Notes under the pieces: generated by a model | What the model was told of the DNA's origin: nothing | What the model saw: the letters and a program-made list of their open reading frames with translations, nothing else | Database searches by the model: none | Shown: positions 1 through 64,000 of the stretch, piece by piece | Numbering within the stretch: position 1 is the first letter of the stretch | Layout: every line of letters begins with the position of its first letter | Position numbers and translations under genes: made by a program | Origin: Dehalobacterium formicoaceticum | GTDB taxonomy: Bacteria > Bacillota > Dehalobacteriia > Dehalobacteriales > Dehalobacteriaceae | Assembly: GCF_002224645.1 (NCBI RefSeq) | Contig: NZ_CP022121.1 | Span: 2,486,501 to 2,550,500 of the forward strand | DNA length: 64,000 nt | Direction of reading: 5' to 3'

Positions 1-1
1 A

Positions 2-535
2 GAAGGGGCGATCTGGGCAAAATTCTACCAAAGTTTCCGAACCATCTTACCGGAATCATTTGCGATGAACAAAAGGGTAAAAAGGCCTCCTGACAATCCC
101 ATAAATGCTTTGATATCTTTTGGTAATTCCTTACTGTATACGAAGGTGATTACAGAAATCTATCACACCCACCTAGATCAAGCCATATCTTTTTTGCATG
201 AGCCTGCAGAACGCCGCTTTTCATTAAGCTTAGATTTATCAGAAGTGTTTAAACCGGTGTTGGTTTTTAAGACGATATTCGACTGTGTTAATAATAGGAA
301 GATTACCGTAGAGAAACATTTTGACAAAAAATTGAATTATGCCTTACTCAATGAAAGCGGGCGTAAAGTCTTTATTGAGGCGTTCGAGGAACGTCTGAAC
401 CAGGCTTTTGAGCACCAAACTTTAAAAAGAAGGTGCAGCTATAAACATGCTATTAGACTGGATGGATATAAGTTAATTAAATTTATAATGGAGGAGAAAA
501 GTTTTACCCCTTTTAGTTTGGAGGATAAGAAATGA
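2..535 (+). CDS. cas1: Cas1 integrase, C-terminal part (cut by window edge)
   Basis: CRISPR adaptation integrase that, with Cas2, inserts new spacers at the leader end of the array. The open frame enters from the left edge with the residues EGAIWAKFY, so the gene begins outside the window. Recognisable Cas1 C-terminal features are the RPPDNPINALISFGNSLLY segment and the DLSEVFKPVLVFKTIF segment, which carries the conserved D-x-x-E of the active site region. The stop overlaps the cas2 start by four bases (ATGA), indicating translational coupling. The array repeats end in ATTGAAAT, the crRNA tag typical of type I-B, so the locus is probably type I-B, but the interference genes lie outside the window. 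Confidence 0.93.
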   Translation, partial: EGAIWAKFYQSFRTILPESFAMNKRVKRPPDNPINALISFGNSLLYTKVITEIYHTHLDQAISFLHEPAERRFSLSLDLSEVFKPVLVFKTIFDCVNNRKITVEKHFDKKLNYALLNESGRKVFIEAFEERLNQAFEHQTLKRRCSYKHAIRLDGYKLIKFIMEEKSFTPFSLEDKK

Positions 536-816
536 AAAATTTCAACTATAACTATGTAATTCTTTTTTATGATGTTGGCGAAAAACGTGTAACGAAGGTA
601 TTCAAGATATGTAAGCAGTATCTGAAGCATTATCAAAAATCTGTTTTCAGGGGACATATCACTCCTGGAAACTTTTTGGAACTTAAGGGGAAACTCAAAA
701 AAGTAATTGACCCGGAGTATGATTTTATAACATTTATTCAAACAATGAGTGAGTCATCTTTTCACGAAGAAAGTATGGGTAATACGGGCATTGATCCTGA
801 GTCATTAATTATTTGA
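532..816 (+). CDS. cas2: Cas2 adaptation nuclease-fold protein
   Basis: 94-residue Cas2, the partner of Cas1 in the spacer integration complex. The N-terminal strand ends in the conserved aspartate (YVILFYDVG), followed by KRVTKVFKICKQYLKHYQKSVFRG, the ferredoxin-like Cas2 fold with the usual R-x-x-K/x-x-x-x-Y/x-x-S-V-F-x-G pattern. Length is normal for the family. It overlaps the cas1 stop by four bases and is directly followed by the CRISPR leader, the standard order for type I systems. Confidence 0.95.
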   Translation: MKNFNYNYVILFYDVGEKRVTKVFKICKQYLKHYQKSVFRGHITPGNFLELKGKLKKVIDPEYDFITFIQTMSESSFHEESMGNTGIDPESLII

Positions 817-992
817 TTTTTTCCATGTTAGACTATATAGTTAAAGGGTAAGAAGCTTGATACAAGAGTGATGAGGGACGATAGAGATAAATTTTGTTAT
901 AATTTAGTTCAGCATGGAAAAATGAGCGGTAAAAGCTGATGTAATACGGCTTAGCGGTTTTTACTAAACTGGAAAGCGGCCATTTTATCTTG
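817..992 (+). promoter_or_regulatory. CRISPR leader with candidate promoter
   Basis: 176-base AT-rich non-coding stretch between cas2 and the first repeat. A TATAAT -10 box lies at 898-903; no good -35 box was found at normal spacing, so the promoter call is weak. The position next to cas2, together with repeat decay only at the opposite array end, makes this the leader. New spacers should therefore enter at 993 and the array should be transcribed on the plus strand. Confidence 0.7.
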
Positions 993-3900
993 GCGGAACC
1001 TCCACATTGGATGTATTGAAATTTGAGCAAATCTTCATCGCTTATTTCATCAAACTTAGCGGAACCTCCACATTGGATGTATTGAAATCCAAGAAAGTAA
1101 TAAGCGGCGCGGGAGAGATGCGATAGCGGAACCTCCACATTGGATGTATTGAAATAGGACTTGGCTGAGTTTGAATTACTGGACAGAATAGCGGAACCTC
1201 CACATTGGATGTATTGAAATTTAATTCTAACTGTTATTAGATTTTTTTCTCCTTGCGCGGAACCTCCACATTGGATGTATTGAAATAGCGTTAATTTTAG
1301 CTGGTGTAAGTATTACGTCTGGGCGGAACCTCCACATTGGATGTATTGAAATAAACGACAGAATGATTGATAGACAAATTCGAGGAGTGCGGAACCTCCA
1401 CATTGGATGTATTGAAATTTGTTCTGCCATTGCTCCCGGATGTGGGGATATTTAGCGGAACCTCCACATTGGATGTATTGAAATTAATTTCCATAACCAC
1501 ACCTTCTAAACCATTGATAGCGGAACCTCCACATTGGATGTATTGAAATATCTCAAACTCATTTTCATTGTTCTGCCATTGCTCCGCGGAACCTCCACAT
1601 TGGATGTATTGAAATATAAACTTGTCCGCTTTCTCGGAAAAAATAAATGCAGCGGAACCTCCACATTGGATGTATTGAAATTGTTCCCTGCAAATCTGAT
1701 TTACTTTAAGCAAGTATTGCGGAACCTCCACATTGGATGTATTGAAATTAAAAGAATCCTGTTCCTCCGTATTCGACAGTGCTAGCGGAACCTCCACATT
1801 GGATGTATTGAAATTAGTTTGCATTATGCAGGTAATACACGCTGTAAAAGGCGGAACCTCCACATTGGATGTATTGAAATAAGCTAATAAACCAAATCTA
1901 TTTATTTGTCTAAACGCGGAACCTCCACATTGGATGTATTGAAATAAGTTAATAGAAATGTATATGTCTTTAAAAGGAAAAGCGGAACCTCCACATTGGA
2001 TGTATTGAAATTAGTTTGCATTATGCAGGTAATACACGCTGTAAAAGCGGAACCTCCACATTGGATGTATTGAAATTAGCTTGTCAGGCTCCGGAAAGAT
2101 TCTTCACATATAGCGGAACCTCCACATTGGATGTATTGAAATAACTAACGTCAGTTACATTCGGGTCTGTTTCTGTAGCGGAACCTCCACATTGGATGTA
2201 TTGAAATTCACGCCAAAACTCCCCGCCGCTGTGCTTTTTAAAGCGGAACCTCCACATTGGATGTATTGAAATCGATACAGCATGATATCGCGCCGCTTGC
2301 CCCAACGGGCGGAACCTCCACATTGGATGTATTGAAATAAAGGGAAAAGACAAATTAATACTTCTGGTTGTCTTGCGGAACCTCCACATTGGATGTATTG
2401 AAATGGTGTTGTTTATACACAAGTAAAAGATCTTATATTTGCGGAACCTCCACATTGGATGTATTGAAATATGGCTTTTTGGGGCATTTGCTTTTTTAAA
2501 GACTTAGCGGAACCTCCACATTGGATGTATTGAAATCCAAGAAAGGGGAGAAGAGAAGTGCCAAGCAAACCGCGGAACCTCCACATTGGATGTATTGAAA
2601 TACATTACTGCCAGTTAGCGTGACACCAGAGCCGGCTGCGGAACCTCCACATTGGATGTATTGAAATAAGTCAAACTTGGGCTGCGCCTTCCGGAATCCG
2701 ATCCTCCACATTGGATGTATTGAAATAAACTCGCGCCACCCATGCCAATTATTAGCACTCAGCGGAACCTCCACATTGGATGTATTGAAATTTGATCCCA
2801 ACGGCCAAAAAGGCGGCCAGCAGCTCCGCGGAACCTCCACATTGGATGTATTGAAATTGATTATGACTTAATAAGTTATGAGTTGGTGCAAACAGCGGAA
2901 CCTCCACATTGGATGTATTGAAATTTGATCCGCTCTACAAAATTATTACCGGTGACGAAGCGGAACCTCCACATTGGATGTATTGAAATTTAAACTACCG
3001 TCTTTAAACAGTAGCGCCTCAGGAGCGGAACCTCCACATTGGATGTATTGAAATAAAACAGGGAGAACTCCCTTGATTGATCCAGGCACGGCGGAACCTC
3101 CACATTGGATGTATTGAAATTGGCTAAATAAGCACATAAAGGATTGGCAGGAAGAGCGGAACCTCCACATTGGATGTATTGAAATTGTGCGAGACTAATT
3201 ACTCCTAGCCTAGATGTCTTAAGCGGAACCTCCACATTGGATGTATTGAAATAAATATCACCTCCTTTCGTGAAATTGGTACCTGGACGCGGAACCTCCA
3301 CATTGGATGTATTGAAATCATTGACCCAGGTTTCTGTCTGTACTCGTCCGCTGCGGGCGGAACCTCCACATTGGATGTATTGAAATATGTTGGCGTCCTT
3401 AGTTGCCCCACATCTATAAGCGCGGAACCTCCACATTGGATGTATTGAAATGCACATAATCGCTACACGCTTCCATATACCCCTCGCCGCGGAACCTCCA
3501 CATTGGATGTATTGAAATGAATTAATGAAGAAATTGAAAAGGAAATCGAAGTCGCGGAACCTCCACATTGGATGTATTGAAATGATTTTGATCTAAGGAT
3601 TTTTAAAAAATGCTTATCAGCGGAACCTCCACATTGGATGTATTGAAATGAAATTACCGGAATTATATCCTGAAGGGGGAAAAGTAGCGGAACCTCCACA
3701 TTGGATGTATTGAAATAGGGAAAATAATTTTATTGGCGGGTGGTTAAATGAGCGGAACCTCCACATTGGATGTATTGAAATAATATTACCTTAAATTTAA
3801 TCGCAGCTGGGGTTTGAGCGGAACCTCCACATTGGATGTATTGAAATCGTGGGGTGCGTCTCTTGATCCGGATACACCGCAAGGCGGAACCTCCACATTG

Positions 3901-4898
3901 GATGTATTGAAATACACCTCCTTTTTTAAAATGCCATGATCACATTGGCGCGGAACCTCCACATTGGATGTATTGAAATGCATATCCCGTATATAGGCCA
4001 TGAATATTCGCAGTGCGGAACCTCCACATTGGATGTATTGAAATAAAGTTTGATCTAGGCTGCGTATTCGGATGGGTCCGCGGAACCTCCACATTGGATG
4101 TATTGAAATCCATATCAACCCCTTTTTAATCCATTAAACGGATATAGCGGAACCTCCACATTGGATGTATTGAAATGGTTTGCACTCGGCCTTGCAGGTG
4201 ATAATGTTGGCTGCGGAACCTCCACATTGGATGTATTGAAATATTATTACAATGCATTGATGCTCTGCTTTATTTTTGCGGAACCTCCACATTGGATGTA
4301 TTGAAATGAGTGACCTTGTAGGTCCTTACTCTATGCAAGCCCAGCGGAACCTCCACATTGGATGTATTGAAATTCAATATAGGATCCCTTTTGGAACATT
4401 AATCTCATGCGGAACCTCCACATTGGATGTATTGAAATTTAGTTTAACCTCCTAAACCTCTTATCGAAAAACTCGCGGAACCTCCACATTGGATGTATTG
4501 AAATTAAATGCCATAAAGGCTGGGGATATGGCGGTAGCTAGCGGAACCTCCACATTGGATGTATTGAAATATAAAAGAATGGGACGAAAACGGGAAGTGG
4601 ATAACGCGGAACCTCCACATTGGATGTATTGAAATATACCCTCCTTTAAATTTTCAGTATCTTTGATAGTAGCGGAACCTCCACATTGGATGTATTGAAA
4701 TTGGGTACAATATTGTTATAATCTTGATTATTTGAAGCGGAACCTCCACATTGGATGTATTGAAATTGCGGAAATTCCTCTCGTTGCGGTATATCTCTAA
4801 GCGCGGAACCTCCACATTGGATGTATTGAAATGAGTCAAGGATCTTGAAAAGCGGAAAAGACAAAACGGCGGAACCTCCACATTGGATGTATTGAAAT
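993..4898 (+). CRISPR. CRISPR array, leader-proximal block (60 repeats)
   Basis: I counted 60 copies of a 30-bp repeat that begins GCGGAACCTCCACATTGG and ends ATGTATTGAAAT, at a period of 65-68 bp, with unique spacers of 35-38 bp (mostly 36). The first repeat is 993-1022 and the last before the insertion element is 4869-4898. All copies are identical except the 27th (2704-2726), which lacks its first seven bases. The ATTGAAAT end is the expected crRNA 5' tag. Spacers 13 and 16 are duplicates, and spacers 7 and 9 overlap in target. The block continues at 7613 after an IS21-family insertion in spacer 60. Confidence 0.98.
2704..2726 (+). repeat. Truncated CRISPR repeat (unit 27)
   Basis: This repeat lacks the first seven bases (GCGGAAC), so the period drops from 66 to 59 here. 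Reading a normal 36-bp spacer from 2668 to 2703 leaves CTCCACATTGG through ATTGAAAT as the residual repeat. The 3' half that makes the crRNA 5' tag is intact. It is the only internal repeat with a visible defect. Confidence 0.75.
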
Positions 4899-4909
4899 GT
4901 GCCAGAGAT

Positions 4910-4915
4910 AATGTC
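4910..4915. repeat. Left target-site duplication AATGTC
   Basis: The bases AATGTC immediately precede the left end of the IS element and are repeated at 7588-7593 immediately after its right end. Joining the flanks through one copy gives a 36-bp spacer (17 + 19), exactly the modal spacer length, which independently confirms the boundaries. Confidence 0.9.
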
Positions 4916-4967
4916 TGTCTATGGTAATCTAATAGTAGGCCACCGTAGTCATTGAAAAACCGGCCAC
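4916..4967 (+). repeat. IS21 left terminal inverted repeat
   Basis: Begins TGTCTATGGTAATCT and contains TAGGCC at positions 21-26, followed by TAGTCATT and ending CCGGCCAC. It pairs imperfectly with the reverse complement of 7537-7587. It includes a potential -10 box (TAATCT, 4925-4930) reading into istA. Confidence 0.85.
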
Positions 4968-5017
4968 AATAGATTAACCTACTTGAGAGGAAATTCAACA
5001 GGTAGGGGCTGGGAGAG

Positions 5018-6607
5018 ATGATCACAATGAACATCAAGCAACAAATTTTAATGATGCATATTCATGAAGGGAAATCGCGCCGGGAAATTGCGAAAATAAC
5101 AGGGATCAATCGGGACACCGTAGGAAAGTACATTGGACAATATGAGGAAGGGAGACAGCAATTATTGTCGAGCGGGTCGGCAGATATCCAGGCACTAGTC
5201 GACACCCTCACTTCTGCCCCCAAGTATACTGTGGGCATTCGACCCAAAAGAAAAATGACTGACGAGGTTGTGAACAGGATCCAGTTCTATCTTGACGAGA
5301 ATGAAACTAAGCGAAATCAGGGGCGGCACAAGCAGCAAAAAAAAGCCATTGATATCTTTGAAGCACTGGAAGCCGAGGGTACTCAACTAAGTTACAGTAC
5401 CGTTCTTCGAACCATTAGAAGCTTGGAACGGAAACCAAAGGAAGCGTTTATTAAGGCTCTGTATGAACTTGGAGACATTTGCGAATTTGATTGGGGTGAG
5501 GTTAAACTAAAAATTAATGGAAAATTTCAAGTTTTTCAGATGGCCGTATTCACAACGGCTTACGGGAACTATCGCTTTGCTTATCTGTTCACCAAACAAA
5601 CAACAGAGTGTTTTCAGGAAGCACACGCCCTGTTTTTCCAGCATATCGGCCAAGTGTATCGTACCATGGTGTACGATAACATGAAAGTCGCGGTGAAAAG
5701 GTTTATTGGAACGGAGAAGGAGCCGACGCAAGGATTGCTTCAATTGTCGCTCTACTATGGTTTTCAGTATCGGTTTTGCAATATTCGCAAGGGCAACGAA
5801 AAAGGTCATGTGGAGCGAAGCGTCGAGGTCGTTCGCCGAAAAGCCTTCGCTTTTCGGGACGAATTTGAATCCCTGGAGGAGGCAAATCAATATTTGCAGG
5901 ATGTGTGCACTAAGCGTAATCGTAAGTCCCATGATGAGTACAACGGCCAGACGGCGGAGGAACGATTGGAAGAAGAGCGCCCCGCATTGCTGCCCACCCT
6001 TCCACCATTTGATGCAGCTCGCGTGATTTATGGACGGGTGAACAAATATTCCACCATCATCGTTGATCAGAATCGTTACTCAGTACCGGATCATTTGGTA
6101 GGTGAATCGATCATGATTAAAGCATATGCGACCCGGGTGCGATGCTTCCATCAGGAATCCTTGGTAGCGGAGCATGTGCGATTAACCGGCAACCACGAGT
6201 GGCGGCTTGATCTGAATCATTATTTGGATACGCTAAGGAAAAAACCTGGTGCATTTGCCGGTAGTGCGGCATGGCAGCAGGCTCCTAAAAGGATAAAAGA
6301 AATATACGAAACATATTATACCAAACAAGACAAGGAATTTATACAGCTATTGCAATATATTCGAGACGATGTCCCATTTGCGGAAGTCGAGCAAGCTATT
6401 CGGGAGCTGGAGAAAATTCATCCGGCTCAAGTGACTACGGATAAAATTAAAGTGCTTTGTGCTAGGAATCGTGACGCGATGCCTGTTGTTCAACCAAATC
6501 TCTCGAAAACGGGAAAAGAGATTGTAGAGCGGTCAGCACAGCAGCTTCGCATGTACGATGACATGTTTGATACCCATACACCAAAAGCAAAGGAGGACGT
6601 TGCATGA
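5018..6607 (+). CDS. istA: IS21 transposase IstA
   Basis: 529-residue DDE transposase of the IS21 family; it catalyses cleavage and strand transfer and acts with the IstB ATPase. A helix-turn-helix is seen at about residues 14-42 (GKSRREIAKITGINRDTV). The integrase core shows D158 (EFDWGEV), D220 (MVYDNMK) and E266 (KGHVERS), the expected D-D-E set. Start: ATG 5018 sits only two bases after GGGAG, while the in-frame ATG at 5027 has a longer spacing of 11, so either is possible. The stop overlaps istB by four bases. The gene looks intact. Confidence 0.96.
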   Translation: MITMNIKQQILMMHIHEGKSRREIAKITGINRDTVGKYIGQYEEGRQQLLSSGSADIQALVDTLTSAPKYTVGIRPKRKMTDEVVNRIQFYLDENETKRNQGRHKQQKKAIDIFEALEAEGTQLSYSTVLRTIRSLERKPKEAFIKALYELGDICEFDWGEVKLKINGKFQVFQMAVFTTAYGNYRFAYLFTKQTTECFQEAHALFFQHIGQVYRTMVYDNMKVAVKRFIGTEKEPTQGLLQLSLYYGFQYRFCNIRKGNEKGHVERSVEVVRRKAFAFRDEFESLEEANQYLQDVCTKRNRKSHDEYNGQTAEERLEEERPALLPTLPPFDAARVIYGRVNKYSTIIVDQNRYSVPDHLVGESIMIKAYATRVRCFHQESLVAEHVRLTGNHEWRLDLNHYLDTLRKKPGAFAGSAAWQQAPKRIKEIYETYYTKQDKEFIQLLQYIRDDVPFAEVEQAIRELEKIHPAQVTTDKIKVLCARNRDAMPVVQPNLSKTGKEIVERSAQQLRMYDDMFDTHTPKAKEDVA

Positions 6608-7383
6608 GTAACGCGCCGCGCAAGGCGTTTAAGGAAGCGATATTGGAATATAGCAAAGAACTGAGACTCCCTATGATTCGTAAGCATTTGGATGAGCAAG
6701 TTCGGGAGTCAACGCAGCAGGATGCCAGTTATGAAGCATTTCTGGCGCAGTTACTGGAGAAGGAATGTGATGCTCGTCGGGAAGCCTCGCGGCATAATCG
6801 CATTCGTCTGGCTGAATTTACACATAAAAAGTACCTTGAAGATTTGGTCATCGCGGATTTGCCAGATGATGCCCAAAAGAAGTTAAAGCAGCTGAAAACA
6901 TTAGAGTTTATTCAGGAGGGGCGCAACATTATTCTGGCGGGGAACCCGGGAACAGGCAAGACGCATGTGAGTATTGGGCTAGGCTTAAAGGCCTGCCTGG
7001 AGGGATATAAAGTATGGTTTACAACTGTTCCCCTCCTCATTAACCGGATTAAAGAATGCCGAGCAGAGCAAACTCTTCGAGCCTTCCAGAACCGCTTTGA
7101 AAAATATGATTTGGTTATTGCCGATGAAATGGGTTATATATCTTTTGATAAGGAAGGATCTGAATTATTGTTTACCCATTTGTCGCTGAGGGCTGGTCGC
7201 AAATCGACAATCATCACAACCAACTTATCCTTCGAACGATGGGGTGAAATTTTTCAGGATCCCGTGATGACGGCGGCCATGATTGACCGGTTGACGCATC
7301 AGTCATACATCGTCAACATGAATGGAAACTCGTACCGCATGAAAGAAACGAAGGAGTGGTTACAACAACAGCAACTGGCATGA
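6604..7383 (+). CDS. istB: IS21 transposition helper ATPase IstB
   Basis: 259-residue AAA+ ATPase of the DnaC/IstB family that assembles on target DNA and recruits IstA. The Walker A motif is at residues 113-121 (GNPGTGKTH) and Walker B at about 171-175 (VIADE). Sensor and arginine-finger regions follow (STIITTNLSF and DRLTHQ). ATGA overlap with istA indicates translational coupling. Full length for the family and apparently functional. Confidence 0.96.
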   Translation: MSNAPRKAFKEAILEYSKELRLPMIRKHLDEQVRESTQQDASYEAFLAQLLEKECDARREASRHNRIRLAEFTHKKYLEDLVIADLPDDAQKKLKQLKTLEFIQEGRNIILAGNPGTGKTHVSIGLGLKACLEGYKVWFTTVPLLINRIKECRAEQTLRAFQNRFEKYDLVIADEMGYISFDKEGSELLFTHLSLRAGRKSTIITTNLSFERWGEIFQDPVMTAAMIDRLTHQSYIVNMNGNSYRMKETKEWLQQQQLA

Positions 7384-7398
7384 AGAAAAAAACAATAA

Positions 7399-7444
7399 CC
7401 CTGTATAAAGGTTTATCATGTTTTTGATAAACATTTATACAGGG
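7399..7444 (+). terminator. Long hairpin downstream of istB
   Basis: A near-perfect inverted repeat (CCCTGTATAAA ... TTTATACAGGG with an inner GTTTATCA/TGATAAAC stem) starts 16 bases after the istB stop. No T-run follows, so it may be an RNA-stability or read-through-limiting hairpin rather than a classical terminator. It would also lie in the path of CRISPR transcription. Confidence 0.5.
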
Positions 7445-7536
7445 TGTAACAAGCGATAGCGCGTTAGCATTCATCGTGAAACAATGCTCTTTGAAAACTA
7501 AATATGCTTATGAAACGACTAAATTTTTTTTTCTTA

Positions 7537-7587
7537 GTGGCCGAAAATTAAATGACTATATGGCCTAATTTTAAGTTGACAAATACA
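7537..7587 (-). repeat. IS21 right terminal inverted repeat
   Basis: The reverse complement begins TGTATTTGTCAACTT, contains TAGGCC at positions 21-26, then TAGTCATTT, and ends CGGCCAC, matching the left end in order and spacing. It holds an outward-facing TTGACA at 7576-7581, six bases from the tip. Confidence 0.85.
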
Positions 7588-7593
7588 AATGTC
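7588..7593. repeat. Right target-site duplication AATGTC
   Basis: Second copy of the 6-bp target duplication. The remaining spacer half (7594-7612, 19 bp) runs into the next CRISPR repeat at 7613. Confidence 0.9.
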
Positions 7594-7612
7594 ATTTAAT
7601 TCGCTTTTTAAA

Positions 7613-10600
7613 GCGGAACCTCCACATTGGATGTATTGAAATATCTTGAGTTGCTTTTTCTTCTTGTTTTTGAATAAAGCGGAACCTCCACATTGGATGT
7701 ATTGAAATAAATTTATCTGTTTGTATAAAACTTTTCCTCCAAGCGGAACCTCCACATTGGATGTATTGAAATACGTGTGTAACTGTTCTCTTGTCATGTG
7801 TCATTCCTGCGGAACCTCCACATTGGATGTATTGAAATCAGGATATAAAAACCAGTTTAGATGGTGTTTACACGGCGGAACCTCCACATTGGATGTATTG
7901 AAATAAAAACTGTACGTCATAGATATCCTCTCGTACAAGCAGCGGAACCTCCACATTGGATGTATTGAAATGGTCCCGACAAAATAAAATTATGGGAGGG
8001 TTATAAGCGGAACCTCCACATTGGATGTATTGAAATATATGCAGTAAATATTGGATAACAGAGCAGGACTTTGCGGAACCTCCACATTGGATGTATTGAA
8101 ATAGCTAAGTGTAAGCAACTTAAACACCGAGAGGATGGCGGAACCTCCACATTGGATGTATTGAAATGGAACAGATATCTATTTTAACCGCAGATAAAAG
8201 GTCGCGGAACCTCCACATTGGATGTATTGAAATGTCCTTTGTCAGTTGCCCAATCAAGATAACTTGTTAGCGGAACCTCCACATTGGATGTATTGAAATC
8301 TCACATAAGCATAAGTTTTTTGAAGATTATATGTGCGGAACCTCCACATTGGATGTATTGAAATAGAGTTGCTTAATAGGATTGCTAGGTTAGGAAGATC
8401 GCGGAACCTCCACATTGGATGTATTGAAATGCTAAAGATATGGGAAGATATGGCAATGCTGTTGTAGCGGAACCTCCACATTGGATGTATTGAAATCAAA
8501 TATATCTATTTTACTTAATGAAACAGAGGTGCGCGGAACCTCCACATTGGATGTATTGAAATGACTCAGCAAAATCATTAGAGGAATCATTTTTTGATGC
8601 GGAACCTCCACATTGGATGTATTGAAATAGCCTTTCCGTTTCTTCTTTTTGCTCTGGCATACTTTGCGGAACCTCCACATTGGATGTATTGAAATAAACA
8701 TTAGGATATTTTACTAACATATCATCTAAGTGCGGAACCTCCACATTGGATGTATTGAAATATGTTACTATACCTAGTTTTCTCGCGGCCTCTGCAGCGG
8801 AACCTCCACATTGGATGTATTGAAATTAGGCAAAAAACATCTGTTTTGGCTTTAAGTCTCGGCGGAACCTCCACATTGGATGTATTGAAATGCAAGAGGA
8901 TTGGCGGTAGGGATAAAAAATGTATTAGCGGAACCTCCACATTGGATGTATTGAAATAAGTGATGGTTTAGCGGCACTAGATTTGAATAAAGCAGCGGAA
9001 CCTCCACATTGGATGTATTGAAATACTTTTCGTCTGTCAAGCACTGGTACTGTTCCAGCCGCGGAACCTCCACATTGGATGTATTGAAATTAATATCACA
9101 TAACTGTATCGCATTTCCTCGCCTCTGCGGAACCTCCACATTGGATGTATTGAAATTATGTTAGGCCATTGGTCATGGGGATAACCGCGTCGCGGAACCT
9201 CCACATTGGATGTATTGAAATGTGCAGATTTTGGACGGGCTAAATGATGTAATTTGGCGGAACCTCCACATTGGATGTATTGAAATGGAAGTTGGGTTAT
9301 TCCAAAGACTACCAAGAAAAAGCGGAACCTCCACATTGGATGTATTGAAATGGAGCTGAGGCGGGATTTGAAAGCCGATGGCCACGAGCGGAACCTCCAC
9401 ATTGGATGTATTGAAATAATCATGGGATATATAGAGCATGCTACTATGGGTCGCGGAACCTCCACATTGGATGTATTGAAATGGCGAAGAAGAAAAGACT
9501 CAATTTATTGACGAGGTAGCGGAACCTCCACATTGGATGTATTGAAATAAACCTCGTCACCGACTATATGAAATTTTGGGATATGCGGAACCTCCACATT
9601 GGATGTATTGAAATGTTTCACCATTTCTTTCTTCATAAGAGTTACCGCTGCGGAACCTCCACATTGGATGTATTGAAATTTGGCGGCCTTGGTAAGGTAG
9701 ACAACCCAAGGATATGCGGAACCTCCACATTGGATGTATTGAAATATAGGTATTGAGTGCATTGCTTGACCCGATCCTTCGCGGAACCTCCACATTGGAT
9801 GTATTGAAATACGATTGTTGCATTGGGCAATAACCTTGCAACAACGCGGAACCTCCACATTGGATGTATTGAAATTAAAGTAAGTTTTGTCGGGGGTACT
9901 TATCCAGAAATGCGGAACCTCCACATTGGATGTATTGAAATAGGTTATATGCTCCACCACCACCACCTCCGGCTGCGCGGAACCTCCACATTGGATGTAT
10001 TGAAATATATATCAGCACTTGGGTCTAAAGAAATTAAAAGAAGCGGAACCTCCACATTGGATGTATTGAAATTAAGAAAAATATAAAAGAACGAGAATAT
10101 TTTATTTCGCGGAACCTCCACATTGGATGTATTGAAATCCGTTTCAGCATCGACCAAACTGGGGTTCATCGCCGCGGAACCTCCACATTGGATGTATTGA
10201 AATTTTTGAGTTGCACGACGAAAAGATAAAGACTATCAGCGGAACCTCCACATTGGATGTATTGAAATGAAGTTGAAGCCAAAATCATCTTGGAACGCAT
10301 GAAGCGGAACCTCCACATTGGATGTATTGAAATATGAAAACCGCAATTTACATGGGGAAAGCCCCACCTTGCGGAACCTCCACATTGGATGTATTGAAAT
10401 CGGCGTTGGTGGTGAGTATGGAATAGCGCGTTAAGCGGAACCTCCACATTGGATGTATTGAAATGGATTATGCAGTAGCATCCGGCATGGAGTATGAATG
10501 CGGAACCTCCACATTGGATGTATTGAAATAAGCCAATTGTCGTGCTCATAATCCTGTTAAATGTGCGGAACCTCCACATTGGATGTATTGAAATTGGGAT

Positions 10601-12437
10601 CGCCTCCGATAACACATGTCGCTGATCATCGCGGAACCTCCACATTGGATGTATTGAAATAATGAAGTGGCTTATAAAGTGGTGACGGCGTCTTTGCGGA
10701 ACCTCCACATTGGATGTATTGAAATTGATCATAGTTGTGCATATATCCAACTATGCCCTTAGCGGAACCTCCACATTGGATGTATTGAAATGCATAATCA
10801 CTGCTCTCAACAATATTGACCTATTTTGCGGAACCTCCACATTGGATGTATTGAAATAGAAGTTTCCCCATGGAAAGCAAAGCGGGTGCCAAGCGGAACC
10901 TCCACATTGGATGTATTGAAATTCGCATTCCAAGTACTATCAAATACGCCGCTTCCGCGCGGAACCTCCACATTGGATGTATTGAAATGCGATAAAAACA
11001 ACAAAGATGATGAGCTGCATGCTTTGCGGAACCTCCACATTGGATGTATTGAAATAGCCGATACACCCGATTAGTAATTTTCCCCTTCTCAGCGGAACCT
11101 CCACATTGGATGTATTGAAATTGAATTAAAAAGCCTGGCTGATGAATTTAAAAAACAGCGGAACCTCCACATTGGATGTATTGAAATGGACGATGGGCTT
11201 TATTTTTCGCGGTACATGGGAAGCGGAACCTCCACATTGGATGTATTGAAATAAACTGTGGGCTGATTTATTGCTATCAGAGCCGCCGCGCGGAACCTCC
11301 ACATTGGATGTATTGAAATATGCAGTTTTGCTTAATAAACTCATACGCCCTCCACGCGGAACCTCCACATTGGATGTATTGAAATGATTGCCAGGAGTGT
11401 GTTAAATTTGATTTGTGCGAACGCGGAACCTCCACATTGGATGTATTGAAATATAATGGTGGGGTTTACACAATAAAGGTACGAACAAGCGGAACCTCCA
11501 CATTGGATGTATTGAAATAACAGTGGACTTTTACCGTCCTGCCCATAGACTCCGCGGAACCTCCACATTGGATGTATTGAAATAATATAGCAGAATGAAA
11601 CTAAAGGCTAACAATATACGCGGAACCTCCACATTGGATGTATTGAAATATAAGTTTTTGTTTTGATCATACAGAAAGGAGGTTTGCGGAACCTCCACAT
11701 TGGATGTATTGAAATTACATAGAGGATGTTGGTTTTGTTAACCTTGTAAGCGCGGAACCTCCACATTGGATGTATTGAAATGGACTACTGCCAGTTAGCG
11801 TGATACCGGAATCAGCGCGGAACCTCCACATTGGATGTATTGAAATTTTTATCCTCCTTTTAGGCAGCCTGCCCGGACGAACGCGGAACCTCCACATTGG
11901 ATGTATTGAAATTTTACTCACCTCCTTTCTTATATTTTTCAATGTGCTGCGGAACCTCCACATTGGATGTATTGAAATTTTGTTTTATATGCTGTAACAA
12001 AGGCTCCAATAAGGCGGAACCTCCACATTGGATGTATTGAAATGGGAATAACTGCAACAATAATGCAAGAGGAATATTTGCGGAACCTCCACATTGGATG
12101 TATTGAAATCCAATGAACATATCTTTGAATCGATCGTTGAAAAACGCGGAACCTCCACATTGGATGTATTGAAATAGAAGATTTTTGGATAAGGTGAAAG
12201 AAGCAAAAACCGCGGAACCTCCACATTGGATGTATTGAAATTTTTCAGCTATTCCTGCCGGGGCAATTGCATACCGCGGAACCTCCACATTGGATGTATT
12301 GAAATTCCTTAAGGCCGTGTCGGTTCTTGGCGTCCCAGGCGCGGAACCTCCACATTGGATGTATTGAAATAAATATCTTTTGTCAGGCCTGCTGCGTTGC
12401 GGGTATTGCGGAACCTCCACACTTGATGGAAGAGAAC
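7613..12437 (+). CRISPR. CRISPR array, leader-distal block (74 repeats)
   Basis: Continuation of the same array after the IS element: 73 perfect copies of the same 30-bp repeat at a 64-67 bp period, plus a terminal degenerate copy at 12408-12437. The degenerate copy keeps the first 14 bases (GCGGAACCTCCACA) and then diverges, the usual sign of the oldest, leader-distal end. Together with the first block the array has 134 repeats and 133 spacers by hand count. These 73 spacers are separated from the leader by 2.7 kb of transposon, so their expression is doubtful. Spacer 11782-11816 is a diverged relative of spacer 2602-2637. Confidence 0.98.
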
Positions 12438-12818
12438 GCGGTAGAGCGCATTCGGACCCTTACGGCAGGAAAGGGGGCGGATGCAGCGATTCCCTGCTGT
12501 CCGGACCCCCAGGCGGTGGCGGACAGCCTGGCCGTCCTGGGTAAGAAGGGACGATTTGGCTTCTTCAGCGGTTTGGTCATGGGAGAAGATGCGCCGCACA
12601 TAGATTGGAATCTCATTCATTACAAAGAGCTTGCTGTGTATGGTGCCTATGGCTGCTCCTCAAATCATAACCGGACTGCTCTGGAACTGTTAAGCTCCGG
12701 CATGGTTCGGGTGAGTGATATGACGACACGGATTCTGCCCTTCGAAGAACTTGTTCAGGGCATTGAAATGGTGGCCCGCCGGGATGATACCAATCTAATC
12801 ATCGACTTAACCATTTAG
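12426..12818 (+). pseudogene. Zinc-type alcohol dehydrogenase, C-terminal fragment
   Basis: About 130 residues resembling the C-terminal half of threonine/sorbitol-dehydrogenase-like MDR enzymes: ERIRTLTAGKGADAAIPC, LGKKGRFGFFSG, then an HYKELAVYGAYG strand and the terminal LPFEELVQGIEMV. The catalytic zinc domain and the start of the Rossmann fold are missing. Similarity starts inside the degenerate last CRISPR repeat, so the array replaced the 5' half of the gene. No convincing ribosome-binding site precedes the first ATG. Probably a non-functional remnant marking an old recombination at the array trailer. Confidence 0.8.
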
Positions 12819-12924
12819 CTAATTTAACCAATTGGCAGGATGGCAAAATTAAATATAAACATAACAATAACTTAACAAACAAAAAATTATAAAACGAAAA
12901 AGATAAAACGAGGAGGAACTGACA

Positions 12925-14040
12925 ATGAGTGTAATGCATATGGATATGAGAGAATTTGGAGCAGGGATCGCACAATTAATTAATAAAGAGAATTTATCAC
13001 GCAGCAAAGCGAAAGATATGTTTGTTCAGGTTTTGATGAATCAACAACCGGATCTGCAGCAGGGGGCATTTCTTTCGGCGCTTACGGCAAAAGGGGAAAC
13101 CGCCGAGGAAATTGCCGGCAGCTGGGAGGCAATTTATGAACTGGATACGGTGAAAGTGAACCCCGACATCAGCGGTGATCTGGTTGAAAACAGCGGTACC
13201 GGTATGGACTCCATGAAAACATTTAATATCAGCACTGCCGCAGCAATCATTGCAGCAGCCGGGGGTGTGACCATGGCCAAGCATGGATCTCGGGCGATCA
13301 CCTCGTCATGCGGCACCATCGATCTCTTGGAAGAACTGGGCATTGAAATGGAATGCGAAGCCGACCTGGTAAAAAACAGTATTGAAAAAGCCGGGATTGG
13401 CATTTTTAACGGGATGAGCTCCAAAGTGCATCCCCAGGCTTTGGGTCGGATTTTATCCCAGATTGCCTTTGGCACAACCTTAAACATCGCGGCTTCCCTG
13501 GCAAATCCTGCTGCTCCTAAATATGCGGTGCGAGGCGTATATGACCGTGAGCTGGTACTGCCGGTGGCAGAAGTGATGAAGGAAATCGGGTTTAAACGGG
13601 CCATCGTGCTCTTCGGAATGGACGGGACCGGTCCTAAAGGGATGGATGAAGCCTCCACCATCGGAGAGACCTATATTGCTGAGTTAAAAGAAAACGGAGA
13701 GATTATCCAATATACCCTGACCCCGGAAGAGTTTGGCATTAGTCGACCTGATAAAAAGGAACTGAGTCCTTATGGCAATCGCCGGGACGAAGCACTCCGT
13801 CTGCTGTCGATTTTGTCCGGCAAGGGGACCCAAGCCTGCACGGACATTGTTTGCCTGAATGCCGGTTTAATCCTGTATATATTTAACAAGACCCAGAGCA
13901 TCAAAGACGGTTTTTATTTAGCAGGAGAAATTATCAGAACCAATCGGGGAATCGACAAATTACAAGAATGGGTGGAAGCGCAAAATGCTGACCCATCACA
14001 GGGATTAAAGAAACTGAACAGCCTTTTGGAGACGGTTTAA
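12925..14040 (+). CDS. TrpD-like phosphoribosyltransferase (anthranilate PRTase family)
   Basis: 371-residue member of the anthranilate phosphoribosyltransferase / nucleoside phosphorylase class III fold. Seen: GTGMD at about 91-95 in place of the usual GTGGD, FNISTAAA, KHGSRAITSSCG at 119-130 (PRPP loop), LEELGI, and GMDEAS, which retains the D-E pair of the metal site. The HP-x-x-x and anthranilate-binding regions differ from classical TrpD. It stands far from trpBA and is followed directly by a small unknown gene, so a role other than tryptophan synthesis is possible. An AGGAGG site (12911-12916) precedes the ATG. Confidence 0.8.
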   Translation: MSVMHMDMREFGAGIAQLINKENLSRSKAKDMFVQVLMNQQPDLQQGAFLSALTAKGETAEEIAGSWEAIYELDTVKVNPDISGDLVENSGTGMDSMKTFNISTAAAIIAAAGGVTMAKHGSRAITSSCGTIDLLEELGIEMECEADLVKNSIEKAGIGIFNGMSSKVHPQALGRILSQIAFGTTLNIAASLANPAAPKYAVRGVYDRELVLPVAEVMKEIGFKRAIVLFGMDGTGPKGMDEASTIGETYIAELKENGEIIQYTLTPEEFGISRPDKKELSPYGNRRDEALRLLSILSGKGTQACTDIVCLNAGLILYIFNKTQSIKDGFYLAGEIIRTNRGIDKLQEWVEAQNADPSQGLKKLNSLLETV

Positions 14041-14256
14041 ATGATTACATTATATGGGATGAAATGTGAACAGGGTTATCTTCGCAAAGTGGAATCCGGC
14101 TGCCAATGCGTGAATCTGGAAAAAGCAACGGTGGTTAAGGAGAGCGGCCTGGACGGACTGGAGGCTCTGGCGGAAAGTGCTAAACAAGCCGGTTACAAGA
14201 ATATCAGGATCATTGAAATGCTGTTAACCGAAGGAAAGTGTATTAAAACATTCTGA
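14041..14256 (+). CDS. Small protein of unknown function next to TrpD-like gene
   Basis: 71-residue protein that starts on the base after the TrpD-like stop, with a GGAG motif inside the end of that gene, so the two are almost certainly co-translated. It contains four cysteines (MKCEQGY, SGCQCVN, GKCIKTF), which could bind metal. No family recognised. The tight linkage suggests a partner or modifier of the upstream enzyme. Confidence 0.65.
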   Translation: MITLYGMKCEQGYLRKVESGCQCVNLEKATVVKESGLDGLEALAESAKQAGYKNIRIIEMLLTEGKCIKTF

Positions 14257-14280
14257 TATCACCCCTTTAAAAGAAAAACG

Positions 14281-14344
14281 AGTAAATTGAGGGCGGTTTT
14301 TGAATTGAATTTTTTTCAATTCAGAAACCGCCATTTAATTTACT
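14281..14344. terminator. Long nested hairpin after the TrpD-like operon
   Basis: A 64-base near-palindrome: outer arms AGTAAATT/AATTTACT, middle arms GGCGGTTT/AAACCGCC, inner arms TGAATTGA/TCAATTCA around a T-rich loop. It lies 25 bases after the last gene. The stem size is larger than a usual intrinsic terminator, so it could also be a palindromic mobile relic. The remaining gap to 14578 shows nothing I recognise. Confidence 0.55.
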
Positions 14345-14578
14345 CTTTCAATATTTTTATCCGATAACTAACTGCCACTGATAAACCCTTAAGTTCCTGG
14401 ATAACGATTTCTAAGTATCAGATAGAGTAAAAATTCCACCTGATGCCAAGAACTCTGTTTATGAAGTGAAAAATGTGTATGAAAATAGAGGAATTTTTAG
14501 ATTGATGTGGAAACATTTGTAGAAATACAAATATTTCCTATAGTTCTGGGGGTTAGCAATAATTACGGGAGGTGTCCA

Positions 14579-16348
14579 ATGTTTTGTAAAAAGCCAAGTT
14601 CAGCCTTATTGATGCTAGTTATTTTGGGTGGGATTATCTTTGGATTTACCGATGTTTCATATGCCCAAGCAGATGATAACAATCCCTTCATAGTCGTTGA
14701 TCAAGCTCGTGAAGAAATGCTCAAAAGTGCTAAAGAAAAAATTAGTGATCAGGATCTATTAAAAAAGAGTCAATCTCTCAAAGGACAAAAGAAAGAAAAA
14801 GGGGATCGGAAGGAGCTTTCAGCCGAGACAGGAAAACGTTATCTTGTTAAGTTTAAGGAAGAAATTGCGATGCAAGAAATATTTGACATCGTTAATTTAT
14901 ATCCATATGAACTATTAGGTATGAGTGAGCAGCGCACTTTTATGATTATACTGGAAGATCTCCCGGATTTTGAACAACGAACATCAGGAATCATTGAATT
15001 TATTGAGGCAGATCAGGTTAAAAAAACAAGTGTTATTCCCTCAGACACTTACTATCCAAACCAATGGGCCTTACCGGCAATTAATATGCCCCAGGCTTGG
15101 GATATTAATAAAGGATCAAATTCAGTTTATGTCGCCGTAATTGATACCGGTGTATATCGGGATCATCCTGATCTGGTGAATGCGGACATTAGAGCTGGAT
15201 GGGACTATTATTTTGATGATTTCTGTTACTGGGATGATGACGGTCATGGCACTAATGTCACAGGAATTATTGGAGCAAAAACAAATAATTACCTGGGTAT
15301 CGCAGGGCTTAATTGGGATGTAGCAATCGTCCCTTTGAATGTGGACTCGGGGGGTGGAATAACATACACCTCAGATGAAATTGAAGCTATTTATGATGCC
15401 ACTGAGATAGAATGTGACGTCATTAATCTTAGTTTAGGAGGAAGCGAATCTTCATTAGCTGAGCGTAATGCCGTTTCTTATGCCATCAGCCATGGAACAA
15501 TAGTTGTGGCGGCGGCAGGCAATGATGGTACCTTCGCATATGATTATCCGGCATCCTATGATGGGGTTATCAGCGTGGGATCCGTCAACAGAAACCTTAC
15601 CCGTTCGGTTTTTTCTCAGTATAACAACAAAATCGATGTGACCGCACCGGGGGAAGACATCTACACAACTGCTTTTGGGCTGTTTGCAGATGGTCAAGAC
15701 TACATTTATACTGACGGGACATCCTTTTCCGCACCTTATGTGTCCGGCGTCGCCGCCCTTGCTGTCGCTTGTAAGCCATCTATTACGGTAGCAGAGTTTG
15801 AAGCAGCTTTAAAAGCAACCTGCACAGACCTGGGGAGTAAGGGGTTTGATAAATATTATGGATATGGCTTAATCAACGCCGAAAAATTGCTGCAAAATTT
15901 TGCTGCGCCGACCCTGCAAAGCATTAAGATCACGAAACCGGCGTTGAAATTAGTCTATACCGTAGGTGAACCATTGGATATCACCGGGCTGGAAGTAACC
16001 GGTACCTATAGTGACAGCAGCAAAAAGGTGGAGCAGATAACTTCGGGGAATATCACAGGTTTTGATAGCAGTTATCCTGCTGTCAATCAAACATTAACGA
16101 TTACGGTTGGCGGCAAAACAGTAACTTTTTCTGTGAATATTGAAAAGAAAGTTGAGGCCCCTACCAGCGGTGATGTGGACGGTAATGGCAAGGTGGATAT
16201 TTTGGACGTTGTGCTCACCATCAACTTCGTGTTGGAGAAAAGCACATATACCCAAGCAGAATTTGACATGGCCGATCTCAACAAAGATGGCGCTTTGAAT
16301 ATTTTCGATGTGATGCAAATGATTAATATTGTCTTAGAAAAACAATAA
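14579..16348 (+). CDS. Secreted subtilisin-like serine protease with Ig-like and dockerin domains
   Basis: 589 residues from ATG 14579, chosen because GGGAGG precedes it and a signal peptide starts there (KK, hydrophobic core, AQA cleavage site near residue 30). A propeptide-like region spans about 31-150. The S8 catalytic triad is D189 (AVIDTG), H223 (DGHGT) and S384 (GTSFSAP), with oxyanion N315. After the protease come a bacterial Ig-like group-3 domain (TLQSIKITKP ... GLEVTGTY) and a C-terminal type I dockerin with two DxNxDG-type calcium repeats (GDVDGNGKVD, ADLNKDGALN). The dockerin implies docking to a cohesin-bearing surface scaffold. Confidence 0.93.
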   Translation: MFCKKPSSALLMLVILGGIIFGFTDVSYAQADDNNPFIVVDQAREEMLKSAKEKISDQDLLKKSQSLKGQKKEKGDRKELSAETGKRYLVKFKEEIAMQEIFDIVNLYPYELLGMSEQRTFMIILEDLPDFEQRTSGIIEFIEADQVKKTSVIPSDTYYPNQWALPAINMPQAWDINKGSNSVYVAVIDTGVYRDHPDLVNADIRAGWDYYFDDFCYWDDDGHGTNVTGIIGAKTNNYLGIAGLNWDVAIVPLNVDSGGGITYTSDEIEAIYDATEIECDVINLSLGGSESSLAERNAVSYAISHGTIVVAAAGNDGTFAYDYPASYDGVISVGSVNRNLTRSVFSQYNNKIDVTAPGEDIYTTAFGLFADGQDYIYTDGTSFSAPYVSGVAALAVACKPSITVAEFEAALKATCTDLGSKGFDKYYGYGLINAEKLLQNFAAPTLQSIKITKPALKLVYTVGEPLDITGLEVTGTYSDSSKKVEQITSGNITGFDSSYPAVNQTLTITVGGKTVTFSVNIEKKVEAPTSGDVDGNGKVDILDVVLTINFVLEKSTYTQAEFDMADLNKDGALNIFDVMQMINIVLEKQ

Positions 16349-16360
16349 AATGAGACCAGT

Positions 16361-16585
16361 CTAATCAAATAATTTTGGCAAGCCCGACCCCTTGATCAGA
16401 AACTCAATTCCTTTATTGGGGTTGGGCACCTCAATGCCAATTGCCAGCAGGAAACTCAAAGTAAAACCGAAAGCCAGCAGCATTAAAACTGTTATTAATT
16501 GCTGCCATTGCCTTTTTTTAAAAAGTTCCAGAACTGCTATCAAGGCCAATACACTAAAAATCAGGATTAATACGGCAATTATCAT
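16361..16585 (-). CDS. Small two-helix membrane protein, possible Ger D subunit
   Basis: 74 residues with two predicted membrane helices (AVLILIFSVLALIAVL and LITVLMLLAFGFTLSFLLAIGI) linked by a basic loop (KKRQWQQ). It is the last gene of the minus-strand gerA-B-C operon, 38 bases after the C subunit. Some Bacillus gerA-type operons carry a short two-helix D subunit in this position, and this fits that description by size and place. The assignment is by context, not by a sequence motif. Confidence 0.6.
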   Translation of the reverse strand: MIIAVLILIFSVLALIAVLELFKKRQWQQLITVLMLLAFGFTLSFLLAIGIEVPNPNKGIEFLIKGSGLPKLFD

Positions 16586-16623
16586 CTGATCCTTTGTCTC
16601 CTTTTTCTTCTTTATTTTTTTTA

Positions 16624-17823
16624 TTATTCAGGAGAAGTAGTTTTACCAAACATTCTAAGATTTGACTCTACTTCTACCTTGACCTCAATATTTTTAATTT
16701 CTTCACCCCAATTTTTTTTCAGTTCTTTCCACTCCTTCGGGAACTTGCGATGGACTTCCTCACCAAATTCAAATATATCAACACCCCATTCTTTTTGTCC
16801 TTTTTCCAGGGCTGCCATTATTTCTTCCTTGATAACCCTTTCCTGTCTTTTTTCCAGTTCTTTAAAATATTCAGGGGTATCAATATTTGCTGCAGGAGAC
16901 ATTTGTTCTCCAATTGTGCCGTTTTCTTTAACCTTGACGGTAATCATCAATTTGCCGTCCTTCATTTCTGGTTTAACCTGACTTGATGCATTAATAATTT
17001 TCAAGCTTACTTTCCCTTTATCCGGGCCTGGTGATTGAACGACGATAATACCTTCTTTTACTTCGCCGCGGATCCAGAGCATCCCCCGTGTTTCTTGGCC
17101 ATTAAACCAGCCGATCAGTTTATCATAATCCAAGATAGCAGTATCACTGAGTTTGGGCTTTTTTATTTCCTGGCCCTGATCTTCCTGCTTGATCATTTCG
17201 ATACCGGTAAGAAAAAGATCACTCGTATGATCAGCAAGAGCAATAGAGACTTCATGTAAATTAACCTCTACCGCTTTCGATGTATTAAGAGTACCTGTGA
17301 TCATATTTTCCAACGCTTTTGCCGGAACCGATTCTTGCCTATGGGTTGTTCTAATGATATCTTCGGCATTTCCACGGGCAATTAAAATATAGGTATTACC
17401 CCTGGGCTCCGGATCACGCAAGAAAAAATCAAGCAGAGGAGCAATACCGCCTTTAGCCGTATCTTCTCCGATTACAATAATCTTATTAAAAGGAAGATAT
17501 ATTCTCCGATCTGCTTCATATGTGGCATTCTTAAGGGCATCATAAACAGTCTCTCCGGTACTTTTTAATATCAAAACACCTTGTGCCCCGGTACTGCCTC
17601 TCCCTGTACCTCCGCCGCCTGAAGAGGATCCCGGTGAACTAATTGCTGAAGGTATCAGAATCTGGGAGGTAAGGCTTATTTGTTCATTGTTCGTGCGATC
17701 GATACCGATCGCCTGGACAATGGACAATTGATCCAATTCTTTACTGTTCCAACAGCCTGTAAGGAAAGACATTGGCAATAAAAATATCAAGCATAAAATG
17801 ATTAACTTAGTTAACTTCTTCAT
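16624..17823 (-). CDS. gerC: Spore germination protein GerC family lipoprotein
   Basis: 399-residue Ger(x)C lipoprotein, the outer-face subunit of a germinant receptor in the spore inner membrane. A signal peptide with lipobox (LLPMSFLTGC) is followed by the characteristic WNSKELDQLSIVQAIGIDRT. The C-terminal domain (KEEIMAALEKGQKEWGVDIFEFGE) is typical. Its start overlaps the B subunit stop by four bases. Third gene of the operon. Confidence 0.95.
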   Translation of the reverse strand: MKKLTKLIILCLIFLLPMSFLTGCWNSKELDQLSIVQAIGIDRTNNEQISLTSQILIPSAISSPGSSSGGGGTGRGSTGAQGVLILKSTGETVYDALKNATYEADRRIYLPFNKIIVIGEDTAKGGIAPLLDFFLRDPEPRGNTYILIARGNAEDIIRTTHRQESVPAKALENMITGTLNTSKAVEVNLHEVSIALADHTSDLFLTGIEMIKQEDQGQEIKKPKLSDTAILDYDKLIGWFNGQETRGMLWIRGEVKEGIIVVQSPGPDKGKVSLKIINASSQVKPEMKDGKLMITVKVKENGTIGEQMSPAANIDTPEYFKELEKRQERVIKEEIMAALEKGQKEWGVDIFEFGEEVHRKFPKEWKELKKNWGEEIKNIEVKVEVESNLRMFGKTTSPE

Positions 17824-18917
17824 TTTCCGGGCACTCCCTTTTTTCTCAAAATAGCGGTAAAGAGAAGAAGGGAGGGGATCACTACCGAAAAGAACAAAAC
17901 ATACCAGGTAAATATTTTATGTCCGGTAAATACCCGCAGTTCGGCTAAGTTAGGGGCAATTATGATACATAAGGGAATAATAATGGCACTCACCGGAAGA
18001 ATCAGCGGTTTATACTCCTTAAAATCAAATAATTGCCCGATACTTAGCACTGCTAAATAATAGTAAAATGATACTTTAATAAATATCCCCAAAAGCCAAA
18101 CCGCCAGATGAACTGATTCTATGCGTTCCAAAAAACCTTCTAAACTTATTGTCCTGATCATCAAAAAAACAGGGAAAGTGGCTTTCTTAGCTGCCTCTCC
18201 GCCAAAGATTGATATTAAGACTATTTCCAGGAGCATAAAAATAATTACGGGTAAAGTATATCCTGCGATCAGCACTGTTTTACCTTTGCCCTGATCGTTC
18301 AAGCAGGGAAAAACCATGGCAAGCCCGATAATTTCCATTGACCGGGCCGCCGCAATAAACCCCCCCTGCATGATGGGGAAGATCCCTGTTTCCAGAAGGG
18401 GCGTAAGTTTTTTTAGATCCATATCCTTAGCTATAAGTACAAAAATCGTGATGATAGCAATGATTATAATTGGCGCAATGATTTCCGACAAGCGCCCTAA
18501 GACTTTAAGACCATGTAGCACCCCATAGGCACAAACCAGCACCATAGAAGCAACAATAAAGAGGGGCGGGGTGTCAGGCAGAATCATTGTTGACATAAAA
18601 AACCCTAATTGGGTCAAAGTAATCGCCGAATATTGAATAAAAAGCCACGCATAGAGTACCCCTATTATTTTCCCGCCGATCCCTAACAGGGTCTCACTAT
18701 ATTGGATGATGCTTTGGTCAGGAAATCTCTTCCAAAGAAGATAAATAGGGATAGATAGCAGCAGTTCTATAGGTAAATGGAATATCCCGACCAGCCAAAT
18801 ATCCTGATTTGCCGGCGGAGCTGTTATTCCCGGGAGATAGGTCAAGCCTACTATTAATCTGCTGATGAAGATCAGTAAAATCAGCTGTTTATAGGTAACA
18901 CGGCCGGCTTCCAACAT
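17820..18917 (-). CDS. gerB: Spore germination permease-like protein GerB family
   Basis: 365-residue integral membrane protein of the APC transporter-like GerAB family, the germinant-sensing subunit. About ten hydrophobic helices are visible across the length, starting with QLILLIFISRLIVGLTYLPG. It lies 17 bases after the A subunit and overlaps the C subunit by four bases, so the three genes form one operon. Confidence 0.94.
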   Translation of the reverse strand: MLEAGRVTYKQLILLIFISRLIVGLTYLPGITAPPANQDIWLVGIFHLPIELLLSIPIYLLWKRFPDQSIIQYSETLLGIGGKIIGVLYAWLFIQYSAITLTQLGFFMSTMILPDTPPLFIVASMVLVCAYGVLHGLKVLGRLSEIIAPIIIIAIITIFVLIAKDMDLKKLTPLLETGIFPIMQGGFIAAARSMEIIGLAMVFPCLNDQGKGKTVLIAGYTLPVIIFMLLEIVLISIFGGEAAKKATFPVFLMIRTISLEGFLERIESVHLAVWLLGIFIKVSFYYYLAVLSIGQLFDFKEYKPLILPVSAIIIPLCIIIAPNLAELRVFTGHKIFTWYVLFFSVVIPSLLLFTAILRKKGVPGK

Positions 18918-18934
18918 TCATATCCATCCCTTCT

Positions 18935-20536
18935 CTATTTTTTTTGATCATTTTCAGCCTGTTCGGTCATTCTGTTGCTTTTTTGCCGAACCCGGTTCTT
19001 CATCCCTAAAGCCCGGGGCCTGGTAAGCATTGCCCACCAGGGAACACGTATAAAAACATCTTTCATATCAGACAGCTTCATCGGAGCCAAGGGGGATGTA
19101 TAAGGCATTCCAAAAGAACGCAGGGAACAAAGATGGGTTAAAATAACTGCAATGCCCAGCATGATTCCGTAGATCCCCGATAATCCCGCCAAAACAGTTA
19201 AAAGGAACCTGATAATCGCACCGGCATCTGTTAATACCGGAACAACGAAAGAAGCAATGGCGGTAAGAGCTACGACAATTACCATCGGGGCACCGACAAA
19301 ACCCGCGGCGACAGCGGATTGGCCTATTACCAAGGCCCCCACAATGCTGACAGCCTGACCGACAGGTCGGGGCAGACGCACGCCTGCTTCCCGCAGAATT
19401 TCAAAAACCGCTCCCATCATCAAAGCTTCTATCACAGGAGGAAAAGGTACCCCTTCCAGAGATGCCGCCGTGGTGATCACTAAAGGCGCAGGTAATAATT
19501 CCTGCTCAAAGGTGGTGATCGCAACATAAGAAGCAGGGGCCAGGATGCTGATGCCAAAGGAGATATAACGGAGGATTCTAATTAAGCTGCTGAAAAAAGG
19601 CCGGGCATAATAATCTTCGCTGTTTTGAAAAGCCTCTACCAATAGGTAAGGGACAGCTAAAACAAATGGGGTGCCGTCAACAAGGATTGCCACTCTTCCT
19701 TCCAATATTTTCGCGCTGATGGTATCCGGCTTTTCACTGTTGCCCACGGTGGGAAAAATAGAAAAAGGGGCATCTTCTATGAATGACTCGATATAACCGG
19801 ATTCCAGGATACCATCAATTTCTATTTTCTCCAGACGTTTTTTTACCTCTTGCACGATTTCTTGATTGACGATGTTTTTCATATAAACAACACAAATATC
19901 CGTTTGTGTTTCTGTGCCGATTTTCATGGACTCAAACTTCAGATTCGGGCTTTTTATTTTGCGGCGGATCAAGGAAGTATTTGTGCGCAGTGTCTCTACG
20001 AAACCTTCTCTGGGGCCACGTACTACTGTTTCAGTAACCGGCTCCATAACCGCCCTGCTTGACCAGCCGCGAATTGATAGAATTAATGCCTTGTCTGCTC
20101 CGTCCAGGAATAAAACGACGTCTCCTGATAAAATAGCATCTACAGCATTTTTCAGTGTTGCACATTCTTTCGTGCCGGCAATGGATAAGGCGCTTTCTTT
20201 GATTTGGAGGTAAACATGATCCATATCTTGGTTAGGCGGAATTTCACGGGCAAACAGCATCAATGATTTTAACAGACTTTCATTAACCAGGCCATTATCT
20301 ACCAAGCCATCCACAAAAATTAAAAAAGCGTTAATTTGATCTTTTTCCCCAATTTTAAATTCTTTGAACACAATATCACTGGCATCTTGAAAAATTTCCT
20401 GCAGGGATCTAAAATTAACCTGCAGCTTTTTTGATAAAGATTGGTTATTTGAGTAGTTTTTTTCATCCTGAAAGCGATCTTTTTTTCTGCCCATATTACC
20501 TAATACTTTGATTTTACGGATAAATTTACGAAACAC
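18935..20536 (-). CDS. gerA: Spore germination protein GerA family
   Basis: 533-residue A subunit of a GerA-type germinant receptor. The soluble N-terminal domain contains the family hallmarks FVDGLV and a GDVVLFLDG strand, then RGWSSRAVMEPVTETVVRGPREGFVETLRTN, which is diagnostic. The C-terminal half has several membrane helices and the PFPPVIEALMM and RPVGQAVSIVGALVIG motifs. The tail is basic and polar. First gene of the minus-strand operon and divergent from gatCAB. Its presence is good evidence that the organism forms spores. Confidence 0.96.
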   Translation of the reverse strand: MFRKFIRKIKVLGNMGRKKDRFQDEKNYSNNQSLSKKLQVNFRSLQEIFQDASDIVFKEFKIGEKDQINAFLIFVDGLVDNGLVNESLLKSLMLFAREIPPNQDMDHVYLQIKESALSIAGTKECATLKNAVDAILSGDVVLFLDGADKALILSIRGWSSRAVMEPVTETVVRGPREGFVETLRTNTSLIRRKIKSPNLKFESMKIGTETQTDICVVYMKNIVNQEIVQEVKKRLEKIEIDGILESGYIESFIEDAPFSIFPTVGNSEKPDTISAKILEGRVAILVDGTPFVLAVPYLLVEAFQNSEDYYARPFFSSLIRILRYISFGISILAPASYVAITTFEQELLPAPLVITTAASLEGVPFPPVIEALMMGAVFEILREAGVRLPRPVGQAVSIVGALVIGQSAVAAGFVGAPMVIVVALTAIASFVVPVLTDAGAIIRFLLTVLAGLSGIYGIMLGIAVILTHLCSLRSFGMPYTSPLAPMKLSDMKDVFIRVPWWAMLTRPRALGMKNRVRQKSNRMTEQAENDQKK

Positions 20537-20705
20537 TTGCGGTTCTCCTCATCTAATTCCATTAATTGGATCAAATAGTTACGCATATTATATCCAAAGT
20601 TCAATACATTAACCGTACCTGGATTTGCCTGTCCCCGAATTTTGACCGATCCCAAAATTTACTCGAATTTATCCGTTTTTATTTTTATTTTGATGATGAC
20701 TTTGC

Positions 20706-20711
20706 TATAAT
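20706..20711 (+). promoter_or_regulatory. Candidate -10 box for gatCAB
   Basis: TATAAT in an AT-rich stretch 38 bases ahead of the gatC TTG start. No consensus -35 was found at 16-18 bp, so the assignment rests on the -10 match and position between divergent operons. Confidence 0.4.
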
Positions 20712-20748
20712 ATATTGATATTGATCAAATCTGAAGGTTGGTGAAAGT

Positions 20749-21030
20749 TTGATAACCATAAAAGACGTGGAACATGTGGCCCTTTTGGCCCGGCTGGAAT
20801 TGTCTCAGGAAGAAAAAGAAATGTATACGGAACAATTGAATCTTATTTTGAACCATATCGACAAGCTGGAGGAACTGGATACGGAAAATGTCCCGCCCAC
20901 AGCCCATGTTCTTTCCTTGCAGAATGTTTTACGTGAGGATGAGGTATACCCTTCCCTGGAGCGGGCAGCGGTGCTGGAAAATGGGCCCAATACGGAAAAA
21001 GGCCAGTTTAAAGTGCCCCGGATTGTTTAA
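20749..21030 (+). CDS. gatC: Asp-tRNA(Asn)/Glu-tRNA(Gln) amidotransferase subunit C
   Basis: 93-residue GatC, the small subunit that wraps GatA and GatB. Seen: DVEHVALLARLELSQEE at the N-terminus and the linker VPPTAHVLSLQNVLREDE, both characteristic. Starts with TTG after AAGGTTGGTG. First gene of gatCAB, the pathway that amidates misacylated tRNAs when Gln- or Asn-tRNA synthetases are missing. Confidence 0.95.
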   Translation: MITIKDVEHVALLARLELSQEEKEMYTEQLNLILNHIDKLEELDTENVPPTAHVLSLQNVLREDEVYPSLERAAVLENGPNTEKGQFKVPRIV

Positions 21031-21066
21031 AATAATTGCATGAAATAAAAGGGAGGATTGTTCAGC

Positions 21067-22545
21067 TTGAGTTCCTATCAAAAAACTATTCATGAACTGC
21101 ATGAACTCTTGATCGGGAAAGAAATTTCTGCCCAGGAACTATGTGCTGATGTTTACGCGCGTATAGAAGTGGTGGAAGATCAGGTCAAAGCCCTGGTGTT
21201 TACCGTAGAGCGTGACAAAGCCATGAAAGACGCTCAAAAGGCCGATACCAGGATTGCCGCAGGAGAGACTATAAGTCCTCTGACAGGCATACCCATGGTA
21301 TTAAAGGATAATATCTGCACAAAAGGCATTAAAACCACCTGTGCTTCCCGGATTTTGGCAGAATTTCGCCCGCCCTATGATGCCCACGTTGCGGAAGAGC
21401 TGGCCCAGGCCGGAGCAGTGCTCTGCGGCAAAACCAACATGGATGAATTTGCCATGGGATCTTCCACGGAAAACTCCGGCTATTTTGCCACCAGAAACCC
21501 CTGGGATTTAAGCCGGGTACCCGGCGGATCCAGCGGCGGTTCGGCAGCAGCTGTTGCGGCTGATGAGGCTGTTTTTTCCCTCGGTTCCGATACCGGCGGA
21601 TCCATTCGTCAACCCGCCTCCTTTTGCGGCACCGTCGGCCTGAAACCTACCTATGGCCTGATTTCCCGATACGGCTTGATCGCCTACGCTTCATCCCTGG
21701 ATCAGATCGGCCCTATCACCAAGGATGTGACGGATGCGGCTTTGGTCCTAAAGGCTATTGCCGGTTATGACAGAAAAGATTCCACCTCAAGCTCCATGCC
21801 CGTGCCTGACTACCAGGCGGCCTTAACCGGGGAGCTGCGGGGACTGAAAGTGGGCGTGCCCAGGGAGTATTTCGGCCCCGGTCTGGAACCGGAAGTGAAG
21901 GAATGTGTGGAAAAAGCGATCCGGCTGATGGAAAGTATGGGGGCACAAGTGGCGGAGGCTGCCATGCCTCATACCGAATATGCCCTGCCTGCCTATTATC
22001 TCATTGCCTCAGCAGAAGCCAGCTCCAACCTGGCTAGATTCGACGGGGTGCGCTACGGCTATCGTGCTCAGGAAGCGGAAGATGTGGTATCCATGTTCCA
22101 GAAAACGCGGCGTTACGGTTTTGGCAAAGAAGTGAAGCGGCGCATTATGCTGGGTACCTATGCCTTAAGCTCCGGTTACTATGACGCCTATTACCTCAAG
22201 GCTTTGAAAGTCCGTACCCTGGTGAAACAGGATTTTGACCGGGCTTTTGAAAAATTTGATCTCCTGGCGGCACCCACCGCTTCTCACCCGGCTTTCCGGC
22301 ACGGCGAAAAGGTGGACGACCCCTTAGCCATGTACCTATCCGACGTGCTAACCATTCCCATCAATTTGGCGGGTATTCCGGCCATTTCTGTTCCTTGCGG
22401 CTTTGTCCGGGATCTGCCTGTGGGCTTGCAGCTCATCGGCAAGCCCTTCGGCGAGGAAACCCTGCTTCAGGCATCTTTTGCTTATGAAAAAGCCGCCGGC
22501 TGGGGAAATATCAAGCCAAATCTGAAGGGAGTGACCGGTAAATGA
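21067..22545 (+). CDS. gatA: Asp-tRNA(Asn)/Glu-tRNA(Gln) amidotransferase subunit A
   Basis: 492-residue amidase-signature enzyme that releases ammonia from glutamine. Motifs: the catalytic lysine in [12 protein letters not shown], the glycine-serine loop [11 protein letters not shown] and the nucleophile region [16 protein letters not shown] (Ser-cisSer-Lys triad). I prefer TTG 21067 because GGGAGG at 21051-21056 is ten bases upstream; the other TTG at 21058 is too close to it. The stop overlaps gatB by four bases. Confidence 0.96.
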
Positions 22546-23990
22546 GCCGTGCAGCCTATGAAATTGTGATCGGCTTGGAGGTCCATGCGGAGCTGAAAAC
22601 AAAAGCCAAGATATTTTGCTCCTGCACCACATCTTTCGGCGCTGATGTCAACACCCATGTCTGTCCCGTTTGTTTGGGCTTGCCGGGGGTTTTACCTGTG
22701 CTGAACAAGAAGGTCGTGGATTTTGCTATCAAGGCCGGTCTGGCTTTGGATTGCGAGATCAGTTCATTTTCCAAGTTCGACCGGAAAAATTATTATTATC
22801 CCGATTTGCCGAAAAATTTTCAGACCTCCCAATATGACCTGCCCATCTGTTTTGACGGCCATCTGGATATCGAGGTGCAGGAAGGCAAAAAGCGGGTGGG
22901 TATTACCCGCATCCACATGGAGGAGGATGCGGGAAAACTGACCCACGGCGGGGAGACCATAACTTCCTCCGATTATTCACTGGTGGATTACAACCGCACC
23001 GGTGTGCCTTTGCTGGAAATCGTCTCGGAGCCGGATATGCGTTCTCCGGAAGAAGCCCGGGCCTATTTGGAAAAATTAAAAGCCATTTTGGAATACACCG
23101 AGGTATCTGACTGCAGAATGGAAGAAGGTTCCCTGCGCTGTGATGCCAATATTTCCATCATGCCCAAAGGTAGTGGGGTTTTTGGCACCCGGACGGAAAT
23201 CAAGAACATGAACTCCTTTCGTGCCTTGGAACGGGCTTTGAATTATGAAATTGAACGGCAGATCCAGGTGGTGGAGAAAGGCCGGAATGTGATTCAGGAG
23301 ACCAGGACCTGGGATGATGAAAAGGGCATCACCCTTGCCTTAAGAAGCAAAGAGGAGGCCCATGACTACCGCTATTTCCCCGAACCGGATCTGCCCCCCT
23401 TGGTAATCAGCGAAAAATGGGTGAAAGAAATCCGGGCATCTCTCCCGGAATTGCCCGAAGCCCGAAAAGAACGGCTCATAAAGGATTATGAACTGCCCCT
23501 TTATGATGCCCGGGTCATCACATCATCCAAGGCGATGGCTGACTATTTCGATGATTGCGCCGCCTTATATCCAAAAGCGAAAATCATCAGCAACTGGCTC
23601 ATGGGGGATCTGTCCCGGCTTTTGAACGCTGAGGGCAAAACCTTTTCGGATTGCCCTATAAGCCCTGGGATGCTGGCAGAGATGCTCAAACTGATGGATC
23701 AGGGCGTAATCAGCGGGAGAATTGCCAAAACCGTTTTCGAAGAAATGTTTAAAACGGGCAAAAGGGCGGCCCTGGTTGTGGAGGAAAAAGGATTGGTGCA
23801 AATTTCTGACCAATCGGAAATCGAGCCCTTGGTGGAACAGGTGCTAAAAGAAAATCCCCAATCGGTGGAAGATTATCGGGCGGGAAAGGAAAGGGCCCTG
23901 GGTTTTTTGGTAGGTCAAATTATGAAGATGAGCAAAGGCAAAGCCAATCCCAATATGGTCAATGACCTTTTAAAAGAAAAACTGAAATAA
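22542..23990 (+). CDS. gatB: Asp-tRNA(Asn)/Glu-tRNA(Gln) amidotransferase subunit B
   Basis: 482-residue GatB, the kinase-like subunit that activates the misacylated tRNA. It opens with [23 protein letters not shown] and has the zinc cysteines (CSC and CPVCLG), the HMEEDAGKL and [17 protein letters not shown] motifs, and the C-terminal YqeY-like helical tail domain ([13 protein letters not shown]). Coupled to gatA by an ATGA overlap. Complete. Confidence 0.97.
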
Positions 23991-24079
23991 AAATTATTTA
24001 TCATGACCTTTGACATTATAAGAATAATCATGTATTATCTTTATATAGTCCTTTTGGACAAAGAAGGAGGCGTATTGAT

Positions 24080-24397
24080 ATGGAAATTACAGAAATCGCC
24101 GCTGAAAAAGTTAAAGAGGTTATGACAGGCGAGAATAAAGTAGATTCTTACTTGAGATTATACATAGCCGGTATGGGCTGAGGCGGTCCGAATTTCGGAA
24201 TGGCTCTGGAAGAGTCAAAAAACCCTGATGATGAATTACTGGAAGCTCATGGCGTTAAGATGATTGCCGATGAAAATGCAGCAAAAGCTTTGAACGGTGC
24301 TGTTCTCGACTATATTGATTCCCAGATGGGCAGCGGATTTCAAATTAAGACTCCCAATCAGTCTGATTGCAGCTCGGGATGCGACTCCTGCGGTTAA
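24080..24397 (+). CDS. HesB/IscA-like selenoprotein (in-frame UGA)
   Basis: One 105-residue reading frame from ATG 24080 (preceded by GAAGGAGGCG) to the stop at 24395-24397, interrupted only by TGA at 24179-24181. The residue at the UGA falls in GMG-U-GGPNFGMALEE, where HesB/IscA relatives have the first iron-sulfur-ligating cysteine, so UGA should encode selenocysteine 34. The C-terminus is cysteine-rich (CSSGCDSCG). A HesB-like selenoprotein family is known in anaerobic bacteria. A simple gene caller would see only a truncated frame from 24200. It follows gatB as a separate gene with its own terminator. Confidence 0.88.
24179..24216 (+). promoter_or_regulatory. UGA codon and candidate SECIS of the HesB-like gene
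   Basis: The TGA is followed 20 bases later by a hairpin with stem GGCTCT/AGAGTC (24202-24207 and 24211-24216) and a loop GGA. Loop distance and a G at the loop start meet the published bacterial SECIS pattern. An alternative hairpin (TCCGA/TCGGA) lies closer to the codon but lacks the loop G. Confidence 0.55.
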
Positions 24398-24437
24398 ACC
24401 GCAGAGAAATTTAAGACAAAAATTGCGTCAAAAATTA

Positions 24438-24479
24438 ACTGCCGGTAAAGGAGAAAAATCCTTGACCGGCAGTTTTTTT
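24438..24479 (+). terminator. Intrinsic terminator after the HesB-like selenoprotein
   Basis: Strong stem ACTGCCGGT ... ACCGGCAGT with an inner AAGGA/TCCTT stem, followed by seven T residues. It ends the transcription unit before the two-component operon. Confidence 0.85.
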
Positions 24480-24649
24480 ATGTCATTTTATGTTTTTCAT
24501 ATATTTTTCATCTTTTTCTTTCCGCCTTAAGAATTTCATAAGAATTAAGTTCGTTTGATCCTAAGAATTGATTGATATCATGACCCTAGAGTAAGGAACA
24601 GAAGGGTGTGATATAATTTGAAGGAATTTAGTTTGAGGAGTGGTTCCAC

Positions 24650-25336
24650 ATGAACATTTTAGTATGTGATGATGACAAGGAAATATTGGAGGCGGTTTCC
24701 ATTTATTTAGAAAATGAAGGCTACCACGTATATAAAGCATCCCACGGACTGGAAGCACTGGATATTGTGGAAGAACATGAAATACATCTGATTATTATGG
24801 ATATTATGATGCCCCAAATGGACGGCATCAGGGCAACTTTAAAAATCAGGGAAGATAAAAATATCCCGGTTATTTTGCTCTCGGCAAAATCGGAGGATAC
24901 GGACAAAATCATCGGATTAAATATGGGAGCGGATGATTACGTCACCAAGCCTTTTAATCCCTTGGAGTTAATTGCCCGGGTCAAGTCACAGCTGAGGAGA
25001 TATACCACCCTGGGCAGTATGGAAATCAGGAATAATGTTTTTAAAACCGGGGGCTTGGTGGTTGATGATGAGTGCAAAATGATCACTGTGGACGGAGAGG
25101 AAGTAAAACTAACTCCTGTGCAGTACAAGATCCTGAGATTGCTCACGGCCAATGCGGGCCGGGTCTTTTCCATTGATGAAATCTATGAAAAGGTATGGCA
25201 AGAAACAGCTTACAGCCCGGAAAATACCGTGGCTGTCCATATCAGAAAAATCAGAGAAAAAATTGAGATCAATCCGAAGGAGCCAAATTATTTGAAGGTG
25301 GTGTGGGGAATTGGATATAAGGTGGAAAAAATATAG
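24650..25336 (+). CDS. OmpR/PhoB-family response regulator
   Basis: 228 residues. The receiver domain has the acidic pair (CDDD), phospho-acceptor D51 (IIMDIMMPQMDG), the conserved S/T (LLSAKSED) and lysine (VTKPFNP). The C-terminal winged-helix ends in ENTVAVHIRKIREKIE ... VVWGIGYK. Closest in style to VanR-like regulators. The kinase gene overlaps its last 26 bases, so they form one operon. Its targets cannot be told from the sequence. Confidence 0.93.
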   Translation: MNILVCDDDKEILEAVSIYLENEGYHVYKASHGLEALDIVEEHEIHLIIMDIMMPQMDGIRATLKIREDKNIPVILLSAKSEDTDKIIGLNMGADDYVTKPFNPLELIARVKSQLRRYTTLGSMEIRNNVFKTGGLVVDDECKMITVDGEEVKLTPVQYKILRLLTANAGRVFSIDEIYEKVWQETAYSPENTVAVHIRKIREKIEINPKEPNYLKVVWGIGYKVEKI

Positions 25337-27389
25337 CCACTCATTAATTACAAAAATCATTGTTTTTATCATTGCCATATTAAGTTTTACAACAGCCATT
25401 ACAATTTTCGCCAATTATCTACTATTTAATAACAGAGATTATGAGGCGGCTTTTCAAGAAAGCTATTTTCTAAGTACGGATTTTCCCGCTGAAAGCAGCG
25501 GTGTGCTGCAAGATCTGCGGGACATTACCCAAATTTATCAAAGTGAGGAACATATTTTAAACGGCGGAGCAATTCGAGAAGATGATTTGCTCCAATTGAA
25601 AGATAATTTATTTTTGGAGTTTCGTGATAACTCCAGACATTACAATCCAAATTTTACGGAACAGGAAAACTATAAAATATTCGTTGAGGAATATGCAGCT
25701 CAAATTGCGGCGAAAAAAAACCAGTTGGTTCAGGAACAAGTAAAAGCATACCAAGAAACCCTACGCCGGCTGGAAAATCAAAAAGGGATATTCTATTATG
25801 CTCATGTATGGGGGAATGAGGTAACCAACAGCCAAAACAAGAGCCAAGACTATTTTCAATCCTTCCCCGCTTATATTATGTTTGACGGTGCTAGTGAAAA
25901 GGTTTTTCCGGAAGAAATCAAAGATAATAATTATTATTTTTGGTTTACCTCAAACAGCAGGGACTTAGGCGCAAATGATGTGCTTTATGTGGGGTTCAGC
26001 GATGAATTTTTAAGTCCGAGAATTGCTGAATGGCAGGAAAATAAAATCATTGCTGCAAACAATTTCAAAAAAATTGCAGTTTCCCTAATCCTGCTAGGAC
26101 TTTCATTCATTTACCTGGTAATTGTAATCGGCAGAAGTCCTGAGGAAGAAGGAAGGGTTCAGATCAATTTTGTTGATCGCATCTACAATGATGTGAAGTT
26201 GGCCATGTGCGGAATTTTGATTATTTCATGGTTTGGGGCAATGGTCGGAATACATGACCTGAGGATAACTTATCAAGTGATATTTGCTATAACCTTGATC
26301 ATCGGTTCTGCCGGCCTGGTATTAGTTCTTTCACTAATTAAAAGTATTAAAATCAAAAATTTTATCAAGCATAGTTTAACCTTCGTGATCTTTTACCGGA
26401 TCTTTCATTTCTTTAAGGATGTCTATGACAGCGGCAGTACGGCGGTGAAGGTTTTGATCGTGGTAATCGGATATCCCCTCCTGGTGGCCGCCACTTTCTT
26501 TATTTTTCCGGTGACTATTGGTGCGGCTGTCTGGCTGGCTCATCAAAAGGTGAAGGAATATAATGCCATCAAGGAAGGGGTGCAAAAGGTTAAAGAAGGG
26601 GATCTTCATTACAATATTCAAGTCCCGGGGAATGGGGAATTGGCCAGGCTTGCTTCTGATATCAACAGTATTACTGACGGTTTAAATCGTGCAGTAGCAA
26701 ATGAAGTGAAGAGTGAACGCTTAAAAACAGAACTAATCACCAATGTTTCCCATGATATCAGGACCCCTTTGACTTCCATTATCACCTATGTGGATTTACT
26801 GAAAAATGAAAAGGATGAGGTCAAGACCAGAGAATATATCGAAATACTGGAGCAGAAAGCAGAACGGCTAAAGGTACTCACGGACGATCTCTTTGATGCG
26901 GCCAAGGCCTCCAGCGGTAGTATTCCGACGCACCTGGAAAAAATAGAACTAATATCTTTAATCACTCAAGGTTTAGGTGAAATTGATGATAAAATACGGG
27001 AATGTAATTTGGACTTTAAGCTGAATCATCCCAAGGATAAGGTATATATTAAAGCAGACGGCAGATTGTTCTGGCGGGCTGTGGAGAACTTGTTTTCCAA
27101 TATCTTTAAATATGCCCAGAGCGGATCCAGGGTATATATTGAGATTTCAGAGCAAGGGAATGAAGTAACTTTGACCTTTAAAAATATTTCCGCCTATGAA
27201 CTGAACATTTCCGCCGAGGAATTAATGGAACGTTTCACCAGGGGCGATGACTCCAGAAGCAACCAGGGCAGCGGTCTGGGTTTATCCATTGCCAAAAGCC
27301 TGATTGAACTGCAAAAAGGCAGCTTTAAAATCGAAATCGACGGAGATTTATTCAAAGCAATGATCCAGATCCCCAAATGGCAGCAGTAA
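25311..27389 (+). CDS. Membrane sensor histidine kinase (HAMP-HisKA-HATPase)
   Basis: 692-residue kinase cognate to the overlapping regulator. One N-terminal membrane helix (about 14-36), a roughly 220-residue extracellular domain, then several more membrane helices (about 255-415), a HAMP linker, HisKA with phospho-accepting H481 (NVSHDIRTPLTSI), and HATPase N, G1 and G2 boxes (ENLFSN, GDDSRSNQGSGLGL). The multi-helix block between sensor and HAMP is larger than usual, which may indicate membrane-embedded sensing. Starts at ATG 25311 inside the regulator gene. Confidence 0.92.
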   Translation: MDIRWKKYSHSLITKIIVFIIAILSFTTAITIFANYLLFNNRDYEAAFQESYFLSTDFPAESSGVLQDLRDITQIYQSEEHILNGGAIREDDLLQLKDNLFLEFRDNSRHYNPNFTEQENYKIFVEEYAAQIAAKKNQLVQEQVKAYQETLRRLENQKGIFYYAHVWGNEVTNSQNKSQDYFQSFPAYIMFDGASEKVFPEEIKDNNYYFWFTSNSRDLGANDVLYVGFSDEFLSPRIAEWQENKIIAANNFKKIAVSLILLGLSFIYLVIVIGRSPEEEGRVQINFVDRIYNDVKLAMCGILIISWFGAMVGIHDLRITYQVIFAITLIIGSAGLVLVLSLIKSIKIKNFIKHSLTFVIFYRIFHFFKDVYDSGSTAVKVLIVVIGYPLLVAATFFIFPVTIGAAVWLAHQKVKEYNAIKEGVQKVKEGDLHYNIQVPGNGELARLASDINSITDGLNRAVANEVKSERLKTELITNVSHDIRTPLTSIITYVDLLKNEKDEVKTREYIEILEQKAERLKVLTDDLFDAAKASSGSIPTHLEKIELISLITQGLGEIDDKIRECNLDFKLNHPKDKVYIKADGRLFWRAVENLFSNIFKYAQSGSRVYIEISEQGNEVTLTFKNISAYELNISAEELMERFTRGDDSRSNQGSGLGLSIAKSLIELQKGSFKIEIDGDLFKAMIQIPKWQQ

Positions 27390-27548
27390 ATTAGTTTCAC
27401 CTTGACATTCATCATTTTCCTGATAGCAGGGATTCCATTTTATCTATCAAATTAGATATATTGAGTTTGAGATATTTTGCTGCGGCTGCCGAATATACAA
27501 ATGAAGAATTAGAATAGTATGCACAACTAATAAGCAAGCATCTTCATC

Positions 27549-27581
27549 AAAGAGGAGACATCTTAACGATGTCTCCTCTTT
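27549..27581. terminator. Perfect hairpin downstream of the histidine kinase
   Basis: A 14-bp perfect stem (AAAGAGGAGACATC / GATGTCTCCTCTTT) with a five-base loop, flanked by A-rich and T-rich bases, so it could work in both directions. The rest of the 27390-27711 gap shows no gene. Confidence 0.65.
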
Positions 27582-27711
27582 AAATTTCCTGGTTTTAAAG
27601 GTCGTGCAGTAAGAGATAGACATGATATAAAGAGAATTTTTCTGTCTTCTGTAACATGATAGCATGTCCAGCATATGATATACCATAAAATATAAGGAAG
27701 GAGGAACCCCA

Positions 27712-28062
27712 ATGTATTATAAACGTGATAGACAGAATAATTGTGGTAATCAAAAACAAACACACACTCATGAATTTTTAGGTAGTACTAAATTAGCTGA
27801 GGAAGATGATGATCGGCATAATCATCGTTTTGCCGGTGTTACCAGTGAAAAGATTCCCATTAATTGTAAAGAACATGTGCATACACTGCTAACCAATACT
27901 GATTTTTTGGACCATCATCATGAAGTAGGAGCAACAACCGGCCCAAATATCGAATTAGCTGACGGAAAACACATTCACTTAGTTACTGGCACCACGACAT
28001 GCAATGATGGACATGTTCATGACTTTATTTTTGCCACATTGATTCAAAAGCCTCTTGTTTAA
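27712..28062 (+). CDS. ymaF: YmaF-family histidine-rich protein
   Basis: 116 residues with the recurring YmaF pattern: HTHEFLGSTKLAEEDDDRHNHRFAGVTSE, then HVHTLLTNTDFLDHHHEV and GKHIHLVTGTTTCNDGHVHDF. The regularly spaced histidine pairs suggest metal binding. Function of the family is unknown; it is common in Firmicutes. AGGAGG lies 8 bases before the ATG. It stands alone and is followed by a terminator-like hairpin. Confidence 0.85.
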   Translation: MYYKRDRQNNCGNQKQTHTHEFLGSTKLAEEDDDRHNHRFAGVTSEKIPINCKEHVHTLLTNTDFLDHHHEVGATTGPNIELADGKHIHLVTGTTTCNDGHVHDFIFATLIQKPLV

Positions 28063-28105
28063 GCATTTTAAATATTGTTGAAATTAATGTTCAATGAAAA
28101 TATTT

Positions 28106-28151
28106 AACCCATAGGATTAGCAGGAAAGCTGAACTTGTGGGTTTTTTTTAA
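28106..28151 (+). terminator. Terminator-like hairpin after ymaF
   Basis: AACCCA ... TGGGTT stem with a long loop followed by a run of T. It lies about 45 bases after the ymaF stop. Confidence 0.5.
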
Positions 28152-28211
28152 TGGGGATGTCAAGAGGACTATGAAGTGAGTAACAATATTGATGAAAACT
28201 TAGATCAACCC

Positions 28212-30392
28212 TCACATATTGTTAACAACAATGTACCTTAGCCAGCTCGTTCTTTCCTTGCATTGGTCAGGAAATGTACTGTAAAAATCAATGACAAACT
28301 GGATTTCTTTTTCGTCAATTGATATTGTGCTATAACGCGCCTTAAGAAAAATTTCAGTTACGGTATTAAAACCAGGTTTAAATGCTAAGGATTCATCAAT
28401 ACGTTGTGCATAGTGTATTGGGGTTTCTCCATGTTTTATCGGCAAACCTTGTACAGATAATGCCCTTAAAAAGTATTTATACATTTCAATTATTTTTTTC
28501 TCCGGAGTGAGACTTTGCAGCTTTAGTAAGCGGAGTCTGCGCCGAAGGGGAGAAAAGGCCGCAACCCACAGCAACAAAAGAAATAGTGTAACGATCATTA
28601 AAAACCATAATACCTGTGCACCAATGTCTGCACTGAAATCAGTGCTTTCAGGAGAAGCCACAGTGACTTCTGAATTGTCGTTCGTATCGTTCGCACCGTT
28701 TTGTTGGGTATGGGGTTGAGCAAGTGAAGCATTGTCCACATTTGAATTCTCTAAGAAAGGAGAGGTCGGTTCAAAAGGAATCCATCCCAATCCTTCAAAG
28801 TACACTTCCACCCAGGCATGGGCCTGACTGTTTGTAACCTCATAGGTTGTACCTTCGACCGGTTGTGTAGGAAGAACATAACCCTCCACATACCGGGCCG
28901 GAATCCCAAGGGAGCGGGTAAGAACGGTCATGGCTGATGCATAATAGGTACAATAGCCCTGTTTGAGGTCAAATAGAAAATAATCTACAAAATCACGCCC
29001 CTTTGGGGTCGTTCCAGGCTCCAAGGTGTACTTGTAGTTTGTGGCAAGATAAACTTCGATCGCTTTGACACGATCATAATCATTCTTGGTTGAAGAGGTT
29101 ATCTCCAGAGCAAGCCTTTTCACCCTTTCCGGAAGCTCAGCAGGCAGCTGATAATACCGGGAGCTGTTGTAGCGGCTGCTGCTGTTTCTTAAGTATTGGG
29201 TAAGGCTTTCGTTATTTTTCTTCAGGCTATAAAATTCTACGTTATAGTTAAAATCTTGCCCCAGAAAATTTTCACTGGAGAGCATACCATAAGGATCCAG
29301 AAAAAGATTCAACGGTCCTGTATCAAATTTTAAACTCTCAGTTTTTACAGGAATGAACAGTGTATTGGTTCTTAGATTTTCATACGTTATTTTTAAAGAA
29401 ATTTTATTAAAAAATTGCCTGATATCTTCAGAAGTCGCCAATAAATCGGCATTAAACTTATTTAGTTGAAAGGTCTCACCTAGATCAGTAAGGGCTGAAT
29501 CGACGCATTCCCATGAAGAGCCCGTATACAGATCCCTGATCGCTCCTTTTAAATAGATGCCCCCTTCGGGAGAATCCACCTTCATTACCAGTGTATCATC
29601 TAAAGTGATATTCCCTCCTAGCCTTGAGCTCTCTTCACTAAAACCTGTCGATCTAGTTACGAAATACCCTGTATTGCTGATATTTAGCTTTGCTTGCATC
29701 CATTCCCCTTCCAGTGGTTGATCGCTTGCAGGCATATAATAAGCAAATAGGAATACCAGCGCGCTCATGAAAGCAGCAAGAAGCAAAAAGGCTGCCGGAG
29801 CTTGACGGGAAGTCCTTTGGACGGTTGCATTATTTCTTACGTAAATATATTTAAAATAACAGACAAGTATCAGTAACACAAAAACATAAAAGGGGAGAAA
29901 GCTGACAAAATAATCAAGTATCCATTGCACCGCAAATAGGCTCATCCCTCCGACTAATAAAACGTAGAAATTGAACTTTTTGACCGTAAAGAGATAAACT
30001 GCCAGTGAAATAGCGATACTTAAGGCCAACAACGTATATAATTGATACTCCGGTGTCAGTGGCACTTCCCCGTTGATATAGCTCTTGAGCCAGAGAAAGG
30101 TGGCTATTGTCTTGCTGTAAACCAGCTTAAAGGCCGAGGACTTGAAGTAAAAATAAAAAAGACTACCTGCTGCGATAAGAACTAAAGCACCCGCAAAGAT
30201 CTTTTGCGACAGCCTGTTCATAAAAACAATGGAGCATAGGATCGAAGCAAAGAAAACCAGCAAAAATACATCTTTCGCTTCATATGTCATGCTTAAAGCT
30301 GACGTTAAAGCATAAACAAAACTAAAGCTCAAACTTGCGGCTATAATTAAATTGATAACATAACTCATACAAGGATTTATCCAGTTTTTCAC
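28212..30392 (-). CDS. Transglutaminase-like membrane protein (TgpA type)
   Basis: 726 residues. About six N-terminal membrane helices (residues 10-230), an extracellular part, and a transglutaminase-like core with the catalytic cysteine in KQGYCTYYASAMTVLTRS and the histidine in NSQAHAWVEVYFEGLGWIPFEPT. A further helix (VLWFLMIVTLFLLLLWVAA) and a cytoplasmic DUF4129-like tail follow. Last gene of a MoxR-DUF58-TgpA operon; these operons are widespread, and the substrate is unknown. Confidence 0.9.
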   Translation of the reverse strand: MKNWINPCMSYVINLIIAASLSFSFVYALTSALSMTYEAKDVFLLVFFASILCSIVFMNRLSQKIFAGALVLIAAGSLFYFYFKSSAFKLVYSKTIATFLWLKSYINGEVPLTPEYQLYTLLALSIAISLAVYLFTVKKFNFYVLLVGGMSLFAVQWILDYFVSFLPFYVFVLLILVCYFKYIYVRNNATVQRTSRQAPAAFLLLAAFMSALVFLFAYYMPASDQPLEGEWMQAKLNISNTGYFVTRSTGFSEESSRLGGNITLDDTLVMKVDSPEGGIYLKGAIRDLYTGSSWECVDSALTDLGETFQLNKFNADLLATSEDIRQFFNKISLKITYENLRTNTLFIPVKTESLKFDTGPLNLFLDPYGMLSSENFLGQDFNYNVEFYSLKKNNESLTQYLRNSSSRYNSSRYYQLPAELPERVKRLALEITSSTKNDYDRVKAIEVYLATNYKYTLEPGTTPKGRDFVDYFLFDLKQGYCTYYASAMTVLTRSLGIPARYVEGYVLPTQPVEGTTYEVTNSQAHAWVEVYFEGLGWIPFEPTSPFLENSNVDNASLAQPHTQQNGANDTNDNSEVTVASPESTDFSADIGAQVLWFLMIVTLFLLLLWVAAFSPLRRRLRLLKLQSLTPEKKIIEMYKYFLRALSVQGLPIKHGETPIHYAQRIDESLAFKPGFNTVTEIFLKARYSTISIDEKEIQFVIDFYSTFPDQCKERTSWLRYIVVNNM

Positions 30393-30397
30393 TTCGT

Positions 30398-31603
30398 TTA
30401 TCGACCTCCATATTCCAAAACACCCTTTATTTCATCCCTTAGGTTGATACGGTATACCCTGATCCCTGACTCGGGCAGTACCGAAAGTTTTTGCCCGGTA
30501 TCCGGTTTTTTCTCACCCATAATTTCTTCAGGGGATATATAGACTAAGCTGATCTCATAACCAACTGATTTCATTCGGCAAATCGTTTCATAAAGCCGAT
30601 CATCCAGGTTTGAGGTAGAAAGCAGAATATCAGGTTTATTAATACCGTAATCTATCTGGCCCTCGATAAGATCTGTAAAACTTACCTTTTGGTTAAACTG
30701 AACTTTGGCGAGAGTTTGATAGGCATTTTCAAAATCTAAGGGACTGTTGCAGTCCATGGACCGAATTTCCTCGTCATGATAAACAAGCCTCACTGCAACG
30801 CCGTGATGGATATAGTACCTTAATACTGCAACAATAGCCTCAATATGCTTGTCCCCGATAAAAGCATTGCTGTCTGGCGTGAAAGGATTTCTTTTCAGAT
30901 CAACGATAAACAGGGTACGTTCAGCGGCCTTCCATTGATATTCTTTGATCATGAGTTCGTTCATTTTCGCTGAAAGCTTCCAGTGTATTTTTGACATACT
31001 ATCACCGTAGTTATATTTACGGATTCCTTCGATTGTCGATATATCCTCGTGTAAATTCCTTAGATTTGAGATTGGTTCAGATAAATCACGGGAGACTAAG
31101 GCCATGTTGTCGATGATGATGAGCCTTGGATACACAGTTACACGCAAAGGCATTTTATTTTTTCGTACAAGCCTGAAAATTCCAAGAAAGTCCTGAACTA
31201 CAATTCCACTCACCCCAAGTTCGTAACATCCTCGATATTTGTATACGTAATCATAAAAGAATTCTTTCTTGCTGAAAGGTTGTAAGGATAGATTCCTGAT
31301 GACGGACTCTTGGGATAACAAACCGCCACTGAAAATTTGGATACTTACATAAGGCAGAATAAACAAGCTCCTGTTGACTATCTGAAGCTTAAGGGTGACC
31401 TTATCGCCCTTAACCGCTGAACTATTGTTAAGGCTTTGCTCATACTTAAACCCGAAATACCCCGCAGCACTAAGCAAAAACGAAACAACCGGAAGTGCCA
31501 GAACTGTATAAAACAGCATGTAGGGTATTTTGCCACCATAGAAATAAACAAAAAGGAACGCCAGCATTAGCAGGCTGCCATACAAAATCCGATTTAATCT
31601 CAT
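30398..31603 (-). CDS. DUF58 domain protein
   Basis: 401 residues with two N-terminal membrane helices and the DUF58 core motif IRKYNYGDSMSKIHWKLSAK, followed by MIKEYQWKAAERTLFIVDLKRN, a vWA-like fold. The motif is diagnostic of the family that partners MoxR ATPases. It directly follows the MoxR gene and lies five bases ahead of the transglutaminase gene. Confidence 0.92.
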   Translation of the reverse strand: MRLNRILYGSLLMLAFLFVYFYGGKIPYMLFYTVLALPVVSFLLSAAGYFGFKYEQSLNNSSAVKGDKVTLKLQIVNRSLFILPYVSIQIFSGGLLSQESVIRNLSLQPFSKKEFFYDYVYKYRGCYELGVSGIVVQDFLGIFRLVRKNKMPLRVTVYPRLIIIDNMALVSRDLSEPISNLRNLHEDISTIEGIRKYNYGDSMSKIHWKLSAKMNELMIKEYQWKAAERTLFIVDLKRNPFTPDSNAFIGDKHIEAIVAVLRYYIHHGVAVRLVYHDEEIRSMDCNSPLDFENAYQTLAKVQFNQKVSFTDLIEGQIDYGINKPDILLSTSNLDDRLYETICRMKSVGYEISLVYISPEEIMGEKKPDTGQKLSVLPESGIRVYRINLRDEIKGVLEYGGR

Positions 31604-32545
31604 TTACTCCACCATAGGAATGTGTGTGCTATTCATGATCGAAGCTATCAAATCCTCTGAAGATAATTTTTTGAGCTTTGCTTCCTGCTTTAAAATGATC
31701 CGATGTGCAAGAACCGGTACGGCCATTCTTTTTATATCGTCCGGAATAACATAATTTCTGTTGTTATAATAAGCCCACGCCTGGGCTGCCTTGAACAGGG
31801 ATATCGAACCTCTGGGACTTGAACCAAGCACCAGGTCGGGATGATTGCGTGTTTGCCCTACAATCGCTACGATATAATCCTTTAAGCTTTGGTCGACATG
31901 GATGTTTATGACCTCCTGCTGCACACTGGCGATTTCGCTGCTGCCTGCTACAGACTTAAGGGATTCAATCGGGTTTTCCAGCTGGAGTGTTGTTAATATC
32001 TTGCTTTCCTCAGCGGGTAAAGGATACCCCAGGGATAGCTTCATGAAGAACCTATCCAGCTGCGCCTCGGGGAGAGGATAGGTTCCCAGATACTCTACAG
32101 GGTTTTGAGTGGCCAACACCATGAAGGGTTGAGGAACTTTATAGGTCTTTCCATCCACGGTGACCTGGTTTTCCTCCATTACTTCGAGCAAGCTTGCCTG
32201 CGTTTTAGGTGATGTCCTGTTTATTTCATCCGCCAGGATAATCTGGCTCATGATTGTACCCGGGCGGTATTCAAACTCTCCCGACCTTTGATTAAATAGG
32301 GTGAACCCCGTGATGTCTGAAGGAAGAATATCCGGCGTAAACTGGATTCTCTTGAACGAGGCGTTGATAGATTTAGCCAACGCTGACACAAGGCTGGTTT
32401 TACCCACGCCGGGTACATCTTCGATCAGGACATGTCCCTTACAAACCAAGGAAATGACGACTAACTCCACCGTTTCCCTTTTACCCATAATCACTTTTCC
32501 GATATTGTCAACGATTCGATTTAAAATGGTTGAATTAGTTTTCAT
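31604..32545 (-). CDS. MoxR-family AAA+ ATPase
   Basis: 313 residues from the ATG at 32545, preceded by GGGG with five bases spacing; an in-frame start at 32581 is possible but has no ribosome site. Walker A is EDVPGVGKTSL, Walker B is ILADEINRTSP, sensor 1 is ATQNP, and the arginine-finger region is LPEAQLDRFFMK. MoxR ATPases act as chaperones or remodelling factors for the vWA-type partners encoded next to them. Confidence 0.93.
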   Translation of the reverse strand: MKTNSTILNRIVDNIGKVIMGKRETVELVVISLVCKGHVLIEDVPGVGKTSLVSALAKSINASFKRIQFTPDILPSDITGFTLFNQRSGEFEYRPGTIMSQIILADEINRTSPKTQASLLEVMEENQVTVDGKTYKVPQPFMVLATQNPVEYLGTYPLPEAQLDRFFMKLSLGYPLPAEESKILTTLQLENPIESLKSVAGSSEIASVQQEVINIHVDQSLKDYIVAIVGQTRNHPDLVLGSSPRGSISLFKAAQAWAYYNNRNYVIPDDIKRMAVPVLAHRIILKQEAKLKKLSSEDLIASIMNSTHIPMVE

Positions 32546-32671
32546 TTTTCCCCTTTTATCCGTAATTTTTATTCTCAGCAAGAATTGTTCAGTTTACTCG
32601 ACGAATAACCGTTATCAAACATACTAAACCATAGAGCCAATTCGAGGTCAAGAGGTGAGTGGGTGATCTTA

Positions 32672-33007
32672 TTACGAGAGGATATTGAATAGTGGAAATA
32701 ACGGATAGAATAGCCAGCTACCTATAAACATCACCATCAGAAATCCAATTATAATACCTATACAAAGAAAAATAATGCTGTGCCTTTTGTTTTTTATCCA
32801 CCCGAACGAATGCCCCATCGCCAAAATTAATGGTATAAAGGTTAAACCAACTGTTATCAGTCCTATTGAAAAACCTGCTAAAAAACTGAAAATATAAATC
32901 CCCATGGCAGAAATCCAATAAAATTGATACTTACCTTTAACAGCCAAAAAAGTTGACACAATGGCAATAATCAAAGCTGAATATGCAATTACAGAAAAAA
33001 TCGGCAC
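32672..33007 (-). CDS. Small four-helix membrane protein, unknown
   Basis: 111 residues made almost entirely of four hydrophobic segments (SALIIAIVSTFLAV; WISAMGIYIFSFLAGFSIGLITVGLTFIPLILAM; IIFLCIGIIIGFLMVMFIGSW). No family recognised. It lies upstream of, and on the same strand as, the MoxR operon, about 125 bases away. The 33008-33437 gap holds the likely promoter of the next operon. Confidence 0.55.
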   Translation of the reverse strand: MPIFSVIAYSALIIAIVSTFLAVKGKYQFYWISAMGIYIFSFLAGFSIGLITVGLTFIPLILAMGHSFGWIKNKRHSIIFLCIGIIIGFLMVMFIGSWLFYPLFPLFNILS

Positions 33008-33347
33008 ACCTAATTTCCCCTCTCCACATTACCATTACTTAACCATTGTCTACAAACCACTCGTTGAGCAGTTTGATCCGTTTTTTGAAGTCAAAAACTT
33101 TTGAATCAATCTTTAGATCCATTTTAACATACACACACAAATTTCGCACGATTCGTGAACCATGAAAGGGTTCTTGGTGAAGTATGAAATTACATCTTAG
33201 ATCAAACATTTATCGGGTAAGGGGTCGGAATGCTCCTGATAAAAGTTTCTTATTCGTAAATGAATCATCATAAAAACTATCTGTTAGAAAATTCATTCGT
33301 ACACCGATATAATGAAGTTCGATGCTCTATTTCTAAAATACAGTTTG

Positions 33348-33353
33348 TATAAT
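33348..33353 (+). promoter_or_regulatory. Candidate -10 box for the corrinoid cluster
   Basis: TATAAT preceded by TTG, about 85 bases before the first gene of the cluster. A tandem direct repeat TTGAACCAG lies just downstream (about 33374-33393) and could bind a regulator. No -35 consensus. The rest of 33008-33437 shows nothing else recognisable. Confidence 0.35.
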
Positions 33354-33437
33354 GTATGATTTTCTGATGTTGAACCAGTATTGAACCAGGCGAGTTTAGG
33401 TATTAATGCGGTTACTAATAAAAGGAGTGTGGTATAA

Positions 33438-34595
33438 ATGGAAATTAGAAAAGAATTACCAGAAATATTTGAGGAATTTGCCGAAGCGAGACAGAATGCT
33501 TTTCTGGCGGCAAAAGCACAAAAGGAAAAGAATATCCCGTTAATCGGTATCTTTTGCACCTATTTTCCCATGGAATTGGCAACAGCCATGAATGCATCTG
33601 TCGTTGGTTTATGTTCAACTTCAGATGAAACGATTCCGGAAGCAGAAAAAGATTTACCCAGCAATCTTTGTCCATTGGTTAAATCCAGTTATGGATTTGC
33701 TAAAACCGATAAATGTCCATTCTTCTATTTTTCCGATTTGGTGGTTGGGGAGACCACTTGCGATGCTAAGAAAAAAATGTATGAATATTTGGGTGAGATA
33801 AAACCCGTTCATGTGATGCAGCTGCCTAATACCCAGGATGAAGAGGGCTTCAAGCTGTGGAAAAAAGAAGTTATCAAAATGAAAGAGGTTCTGGAAGAAA
33901 AATTCGGCGTAGAAATCACAGAAGATAAACTGCGTGCAGCAATCAAAACAAGAAATGAAGAAAGAAAAGCTATTTCTGCCCTTTTTGAGTTAATGAAAAA
34001 TGATCCTGTACCCATCATGGGACATGATTTGTTCAAGCTTGTTTACGGCAGCTCTTTTAATTTTAATGTGGAGCAGGTAATTAACGAGATCAAAGCCATT
34101 ACGGAAAAAATTAAAAATGAGCGCGGGGAAGAACCCAAGATTGCCAAAATGCCTCGGATTTTAATTACCGGATGCCCTATCGGCGGCGCTACGGAAAAGG
34201 TCATTAAAGCGATCGAAGAGAACGGTGCGGTTGTTGTTGGTTATGAGAACTGTGTAGGTTATAAAAAATATGACCGTTTAATTGATGAAGAAAAAGAAGA
34301 TGTTTATGAAGCAATTGCTGAGAGGTATTTCAAAATCGGTTGTTCGGTAATGGCACCGGATAAGTATCGTTATCAATTATTGGATCGCATCATTGATGAA
34401 TATAATATTGACGGTGTCGTGGAAGTAACCTTGCAGGCCTGCCATACCTACAACGTGGAGAGTTTTGGCATTAAGAGATATGTGAATGATACAAAAAATA
34501 AACCCTATCTCTTGGTGGAAACCGATTATTCTCAATCTGATGTGGGTCAGCTTTCTACCAGATTGACAGCATTTATTGAAATGCTTCAGCAATAA
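33438..34595 (+). CDS. 2-hydroxyacyl-CoA dehydratase (HgdB)/double-cubane-cluster family protein
   Basis: 385 residues of the HgdB/BcrC/DCCP superfamily of iron-sulfur ATP-driven reductases. Seen: GIFCTYFPMELATAM near residues 38-52, a cysteine-rich stretch (SNLCPLVKSSYGFAKTDKCPFFYFSDLVVGETTCDAKKKMYE), ITGCPIGGATEKVI, and VTLQACHTYNVESFGIKR. It occurs without a second dehydratase subunit or a nearby HgdC-type activator. Being first in a corrinoid methyltransferase cluster, it may be an electron-delivering or corrinoid-related reductase rather than a dehydratase. That role is inference. AAAGGAG precedes the ATG. Confidence 0.85.
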   Translation: MEIRKELPEIFEEFAEARQNAFLAAKAQKEKNIPLIGIFCTYFPMELATAMNASVVGLCSTSDETIPEAEKDLPSNLCPLVKSSYGFAKTDKCPFFYFSDLVVGETTCDAKKKMYEYLGEIKPVHVMQLPNTQDEEGFKLWKKEVIKMKEVLEEKFGVEITEDKLRAAIKTRNEERKAISALFELMKNDPVPIMGHDLFKLVYGSSFNFNVEQVINEIKAITEKIKNERGEEPKIAKMPRILITGCPIGGATEKVIKAIEENGAVVVGYENCVGYKKYDRLIDEEKEDVYEAIAERYFKIGCSVMAPDKYRYQLLDRIIDEYNIDGVVEVTLQACHTYNVESFGIKRYVNDTKNKPYLLVETDYSQSDVGQLSTRLTAFIEMLQQ

Positions 34596-34651
34596 GTAAA
34601 CAATAAGATAGATTATGTAAGATTCAAGTAATTGATAAGGATGTTATTTGA

Positions 34652-35549
34652 ATGAACGTGGGAAAAACAGACAAAAAAAAAGAAACTGGTTGATTATACA
34701 TGTAAAGGTGCCAATAAGGCGGGGTTTAGCGAGAAACTGATCAGCGACTTTCAACTGGAGTTTCCGAAAAGCTATCATGATTGTAAAATTATGGCGCGAA
34801 TTTCCCAGTATATAAAAAATTGAGAAGAAAGCCCTCTTTGCCTCCTGCCTTTTTGCCATACAGTGGAAGGGGAGGCATTGGGCGGATTAATTAATTTAAT
34901 GGATGGAAAATTTGGTCCCCGGGTGGCTGCCTATGCTTATCAATCTGTGGAAGAGCTTACAACCTTATCAGATATTGATTTTAGCCAAGGCAGAATCAGG
35001 GAAGTGCTCAAGGCATGCCAAATCCTTAAAGCTCAAGGAGAAAGGGTAGTTTTAGAAATTTCCGGATTTATGACAGTTTTAAACTCATTAATTGATCCTA
35101 CGAAAATTTTCGTTGCCTGGCGCAAGGATGCCGCAACGGTGGAAAAAATTTTACGGATCATAGCTGATAATCTTTATCCCTACTTTGTTGAAGCAAAAAA
35201 ATCCGGTGTGGATATCATCTCCTATGCGGATCCGGTGGGTAGTGTCAGAATTATGGGGCCTAAATATACTGAGATCATTGCCAAAGACTTTAACCTGCCC
35301 CTGCTGAAAAAAGCAGCGGCTTTAGCGGATGAAAACTGTATTATTCATCTATGTCCGAAAACAAGCTTAATTCTGTTGGGACTAGAGTTGGCAGAGAAGA
35401 AGGAAATCCCATTTTCCAAGAATATTAAATATGCAGAGGCCTGTCTAAATACCATCGGTAAGGAAAAAATCATCGGTCAATCTTGCATCAAAGATAGTCA
35501 AGGAGTTTTGTCCCACGGAACAATCAAGGCATTGTATTTATCAGTTTAA
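34652..35549 (+). pseudogene. Decayed URO-D/MtaA-type methyltransferase gene
   Basis: From about 34863 the frame encodes a good URO-D family core (VEGEALGGLINLMDGKFGPRV, SGVDIISYADPVGS, and the zinc motif H-L-C in CIIHLCPKTS). Similarity continues upstream (EESPLCLLPFCHT preceded by KLVDYTCKGANKAGFSEKL) but crosses an in-frame TGA at 34821-34823, and the ATG at 34652 is in another frame because of a nine-A run. The normal N-terminal 40 residues are not visible. I see no SECIS-like hairpin after the TGA. Either a pseudogene or a shortened protein starting at GTG 34863. Confidence 0.65.
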
Positions 35550-35569
35550 TTCATAAAGGGGTTGTAATA

Positions 35570-36640
35570 ATGCATAAAGATGATCAAATGACACCTGTGG
35601 AGCGGGCACAGGCGATGGCAAAAGGGGAGGACTTTGACAGATTGCCCATTGTTCCTTTCTTTGTAACGGTAGCAGGTAAGGTTGCCGGGATGACACATCA
35701 GGAAAAAAGAAGCAACGCCAAGAATCAGGCAGCAGCTCAAATCGCCTGTTATGAAAAATTTGGCCATGACAGCTTGGTTGTGGAATATGGTTTGTTTGGC
35801 ATTGGTCAGGCACTGGGCAGTACTCTTTCCGATCCGGTAGATGATGCTCCTTCCATTGATACTTATGTACTAAAAAATTTTGATGGCATCGGATCTTTAG
35901 ATTTATCCCGAGTAGAACGAAAAAATCATCCTTGGTTCCAATTAAACTATGAGGCAACGGAAATTTTAATAGACAAGTTAGGAAAAGAAGTTCCTGTAGG
36001 CATCAGTATTCCCGGACCTTTTACAGTGGCATCCACCATTTGCCCCACTGAGTTTTTATTAAAAGCAGTCATTAAGAATCCCGACAAACTTCATGATTTA
36101 CTCCGTTTTTCTACCGAAGCCATAAAAATCGTTTTTGACGGGTTTCTAGAATTGGGCGCCGGCTTTACCCTTTGTGATCCTGTAGCCTCGGGGACAATTC
36201 TGCGCAAAAAGGTTTATGATAGTTTTGTGGCACCTTATACAAAGGAATTGTTTGATTATTTCCACAGTAAAGGCTCCGGCGGCTGCTATCATATTTGCGG
36301 TGATACTACTTCAATTACGGAAAGCATGGTTGATACCGGCTGTGATGTATTAAGCGTAGATAATAGGGTTGATATGGCAGTTGTCAAAGAAAAAGTAGGC
36401 CATCGTTTGCCGATTATGGGTAATGTAGATCCTGTGGAAATTATTTATCTGGGGAATAGAGAAACAATTTTTGCCGGAGTAAAAGAATCCGTTGCCAAAT
36501 CCTATGACAGCCCAAAGGGCTATACCTTCTCCACAGGATGTGATATTCCCATTAAAACAACACTGGAAAATATGCTGATCATGATGGAAGCAGCCAGATA
36601 TTACGGCAAAATGCCGATAAATACAAGTAAGTTTGTATAA
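35570..36640 (+). CDS. URO-D/MtaA-family corrinoid methyltransferase
   Basis: 356 residues, TIM-barrel uroporphyrinogen decarboxylase superfamily, of the kind that moves methyl groups to or from corrinoid proteins (MtaA/MtbA and the vanillate-type O-demethylases). It has the family zinc ligands in CYHICGDTTS (H-x-C) and a later cysteine in FSTGCDIPI. MGNVDPVEI is also typical. It sits directly upstream of the corrinoid protein gene. The methyl donor cannot be read from the sequence; methoxyaromatics are one possibility. Confidence 0.88.
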   Translation: MHKDDQMTPVERAQAMAKGEDFDRLPIVPFFVTVAGKVAGMTHQEKRSNAKNQAAAQIACYEKFGHDSLVVEYGLFGIGQALGSTLSDPVDDAPSIDTYVLKNFDGIGSLDLSRVERKNHPWFQLNYEATEILIDKLGKEVPVGISIPGPFTVASTICPTEFLLKAVIKNPDKLHDLLRFSTEAIKIVFDGFLELGAGFTLCDPVASGTILRKKVYDSFVAPYTKELFDYFHSKGSGGCYHICGDTTSITESMVDTGCDVLSVDNRVDMAVVKEKVGHRLPIMGNVDPVEIIYLGNRETIFAGVKESVAKSYDSPKGYTFSTGCDIPIKTTLENMLIMMEAARYYGKMPINTSKFV

Positions 36641-36672
36641 TCATCTAACAAAATTGTAGGAGGGTTTCTGAA

Positions 36673-37341
36673 ATGCGAAGTCAAGAAGGGTTATTAAAAG
36701 TTCTTTCTGATTGTGTAGTAGATATGAAGGATGAATCAGTAAGCGGTGTGGCCGAAGAATATATTGCAGCGGGATATCCTGCTCTGGATGGTATTCTAAA
36801 AGGTTTGGTAGACGGTATGCAAAGAGCATCCAAATTATATGAAGAGGAAGAATACTTTATTACGGAATTATTAGTTTGCGCAGATGTTATGTATAACGGT
36901 CTGGACGTATTACGTCCCCATTTACCTACAACCGATACAGAAAAAAAACATAAGGTTGTTATTGGTGTTGTAGAAGGGGATACCCATGATATCGGAAAAA
37001 ACCTGGTTAAAATTATGCTGGAAACAGCAGGATATGAAATGTATGATTTGGGCAGGGACGTTCCCGTGCAAAATTTTGTGGATAAAGCAAAGGAAGTGGA
37101 TGCCGACGTCATTGCCATGTCTACATTAATGTCCACTACCATGCCGGGAATGGGTGAAGTTGTGGAACTGCTTAAAGCCGCAGGCATTAGAGAAAAGGTA
37201 AAGGTGATCATTGGTGGGGCACCTATTTCCATGTCCTTTGCCAAAAAGATCGGTGCTGACGCTTATTCCGGTGATGCGGTAGAAGCGGTTAAAACAGTTA
37301 ATCGGCTACTAGGTGCGGAAAAAGCAGCGGTGGGGGCGTAA
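36673..37341 (+). CDS. Corrinoid (cobalamin-binding) methyltransferase protein
   Basis: 222-residue MtaC/MtbC/MttC-type corrinoid protein. The N-terminal helical cap domain spans about 1-88. The cobalamin-binding domain carries D-x-H-x-x-G at residues 103-108 (EGDTHDIGKNL), with the cobalt-ligand H105, then the usual STLMSTTMPGM and GGAPIS motifs. It is the methyl carrier for the flanking URO-D-type enzymes. TAGGAGGG precedes the ATG. Confidence 0.95.
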   Translation: MRSQEGLLKVLSDCVVDMKDESVSGVAEEYIAAGYPALDGILKGLVDGMQRASKLYEEEEYFITELLVCADVMYNGLDVLRPHLPTTDTEKKHKVVIGVVEGDTHDIGKNLVKIMLETAGYEMYDLGRDVPVQNFVDKAKEVDADVIAMSTLMSTTMPGMGEVVELLKAAGIREKVKVIIGGAPISMSFAKKIGADAYSGDAVEAVKTVNRLLGAEKAAVGA

Positions 37342-37343
37342 AA

Positions 37344-38356
37344 ATGCAGCATCTTACCGCCAAAGAAAGACTCCTTGCGGCAGCAAAAAAACAACAAACT
37401 GATAGACCGCCTTGTATTTGCCCTGGTGGCATGATGAATATGGTTTTCCAAGAGATTATGGAAAAATCAAACTGCCTATGGCCGGAAGCTCATGTTAATG
37501 CGGATAAAATGGCAGGTCTTGTTTATGCGCTAAATGAAGCAGGGGGCTTTGAAAATTACGGTGTACCCTTTTGTATGACGGTAGAGGCTGAGGCTATGGG
37601 TGCCCAGGTGAACATGGGAAATCTGATCTGTGAACCCCATGTTGTTGATTCTCCTTTGAAATCTTCTGCCCAGGTGGATTTATTAAAGCCCCTGGATGTA
37701 AATACAGGCAGGGCAAAAGTAGTCATTGATGCGATTAAAATTCTAAAAGCAAAAAACACTGAAGTGCCTATTATTGGTAACATGACAGGGCCGGTGAGTA
37801 TTGCCGGTACCTTGGTTGATATGTCTGCTTTGCTGAAAGAATTTCATATAAATCCTGCAGATACGGTAAAATTGCTGGATTTCATTGTCGAAAACCTGAT
37901 TGTTTTTGGCAAGGCGCAAATAGAGGCGGGGGCAGATGCTATTTGTATTGCCGAACCCAGCGGTACAGGGGAAATACTGGGTCCGAAGAGGTTCAGAGAC
38001 TATTCAGTAAAATATGTCAATGAGGTTTTGATGCACTGGATGTTCCTGTAAAAATTGTTCATATTTGCGGTGCCCTAAGAACAGTTTATAAAATTATTCC
38101 GGAATTTCATTGCAATGTTTTCAGCTTTGATTCTGTTGTCCCCATCGCGGAAATGAAATCATATCTCCCCGAAAAGGCTGTGATGGGCAATGTTAACTGC
38201 TATGCTTTAGGAAGCATGTCCCCAGAGAAGGTGGAAAGTCTTGCGCGATTTGCCATGGCTAAGGGAGCAGATATTCTGGCTCCGGCTTGCGGGCTTTCAA
38301 CCACCACACCCTTAATAAATGTTCAAAAAATGGCAAATGCCGCAAGGCAGCAATGA
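37344..38356 (+). pseudogene. URO-D/MtaA-type methyltransferase, single-base frameshift
   Basis: Two abutting frames make one complete URO-D protein. The first (to about 38030) covers PPCICPGGMMNM, VPFCMTVEAEAMG and ICIAEPSGTGEILG. The second resumes as DVPVKIVHICGALRTV with the H-x-C zinc motif and ends PACGLSTTTPL. The break is at TTTTGATG (38027-38033), where one extra G (TTTTGGATG) restores NEVLDALDVPVKIVHICG. This is either a recent mutation or a sequencing error, because all conserved sites are intact. Confidence 0.85.
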
Positions 38357-38387
38357 TAATCACTTAAATACATGCAGGAGAAAAATA

Positions 38388-40058
38388 ATGCCACAAGTAG
38401 TTATAAATGATTTTCATGATGGGGTTAATTCCTACAAATCTGATATGAATACTAATCTTTATCAATTTTTAGCAGATCTGAATCTTATTGATGCCCCTTG
38501 CGGCGGCGTTGGTTGTTGTGGAAAATGCAAGGTGCGAATTTTGAATCAGGATTTTACTTTACATAATACGGAAAAAGAGTTTTTTACCGAGAAGGAGCTT
38601 TCCCAAGGATGGCGTTTGGCCTGCTTACATGGTGTAGAAACGGATATTACCTTAGAATTATCGCCCAAAGAAGTGATCAGTGAAATTGTCAGCGATGGCT
38701 ATCTGAGGGATTTCGTCAAAAAACCTCATATTTCAAAAACACTTGACCAAAATGGAAATACCCTCCTGATGGCAGGTGATGAGGTTATTGGCCAGGAACA
38801 AGGGGATACCAGAAATCGGCTTTTTGGTCTGGCGATGGATATCGGAACAACCACTGTCGTTGCAAGCTTAATTGACCTGTTAACCGGTCAGGAACTGACC
38901 AGCATCTCCTGTCTGAACGGGCAGAAAAACTTCGGACAGGATGTAATCACCAGAATTAATTATGCCATGACACAGACGAAGGGCACGTTAATTCTGCAAA
39001 AAACAATATTGCAAGATTTAAGAAATTTAATCGAAGGGATTCTTACCCAGTGCCGGGGGAATTATCCTCTTACCCCTCATGATATTTATGACATTTCCAT
39101 TGGGGCAAACGCTACCATGATTCATCTTTTGGCGGGAATCGACCCTTCGTCAATGGGTAAGTCCCCTTATGCAACTGCTTTTAGCGGGCCTTTGGTTATG
39201 AATGGTTCCAAGGACCTGAAGCTGCCTGTGTCCGAGCATTGCTTGGTTTATTGCCTGCCCGCTGTTTCTGCTTTTGTTGGGGGAGATATTACCGCCGGAA
39301 TCTTGGCTTGCGGAATACATGATGCTTCCAAGAACGTTCTTTTTATTGATATTGGTACCAACGGGGAAATGGTGCTTTCCAAGAATGGCAAGTTTTATGC
39401 TTGTTCCTGTGCAGCCGGCCCTGCTTTAGAAGGGATGAACATTAGCTGTGGGGTGAGAGCAGCCAAGGGAGCGATAGAAGATGTGCAGCTGGTAGGTGTG
39501 GGTAAAGATATTGCCGTTAAAGTTTCAGTTATTGGGGAGGCAAAACCAACAGGCTTATGCGGCAGCGGGTTACTTTCTGCTGTGGCTGAGTTGGCGCGTA
39601 CCGGCATCTTGCATAAAAGCGGACGCTTGTTGGAGCACCCTTTGGTGGAAAGAGTGGCAGGAAAAAAACGTTTTATTATTGATCAAGATAATGAAATTTA
39701 TTTAACACAGCAGGATATAAGACAGGTTCAGCTGGCGAAAGGGGCGATCCTTTCCGGTATTCAAACAATGGCCCAGGCGAACGAGATGACTTTTTCTGAA
39801 ATTGATCAGGTAATGGTTGCCGGTCAATTCGGCGCACATTTAAAGGCGGAAAGCTTAACGGGCGCAGGACTCTTTCCTCAGGAATTAGAAAATGTAATAA
39901 CTTATGTAGGAAATACCTCAAAATCAGGTGCCTATCTCTGCTTGCTTTCCTCCGAGGAAAGAGAAGCAGCAGAAAAGATAGCAAAAAAAATCAGCTATAT
40001 TGAATTATCCCATTTGGACGGTTATGATTCTTTATTTGTTAAAGGGATGGAATTTTAG
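38388..40058 (+). CDS. Corrinoid reductive activator (RamA/RACo type, DUF4445/ASKHA)
   Basis: 556-residue ATP-dependent activator that reduces inactive Co(II) corrinoid to Co(I). The N-terminal 2Fe-2S ferredoxin domain has C38, C43/C44, C47 (APCGGVGCCGKCKV) and C79 (WRLACLHG). The C-terminal ASKHA ATPase shows AMDIGTTTVVASLID (phosphate 1), LFIDIGTNGEMVL and the GLCGSGLLSAVAEL and VAGQFGAHL motifs. Start at ATG 38388 after GCAGGAG. It belongs to the corrinoid cluster. A 32-bp internal piece (39694-39725) recurs at 43949-43980. Confidence 0.94.
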   Translation: MPQVVINDFHDGVNSYKSDMNTNLYQFLADLNLIDAPCGGVGCCGKCKVRILNQDFTLHNTEKEFFTEKELSQGWRLACLHGVETDITLELSPKEVISEIVSDGYLRDFVKKPHISKTLDQNGNTLLMAGDEVIGQEQGDTRNRLFGLAMDIGTTTVVASLIDLLTGQELTSISCLNGQKNFGQDVITRINYAMTQTKGTLILQKTILQDLRNLIEGILTQCRGNYPLTPHDIYDISIGANATMIHLLAGIDPSSMGKSPYATAFSGPLVMNGSKDLKLPVSEHCLVYCLPAVSAFVGGDITAGILACGIHDASKNVLFIDIGTNGEMVLSKNGKFYACSCAAGPALEGMNISCGVRAAKGAIEDVQLVGVGKDIAVKVSVIGEAKPTGLCGSGLLSAVAELARTGILHKSGRLLEHPLVERVAGKKRFIIDQDNEIYLTQQDIRQVQLAKGAILSGIQTMAQANEMTFSEIDQVMVAGQFGAHLKAESLTGAGLFPQELENVITYVGNTSKSGAYLCLLSSEEREAAEKIAKKISYIELSHLDGYDSLFVKGMEF

Positions 40059-40100
40059 TGCTGAATTTATGTTAAAAAGATTAAGCTGGGAGGGATTATA

Positions 40101-41174
40101 ATGCACAAAGACGATAAGATGACACCATTGGAACGAGCTGCGGCATTAGCAAGAGGTGAGGACGTTGATCGTTTTCCAATCAACATGTTTTATGGTGCAC
40201 CTGCCCATGCTATGCTGGGATGGACCAGACAACAGGAATTTGCAGATGGTCGTTCCATTGCTCGGGTTCAAAAAAAGGTCTATGAGACTTTTGGATGTGA
40301 TGGAGTCAGTGCCAGCTATGGCCTTCATGGAATGGCTGTTGCTTTTGGCGCAAAGATATCTGACGACCCTCATCTTCCGAGTTCTATTTTGGAACACCCA
40401 ATCAAAGACATTCGGGATTTATCCATGCTGGATTTGGAAAAGGTTACAGTAAAGACAGATCCCACAGCAAAAAAATGTTACGAAGCGGTGCACATTCTGC
40501 AAGATGAATTAGGTCATGAAGTGGGATGTGGAATGGGTCTTACCGGAGCATTTACTTGCGCCAGTGGTTTAGTCGGACCTGAAAATCTTTTAAAAGCCAT
40601 CATAAAGTACCCTGAACAAGTTCACAGGCTTTTGGAGTTTACTACTAAGGCTATATTGCTGTTAGCGGAACCATTTGTCCGAGAGGGATACGGTATGATG
40701 ATATCTGATCCTATGGTTTCGGGTACCATTCTATCGAAAAAGCATTTTCGTGAATTTGTTTTGCCATATAGCCAATGCTTTGTGGAAGGCTGTAAAAGCT
40801 TTGGTCCCATATACTTATCAACCCATATCTGCGGTGACACTACCGGAATTCTGGAAGATATCGTGGAATGCGGTTATAAGACGATAAGTTTGGATAACAG
40901 GGTGGATCTTGCTGTGGCAAAAAGGCGGATTGGTAGTCAAGTACATTTGATGGGAAATGTAGATCCTGTAGAGGTAATGTATTGTGGCACAACCGACATG
41001 GTAAGAGCGGCTATTAAAACCTGCTGTCGCAAAGCCTGGGACAGCCCAAGAGGCTATACTATCGCTACAGGTTGTGACACGGTATATGGCATGCCAATGG
41101 AAAACGCATACGCTTTTATGGAGGAAGCCCGGAAATGTGCCAGGTATCCCATGATACCTGAAAATTTTATGTAG
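40101..41174 (+). CDS. URO-D/MtaA-family corrinoid methyltransferase
   Basis: 357 residues, close in layout to the 35570 protein (both start MHKDD-x-MTP-x-ERA). The zinc motif is STHICGDTTG with a later cysteine in IATGCDTVYG, and MGNVDPVEVM is conserved. Last methyltransferase of the cluster. The pair probably differ in substrate, or act as donor- and acceptor-side enzymes around the same corrinoid protein; the sequence does not decide. Confidence 0.88.
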   Translation: MHKDDKMTPLERAAALARGEDVDRFPINMFYGAPAHAMLGWTRQQEFADGRSIARVQKKVYETFGCDGVSASYGLHGMAVAFGAKISDDPHLPSSILEHPIKDIRDLSMLDLEKVTVKTDPTAKKCYEAVHILQDELGHEVGCGMGLTGAFTCASGLVGPENLLKAIIKYPEQVHRLLEFTTKAILLLAEPFVREGYGMMISDPMVSGTILSKKHFREFVLPYSQCFVEGCKSFGPIYLSTHICGDTTGILEDIVECGYKTISLDNRVDLAVAKRRIGSQVHLMGNVDPVEVMYCGTTDMVRAAIKTCCRKAWDSPRGYTIATGCDTVYGMPMENAYAFMEEARKCARYPMIPENFM

Positions 41175-41328
41175 ATATTTTATGGTGAAGCTGCACGCTT
41201 AATTTAAACCGAAAATATAGCGAGATTCCAGTTCGAAACATGATAATATTTATTGCATAATAGAACATGACATAGAGGTGGGTGCGGAATTTTCGCTTGT
41301 AAAAATGATTATAGGTAGGAGGAACATA

Positions 41329-42177
41329 ATGAAAAAGATTACAAAGATTAGCCTCATACTGGCATTGGCAGTAATACTGGTAATTACCTCAGCTTGCAAT
41401 TCTAACAATAATACCTCTGAAAACACTAATTCAAGCGGCAACAATTCAGTGAAAGATACAACCCCGGCAAAGAAATCATTAAAAATTGGAACATCATCGG
41501 TATCTATCGATTTGGCTGAATCCGGAGTAGCTCCGCTGGAAGATATGGGATATGAAGTTGAAATCGTTGTGTTTGACGATTATTTTACGCCTAATACAGC
41601 ATTGGTGGAAGGCTCCCTTGATGCAAACTTTTATCAGCATGAATTGTTTATGGATCAATACAATGTCAGCAAGAAAACCGATATTATCATGCTTTCTCCA
41701 AAACTGTATCAGTTTTACGGCGGTCTGTATTCTGTAAAAGCTAATTCCCTGGAAACCCTTCCAGATGGAGGAAAGGTCGGCATTGCCACTGATGCATCCA
41801 ATATCAGTCGCGATCTTATTAATCTTCAGTCTTTAGGTCTGATAACTTTAACAAGTGAGCCGAGAGACTTGTACTCAGTGCTGGACATTGTGGACAACCC
41901 TCATAACTATGAATTTGTCCAGTCTGATCATATGAAATATACCTATATGGATGAATATACGTTTTTGTTGGGGACATCCAACACAATGGCCGCAAATCAA
42001 GTAGATCCCACAAAAAATAGACTTGCCTATTTTCCTGAGCCGGATAATGCCCTTGGAATGTGTGTTATGCCGGCAAATGAAAATGAGCAGTGGGTCAAGG
42101 ATATCATGACTGCATACACATCAGAAGCTGCCAGGGCATATGTGAAGCCATCAAGCGGTTTCGAACCTGTTAAGTAA
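41329..42177 (+). CDS. metQ: MetQ/NlpA-type ABC transporter lipoprotein
   Basis: 282 residues from ATG 41329 after TAGGAGGA. Signal peptide with lipobox (ILVITSAC), then an NlpA domain (LKIGTSSVSIDLAESGV, NFYQHELFMDQYN, DGGKVGIATDASNISRDLINLQSLGLI). The family binds methionine or related compounds. Followed by metN and metI-like genes. Its place after the methyltransferase cluster suggests it may import a methylated substrate or methionine; that is inference. No SAM riboswitch is visible upstream. Confidence 0.88.
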   Translation: MKKITKISLILALAVILVITSACNSNNNTSENTNSSGNNSVKDTTPAKKSLKIGTSSVSIDLAESGVAPLEDMGYEVEIVVFDDYFTPNTALVEGSLDANFYQHELFMDQYNVSKKTDIIMLSPKLYQFYGGLYSVKANSLETLPDGGKVGIATDASNISRDLINLQSLGLITLTSEPRDLYSVLDIVDNPHNYEFVQSDHMKYTYMDEYTFLLGTSNTMAANQVDPTKNRLAYFPEPDNALGMCVMPANENEQWVKDIMTAYTSEAARAYVKPSSGFEPVK

Positions 42178-42200
42178 CATTGCTTACATTTCAATTTAAT

Positions 42201-42233
42201 GCGGCAGGAAAGCGACAGGTGGCTTCCTGCCGC
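42201..42233 (+). promoter_or_regulatory. Stable intercistronic hairpin between metQ and metN
   Basis: GCGGCAGGAA/TTCCTGCCGC, a 10-bp perfect stem with a 13-base loop. No T-run follows, so it more likely stabilises the metQ mRNA end (raising binding protein over permease) than terminates transcription. Confidence 0.5.
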
Positions 42234-42267
42234 ATTATATTAACGTGAAATATGCGGAGGCAAAAAT

Positions 42268-43290
42268 ATGATTGAGATTACAGGATTACAAAAATCCTTT
42301 GGCGACCTACAAGTGCTGGAAAATATAAACATGACCATAAAGGATGGTGATATTTACGGATTGGTGGGAAAAAGTGGGGCTGGGAAATCTACTCTTTTGC
42401 GTTGTATAAATGGTTTGGAATCATATAGTAAGGGCAGTTTGAAGGTCAATAGGGTTGAGGTAAATTCTTTAAACAAACAGGAAATGCGATATTTCCGCAA
42501 AAATGTTGCCATGATTTTTCAACATTTCCCTTTGATGTCAAGAAAAACAGTATATGAAAATATCGCATTTCCTATGCGTTGCTGGAAATATGATAAACAA
42601 CATATCAATACTAAAGTCAAAGAGTTTGCAGAAATTGTGGGCATTACAGATAAATTGGGGCAGAAACCAAACACCTTATCCGGCGGACAGAAGCAGCGTG
42701 TAGCTATCGCTAGAGCCTTGGTAATGGAACCAAAAATTTTGCTGAGTGATGAATCAACATCTGCCTTGGATCCCACCACCACACAATCCATTTTGCAATT
42801 GTTGAATGAGATTAATAAAAAAATGGGAATTACCATTATAGTGGTGACTCATCAAATGGCCGTGGTCAGAGATGTTTGCCACAACGTATCCCTGCTGGAA
42901 AAGGGAAAACTGGTGGTTTCCGGTAAGGTGGAGGAAATCTTTTTAAATCAGCCTGAGAAATTCCGGCGATTCTTGGGTGAGGAGGATGCTTTTTTCACCA
43001 ATAAAGGGATAAATCTGCAAATTATGATTTTGGAAGATAGTATCTCCCGCACTATCTTCAGTGTGATGGCACAGGAATTAAAGGTAGACTTTGCTGTGGT
43101 GAGCGGCAAAATGGAGCACTATAGAGATAAACATATGGGTTCCTTAATTCTAAATTTCAAGGAAGCTGATTTGCCAAAAGTGTGTGAATATTTAACAGCA
43201 AAAGGAATTATTTGGCACCCTTATGAAGCATTGGAGTCTGCAAGTGACATAGTTGAAGAGGGGGTCTGTCGAGTTGGACTTTTTGACTGA
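42268..43290 (+). CDS. metN: MetN-type ABC transporter ATPase with NIL domain
   Basis: 340 residues. Walker A GKSGAGKST, Q-loop IFQHFPLMSRKTV, signature LSGGQKQRVAIARAL, Walker B KILLSDESTSALDP, switch histidine VVTHQ. The C-terminal NIL ligand-sensing domain (about 265-338: INLQIMILEDSISRTIFSVMAQELKVDFAVVSG) marks it as a MetN-type importer ATPase. The metI gene overlaps its 3' end. Confidence 0.93.
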   Translation: MIEITGLQKSFGDLQVLENINMTIKDGDIYGLVGKSGAGKSTLLRCINGLESYSKGSLKVNRVEVNSLNKQEMRYFRKNVAMIFQHFPLMSRKTVYENIAFPMRCWKYDKQHINTKVKEFAEIVGITDKLGQKPNTLSGGQKQRVAIARALVMEPKILLSDESTSALDPTTTQSILQLLNEINKKMGITIIVVTHQMAVVRDVCHNVSLLEKGKLVVSGKVEEIFLNQPEKFRRFLGEEDAFFTNKGINLQIMILEDSISRTIFSVMAQELKVDFAVVSGKMEHYRDKHMGSLILNFKEADLPKVCEYLTAKGIIWHPYEALESASDIVEEGVCRVGLFD

Positions 43291-43945
43291 ATATCAGCAA
43301 GCATTTTTTGTCAAAATTCTGCTTCCCGCATTTGAAGCAACCTTTCAGATGCTGATTATCTCTACACTAATCAGTTCCGTTGCGGGGTTCCTGGTAGCTG
43401 TGGTACTGGTAGTTACAAACAAGGGTGGTATGCTACAAAACAAGTTAATTTACGGTATTCTGAGCTTTTTGGTTAATGTAATCCGTTCCTTCCCATTTAT
43501 CATTTTGGTGGTATTTATCCTGCCTGTTACCAAAGTTATTGTTGGAACTTCCATTGGCGTAAAGGCGGCAATTGTGCCATTGGTGGTAGCTGCCACTGCG
43601 TTTATTGCAAAGATAATCGAAAATTCTCTTCAGGAGGTTGACGAGGATCTAATTGAGGCAATGAAATCCTTCGGTCTTTCGGATGCACAAGTGATTTTTA
43701 ATGTGATGTTTTCCGAGGCATTGCCTTCTATAGTTTCAGGCATTATTTTGGCTACAATTGCAATTCTAGGTTCCACCGCTATGGCTGGAGCAGTCGGTGC
43801 AGGTGGTATTGGTTCTGTTGCATTGACATATGGTTACCAAAGTTTTAATAAACAAGTAATGTGGCTTACCGTTATTATTTTGATTATTTTGGTTCAGGTA
43901 ATTCAATTTATTGGCAATTTAGTTTATCGCAGAATGAAGCCATAA
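43274..43945 (+). CDS. metI: MetI-type ABC transporter permease
   Basis: 223 residues from TTG 43274, chosen for the AGAGGGGG 9 bases upstream; an earlier TTG at 43253 is possible. Five membrane helices and the EAA loop for ATPase contact (EVDEDLIEAMKSFGLSDAQVIFNVMF). Forms a MetQNI-like importer with its neighbours; it overlaps metN by 17 bases. Confidence 0.9.
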   Translation: MDFLTEYQQAFFVKILLPAFEATFQMLIISTLISSVAGFLVAVVLVVTNKGGMLQNKLIYGILSFLVNVIRSFPFIILVVFILPVTKVIVGTSIGVKAAIVPLVVAATAFIAKIIENSLQEVDEDLIEAMKSFGLSDAQVIFNVMFSEALPSIVSGIILATIAILGSTAMAGAVGAGGIGSVALTYGYQSFNKQVMWLTVIILIILVQVIQFIGNLVYRRMKP

Positions 43946-43948
43946 CTA

Positions 43949-43980
43949 AAATTTATTTAACACAGCAGGATATACGACAG
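43949..43980 (+). repeat. 32-bp copy of an internal piece of the corrinoid activator gene
   Basis: Thirty-one of 32 bases match 39694-39725 inside the RamA-type gene (the single difference is C for A at the base before GACAG); in that gene the piece encodes the IYLTQQDIRQ segment. It starts three bases after the metI stop and similarity ends sharply on both sides. It looks like a scar of a duplication or recombination between the two ends of the cluster. Confidence 0.75.
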
Positions 43981-44760
43981 TGCAAGACAGTGGATTGCTC
44001 TAGCCTAACTGGTTCACGCCCTTCTGTTCCTCTTAATTTCATAGGACTACTATATATTTAGTAATTTCTTAATATTTACTTTTTTATGAGCTCTACCCAT
44101 ACCCGCCTTCGCCGGGAGGCAGTTGGTCATGCTTTGCAAGACCAACTAACATAAGGGTTTGTATCGGTTAAGCAATAAAGGGTAAAGCATCGCCTGGCTA
44201 ACGCCAGCCCTTGACTGCTAGCAAAATCCCTGACTATTAAGCTACTAAAATGTGCGAGTTACTATGGTATCTTTCGTACTCTATGGGGGACGTATAGACC
44301 AAGCTACTATGAGATCTTCTGCAATTATGCCAGGTTACGAAGCCCTGCTTTAAAAAATCAGCGTCACTATACCAGTTGAAGCCAATACTGTTCAAAATCT
44401 TGATTGTAGCTTTAACTACTTTTCCGTCAAGATATTAGTTCTAAATACCCGATTTCTATTTCTGAACATTTCCCTGTCACCAGAAGCACCTCTAAACCTC
44501 GCCTGTAGGTGTCCTTTTTGAAACCGAATATCTCAATACGCTGGAAAGTAAAAATGAGTTCACTCTAGGTGTCATGAGTTTTAGCGTTTTTTCTTCACTT
44601 TATTTTAGCATTTATCAAAGGAACAAAATTTGCCATTCATTCGTCTGTTAGTATAGCTGACAAGGAATTATTATCGAAAATTGAAAAGACAGCTGTAAAT
44701 CAAGGTAACAAGCAATTCATAGAATGTTGATACCTTAATTAAAGCTATACTTTATGCAGG
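43981..44760. other. 780-bp region without an intact gene; several hairpins
   Basis: No convincing coding region on either strand. Between 44098 and 44213 there are close-set inverted repeats: AGTTGGTC/GACCAACT around 11 bases, CTGGC-TAAC-GCCAG, and a CCCGCCTTCGCCGGG-like arm. On the minus strand a short open stretch (about 44405-44525) reads GFKKDTYRRGLEV-like residues, with no family recognised. The composition looks like a decayed mobile element or a structured RNA; I cannot choose. Confidence 0.4.
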
Positions 44761-44777
44761 AAAGGGGATTTAAATTT

Positions 44778-46595
44778 ATGAAGAAAAAATGCGGTGGATT
44801 GGTTTTAGGATTATTACTTATTTTAATTTTCTTCGTCCCCGCTTGGGGGGCAGAAACAAATGAACAGCCGGTTTCCCTGGATAACGCTTTTAATGGAAGC
44901 TCCCTTATTCCTTTTGATTTTAAAGGATATACTTTTGTGAACGGCGAGCTGCGTACTTTTAATGACGCATCTAGCTATAAAAACTACTGTATCAATGACC
45001 GGGTATTGGTACCAGTCCGTTTGGTGACCTCAGCTTTAACAGATTTAGAAAATGCTGTTTATTGGAATATTCGTTGGGATGAAGCCAATCCTGATAAGGT
45101 TACTTTGGAAACCAGCCATGAACCTAAGTATAAAGTGGTTATTAGCGTCGGCAGTAAGACCATGCATGTAAACGGGAAGGACATCGCTTTAGATGTGCCG
45201 GCGCAGCTGATTGAAGACAGGATTGTATTACCCCTTCGGGCCATCAGCGAGGCAATAAACCGGGAAGTTTCTTGGTTAGACGATACGGTCATCATCAGCC
45301 AGGTTCCTATTGATCTATCCAGTGCTAAAACTCAGGAAGTGTTGAGTAAAGCGAAAAATCAATTAAGCACCTGCGGCCTGGATGTTGATGATAAGCCCGT
45401 ACCGGTAGCCATATATCATGACGGATACTATGCTTTAAAGGGCTATTTTGACGCGAAAGATAATTATGTAACAGAGCTGTATTATTATAAAAACGGGGAG
45501 ACCAGCAAAATTAATTTGGCGGGAGAACCTGAGATTAGTATGCCTTACAGCCTTGAAGGCAAAAGCGTAATAGGTGACAGCCTTTACTATCCTACAAGGA
45601 TCGGGACCGAAACAAAGCTTTACCGGCTGGATTTTGCCACCAACACCTCGGCGGAGGTTTGTTCCTTATCTGCGGATAATGTGGGCTGGTCTTTGGATCA
45701 CGAGGGCTGGTTTGGTGGTGTCATCCATTTAGGCCAAAATATTTTTGTGATACTACATAGTGGAGATGGAACGATGGGCGGTGACGCGATTTACCGCCTG
45801 GTAAATAATAGCTTGGTGCAGGTTGGTTATCCTAAATTACTGTCATCTATCGCACTAGTTGGTACAAAGTTATATTATACCAGTATGGATGGTATGGGGA
45901 TGACGGAAAATAATTTATCTTATCTTGATCTGACCAAAGATGAGCCCGTGTCCAATATCGCGTTGGATGGCTTTACCTATGATCTTATCAGGAAGACAAC
46001 GGTAAACTTCACTTCTCTCGGCGTTTCCACCGATATGGAAGGTCTGGCAGTAAAAGATAACTATATCTATTCCATGCTTTATGAGCAGATGGCAAAAAAA
46101 GACAACAGGAATGTGGTGAAAATCGATACTACAGATAATACGCAAACAATTCTGCCCATAGAAGTGAATAAGTTCTGGCTGGTTACCGATGGTATTGTTT
46201 ATCAGGAATTTACGAACGGGAAATTGATGAAGTCGGATTTTGACGGTAATAACGCCAGGGTCTTGGTGGATAGAAACCTTGAAATGATCAAGGTTTATGA
46301 CAACCAGGTCTATTATACGGTTACTGGCGAAGCCGGGCTGTATCATTTCAATACGGTAACGGAAGCTGGGGAAAAACTCAGCGATATCGTAGCAGACGAT
46401 ATCTTAATTAATCAGTCCGGCACTTATTTTATCAACAAATCTTATGACGCGGGCATATTTAAAATTAGCGGGGGTAAGTCCGCAAAAATAGCTGATGGCT
46501 TTATTCAACAGTATATCAATACCTTCGAAGGTATTTTATACAATAAGTGGGGTTCGGCCGAGGTGTATTTAGCTGCTCCTTCCCTTCAAAACTAA
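44778..46595 (+). CDS. Secreted protein: copper amine oxidase N-like domain plus DUF5050-type propeller
   Basis: 605 residues from ATG 44778 (AAAGGGG upstream). Signal peptide MKKKCGGLVLGLLLILIFFVPAWGA. Residues about 40-180 form a copper amine oxidase N-terminal-like domain (DRVLVPVRLV, MHVNGKDIALDVPAQLIEDRIVLPLRAISEAI), common in Firmicute surface proteins and not itself an oxidase. The rest has repeated short beta-sheet units (DSLYYPTRIGTETKLYRLD, NQVYYTVTGEAGLYHFN) of the DUF5050/propeller type. Extracellular binding or sensing role likely. A two-component operon follows. Confidence 0.8.
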   Translation: MKKKCGGLVLGLLLILIFFVPAWGAETNEQPVSLDNAFNGSSLIPFDFKGYTFVNGELRTFNDASSYKNYCINDRVLVPVRLVTSALTDLENAVYWNIRWDEANPDKVTLETSHEPKYKVVISVGSKTMHVNGKDIALDVPAQLIEDRIVLPLRAISEAINREVSWLDDTVIISQVPIDLSSAKTQEVLSKAKNQLSTCGLDVDDKPVPVAIYHDGYYALKGYFDAKDNYVTELYYYKNGETSKINLAGEPEISMPYSLEGKSVIGDSLYYPTRIGTETKLYRLDFATNTSAEVCSLSADNVGWSLDHEGWFGGVIHLGQNIFVILHSGDGTMGGDAIYRLVNNSLVQVGYPKLLSSIALVGTKLYYTSMDGMGMTENNLSYLDLTKDEPVSNIALDGFTYDLIRKTTVNFTSLGVSTDMEGLAVKDNYIYSMLYEQMAKKDNRNVVKIDTTDNTQTILPIEVNKFWLVTDGIVYQEFTNGKLMKSDFDGNNARVLVDRNLEMIKVYDNQVYYTVTGEAGLYHFNTVTEAGEKLSDIVADDILINQSGTYFINKSYDAGIFKISGGKSAKIADGFIQQYINTFEGILYNKWGSAEVYLAAPSLQN

Positions 46596-46735
46596 ATTCC
46601 GATCAAGTAGTCAGAATCGAATTCTCCTTCGGCGATGATGTGTATATCCCGCTTTTTGCCGATAGAGAAGAAGATAAAGTTCAAATAGAACAGCATGTCG
46701 GCTTATATATCACAGTCGGGAGGAGCAAAAATTAT

Positions 46736-47437
46736 ATGAAAATCCTAATCGCGGATGATGAGATTGACATCCGAAATTTAATAAAAATAAGCCTTGAGGA
46801 AAACGGCTACACCGTCCTGGCGGCACAGAACGGCAAAGAAGCATGGGACATCCTGACGGCACAAGACATCGATCTGGCTATCCTCGATGTGATGATGCCG
46901 GTGATGGACGGTTTCAATCTTCTGCGAAAAATACGGGAACACAGCACCATCCCCGTCATCTTCTTGACTGCACGAACGGATGACATGGACAAGGTTTTGG
47001 GGCTTGGACTCGGCGCGGATGACTATCTCGGGAAGCCATTTTCCGTTGCCGAGTTGATAGCCCGTGTAAGAGCGCTGCTGCGCCGGAGTAACGAATATCT
47101 GTCGCCGAAGGAACAAACCGCTGCCGCAATTACATACGGACATTTATCCATCGACAAAGAAAAATGCTGCGTCTTTAAGGACGGAAATCCAATCGAGTTT
47201 GGCGCAAAGGAATACAAACTGCTTCTGTACTTTATGGAGAACCCGGAGCGGGTTTTCACAAAACGACAACTTTATCAAGCAGTGTGGGATGAGGAATTTT
47301 ATTATGACGGCAACACTGTGATGGTGCATATCAGCCGAATCCGAAGCCGGATTGAGGACGATCCACATAAGCCAAAGTATTTGAAAACCATTCGCGGCAT
47401 CGGTTATAAGCTACATTATCTAAACGAAACGTCATGA
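46736..47437 (+). CDS. OmpR/PhoB-family response regulator
   Basis: 233 residues from ATG 46736, supported by GGGAGGAG at 46718-46725. Receiver: acidic pair in IADDE, phospho-acceptor D51 (AILDVMMPVMDG), FLTARTDD and GKPFSV. Winged-helix DNA-binding domain ends NTVMVHISRIRSRIEDDPHKPKYLKTIRGIGYKL. Coupled to the kinase gene by an ATGA overlap. Codon use is more GC-rich than its neighbours upstream, hinting that 46.7-51.2 kb may have been acquired as a block. Confidence 0.93.
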   Translation: MKILIADDEIDIRNLIKISLEENGYTVLAAQNGKEAWDILTAQDIDLAILDVMMPVMDGFNLLRKIREHSTIPVIFLTARTDDMDKVLGLGLGADDYLGKPFSVAELIARVRALLRRSNEYLSPKEQTAAAITYGHLSIDKEKCCVFKDGNPIEFGAKEYKLLLYFMENPERVFTKRQLYQAVWDEEFYYDGNTVMVHISRIRSRIEDDPHKPKYLKTIRGIGYKLHYLNETS

Positions 47438-48840
47438 AGAAAAAAATCTCCAATCAATTCTTTGCCCATTATCTGGTTGTACTTTTCCTGGTCTTTTTGG
47501 CGACGGTGCTGGCTGTTTTGTTACTGTCATTCGCCAGTCAACTTGCATCAAACACCTTTGCTAAAAACAAATACCCTGCAAGTGCGATTATGCAGGACGA
47601 TTATAAGCAAATCGATGCCGCTCCGATCGTGCAAAACGGCGGTAGTGTGCAAGTGATTGATAAAGAATATCGGGTAGTGCTCTCGGAAGGCGAGGATGCG
47701 ATACCTCAAAAACAATTGACCGCCGGTGAGTTTACGAATTTTTTGGTACGGAGCAAAAGCAAGGATACGCCTTTCCACCACGATATTCTGTATAACCCGC
47801 AAGGTGAATTCTGGTTGATTGTTACCTTTCCCGCTTCCATACGGATTGATTTTGCCTTCACAATGAACAACAAAGCCGCGAATGGAGATTTCGGAAAAGC
47901 CGCACTTATTTTTGGCGCGGTGATTGTCGTGTATCTCCTATTGCTTGCCGCACTTACCGCTATTTATTCAAAAATTACCGCTTCGCAAATTACCGTTCCC
48001 CTGCGAAAGCTCTGTGACGGTACAAGGCTTTTACGGGAGGGCGATTATTCCGCGCGGGTGGAATTGCGCCTAAAAAATGAGTTTGCCGAGCTGCAAAATA
48101 CCTTTAACGACATGGCCGCCCGGATTGAGCGTGAGATTTCCCTGCGCAAGAAATCGGAGGAGGACAGGCGGCGGCTGATTCTAGACATCTCCCACGACCT
48201 TAAAAATCCTATGTCCAGCATACAGGGCTATGCGGAGCTTCTTTGTCAAAAATCGGATATGAGCGAGCAGGAACGTGATGGATACCTTCAAATCATTCAT
48301 CAAAACAGTCAAAGGGCAAACAGGCTGCTCACCGAGCTGTTTGAGCTTTCCCAAATGGATAGCCCGGAGTTTTCCTTAAAGAGGGAAAAGACAGATCTCT
48401 GCGAGGCTCTCCGTCAGCTATGCGGCGAGCTTGTGCCACAATTAGAGCGGGCAGGATTTGAATATGAGTTCAATATTCCCGAAGAAAGTGTTTTTGTCCT
48501 ACTGGACTCAGAGCGTTTCAGTCGTATCATTCAAAATCTTGCAAGCAACACATTGCGCTATAACGGGCAGGGAACAACAGTTACCGTAAGTCTGACTGTG
48601 GAAAATAATCAGGCAATGATTGATTTTGGTGACGACGGAATTGGGATTCCCGCACATCTGACACATGATATTTTTAAGCCCTTTGTCCGGGTGGACGATT
48701 CCCGCAACTCCGAAACCGGCGGCAGCGGCTTAGGGCTTTCTATAGCGAAAAAAATTGTCGAGGCACATGGTGGTGATTTAACACTATTCAAAGGCAGCGA
48801 TAAGGGTTGTACTTTCAGGATTACAATCCCCAAGATTTAA
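47434..48840 (+). CDS. Sensor histidine kinase (HAMP-HisKA-HATPase)
   Basis: 468 residues. Two membrane helices (about 8-32 and 150-175) bracket an extracellular domain of some 115 residues. A HAMP domain follows (TVPLRKLCDGTRLLREGDYSARVELRLKNEFAELQNTFNDMA), then HisKA with H254 (DISHDLKNPMSSIQG) and HATPase boxes (QNLASN, DFGDDGIGI, GGSGLGLSIAKKIVE). Partner of the upstream regulator. Confidence 0.93.
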   Translation: MKKKISNQFFAHYLVVLFLVFLATVLAVLLLSFASQLASNTFAKNKYPASAIMQDDYKQIDAAPIVQNGGSVQVIDKEYRVVLSEGEDAIPQKQLTAGEFTNFLVRSKSKDTPFHHDILYNPQGEFWLIVTFPASIRIDFAFTMNNKAANGDFGKAALIFGAVIVVYLLLLAALTAIYSKITASQITVPLRKLCDGTRLLREGDYSARVELRLKNEFAELQNTFNDMAARIEREISLRKKSEEDRRRLILDISHDLKNPMSSIQGYAELLCQKSDMSEQERDGYLQIIHQNSQRANRLLTELFELSQMDSPEFSLKREKTDLCEALRQLCGELVPQLERAGFEYEFNIPEESVFVLLDSERFSRIIQNLASNTLRYNGQGTTVTVSLTVENNQAMIDFGDDGIGIPAHLTHDIFKPFVRVDDSRNSETGGSGLGLSIAKKIVEAHGGDLTLFKGSDKGCTFRITIPKI

Positions 48841-48936
48841 GGTAGATTTAAGGTTTGATTCAGCTGTATGACAGGTTCGATTGCTATGATGGCAATGAGC
48901 TTGAAATACAGCTGATTTTATATTAGGGGGGTCATT

Positions 48937-49092
48937 ATGGCACTGGAACACAGTTCGGTAATACTTTTAATACTTCTTTCCTTTATGCTGCTATGTTTCC
49001 CAAAGCAAAGATGGAAATTTAAAGAGGCATGGAAAATTATTAAGAAAGGTTTTAAAAATCATGATGGAGGATGTGAAAAACGGAACTACTAA
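48937..49092 (+). CDS. 51-residue single-helix membrane peptide
   Basis: ATG 48937 preceded by AGGGGGG at good spacing. One hydrophobic helix (SSVILLILLSFMLLCF) is followed by a strongly basic tail (PKQRWKFKEAWKIIKKGFKN). It lies between the kinase and a methyltransferase gene on the same strand. Such peptides often modulate a neighbouring kinase or transporter, but no family is recognised. Confidence 0.55.
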   Translation: MALEHSSVILLILLSFMLLCFPKQRWKFKEAWKIIKKGFKNHDGGCEKRNY

Positions 49093-49126
49093 TCTTGCCG
49101 ACGAGGAATTGAGAGGTGATGGATGA

Positions 49127-49696
49127 ATGATGCAGCATGAACCGGCACGTTTAGAGATGCTTCTGACCAAGCTCGCCTTTCTGCTTTACGGCAAACCGGT
49201 CTACAAGGCATTCGCTGATCGTCTGCCTCTCTATGGTGGGGAGCAGGTGTTGGATTTTGTCTGCGGCATGGGGACGGTTGCATATTACGTCGCGGGGCGG
49301 CTGCCCCACGGACATCTGACTTGCTTGGATATTTCCGAGCGATGGCTGAACACTTGTCGCAGAACCTTGCGGAGATATGGGAATGTCTCCTTTCTTCACG
49401 CAGAAGCCCTGGGCTTGCCGGAGGATAGCTTTGATATGGTCTACTGCCATTTTGTTTTGCATGATATTTCAGAAGACGATTTAAGAACGGTTATCCTTGC
49501 TTTAGTGAAATCCCTAAAATCCGGCGGCTCACTCATTTTCCGCGAACCGCTGGACGAAGCTGAAAGGCTGAATATTATCAAACACCTGATAGAGCAAAAC
49601 AGGCTATCACTGAAGGATAGCCGCATCACCGATGTGCCGCTGATGGGCAACGCACTTGAAAGTGTATATATCAAAATAAAGGAGGTCTTGTCATGA
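49127..49696 (+). CDS. Class I SAM-dependent methyltransferase
   Basis: 189 residues. Motif I is VLDFVCGMGTVAYYVA, followed by LTCLDISERWLNTCRRTLRRYGNVSFLHAEALGLPEDSFDMVYCHFVLHDIS, the usual class I fold with the acidic ribose ligand. GAGGTG is about eight bases upstream. The following hydrolase gene overlaps by four bases. The substrate is unknown; a small-molecule or lipid substrate is likely. Confidence 0.85.
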   Translation: MMQHEPARLEMLLTKLAFLLYGKPVYKAFADRLPLYGGEQVLDFVCGMGTVAYYVAGRLPHGHLTCLDISERWLNTCRRTLRRYGNVSFLHAEALGLPEDSFDMVYCHFVLHDISEDDLRTVILALVKSLKSGGSLIFREPLDEAERLNIIKHLIEQNRLSLKDSRITDVPLMGNALESVYIKIKEVLS

Positions 49697-50868
49697 CTCA
49701 AGTAATCATATTTCTTATTCTAACCGCTCTGATGGTCATCGCGTTTACTGGGGTGCTGCTCCTGTTAGTCTATCGCCTCATCCCACGGATCCGGAACAAG
49801 GCGAATCCGAAGCAGGTCACTCGCTTAAAAAAGATAGCGTTGTTCCTCGCCGTGGTGATGATATTAAACTTAGGATTTGTCACCTTTACGCAATTCGCCG
49901 CGTCCACGCCCCCCATTGATGCTGAAGACAGCATTGCAGAACTGACCGAGCTTGAGTTGAACGGCAGGAAGCAATGGATTAGTCTGCGGGGTTGGGACAA
50001 GACAAAACCTGTGCTGCTCTTTTTAGCAGGCGGCCCCGGTGGAACGCAAATGGCGGCGGTACGCCATGAACTTGCAGAGTTGGAGAAGTATTTTGTCGTA
50101 GTCAACTGGGATCAGCCCGGTTCCGGTAAGTCCTATGATGCCGAAAAGACTGGGAACATCACTGTCGATACTTATATTCAGGACGGTCACACCCTGACCG
50201 AATACCTGAAGGAGCGCTTTTCAAAGGAGAAGATCTATCTGATCGGTGAATCCTGGGGAAGTGCATTGGGGATTTTTTTGGTGGACAAATATCCAGAGTC
50301 TTATCATGCTTTGATCGGAACAGGGCAGATGATTGATTTTACCGAAACCGAGCGGCTGGATTATGCGAAGGCGATGGAAGTCGCTGAAAATAGCGGAGAT
50401 ACTCCCCTTGTTGAGAGGCTTGTGGCAAATGGTGAGCCGCCATATTACGGCAAGGATGTTACATGGAAAAGTGCGGTGTATTTGAATTATCTCAGTCAAT
50501 ATATGTCAAGCAACCCCAAAATTCACAATCCCGGCTATAACACCTTTCGGGATATCGGTTCTCCTGAATATGGGCTACTTGATAAAATCAACTTTTTCCG
50601 CGGTATCGTTAACACATACAATCATGTGTATCAACAACTTTATACCATCGATCTGAGAACGGACTACACAAAGCTGGCTGTTCCGGTCTATTTCTTCTTG
50701 GGGCGATACGATATCAATGCACCTACAGTGTTGGTTGAGGAATACGAGCAGGTGCTGGACGCGCCCGACAAAGAAATTGTATGGTTTGAGCATTCCGGTC
50801 ACAGCCCGTGGATCAACGAACGGGATAGATTTGTAGAGGAGGTATTATCATGCTTTTTAGAAAACTAA
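49693..50868 (+). CDS. Membrane-anchored alpha/beta hydrolase (S33 prolyl aminopeptidase-like)
   Basis: 391 residues. Two N-terminal membrane helices (about 3-25 and 48-68). The oxyanion-type motif FLAGGPGGTQ and WDQPGSGKS are typical of proline iminopeptidase-like hydrolases. The nucleophile elbow is GESWGS (about residues 185-190). The late acid (GRYDINAP) and the catalytic histidine (HSGHSPWINE) are present. Coupled to the methyltransferase upstream, and its end overlaps the next lipoprotein gene. Probable role in a peptide or ester modification at the membrane. Confidence 0.87.
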   Translation: MTQVIIFLILTALMVIAFTGVLLLLVYRLIPRIRNKANPKQVTRLKKIALFLAVVMILNLGFVTFTQFAASTPPIDAEDSIAELTELELNGRKQWISLRGWDKTKPVLLFLAGGPGGTQMAAVRHELAELEKYFVVVNWDQPGSGKSYDAEKTGNITVDTYIQDGHTLTEYLKERFSKEKIYLIGESWGSALGIFLVDKYPESYHALIGTGQMIDFTETERLDYAKAMEVAENSGDTPLVERLVANGEPPYYGKDVTWKSAVYLNYLSQYMSSNPKIHNPGYNTFRDIGSPEYGLLDKINFFRGIVNTYNHVYQQLYTIDLRTDYTKLAVPVYFFLGRYDINAPTVLVEEYEQVLDAPDKEIVWFEHSGHSPWINERDRFVEEVLSCFLEN

Positions 50869-51236
50869 GCGCAGGAATTATCCTTGCGGCCATGCTTTTG
50901 CTTTCGGCTTGCGCCGTGCCAAACGGCATCATGATCCTTGAGAATCTAAACGGCACGGGCTTCACAATGGACTTGACGCAGTTTAATGCTGAAACCAATT
51001 ATGAACTGTCCCTCACCGAGGGCGATGTGCTGCAAGTGGAAGTCTCCCGCGATAGCGGTAAGATCGCGCTTACGGTCAGCGGTAAAAACGGAAGCGAACC
51101 TTATACGGGTAACAATTTGGCGTCCGGCATATTTACCATTACTGTTTCAGAAACGGATGAGTATGTGTTCCGAATCACCGGTAAAGACGCGACGGGAAAA
51201 ATTCTTGTCAAGAATTTGGGGAGTGGGGTAAAATAG
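50850..51236 (+). CDS. Small lipoprotein of unknown function
   Basis: 128 residues starting within the end of the hydrolase gene (19-base overlap), with GAGGAGG just upstream. Signal peptide with lipobox LLLSAC. The rest is a compact beta-rich domain ending in FRITGKDATGKILVKN. No family recognised. The operon context suggests it is exported together with the hydrolase activity. Confidence 0.75.
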   Translation: MLFRKLSAGIILAAMLLLSACAVPNGIMILENLNGTGFTMDLTQFNAETNYELSLTEGDVLQVEVSRDSGKIALTVSGKNGSEPYTGNNLASGIFTITVSETDEYVFRITGKDATGKILVKNLGSGVK

Positions 51237-51254
51237 TATAAGGAGGTGAATCAA

Positions 51255-52514
51255 ATGAATAAAATTATTCCTCACTTATGGTATGACAAAGAAGCAAAGG
51301 AAGCAGCTTTGTTTTACATCAGCTTATTTGAAGATTCCCGTCTTTTGGATATAACAGTCTGGGAAGGGACCCCGTCAGGAGATGCGGAAACAGTGAATTT
51401 TCAACTGGCCGGTCAGCCTTTCTCTGCAATTAGTGCAGGCCCTTTTTTCAAATTTAACCCATCGATTTCTTTGATGGTTGCCTGTGACTCTGTAGATGAG
51501 GTCAATGATAAATGGAAAGCGCTATCAGTTGGGGGCAGTGCATTAATGCCCCTTGGGGAATATCCCTTCAGTAAGTGGTATGGATGGATACAGGATCGTT
51601 ATGGCCTTTCCTGGCAGTTGATGCTTGTTGACCAAGAACAAGGCGCACAAAAGATTAGTCAGAAAATTACCCCAAATATGCTTTTTTCAAACACTGCCAA
51701 CGGCAAAGCAGAAGCAGCCGTGAAATATTATACAGAGGTTTTCGAAAATTCAGAAATAGATACCATTAGCAGATATGGCCCCGGGGAAGCCCAGTCAGCT
51801 CAAGCGCAAGTAAATTTTGCATCGTTCAAGCTGTGCGGCATAAACTTTTCGGCGATGGATCATGGCTACGATATGGATTTCACCTTTAATGAAGCATTTT
51901 CCCTGATGGTGCTTTGTCAAAACCAAAAGGAAATTGATTATTATTGGGAAAAGCTATCAACCGTGCCCGAAGCAGAGCAATGCGGCTGGCTCAAGGATCA
52001 ATTTGGTGTTTCCTGGCAGATTGTGCCGTCCAACCTTCAAGAACTTTTATCACAAGGTTCAAAAGAAGGAAAGGAGGAAATTTACAAGATATTTCTGAAA
52101 ATGAAAAAGATTGATATCGCAGCCTTGGAGAAGGTACGTATGGAACTGGATAATAACGGATTACAGTCCAGCACCTTTAGAACAGACAAAACCTGGACAG
52201 AGCAGGAAATCAATGAACTATTTCAAAATCTGGCCGGGGGCAGCGGCGGTAGCGTTTTTCGTGCCAAGGGCTTCTTGAACACCCCGTCGGGCAAGGTTAA
52301 AGTAAACTATCTCTATGGTCGGGGTGAAATTGAACCCTCTTCCTACGAAGGCCCCGGTATCGTCGTAATTATCGGCAAAGACCTGTCAGAGGGCATGCTG
52401 CAACTATTGTTACCAAGCGGTTCAACCGGATCAGCCGGATCCTGCGGTCAAACTCCTTGCAGCAGTCAAAAATCATGCTGGAACAATTGTTTGTTTCAAA
52501 GCAGGAAGAATTAA
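51255..52514 (+). CDS. Fusion: two PhnB-like VOC domains plus CobW C-terminal domain
   Basis: 419 residues from ATG 51255 (AGGAGG at 51241-51246). Residues about 1-130 and 135-270 are tandem PhnB/3-dmu-9_3-mt-type vicinal-oxygen-chelate domains (KIIPHLWYDKEAKEAALFY; TPNMLFSNTANGKAEAAVKYYTEVF; both ending with GLSWQL or GVSWQIVP). After a helical linker, residues about 305-395 match the C-terminal domain of the CobW protein at 59001 (FRTDKTWTEQEINELFQ, FRAKGFLNT, VNYLYGRGEIEPSSYEGPG, VIIGKDL). There is no GTPase domain. The tail is cysteine-rich (CGQTPCSS, SCWNNC). An unusual combination suggesting a metal-chaperone target module. Confidence 0.85.
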   Translation: MNKIIPHLWYDKEAKEAALFYISLFEDSRLLDITVWEGTPSGDAETVNFQLAGQPFSAISAGPFFKFNPSISLMVACDSVDEVNDKWKALSVGGSALMPLGEYPFSKWYGWIQDRYGLSWQLMLVDQEQGAQKISQKITPNMLFSNTANGKAEAAVKYYTEVFENSEIDTISRYGPGEAQSAQAQVNFASFKLCGINFSAMDHGYDMDFTFNEAFSLMVLCQNQKEIDYYWEKLSTVPEAEQCGWLKDQFGVSWQIVPSNLQELLSQGSKEGKEEIYKIFLKMKKIDIAALEKVRMELDNNGLQSSTFRTDKTWTEQEINELFQNLAGGSGGSVFRAKGFLNTPSGKVKVNYLYGRGEIEPSSYEGPGIVVIIGKDLSEGMLQLLLPSGSTGSAGSCGQTPCSSQKSCWNNCLFQSRKN

Positions 52515-52530
52515 TTTTTTAAGAAATTCC

Positions 52531-52560
52531 GGAACTCCCACTTCTATAAGCGGGAGTTCC
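52531..52560. terminator. Hairpin between convergent genes
   Basis: GGAACTCCC/GGGAGTTCC stem with a 12-base loop, between the plus-strand fusion gene and the minus-strand trpA. Likely shared, though only a weak T-run follows in either direction. Confidence 0.6.
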
Positions 52561-52607
52561 ATTTATTACATCAAGAAAGGTAGATTCTCCATCTGAAGCC
52601 CCGATAT

Positions 52608-53408
52608 TCAGCTTTTGCTGAATGAGTTCATTGTATTCATCATGATTGCATCCTTCATGGTTCGTACATATTGGGCCACATGGGGGACGCATGCTGCACC
52701 GTATTTCTCCACAATTTTGACGATGGCGCTGCCTACAATTACCCCATCGGAAAATTCAGCCATCATAGCGGCCTGTTCCGGTGTAGAAATCCCAAAACCA
52801 ATGGCACAGGGAATATCCTTAGTCTCCTTGACAAGTTTTATCATTTCTGCCACATCGCCGCCGATTTTCTTGCGTACTCCGGTTACTCCTAATGATGATA
52901 CACAATATACAAATCCTTGTGCTTCACCGGCAATCATGCGAATACGTTCCCTGGATGTAGGCGCAATCATGGAAATCAAATGAACATTATGTTTTATGGC
53001 CCAAGGCTCCAGTTCACCTTTTTCTTCATAAGGGACATCCGGAACAATGACGGCGTCGACGCCCACCTCCTGACAATTCCTCATAAATCTTTCCGTCCCA
53101 TAAACAACAATGGGATTGACATAAGTCATAAAAGCGATGGGCACAGAACATGATCTTCGGATGCGGTTCAGCATGACAAATATTTTATCTGTTGTTGTTC
53201 CGCTCTCCAGGGCACGTTGATCAGCAGCCTGGATGACCGCTCCTTCGGCAACAGGATCAGAAAAAGGAATACCCAGCTCTATTAAATCTGCTCCCGCCGC
53301 TGCCATCTGATACACTAATTCTTCAGTTACCTCCAAATCGGGATCACCTGCCGTGATAAAAGGAATAAATGACTTACCGTTTGCAAAAACCTGGGCTAAT
53401 TTATTCAT
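52608..53408 (-). CDS. trpA: Tryptophan synthase alpha subunit
   Basis: 266 residues. Cleaves indole-3-glycerol phosphate to indole and glyceraldehyde-3-phosphate. The catalytic glutamate is in [13 protein letters not shown] and the aspartate in [13 protein letters not shown]. Loop GVTGVRKK and the phosphate-binding GFGISTPEQ and VIVGSAIV are present. It overlaps the trpB end by eight bases. Only trpB and trpA are present here; trpE, G, D, C and F are not adjacent. Confidence 0.96.
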
Positions 53409-54593
53409 AGATATTCACCCCCTGATAACGTGCTATCGCCGCAACGTCTTTATCGCCTCTTCCGGAAAGGCAGATCACCATCACTTGATCAGGACTCATC
53501 TGGGGTGCTAGTTTTTGAGCATAGGCAACTGCATGGGCGCTCTCAATGGCCGGGATAATCCCTTCGGTAAGGGCAAGATAGCGGAATGCCTCTACCGCTT
53601 CATCATCTGTCACCGGCACATATTCTGCCCGGCCCGTATCATAGAGAGCCGCATGCTCCGGTCCGATGCCGGGATAATCCAAGCCCGCCGAGATGGAATA
53701 AACCGGTGCAATCTGACCGTATTGATCCTGACAGAAGTAAGATTTCATTCCATGGAAAATGCCCACGGTGCCCTTTGCAATGGTTGCAGCCGTCTTATCG
53801 GTATCAATGCCGTGTCCGGCAGCCTCGCAGCCAATCAGGCGGACATTTTCATCATTAATAAAATTATAGAATAGTCCCATGGCATTACTCCCGCCCCAAC
53901 ACAGGCGAGGAGCACATCCGGAAGCCGCCCTTCCTTTTCTATGATCTGCCTTTTAACTTCACGGCCAATGATACTTTGAAAATCCCGAACTATGGTGGGG
54001 AAGGGATGTGGACCCATGACCGACCCCAGCACATAGTGGGTATCCTTTACCCGCTCGGTCCATTCCCGCATCGTTTCATTGACCGCATCCTTTAAGGTTT
54101 GGGTGCCGCTTTGCACCACATGTACCTTGGCACCTAATAGTTCCATACGGAAAACATTGAGGATCTGCCGGTCTGCATCTTCTTTGCCCATGAATATTTC
54201 GCATTTCATACCCATGATTGCCGCAGCGGTTGCAGTGGCAACACCATGCTGTCCCGCCCCGGTCTCGGCGATGACCCGGGTTTTACCCATGCGTTTCGCG
54301 AGAAGTACCTGGCCCAGCACATTGTTGATTTTATGGGATCCGGTATGATTAAGATCCTCCCGTTTAAGATAGATTTTGGGGCCGCCTAAATCCTCCGTCA
54401 TCCTTTCTGCATAAAAAAGCAATGATGGCCGTCCGGCATAATTATTCAGCAGTTCCGTAAGTTCCCCGATAAATTCCGGATCATCCTTATACTGACGATA
54501 TGACTCTTCCAGCTCAATTACGGCATTCATCAGGGTTTCCGGAATGTATTGTCCGCCGTGGATGCCAAATCTTCCTTTTGACATGTTAGTCAA
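53401..54593 (-). pseudogene. trpB: Tryptophan synthase beta subunit, single-base frameshift
   Basis: The N-terminal frame (54593 down to about 53897) has the PLP lysine ([13 protein letters not shown]) and [11 protein letters not shown]. The C-terminal frame (from about 53890) resumes with [23 protein letters not shown] and ends [11 protein letters not shown]. At 53893-53897 the minus strand reads GTTGGGGCGGG where one more G restores [11 protein letters not shown], the conserved phosphate-binding motif. So one base is missing from a G run. All other features are intact, so a sequencing error or a very recent mutation is likely. Together the frames cover a full-length TrpB of 397 residues. 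Confidence 0.9.
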
Positions 54594-54654
54594 CTCCTTT
54601 TTCTAAAAAATCCAAGGAAATAAAGAAATAGACAAATCGAGAAAATTTAAATAT

Positions 54655-54950
54655 ATATCCTTTCTAAAATACAAAAAAGCCTTCATCCCTAAAAATAGGG
54701 ACAAAAGCTTTAGCTTCTGTGGTACCACCCAAATTGACGATAAATCGCCCACTCATTTTTGCATACAATCATATGCACCCAGCTGATAACGGGCAGGGCC
54801 CCCGTAAACGCCTACTTTTATAATTTCGGGCTTCCCTCACAAGTCCATTCAGAATAATTTTAGCAACCACATTCTCACCGGCTAGTGGCTCTCTGAGTGC
54901 ATTTTATCATTCCTACTATTCTTGTTCATAGGTTTAATGGGATTTTTAAG
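54655..54950 (-). promoter_or_regulatory. Trp-specific T-box leader of trpBA
   Basis: On the minus strand: Stem I features AGAGAGCC ... GGTGAGAATGTGG, the specifier loop GAA-TGG-AC with codon UGG (complement at 54845-54847), the T-box GGGTGGTACCAC (54719-54730), then a 14-bp terminator stem with T-run (54673-54710). The UGG codon marks uncharged tRNA-Trp as the signal that allows read-through into trpB about 80 bases downstream. The variable base after UGG in the bulge is U, predicting discriminator base A in the cognate tRNA. Confidence 0.9.
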
Positions 54951-55140
54951 TTAAGTAGAACAATATCATTAAGCTTCCATCTTGTCAAGAGGAAATTTGG
55001 TAAATTCGGTAACGGTAAATTCGGGGAGGGTTCCTGAATTAATTGAAAATGATAGCTAAAAATTCCTATTGCCAAGAATTAATTTTAATGATAGTATGAT
55101 AACAATTTTTTAAAGATTTTTAAAATTAAATGTAAAAAGT

Positions 55141-55551
55141 AATGACGGAGACAAGTAGGTTAATGCAGCGCTTTGACAGGGAAAGGATGCCGGGGACTGA
55201 AAGCATCTTAAAGATAAGCATTTACTGAAATTCCCTCCTGAACTGCACAGTGAAGCTCTAAATATCTATTTAGGGTTATAGTTGTTGTCGGGTTTTCCCG
55301 TTATAGAAAAAGGGTATCGGGTCGCAGCACTCTGTATTACTCCTTACTTAAAAACAACCTCAAGTGGTGATAGGCTTTTGTCTTGCGGACAGAAGTTTTT
55401 TTACTTTTTTGGGGTTAGCTTTTTGGTTGGTTATTGCGTTGCAGTAGTGAGGCTGTGATTCCTGTACTTTGATGAGTGGGTTTTTAACCAATTTGGGTGG
55501 TACCGCGGTGCACTTTTCCGTCCCTTTAGACGAAGAGGTGCTTTTTTTATG
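55141..55551 (+). promoter_or_regulatory. T-box leader of the TrpX-type ABC transporter, with an extra internal hairpin
   Basis: Begins with the typical GACGGAGACAAGTAGG, has a canonical T-box GGGTGGTACCGCGG at 55495-55508 and a 13-bp terminator stem (GCACTTTTCCGTC / GACGAAGAGGTGC) ending in seven T at 55542-55548. The specifier is ambiguous in CTGAAATTCCC (about 55224-55234): UUC (Phe) or AUU (Ile) fit by offset. A further terminator-like hairpin with T-run lies at 55373-55405, inside the leader, which is unusual. The leader is about 400 bases, longer than a single T-box needs. Confidence 0.8.
55373..55405 (+). terminator. Internal terminator-like hairpin in the T-box leader
   Basis: CTTTTGTC-TTGCG-GACAGAAG, an 8-bp stem with one G-U pair, followed directly by TTTTTTTA. 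It lies about 90 bases ahead of the T-box proper, so the leader may contain two tandem decision points. Confidence 0.6.
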
Positions 55552-55669
55552 GTAAATTTTAGCTAATAGGCATATTGGCTAATTGATTAATTTGGCTGCT
55601 GTTTTTGAATATTATTTGAGTATTAAACGGTGTTAATTTTTTATCTGAAAAATGAGGGGGCAATTAAAA

Positions 55670-56680
55670 ATGAAAAAAATTATCTGGATCATTAGCTTGA
55701 TTATGATATTATCTCTTACAATTGCAGGATGCGGGAATAACAACGAACAGTCTCAGGGAACCGGCAACGAGAAAGAAAGTGCAGATAAGAATATAAAATT
55801 AGGTATCATCCAAATCTCGGAACATGCGGCGCTGGATGCCTCCCGTAAGGGTTTTTTGGATGTTTTAGCGGAAAACGGATATAAAGACGGTGAAAATCTT
55901 ACCGTCGACTATCATAATGCCCAGGGAGATCAGTCTAATCTCCAAACCATAGCCAACAAGTTTGTTGCAGACCGGGTAGATATGGTTTTGGCGATCGCAA
56001 CTCCATCCGCTATTGCCATGGCCGGTGCCACGGAGGATATTCCCATTTTAATCACCGCTGTCACCGACCCGGTAACGGCAAAATTGGTAGACAGTAATGA
56101 AAAACCGGGAGGAAATGTGACCGGTACCACTGATTTGGCTCCAGCCAAAGATCAGTTTGAGCTCCTTAAGAAAATTGTACCGGATGCCAAAAAGATTGGT
56201 GTCATCTATAATTCCAGTGAAGTAAATTCTCAGGTGCAGGTTGAAATGGTGAAGGAAGCTGCTAAAGACATGGATTTGGAAATCGTGGAGGCCACTATTT
56301 CCAACAGTGCGGAGGTTATGCAGGCCGCTCAATCATTGGTGGGAAAAGTTGATGCCATATATGCACCTTCCGACAATAATGTGGCGTCTTCCATGCCCAG
56401 TGTCGTTTCTGTAGCAGAAAAAAATCAAATCCCTTTCTTTGTCAGTGTAGAAGATATGGTGGATGATGGTGCCCTGGGGGCGATGGGTATTGATTATTAT
56501 GAACTGGGCCGTATGACCGGTGCCATGGCAATAAAAGTTATTAATGGTGAGAATACGGCGGAGATGCCCATCGAAGGCCTCCCGGATTTTAAAATTATTA
56601 TCAACAAGGGTGCGGCAGAAAGGATGGGCGTGACCGTTCCTCAGGAAGTTTTGAATCAAGCCGAAAGGATTATTGATTAA
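55670..56680 (+). CDS. TrpX/YtrX-type ABC transporter substrate-binding lipoprotein
   Basis: 336 residues from ATG 55670 (GAGGGGG about ten bases upstream). Signal peptide with lipobox LTIAGC, then an ABC_sub_bind domain (KLGIIQISEHAALDASRKGFLDVLAENGY, AIATPSAIAMAGATEDIPILITAVTDPV, APSDNNVASSMPSVVSVAEKNQIPFF). This family includes the T-box-regulated tryptophan transporter component TrpX. First gene of a three-gene importer operon behind a T-box. Confidence 0.9.
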   Translation: MKKIIWIISLIMILSLTIAGCGNNNEQSQGTGNEKESADKNIKLGIIQISEHAALDASRKGFLDVLAENGYKDGENLTVDYHNAQGDQSNLQTIANKFVADRVDMVLAIATPSAIAMAGATEDIPILITAVTDPVTAKLVDSNEKPGGNVTGTTDLAPAKDQFELLKKIVPDAKKIGVIYNSSEVNSQVQVEMVKEAAKDMDLEIVEATISNSAEVMQAAQSLVGKVDAIYAPSDNNVASSMPSVVSVAEKNQIPFFVSVEDMVDDGALGAMGIDYYELGRMTGAMAIKVINGENTAEMPIEGLPDFKIIINKGAAERMGVTVPQEVLNQAERIID

Positions 56681-56723
56681 AATCAATTATTAAGATCTAT
56701 TATTAAGATAAGGATTACTGAAA

Positions 56724-57626
56724 ATGTATCTTAGTATTTTTTTGGGGACAGTAGAACAAGGGCTGCTCTGGTCGCTGATGGTTTTAGGTATTTATATGAC
56801 TTACCGGGTACTGGACTATGCCGATTTAACAGTAGAAGGCAGTTTCACCTTGGGCGCAGCCATGGCTGCCAGACTAATTTTTGACGGTTATGATCCGGTT
56901 CTTGCCACTTTGTTAGCCATCTTCAGCGGTGCCATTGCCGGGGTGATTACCGGAATTCTTCATACCCAGTTTCGTATTGCCCCGCTCCTTTCCGGTATTC
57001 TCAGTATGATTGCCCTTTACTCCATTAATCTGCGCATCATAGGGAAGGCGAATATTTCCCTTTTACGTCTGGATACGGTGATCAGTAAGATCACGGCAAT
57101 GGGGGTACCGGAAGATTGGTCCGTGCTGGTCATGGGTATTTTCGTTGCCGCAGCGGTAGTGGTAATTTTATGGTTGTTTCTCAATACAGAAATAGGTCTT
57201 GCCATGCGAGCCACCGGTGATAATCCCCAAATGATCAGAAGCCTGGGCGCAAATACCAATGTCATGAAAATTATCGGCCTCAGCCTTAGCAATGCCCTGG
57301 TGGCTTTATCCGGTGCTTTGGTAGCTCAATATCAGAATTTCGCTGATGTGGGTATGGGAATCGGGACGATTGTCGTTGGTCTGGCTTCGGTTATTATCGG
57401 TGAGGTGCTCTTTGGGACAAAAAGCGTCATACGTACTTTAATTGCCGTGGTCTTAGGTTCCCTTGTCTATCGTATGGTGGTGGCCGGGGTATTGCAGATG
57501 GGCTTGAACCCAAATGATCTTCGGCTTTTAACCGCATTAATCGTAACCCTGGCTTTGGCTTCACCTATTTTAAAAGAAAAGATACGGAATTTGCTCGCCT
57601 CCAAAAGGAGTGAAGATAATGCTTAA
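56724..57626 (+). CDS. ABC transporter permease (TrpY type)
   Basis: 300 residues, about eight to nine membrane helices, branched-chain-permease-like family. The opening segment [32 protein letters not shown] and the cytoplasmic loop [35 protein letters not shown] are typical. It overlaps the ATPase gene by eight bases. Confidence 0.92.
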
Positions 57627-58412
57627 GTTAAAAAATATTTATAAAACCTTCAATGCCGGAAGTGTCAATGAAAAACCTGCTTTAAACGGAGTAGATTTAC
57701 ATTTGGAACCAGGGGATTTTGTCACGGTGATCGGAGGAAACGGGGCAGGAAAATCCACTCTTTTAAATATTATTGCCGGGTTTTTCCTGTAGACCGAGGG
57801 AACATTACCTTGGATGGCGTAACCATCAATAAATGCAGGGAACATGAAAGGGCGAAATTTATCAGCCGGGTTTTTCAGGATCCGATGTTGGGCACGGCCG
57901 CTTCCATGACCATCGAAGAGAATCTTTCCATGGCCTTCCGTCGAGGAAAGAAGAGAAGTCTCAGATGGGGCATTGCCAAAAAAGAATTGGATCTTTACCG
58001 TGACCATCTGGCTCAGCTGGAACTGGGCTTGGAAAACCGGTTAAAGGCCAAGGTGGGGTTGTTGTCGGGTGGGCAGCGTCAGGCACTGACATTATTAATG
58101 GCCACCATCATTAGCCCCAAGCTGCTTCTGTTGGATGAACACTCGGCAGCCCTTGACCCCAAAACTGCGGGAAAGGTTTTGGAGTTGACAGAAAAAATCA
58201 TTAATACCCATGACCTGACAACTCTTATGGTCACTCATAACATGCGAGATGCCCTGAAATACGGAAATCGTACCATTATGATGCATGAAGGAAGGATTAT
58301 CCTTGACCTGAAAGCCAAGGAAAAGCAAAATACCAGTGTGGATGACTTATTGAAAATGTTTGAACGGGCAAGCGGAGATTCCATCAATAACGACCGCATG
58401 CTTCTCGCCTAA
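57619..58412 (+). pseudogene. ABC transporter ATPase (TrpZ type), single-base frameshift
   Basis: The first frame (ATG 57619, AAAGGAG upstream) gives Walker A (GGNGAGKST) and stops after LNIIAGFFL. The second resumes as NITLDGVTINKCREHERAKFISRVFQDP with signature LSGGQRQAL, Walker B LLLLDEHSAALDP and the switch histidine VTHN. The break lies in a T run at 57781-57785; one added T gives [15 protein letters not shown]. All motifs are intact, so a homopolymer sequencing error is as likely as a real mutation. Confidence 0.88.
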
Positions 58413-58430
58413 GTAGGCCTAAGTAAATCG

Positions 58431-58464
58431 AAAAAACCCCCAAGCTTCGGCATGGGGGTTTTAT
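58431..58464 (+). terminator. Intrinsic terminator after the ABC operon
   Basis: AAAACCCCCAAGC/GGCATGGGGGTTTT stem around a TTC loop, with T residues following. The A-rich left arm allows it to serve the convergent minus-strand gene as well. Confidence 0.8.
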
Positions 58465-58513
58465 TTTTAGCCAATATCATTGCGGACATAGCAGGCAGCA
58501 TACAAAATGCTAT

Positions 58514-58819
58514 TTAATGAAGGGTAGGATTAATCGTCTGCACTGTTTCCGGCCGTTTAAGGGCATGTTGGGTATTTTTGATGACCTTTAGGGTGTCATG
58601 AAGCTGTTCCTGGGCCTCTTGCAGCTTGAATCGATCATCGGCACTAGCCTTGCCCAAAACGGTTTGCATCGTCCAGGTCTGCCTTTGAGCATTTGCTACC
58701 TCTTGTTCAGCCTGTTGCATTTCCTCGGGAAAAGGGCTATTATGAGCAGTGAGGAAGGTTTGTCGGGCTTTCTCTGCGGCTTCTAGAGTCCGCTGTAATT
58801 CTTGGTTTTGATATTCCAT
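58514..58819 (-). CDS. Small helical protein, unknown
   Basis: 101 residues, almost entirely charged and glutamine-rich alpha-helix with heptad-like spacing (YQNQELQRTLEAAEKARQTF; EMQQAEQEVANAQRQTW; KLQEAQEQLHDTLKVIKN). GGAGGTG lies about 11 bases upstream of the ATG on the minus strand. No family recognised; the composition resembles small spore or coiled-coil proteins of Clostridia. Convergent with the ABC operon. Confidence 0.7.
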   Translation of the reverse strand: MEYQNQELQRTLEAAEKARQTFLTAHNSPFPEEMQQAEQEVANAQRQTWTMQTVLGKASADDRFKLQEAQEQLHDTLKVIKNTQHALKRPETVQTINPTLH

Positions 58820-58923
58820 TTAAATATACACACCTCCAGACAAGTTAATAAAAATAATTCTTGCACTAATAACTAATTTGTGTGGAGACGAAATTTATTA
58901 TACTGGCATTTTAACCCTTCGGG

Positions 58924-59004
58924 ATGGAAGAAGTATTAGCAATAGTTTCATTAATGGCACTGATTGCATTAATTGGTAATAATGGCAATAAGGAGGCAAT
59001 ATGA
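58924..59004 (+). CDS. 26-residue hydrophobic micropeptide overlapping cobW
   Basis: ATG 58924 opens MEEVLAIVSLMALIALIG followed by a polar tail and stops within the cobW start (ATGA overlap). The hydrophobic run could form one membrane helix, or the peptide may serve only to couple translation. The ribosome site ahead of it is weak, while AAGGAGG near its end serves cobW. Uncertain. Confidence 0.35.
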   Translation: MEEVLAIVSLMALIALIGNNGNKEAI

Positions 59005-60035
59005 CAAATATGGTAAAAATTGATATCATCTCCGGCTTTCTGGGAGCAGGCAAGACGACCCTGATTAACAAGTTGCTCCAGGAAGCATATATTGGTGAGA
59101 AAATCGCTCTTTTGGAAAACGAATTTGGCGAAATCGCGATCGACAGCGATCTTTTTGCCGACTACGATATTAAGGTGAAGGAAATCGCAAACGGCTGTAT
59201 TTGCTGCACCCTGCAAGGCGACTTCATTAAAGGGATCCATGAGCTGGTGAGGGAATATGCACCTGACCGCATCATCATTGAGCCCACCGGCATCAGTCAT
59301 CTTAAGGATACGATATACGCTTGCAACGAAGCAGCCCGGGATGCAGATATTCAGTTAAACTGTATTATCACAGTGGTAGACGCGGCCATGTTCCCGGTTT
59401 TTATGGATGTGAGCGGAGAATTTTACCGCCAACAGGTGGTTGACGGACGAACCATTGTCCTAAGTGCCGTCCAAAACCTGGAAGAGAATGACGACCTGGA
59501 TGAAATCATTTCCGGCATCAGGGCACTAAATCCGACAGCACCGATCATTGCCGAACCCTATGATGAGATAGATGGGCTGGAGCTTTTGCAGATGGCGGAG
59601 GAATCGGGGATGCTGAAGGAATGCCGGCACGATCATGAACATAATCACGATCACGATCACAACTGTGACGGTGATCACGACCAGGATAATAACCAGGATC
59701 ATCTTCAACCCCGGCAGGATAATGAGGGCTTCCGCTCCTGCTCCTTTAGGACAGACAAAGTCTGGACTGAGGCGGAAATCAGTGAGCTTTTCCAAAAGCT
59801 GACCGAAAGCAGCAGCGGATTGATTTTTCGTGCCAAGGGCTTTTTGAACACCGAGTCGGGCATGGTTAAGGTAAATTTCGTCTATGGCCGGGGTGAAATC
59901 ATACCCTCTACCTACACAGGTCCCGGCAAGTTCGTGATTATCGGTAAAGATCTGGCAGAAACCACTTTGGAAAAATTGTTTCCTGGAAACAGCGCTGATC
60001 AAAAACTATTTAATGTAAGGACGATAAGAAGCTGA
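59001..60035 (+). CDS. CobW/COG0523-family metallochaperone GTPase
   Basis: 344 residues. Walker A SGFLGAGKTT (11-20), the metal-binding CxCC motif C66-x-C68-C69 (NGCICCTL), ENEFGE, and a guanine-specificity region. A histidine-aspartate-rich linker (about 210-235) can store metal. The C-terminal domain (FRTDKVWTEAEISELFQ ... VIIGKDLAETTLEKLF) is shared with the fusion protein at 51255. CobW GTPases deliver zinc, cobalt or iron to client enzymes; a cobalamin or zinc methyltransferase client would fit this genome, by inference. AAGGAGG precedes the ATG. Confidence 0.92.
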   Translation: MTNMVKIDIISGFLGAGKTTLINKLLQEAYIGEKIALLENEFGEIAIDSDLFADYDIKVKEIANGCICCTLQGDFIKGIHELVREYAPDRIIIEPTGISHLKDTIYACNEAARDADIQLNCIITVVDAAMFPVFMDVSGEFYRQQVVDGRTIVLSAVQNLEENDDLDEIISGIRALNPTAPIIAEPYDEIDGLELLQMAEESGMLKECRHDHEHNHDHDHNCDGDHDQDNNQDHLQPRQDNEGFRSCSFRTDKVWTEAEISELFQKLTESSSGLIFRAKGFLNTESGMVKVNFVYGRGEIIPSTYTGPGKFVIIGKDLAETTLEKLFPGNSADQKLFNVRTIRS

Positions 60036-60153
60036 AAAAAAAGGCAGTAAGACTCCCCCAAAAAATTATGAGAACATAGAACTGGCATGATTGCTACTCT
60101 GAATCTTTACATTAATATCTTTTCCATATATAATGATCTTGTAGGATGGTTGA

Positions 60154-60218
60154 TTAGTAGTTAGTGGTTAGTGGTTAGTGGTTAGTAGTTAGTTGGTCAG
60201 TTGGACGGTTGGTCGGTT
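60154..60218. repeat. Short tandem TTAGTGG-like repeats
   Basis: Degenerate tandem array of TTAGTGG/TTAGTAG units running into GTTGGTCAGTTGGACGGTTGG-like repeats, in the leader of the DAHP synthase gene. Such low-complexity DNA can slip during replication. The 60036-60280 gap holds nothing else I recognise. Confidence 0.6.
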
Positions 60219-60289
60219 GTATTAATAGTAAATGGTTTAACAGTAGAACGGTAGGATGGTAGAAAGGGGCAATTTCTTTTATGAAATTA

Positions 60290-60317
60290 TGCACTTCTAT
60301 CTGGAGTGCTTTTTTTA
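60290..60317 (+). terminator. Attenuator-like hairpin ahead of the DAHP synthase
   Basis: GCACTTC-TATCT-GGAGTGC stem followed by seven T, located 54 bases before the gene start. The layout resembles the terminator half of a T-box. A degenerate AGGATGGTAGAAAG lies upstream (about 60250) but is not a convincing T-box. The hairpin lies inside a short open frame that contains Trp and Phe-Phe codons, so ribosome-mediated attenuation is another option. Confidence 0.6.
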
Positions 60318-60370
60318 TTTCTCTTATTTCTTCCTCTTACCAAACAACAAATAAAAAGGTGGTGTCTTTC

Positions 60371-61402
60371 ATGGGTTTTAAATGTATCAGGCCTATCCCT
60401 ACACCGGATGAAGTCAAAGAAGAGTTGCCACTCAGCAGTTCAGCCCTGGAAACAAAAGAGAAGCGGGACCGGTGCATTCGGGAGGTCTTTGAAAATAAGT
60501 CTGATAAAAAGATTATCATCATTGGACCGTGTTCTGCGGACAATGAAGATTCCGTCATGGATTATATGGTTCGTTTAGCGGCACTTGCTGATCAGGTATC
60601 AGACAAACTGATTCTGATACCGCGCATTTATACCAACAAACCGCGCACAACGGGGGAGGGGTACAAAGGCATGCTTCATCAGCCGGATATCTGTGACGAA
60701 CCGAACATGCATAAAGGTATTTACAGCATCAGAAAGCTGCATAAGAGGCTGATCGAAGAAACCGGATTGACTGCTGCTGATGAAATGCTTTACCCGGAAA
60801 ACTGCAGATATTTAGATGATATTCTGGCCTACCATGCTGTGGGTGCCCGTTCCGTGGAAAACCAGGAGCACCGCCTCATTGCCAGCGGCATTAATGAGCC
60901 CATCGGGATGAAGAACCCCACCAGCGGGGATTTGAATGTGATGCTGAATTCCATTAAGGCTGCCCAATTACCTCATCGCTTCATTTTAAATGGCTTTGAA
61001 GTACAGACTGACGGCAATCCCTTGGCTCATGCCATCCTAAGGGGAGCTATCAATCATTATGGCACGAACATACCAAATTACCATTACGAAGACCTGGTTA
61101 AGCTGTCCGAAAGGTATTTAGCAGGCGGACAAAAAAATCCGGCCGTGATTGTGGACAGTAATCATGCCAACTCTATGAAAAATTGGCAGGAGCAGCCCAG
61201 AATCGCCAAAGAAGTCATGCATCATGCCAGGAGCTCGGAAACAGTCAACCGCATGGTTAAAGGCTTAATGATTGAAAGTTATCTGATGGACGGCGCTCAA
61301 CCGGAAACAGGGACAAACTACGGCCAGTCAATTACGGACGGTTGCCTTGGCTGGGAGAAAACAGAACGATTGGTCCTGGAGCTTGCCGATATGGTGCGAT
61401 AA
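60371..61402 (+). CDS. 3-deoxy-7-phosphoheptulonate (DAHP) synthase, AroFGH type
   Basis: 343 residues from ATG 60371, supported by AAAGGTGGTG upstream; an open frame from 60281 crosses the attenuator and is probably leader. First step of the shikimate pathway: PEP + erythrose-4-phosphate. Class I motifs: IIIIGPCSADNEDSVMDY, LIPRIYTNKPRTTGEGYKGM, GARSVENQEHRLIASGI, GMKNPTSGDLNVM, VIVDSNHANSMKNW. Placed downstream of the aromatic amino acid genes, with its own leader. Confidence 0.95.
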   Translation: MGFKCIRPIPTPDEVKEELPLSSSALETKEKRDRCIREVFENKSDKKIIIIGPCSADNEDSVMDYMVRLAALADQVSDKLILIPRIYTNKPRTTGEGYKGMLHQPDICDEPNMHKGIYSIRKLHKRLIEETGLTAADEMLYPENCRYLDDILAYHAVGARSVENQEHRLIASGINEPIGMKNPTSGDLNVMLNSIKAAQLPHRFILNGFEVQTDGNPLAHAILRGAINHYGTNIPNYHYEDLVKLSERYLAGGQKNPAVIVDSNHANSMKNWQEQPRIAKEVMHHARSSETVNRMVKGLMIESYLMDGAQPETGTNYGQSITDGCLGWEKTERLVLELADMVR

Positions 61403-61415
61403 GTGCGAAAAAATA

Positions 61416-61455
61416 AAAAAATCCACATCCTCTTAGAGGGACGTGGATTTTTTTA
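61416..61455 (+). terminator. Intrinsic terminator after the DAHP synthase
   Basis: AAAATCCACATCCTC/GGGACGTGGATTTT stem around TTAGA with a run of seven T, 14 bases after the stop. Confidence 0.85.
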
Positions 61456-61490
61456 TCAAACCTCTTGTGCCCTTGTCCAGCTTTAAAGTT

Positions 61491-61646
61491 TTATACTTTT
61501 TGCCCGTTAACAAAAACATTACCGCTTGGGTCTGCACTAATATCCAAATAATCTCCGTCAAGATCAAGAGCGACTAAAAGAGTATGAACAGCACTTGCCG
61601 CGGCTCCCTCAGCAAAAGCGGGGGATATTATTTTATCAACCCTTAC
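61491..61646 (-). pseudogene. Gene fragment without start codon
   Basis: On the minus strand an open stretch of 51 codons reads VDKIISPAFAEGAAASAVHT, LDLDGDYLDISADPSGNVF and VNGQKV before a stop, which looks like genuine protein. It is closed upstream by an in-frame TAA and has no ATG, GTG or TTG. No family recognised. Most likely the 3' remnant of a lost gene. Confidence 0.4.
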
Positions 61647-61737
61647 TTACCGGGGGCTGATACTTAATTCCCTATAAAAATTAAAAACTTTACGAATGTC
61701 CTTCATTAACGAGAATATACTATAATGATGGGAGGGG

Positions 61738-61983
61738 ATTAAAATAAATCAATGGCTCAAAAGTTTAAAAACGGATACACCTCAAGAGGGCTTTGAATTA
61801 GCGATCAAACTTTCACAAAAAGGTGTGGAGTATACACAACCCTCTGAGGAAATACGGAAAAAATTACGTCCAAAATATTCAAAGAACGCAGATAGTCTGA
61901 TATTGGCGTCACAAGTAGTTGCGATAAACTTTCAAACAGTGGCTGCAGCTAATAACTACTGGAGAGATAGTTATAAAGCATAA
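61738..61983 (+). CDS. Small protein with a non-canonical start
   Basis: An 81-codon open stretch reading INQWLKSLKTDTPQEGFELA, KGVEYTQPSEEIRKKLRPKY and AINFQTVAAANNYWRDSYKA, preceded by TATACTATAAT and GGGAGGGG (61730-61737). Between the upstream in-frame TGA and the conserved-looking part there is no ATG, GTG or TTG, so it would need ATT (61738) or ATA (61744), or one G removed from the GGGG run to join ATGATG. No family recognised. Confidence 0.45.
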   Translation: MKINQWLKSLKTDTPQEGFELAIKLSQKGVEYTQPSEEIRKKLRPKYSKNADSLILASQVVAINFQTVAAANNYWRDSYKA

Positions 61984-62136
61984 GGGGTAATTGGCTTAGG
62001 GCTTCACTTTTACGCAAAGCCACTTATTTCTGCATATTAGCTGCAACATCTTGTCCTAACCAAATCCAGATGGAGAAGGTTTTTAAACTGAAGAAAAAAT
62101 AAAAATATGATAAAACCCATGAAAATGGCTTGGTTA

Positions 62137-62158
62137 AGCCCTTCTCAAGGGTTTTTTT
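62137..62158 (+). terminator. Short intrinsic terminator
   Basis: CCCTT-CTC-AAGGG followed by seven T. It could end the small gene at 61738. The rest of 61984-62311 appears non-coding. Confidence 0.6.
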
Positions 62159-62311
62159 AACATAGCTTAGGTAAGTATCTTTCATGAAATAGGAGTCAAC
62201 AATCCTGGGAATAATTCGAAAAATAAAATTGCAGGATTTTCTCAATGATTAAAGAAATGATATCGATATGAAATTCTGATAGAAATTCAATTTGACGGAG
62301 GAAAAGCAACA

Positions 62312-62959
62312 ATGAATAAAACCAGAATCCTGGCCTGCCGAACAATGGAAGATGAGATCATGGAGATTTTGCCACAGGACATTGATTCCGAGTTTCTAGA
62401 GTACGGGCTGCACAACACTCCGGATAAGCTGCGCCTGGAACTGCAGCAAAAGATAGACGCATCCGAAAACTATGATCATTTGCTTTTTGGTTATGGCCTG
62501 TGCTCAAATGGGGTAGTAGGGCTGAAGACAGACAGGCATACTTTTGTGGTGCCACGGGTGCATGATTGCATTAGTCTATTAATAGGCTCAAAAAAGCAGT
62601 ATGATATAGAGTTTGATCAATATCCTGCTACTTATTATCTCAGCAGAGGCTGGATCAAGCAAGAAGGGGATCCCTTATCCAGTTATTATAAATATCGGGA
62701 TCAATACGGTGAAGAGAACGCCCTTTGGCTGATAGGGGAGGAGTACAAGAATTATCAACGGGTGGTGTATATTCATACGGTGGGAGACTCTGCAGAGTAT
62801 GTGAAATACAGTCAGGAAGTGGCGGATTTTCTTAAAGTAATACATGTTGAGATGCAGGGATCCCTCAGCTATTTTGAGAAATTACTAAACCAGGAGTGGG
62901 AGGAGGAGTTTCTCGTAATACCTCCCGGAAAAACAGTTACAACAAATAGTTTTTTATGA
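62312..62959 (+). CDS. DUF1638 family protein
   Basis: 215 residues, recognised as DUF1638 by TRILACRTMEDEIMEILP, LLFGYGLCSNGVVGLKTDRHTFVVPRVHDCISLLIGSKKQY, and TYYLSRGWIKQEGDPLSSY. DUF1638 genes are typically found beside corrinoid methyltransferase genes and RamA-type activators; the biochemical role is unknown. GGAGG is nine bases upstream. It precedes the MtrA-like gene on the same strand, probably in one operon. Confidence 0.85.
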   Translation: MNKTRILACRTMEDEIMEILPQDIDSEFLEYGLHNTPDKLRLELQQKIDASENYDHLLFGYGLCSNGVVGLKTDRHTFVVPRVHDCISLLIGSKKQYDIEFDQYPATYYLSRGWIKQEGDPLSSYYKYRDQYGEENALWLIGEEYKNYQRVVYIHTVGDSAEYVKYSQEVADFLKVIHVEMQGSLSYFEKLLNQEWEEEFLVIPPGKTVTTNSFL

Positions 62960-63066
62960 TGCATTTTGGAATATGAATTAACTTCGCAAAATCAGTGCTT
63001 AAAAAGCAATTCTCAGGAACTATATTACCTGCGGTTATAACTATATCATACCAGGAGATGGAAGCA

Positions 63067-64000
63067 TTGGCAGAGATCAATTCCATTAAAGAATTACGAG
63101 AGCAACTCCAAAGGGCAATGAGCCTTTCTAAATGCAGGAAGTGCGGATGCATGGAGGAGACTTTAAAAACATTGAAGATAGAACTCTCAAAATCCAAAAA
63201 AGACCAAGATAATTTCCCTGATTTATTCGAGCCATTATCGGCGTTATTGAATGAGGTAGAAAATGCACTTAATAAAATGGATCCCATTGAATATACCTGA
63301 CTGGGATGTAAACAATGCTGGTCAGCAGAAATTACGAATACTTTTACAGAAACCTTTCCCAGGTTAAATGGAATACATTCCATAGAAACTATTCTCGGTA
63401 ACAGCAGTGATTCCGGCTGTCTTCCTGCAATTGGCGAGTATCACCTGTTATCAATAGGCAAAAATTATCCGGTGGCCATATCCACCTTGGGCAATTCAGA
63501 GCTTGCTGATAAAATTTCGGAGTTAAAATCAAATGGCTTAAGTATTGTGGGTAAAACAGAAACCGAAAACATCGGTGTCGAAAAGATAATCAAAAATATC
63601 CTGGCAGTACCTTCGATTAAATATCTGATGTTATGCGGTGCAGATTCTGAGGGGCACTACAGCGGCAACACGTTGCTGTCTCTTTGGGAAAACGGCGTTG
63701 ATCATAAAATGCGCGTTATTGCTTCAAAAGGGAAAAATCCTGTTTTATCAAATTCGTCACCGCAGGAAGTAGATGTTTTTCGCAATCAGATAGAAGTTAT
63801 TGATATGATTGGCTGTGAGGATTTAAGCAAAATTTTAGAGAGCTTAGGAGAGCTGTCCGAAAAGGCTGAAAATAGCTGTAATTCTAATAGCAATTCTATT
63901 GATAACTGTACATTAGAAAATGAAGAAACTGAAAAACCGTTAATCCTATCCTTTGATACAGTTAAAACGGTTAAAACATTTGATACCGTTGAAACAATTG
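63067..64000 (+). CDS. MtrA-like methyltransferase subunit, candidate selenoprotein (in-frame UGA; runs off the window)
   Basis: One reading frame continues across TGA 63298-63300 to the window end. N-terminal part: a helical region with C-x-x-C-x-C (KCRKCGCMEE) and DPIEYT; then U-L-G-C-K-Q-C-W. After that comes a domain like subunit A of tetrahydromethanopterin S-methyltransferase: YPVAISTLGNSELADKI, IVGKTETENIGVEKIIKNIL, YLMLCGADSEGHYSGNTLLSLWENGVD, IDMIGCEDL. As I recall, related bacterial proteins have cysteine where the UGA falls (Y-x-C-L-G-C), the mark of a selenocysteine site. Start: TTG 63067 has AGGAG nine bases upstream; GTG 62995 is the longer choice without one. The tail is Asn/Ser-rich. 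MtrA-like proteins bind corrinoid, fitting the DUF1638 neighbour. Confidence 0.8.
63298..63335 (+). promoter_or_regulatory. UGA codon and SECIS element of the MtrA-like gene
   Basis: Nineteen bases after the UGA comes a GGUC loop in the apical hairpin UGC-UGGUCA-GCA (63316-63327), almost the same as the UGC-AGGUCU-GCA apex of E. coli fdhF, where the GGU is 18 bases after the UGA. A second lower stem GTAA/TTAC (63308-63311 and 63332-63335) closes the element. Sequence, loop and distance all fit SelB recognition. Confidence 0.8.

Follow-up and report, generated by a model that had tools for sequence, protein, structure and literature searches.

The locus described here raises the question of whether a UGA codon inside a gene for a corrinoid protein is read as selenocysteine (Sec) and, if so, what such a residue could do beside a cobamide. 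The window analysed is a 64,000-nucleotide stretch of the Dehalobacterium formicoaceticum genome, at G000:C1:2486501-2550500, and the gene in question, a member of the MtrA/DUF4346 family, begins on the + strand at 63067 and is cut at 64000 because the window ends there. Its TTG start, which aligns with the GTG start of a homologue in another genome of the phylum (G233), lies 9 nt 3' of an AGGAG ribosome-binding site (63053-63057, + strand). The TGA at 63298-63300 (+ strand) is in frame, in the context M-D-P-I-E-Y-T-U-L-G-C-K-Q-C-W counted from the TTG at 63067, and is followed by 233 open codons inside the window. The read-through frame (L009:1068-2282) runs on to a TGA stop at L009:2280-2282, 281 nt past the window (window position 64281), giving a product of 404 residues with one Sec, at residue 78. 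Since a UGA also serves as the ordinary stop of this gene, the codon is not globally recoded. A DUF1638 gene (PF07796; 62312-62959, + strand) is located 107 nt upstream and is possibly co-transcribed with it; this linkage is not conserved in G233 or in G445, the third genome with a UGA-bearing homologue. Judging from sequence comparisons, we place at roughly 0.88 the probability that the D. formicoaceticum gene encodes a genuine selenoprotein that is also a corrinoid protein, a figure that covers both properties jointly and does not extend to a role in metal chemistry.

Alignments with homologues continue through the UGA, at identities of 52, 52, 45, 33 and 30% (45-52% in the three closest); the column is ungapped and is occupied by Cys or UGA. 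Full-length homologues are rare, occurring in two or three genomes per draw of 399 from the phylum, and searches in D. formicoaceticum's own family and class found none. The genomes sampled from the phylum contain three full-length members, in D. formicoaceticum, G233 and G445, which represent three different families, and TGA occupies the identical codon in 3/3 (YTULGCKQCW in the window, YTULGCARCW and YTULGCNICR in the other two). Cys stands at the column in three further full-length homologues, from a Chloroflexota MAG (YACLGCDYCY), a Paraburkholderia plasmid (YECLGCEICF) and a Planococcus plasmid (HNCLGCEVCF). Residues C23, C26, C28, U/C78, C81, C84 and H197 (window residue numbers) are invariant in all six proteins; they include a C23-x-x-C26-x-C28 motif (KCxxCxC; 63133-63150, + strand) and a U78-x-x-C81-x-x-C84 motif (ULGCKQC; 63298-63318, + strand), of which the UGA is the first position. 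These alignments bear out the original prediction that the open frames on both sides of the UGA belong to one protein and that Cys would be found at this column in homologues.

Two other loci, G439 (L086) and G479 (L085), hold apparently decayed copies of the family with Cys at the Sec column and the MtrA part lost. An architecture of N-terminal domain plus DUF4346 without MtrA was considered for them and rejected, as internal stops or frame changes suggest decayed genes, and only the Cys column and the neighbouring genes were used from these loci.

If the UGA were an ordinary stop or a nonsense mutation, the locus would be a pseudogene or two separate ORFs, and standard ORF calling does split it in two. 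However, the codon is shared by three distant genomes, the halves around it are intact and 52% identical in G233 and G445, and selB is present in all three UGA-bearing genomes, which makes this reading highly improbable. A sequencing or assembly error at a true TGT or TGC codon has a negligible probability even for a PacBio-only assembly (PMC5597755), because the TGA recurs at this codon, followed by a GGUC hairpin, in two other genomes that were assembled independently, and the SECIS-like apex occurs only in TGA forms.

The genome search located selB at G000:C1:719242-721137 in D. formicoaceticum, with a selA-like ORF directly upstream (recognised by its sequence and its place beside selB) and the gene for tRNA-Sec (selC) 6 kb further on. 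The selD gene (L066, G000:C1:806763-807683) has an in-frame UGA in TAAGUAAK and thus encodes a selenoprotein itself. G233 contains selB, as well as a selD gene with a UGA; in the 76%-complete assembly of G445, selB was present and selD was not found. SelB and Sec-tRNA, steered by a hairpin just 3' of the codon, would insert Sec at UGA 63298.

A candidate SECIS hairpin follows the UGA, with the apex UGCU-GGUC-AGCA at 63316-63327 (+ strand) and its GGUC at 63320-63323, 19 nt after the codon. Both this hairpin, at this spacing, and the Sec machinery had been anticipated in the original prediction, and all the checks that it had listed as able to refute it were decided in its favour. The apex UGC-N-GGUC-N'-GCA is common to all three UGA genes, always with a spacing of 19 nt between the UGA and GGUC (GGTC in the DNA), and its closing pair is U-A in the window and G233 and A-U in G445: the DNA starting 16 nt after the TGA reads TGCTGGTCAGCA in the window, TGCTGGTCAGCA in G233 and TGCAGGTCTGCA in G445. 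G445 codes for Arg-Ser where the others code for Trp-Ser, and this first-base change is offset by a silent third-base change in the Ser codon that restores the pair, suggesting that what is conserved here is the RNA rather than the protein. In the Cys genes the Trp/Arg-Ser pair is replaced by Tyr/Phe-Pro and the GGUC is absent. The G445 apex is identical to that of E. coli fdhF, which is UGC-A-GGUC-U-GCA with GGUC 18 nt from the UGA, in agreement with the fdhF comparison made in the original prediction.

Among synonymous shuffles with each gene's own codon usage, the apex arose by chance at frequencies of 0.038, 0.0065 and 0.0005 (3.8%, 0.65% and 0.05%) in the three UGA genes, values that are not independent because the genes share ancestry. 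Energetically the window hairpin does not stand out, as 19% of synonymous shuffles fold equally well and the constrained fold is ordinary; a moderate z of -2.4 belongs to the unconstrained fold, which pairs the UGA itself, so the minimum free energy of the 44-mer taken in isolation was discarded as evidence. A competing fold wins over the hairpin in G233, and the folding energy is convincing solely in G445 (z -4.6). Given the ordinary energy in the window and the competing fold in G233, the case for a SECIS element rests on conservation and one swapped pair, not on stability. Covariation was not significant (175/500 shuffles), three sequences being too few for the count to reach significance in this test. 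Rfam gave no SECIS family match in 301 nt of sequence surrounding the UGA, and comparative evidence was therefore used.

A second selenoprotein had also been proposed in the same window, a claim that was not confirmed: the candidate codon located in this analysis, TGA 34821 in a gene for an MtaA/UroD-type methyltransferase (34704-35549, + strand), looks more like a product of gene decay than a Sec codon. The gene has shortened termini and lacks a GGUC hairpin after the TGA, and Ala stands at this column in the window paralogue at 37344-38051. That paralogue (+ strand), an MtaA-like methyltransferase, has lost its own C-terminal third after EVLMHWMFL. Elsewhere in the window, trpB (53401-54593, - strand) is split into overlapping frames at 53835-54593 and 53401-53880, reflecting either a frameshift or an indel error of the PacBio-only assembly.

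The product of the selenoprotein gene is predicted to be a soluble corrinoid protein, in which a Cys/Sec-rich N-terminal region carrying KCxxCxC and UxxCxxC precedes an MtrA-type cobamide domain, whose axial ligand is a His, and DUF4346 comes last. The N-terminal 120 residues had no Pfam family match. The MtrA corrinoid-binding domain (PF04208) spans 63433-63900 (+ strand) with an E value of 2.5e-34 and a score of 118.9, above the Pfam gathering cut-off of 25 bits, and the C-terminal PterinBD-DUF4346 domain (PF14251) was located by Pfam beyond the window. In MtrA the cobalt is ligated by a His, which forms a pair with a Glu (His84/Glu54; PMC4915002); the equivalents in the window protein are H197 (63655-63657, + strand) and E167. 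Because the domain keeps both the cobalt-ligating His and the Glu that holds it, cobamide binding is very probable.

These equivalents are shared with methanogen MtrA (methyl-H4MPT:CoM methyltransferase; PF04208, PDB 5l8x and 5laa), whose corrinoid domain is homologous. However, the window protein has no membrane anchor, possesses the N-terminal Cys/Sec region and DUF4346, and falls below the cut-off of the methanogen MtrA equivalog TIGR01111 (114 versus 249 bits). It is also below that of the equivalog NF002128 (PRK00964.1-6; 364 versus 568 bits), to which it aligns over nearly its full length. Since the architecture and the curated cut-offs contradict it, the canonical Mtr role is excluded. 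The initial description of the protein as an MtrA-like corrinoid subunit was right as to the MtrA domain, but the protein is not part of the Mtr complex of methanogens, the membrane anchor being replaced by DUF4346. Pfam and NCBIfam scans of the window protein gave no match to an HgcA/CFeSP family model. AlphaFold models built from a two-sequence alignment (pLDDT 39 and 47) were too poor to place the Sec near the corrinoid.

The Cys-form bacterial MtrA-DUF4346 proteins (near NF002128/PRK00964.1-6; Planococcus WP_051627662.1) are composed of the same three parts, with KCxxCxC, CLGCxxC and the His of GHxxG, but they contain Cys instead of Sec, lack the SECIS apex and, in Planococcus, are accompanied by a Zn/Cd/Pb ATPase. 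On two Planococcus plasmids (L088:3791-8175 and L089:11838-16222), genes for an ArsR/SmtB regulator, a cation-binding protein/cation transporter (metal chaperone) and a P-type ATPase precede the MtrA-DUF4346 Cys gene, which is found 83 nt after the ATPase, a member of the Zn/Cd/Pb subfamily. For a third Planococcus plasmid the ATPase entry is missing from the gene table, which is incomplete. The Chloroflexota MAG gene is flanked on both sides by such ATPases, with ArsR-like and lspA genes nearby, and the decayed G479 copy adjoins ArsR and a truncated ATPase; no metal-export ATPase neighbourhood was found at the Paraburkholderia locus. The shared operon of the Cys form and a Zn/Cd/Pb exporter is the first functional lead for an uncharacterised family usually named after the methanogen enzyme. 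A "putative methyltransferase" on the cadmium plasmid pGIAK1 was set aside, as its identity is not fixed by the published description.

At the loci inspected, the three Sec genes do not lie beside ATPase operons, and a metal role for the Sec forms is therefore one that we infer. No conserved operon was found among the Sec forms, the neighbouring gene encoding a phosphoglucomutase in G233 and a GGDEF/HD protein in G445.

For the Cys/Sec site, a soft-metal or thiolate site is ranked first, followed by an Fe-S or redox activator, a methyl-accepting selenolate and, as a slim chance, some other function. The original prediction had put forward redox control, or a ligand or methyl-acceptor role, as conceivable functions of the selenolate. 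We tentatively suggest, as the least certain point of this analysis, that the five Cys and the Sec could together make up a single site of the soft-metal or thiolate kind, at the service of the corrinoid. The selenolate would be the most reactive ligand or nucleophile of that site, and the chemistry would be metal(loid)-linked or that of organometal methyl compounds. A narrower and rather unlikely version is that of a B12-dependent metal(loid)-handling protein, in which the site would hold a soft metal such as Cd, Pb, Hg or As, the MtrA corrinoid would move a methyl group to or from the metal, and the Cys form would be carried on metal-resistance plasmids. The mercury-methylating HgcA (NF040863), likewise a corrinoid protein able to carry Sec in some genomes, offers a precedent for metal-methyl chemistry, but it differs in its CFeSP-type corrinoid domain and CU motif. 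If true, the metal-methyl reading would mean that corrinoids have, besides HgcA, a second and unrelated route to organometal chemistry.

Alternatively, the Sec/Cys region could house an iron-sulfur centre, or a redox centre of the dithiol/selenothiol type, and reactivate Co(II) reductively in cis, like the Fe-S domains of CFeSP or RamA-type activators; it would then have no part in metal resistance. CxxCxxC and CxxCxC make a plausible set of cluster ligands, phmmer gave a local but non-significant likeness (E 0.3) to the CxxCxxC stretch of PsaC, and the window encodes several corrinoid methyltransferases as well as an activator. This explanation is nevertheless somewhat doubtful, as Cys forms are found in Planococcus and Paraburkholderia, which are generally aerobic genera, three loci adjoin metal-export genes, and Sec would be an unusual ligand of an Fe-S cluster.

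A further possibility, for which we see only a small chance, is that the selenolate accepts or donates the methyl group, with methyl-Co(III) giving CH3+ to Se or Se attacking a methylated substrate, so that a single chain would act as a two-step methyltransferase. The His-ligated cobalt of MtrA shuttles methyl groups between methyl-H4MPT and the thiol of coenzyme M (PMC4915002), selenolates surpass thiolates as nucleophiles, and UxxCxxC is found as well in the Sec enzyme GrdB, which acts on carbon substrates (PMC13188914); against this, Cys works in the homologues. GrdB of glycine reductase and PrdB of proline reductase (UxxC/UxxCxxC), from anaerobic Bacillota, have the same local Sec motif as the window protein, but they show no sequence family match to it and have no corrinoid.

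The May 2026 inventory lists 119 prokaryotic selenoprotein families and subfamilies, none of them MtrA or DUF4346 (PMC13188914), so the earlier remark that an MtrA type is not on the classical list also holds against the present one. NCBIfam 20.0 has no selenoprotein model for the MtrA/DUF4346 family, and searches on MtrA selenoproteins and on DUF4346 found no report of such a selenoprotein in the literature available without subscription; an earlier database annotation is possible. The gene would thus add to the current inventory a selenoprotein family that it lacks, and one with a cobamide domain. The host is a dichloromethane-eating bacterium with an energy metabolism based on corrinoid methyl chemistry, and because D. 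formicoaceticum is in pure culture the selenoprotein claim is testable. A scan of viral contigs for homologues detected only a solo DUF4346-like protein (L060:4971-5318), located 3' of an ORF resembling radical-SAM genes, which hints at functions of DUF4346 beyond corrinoid proteins.
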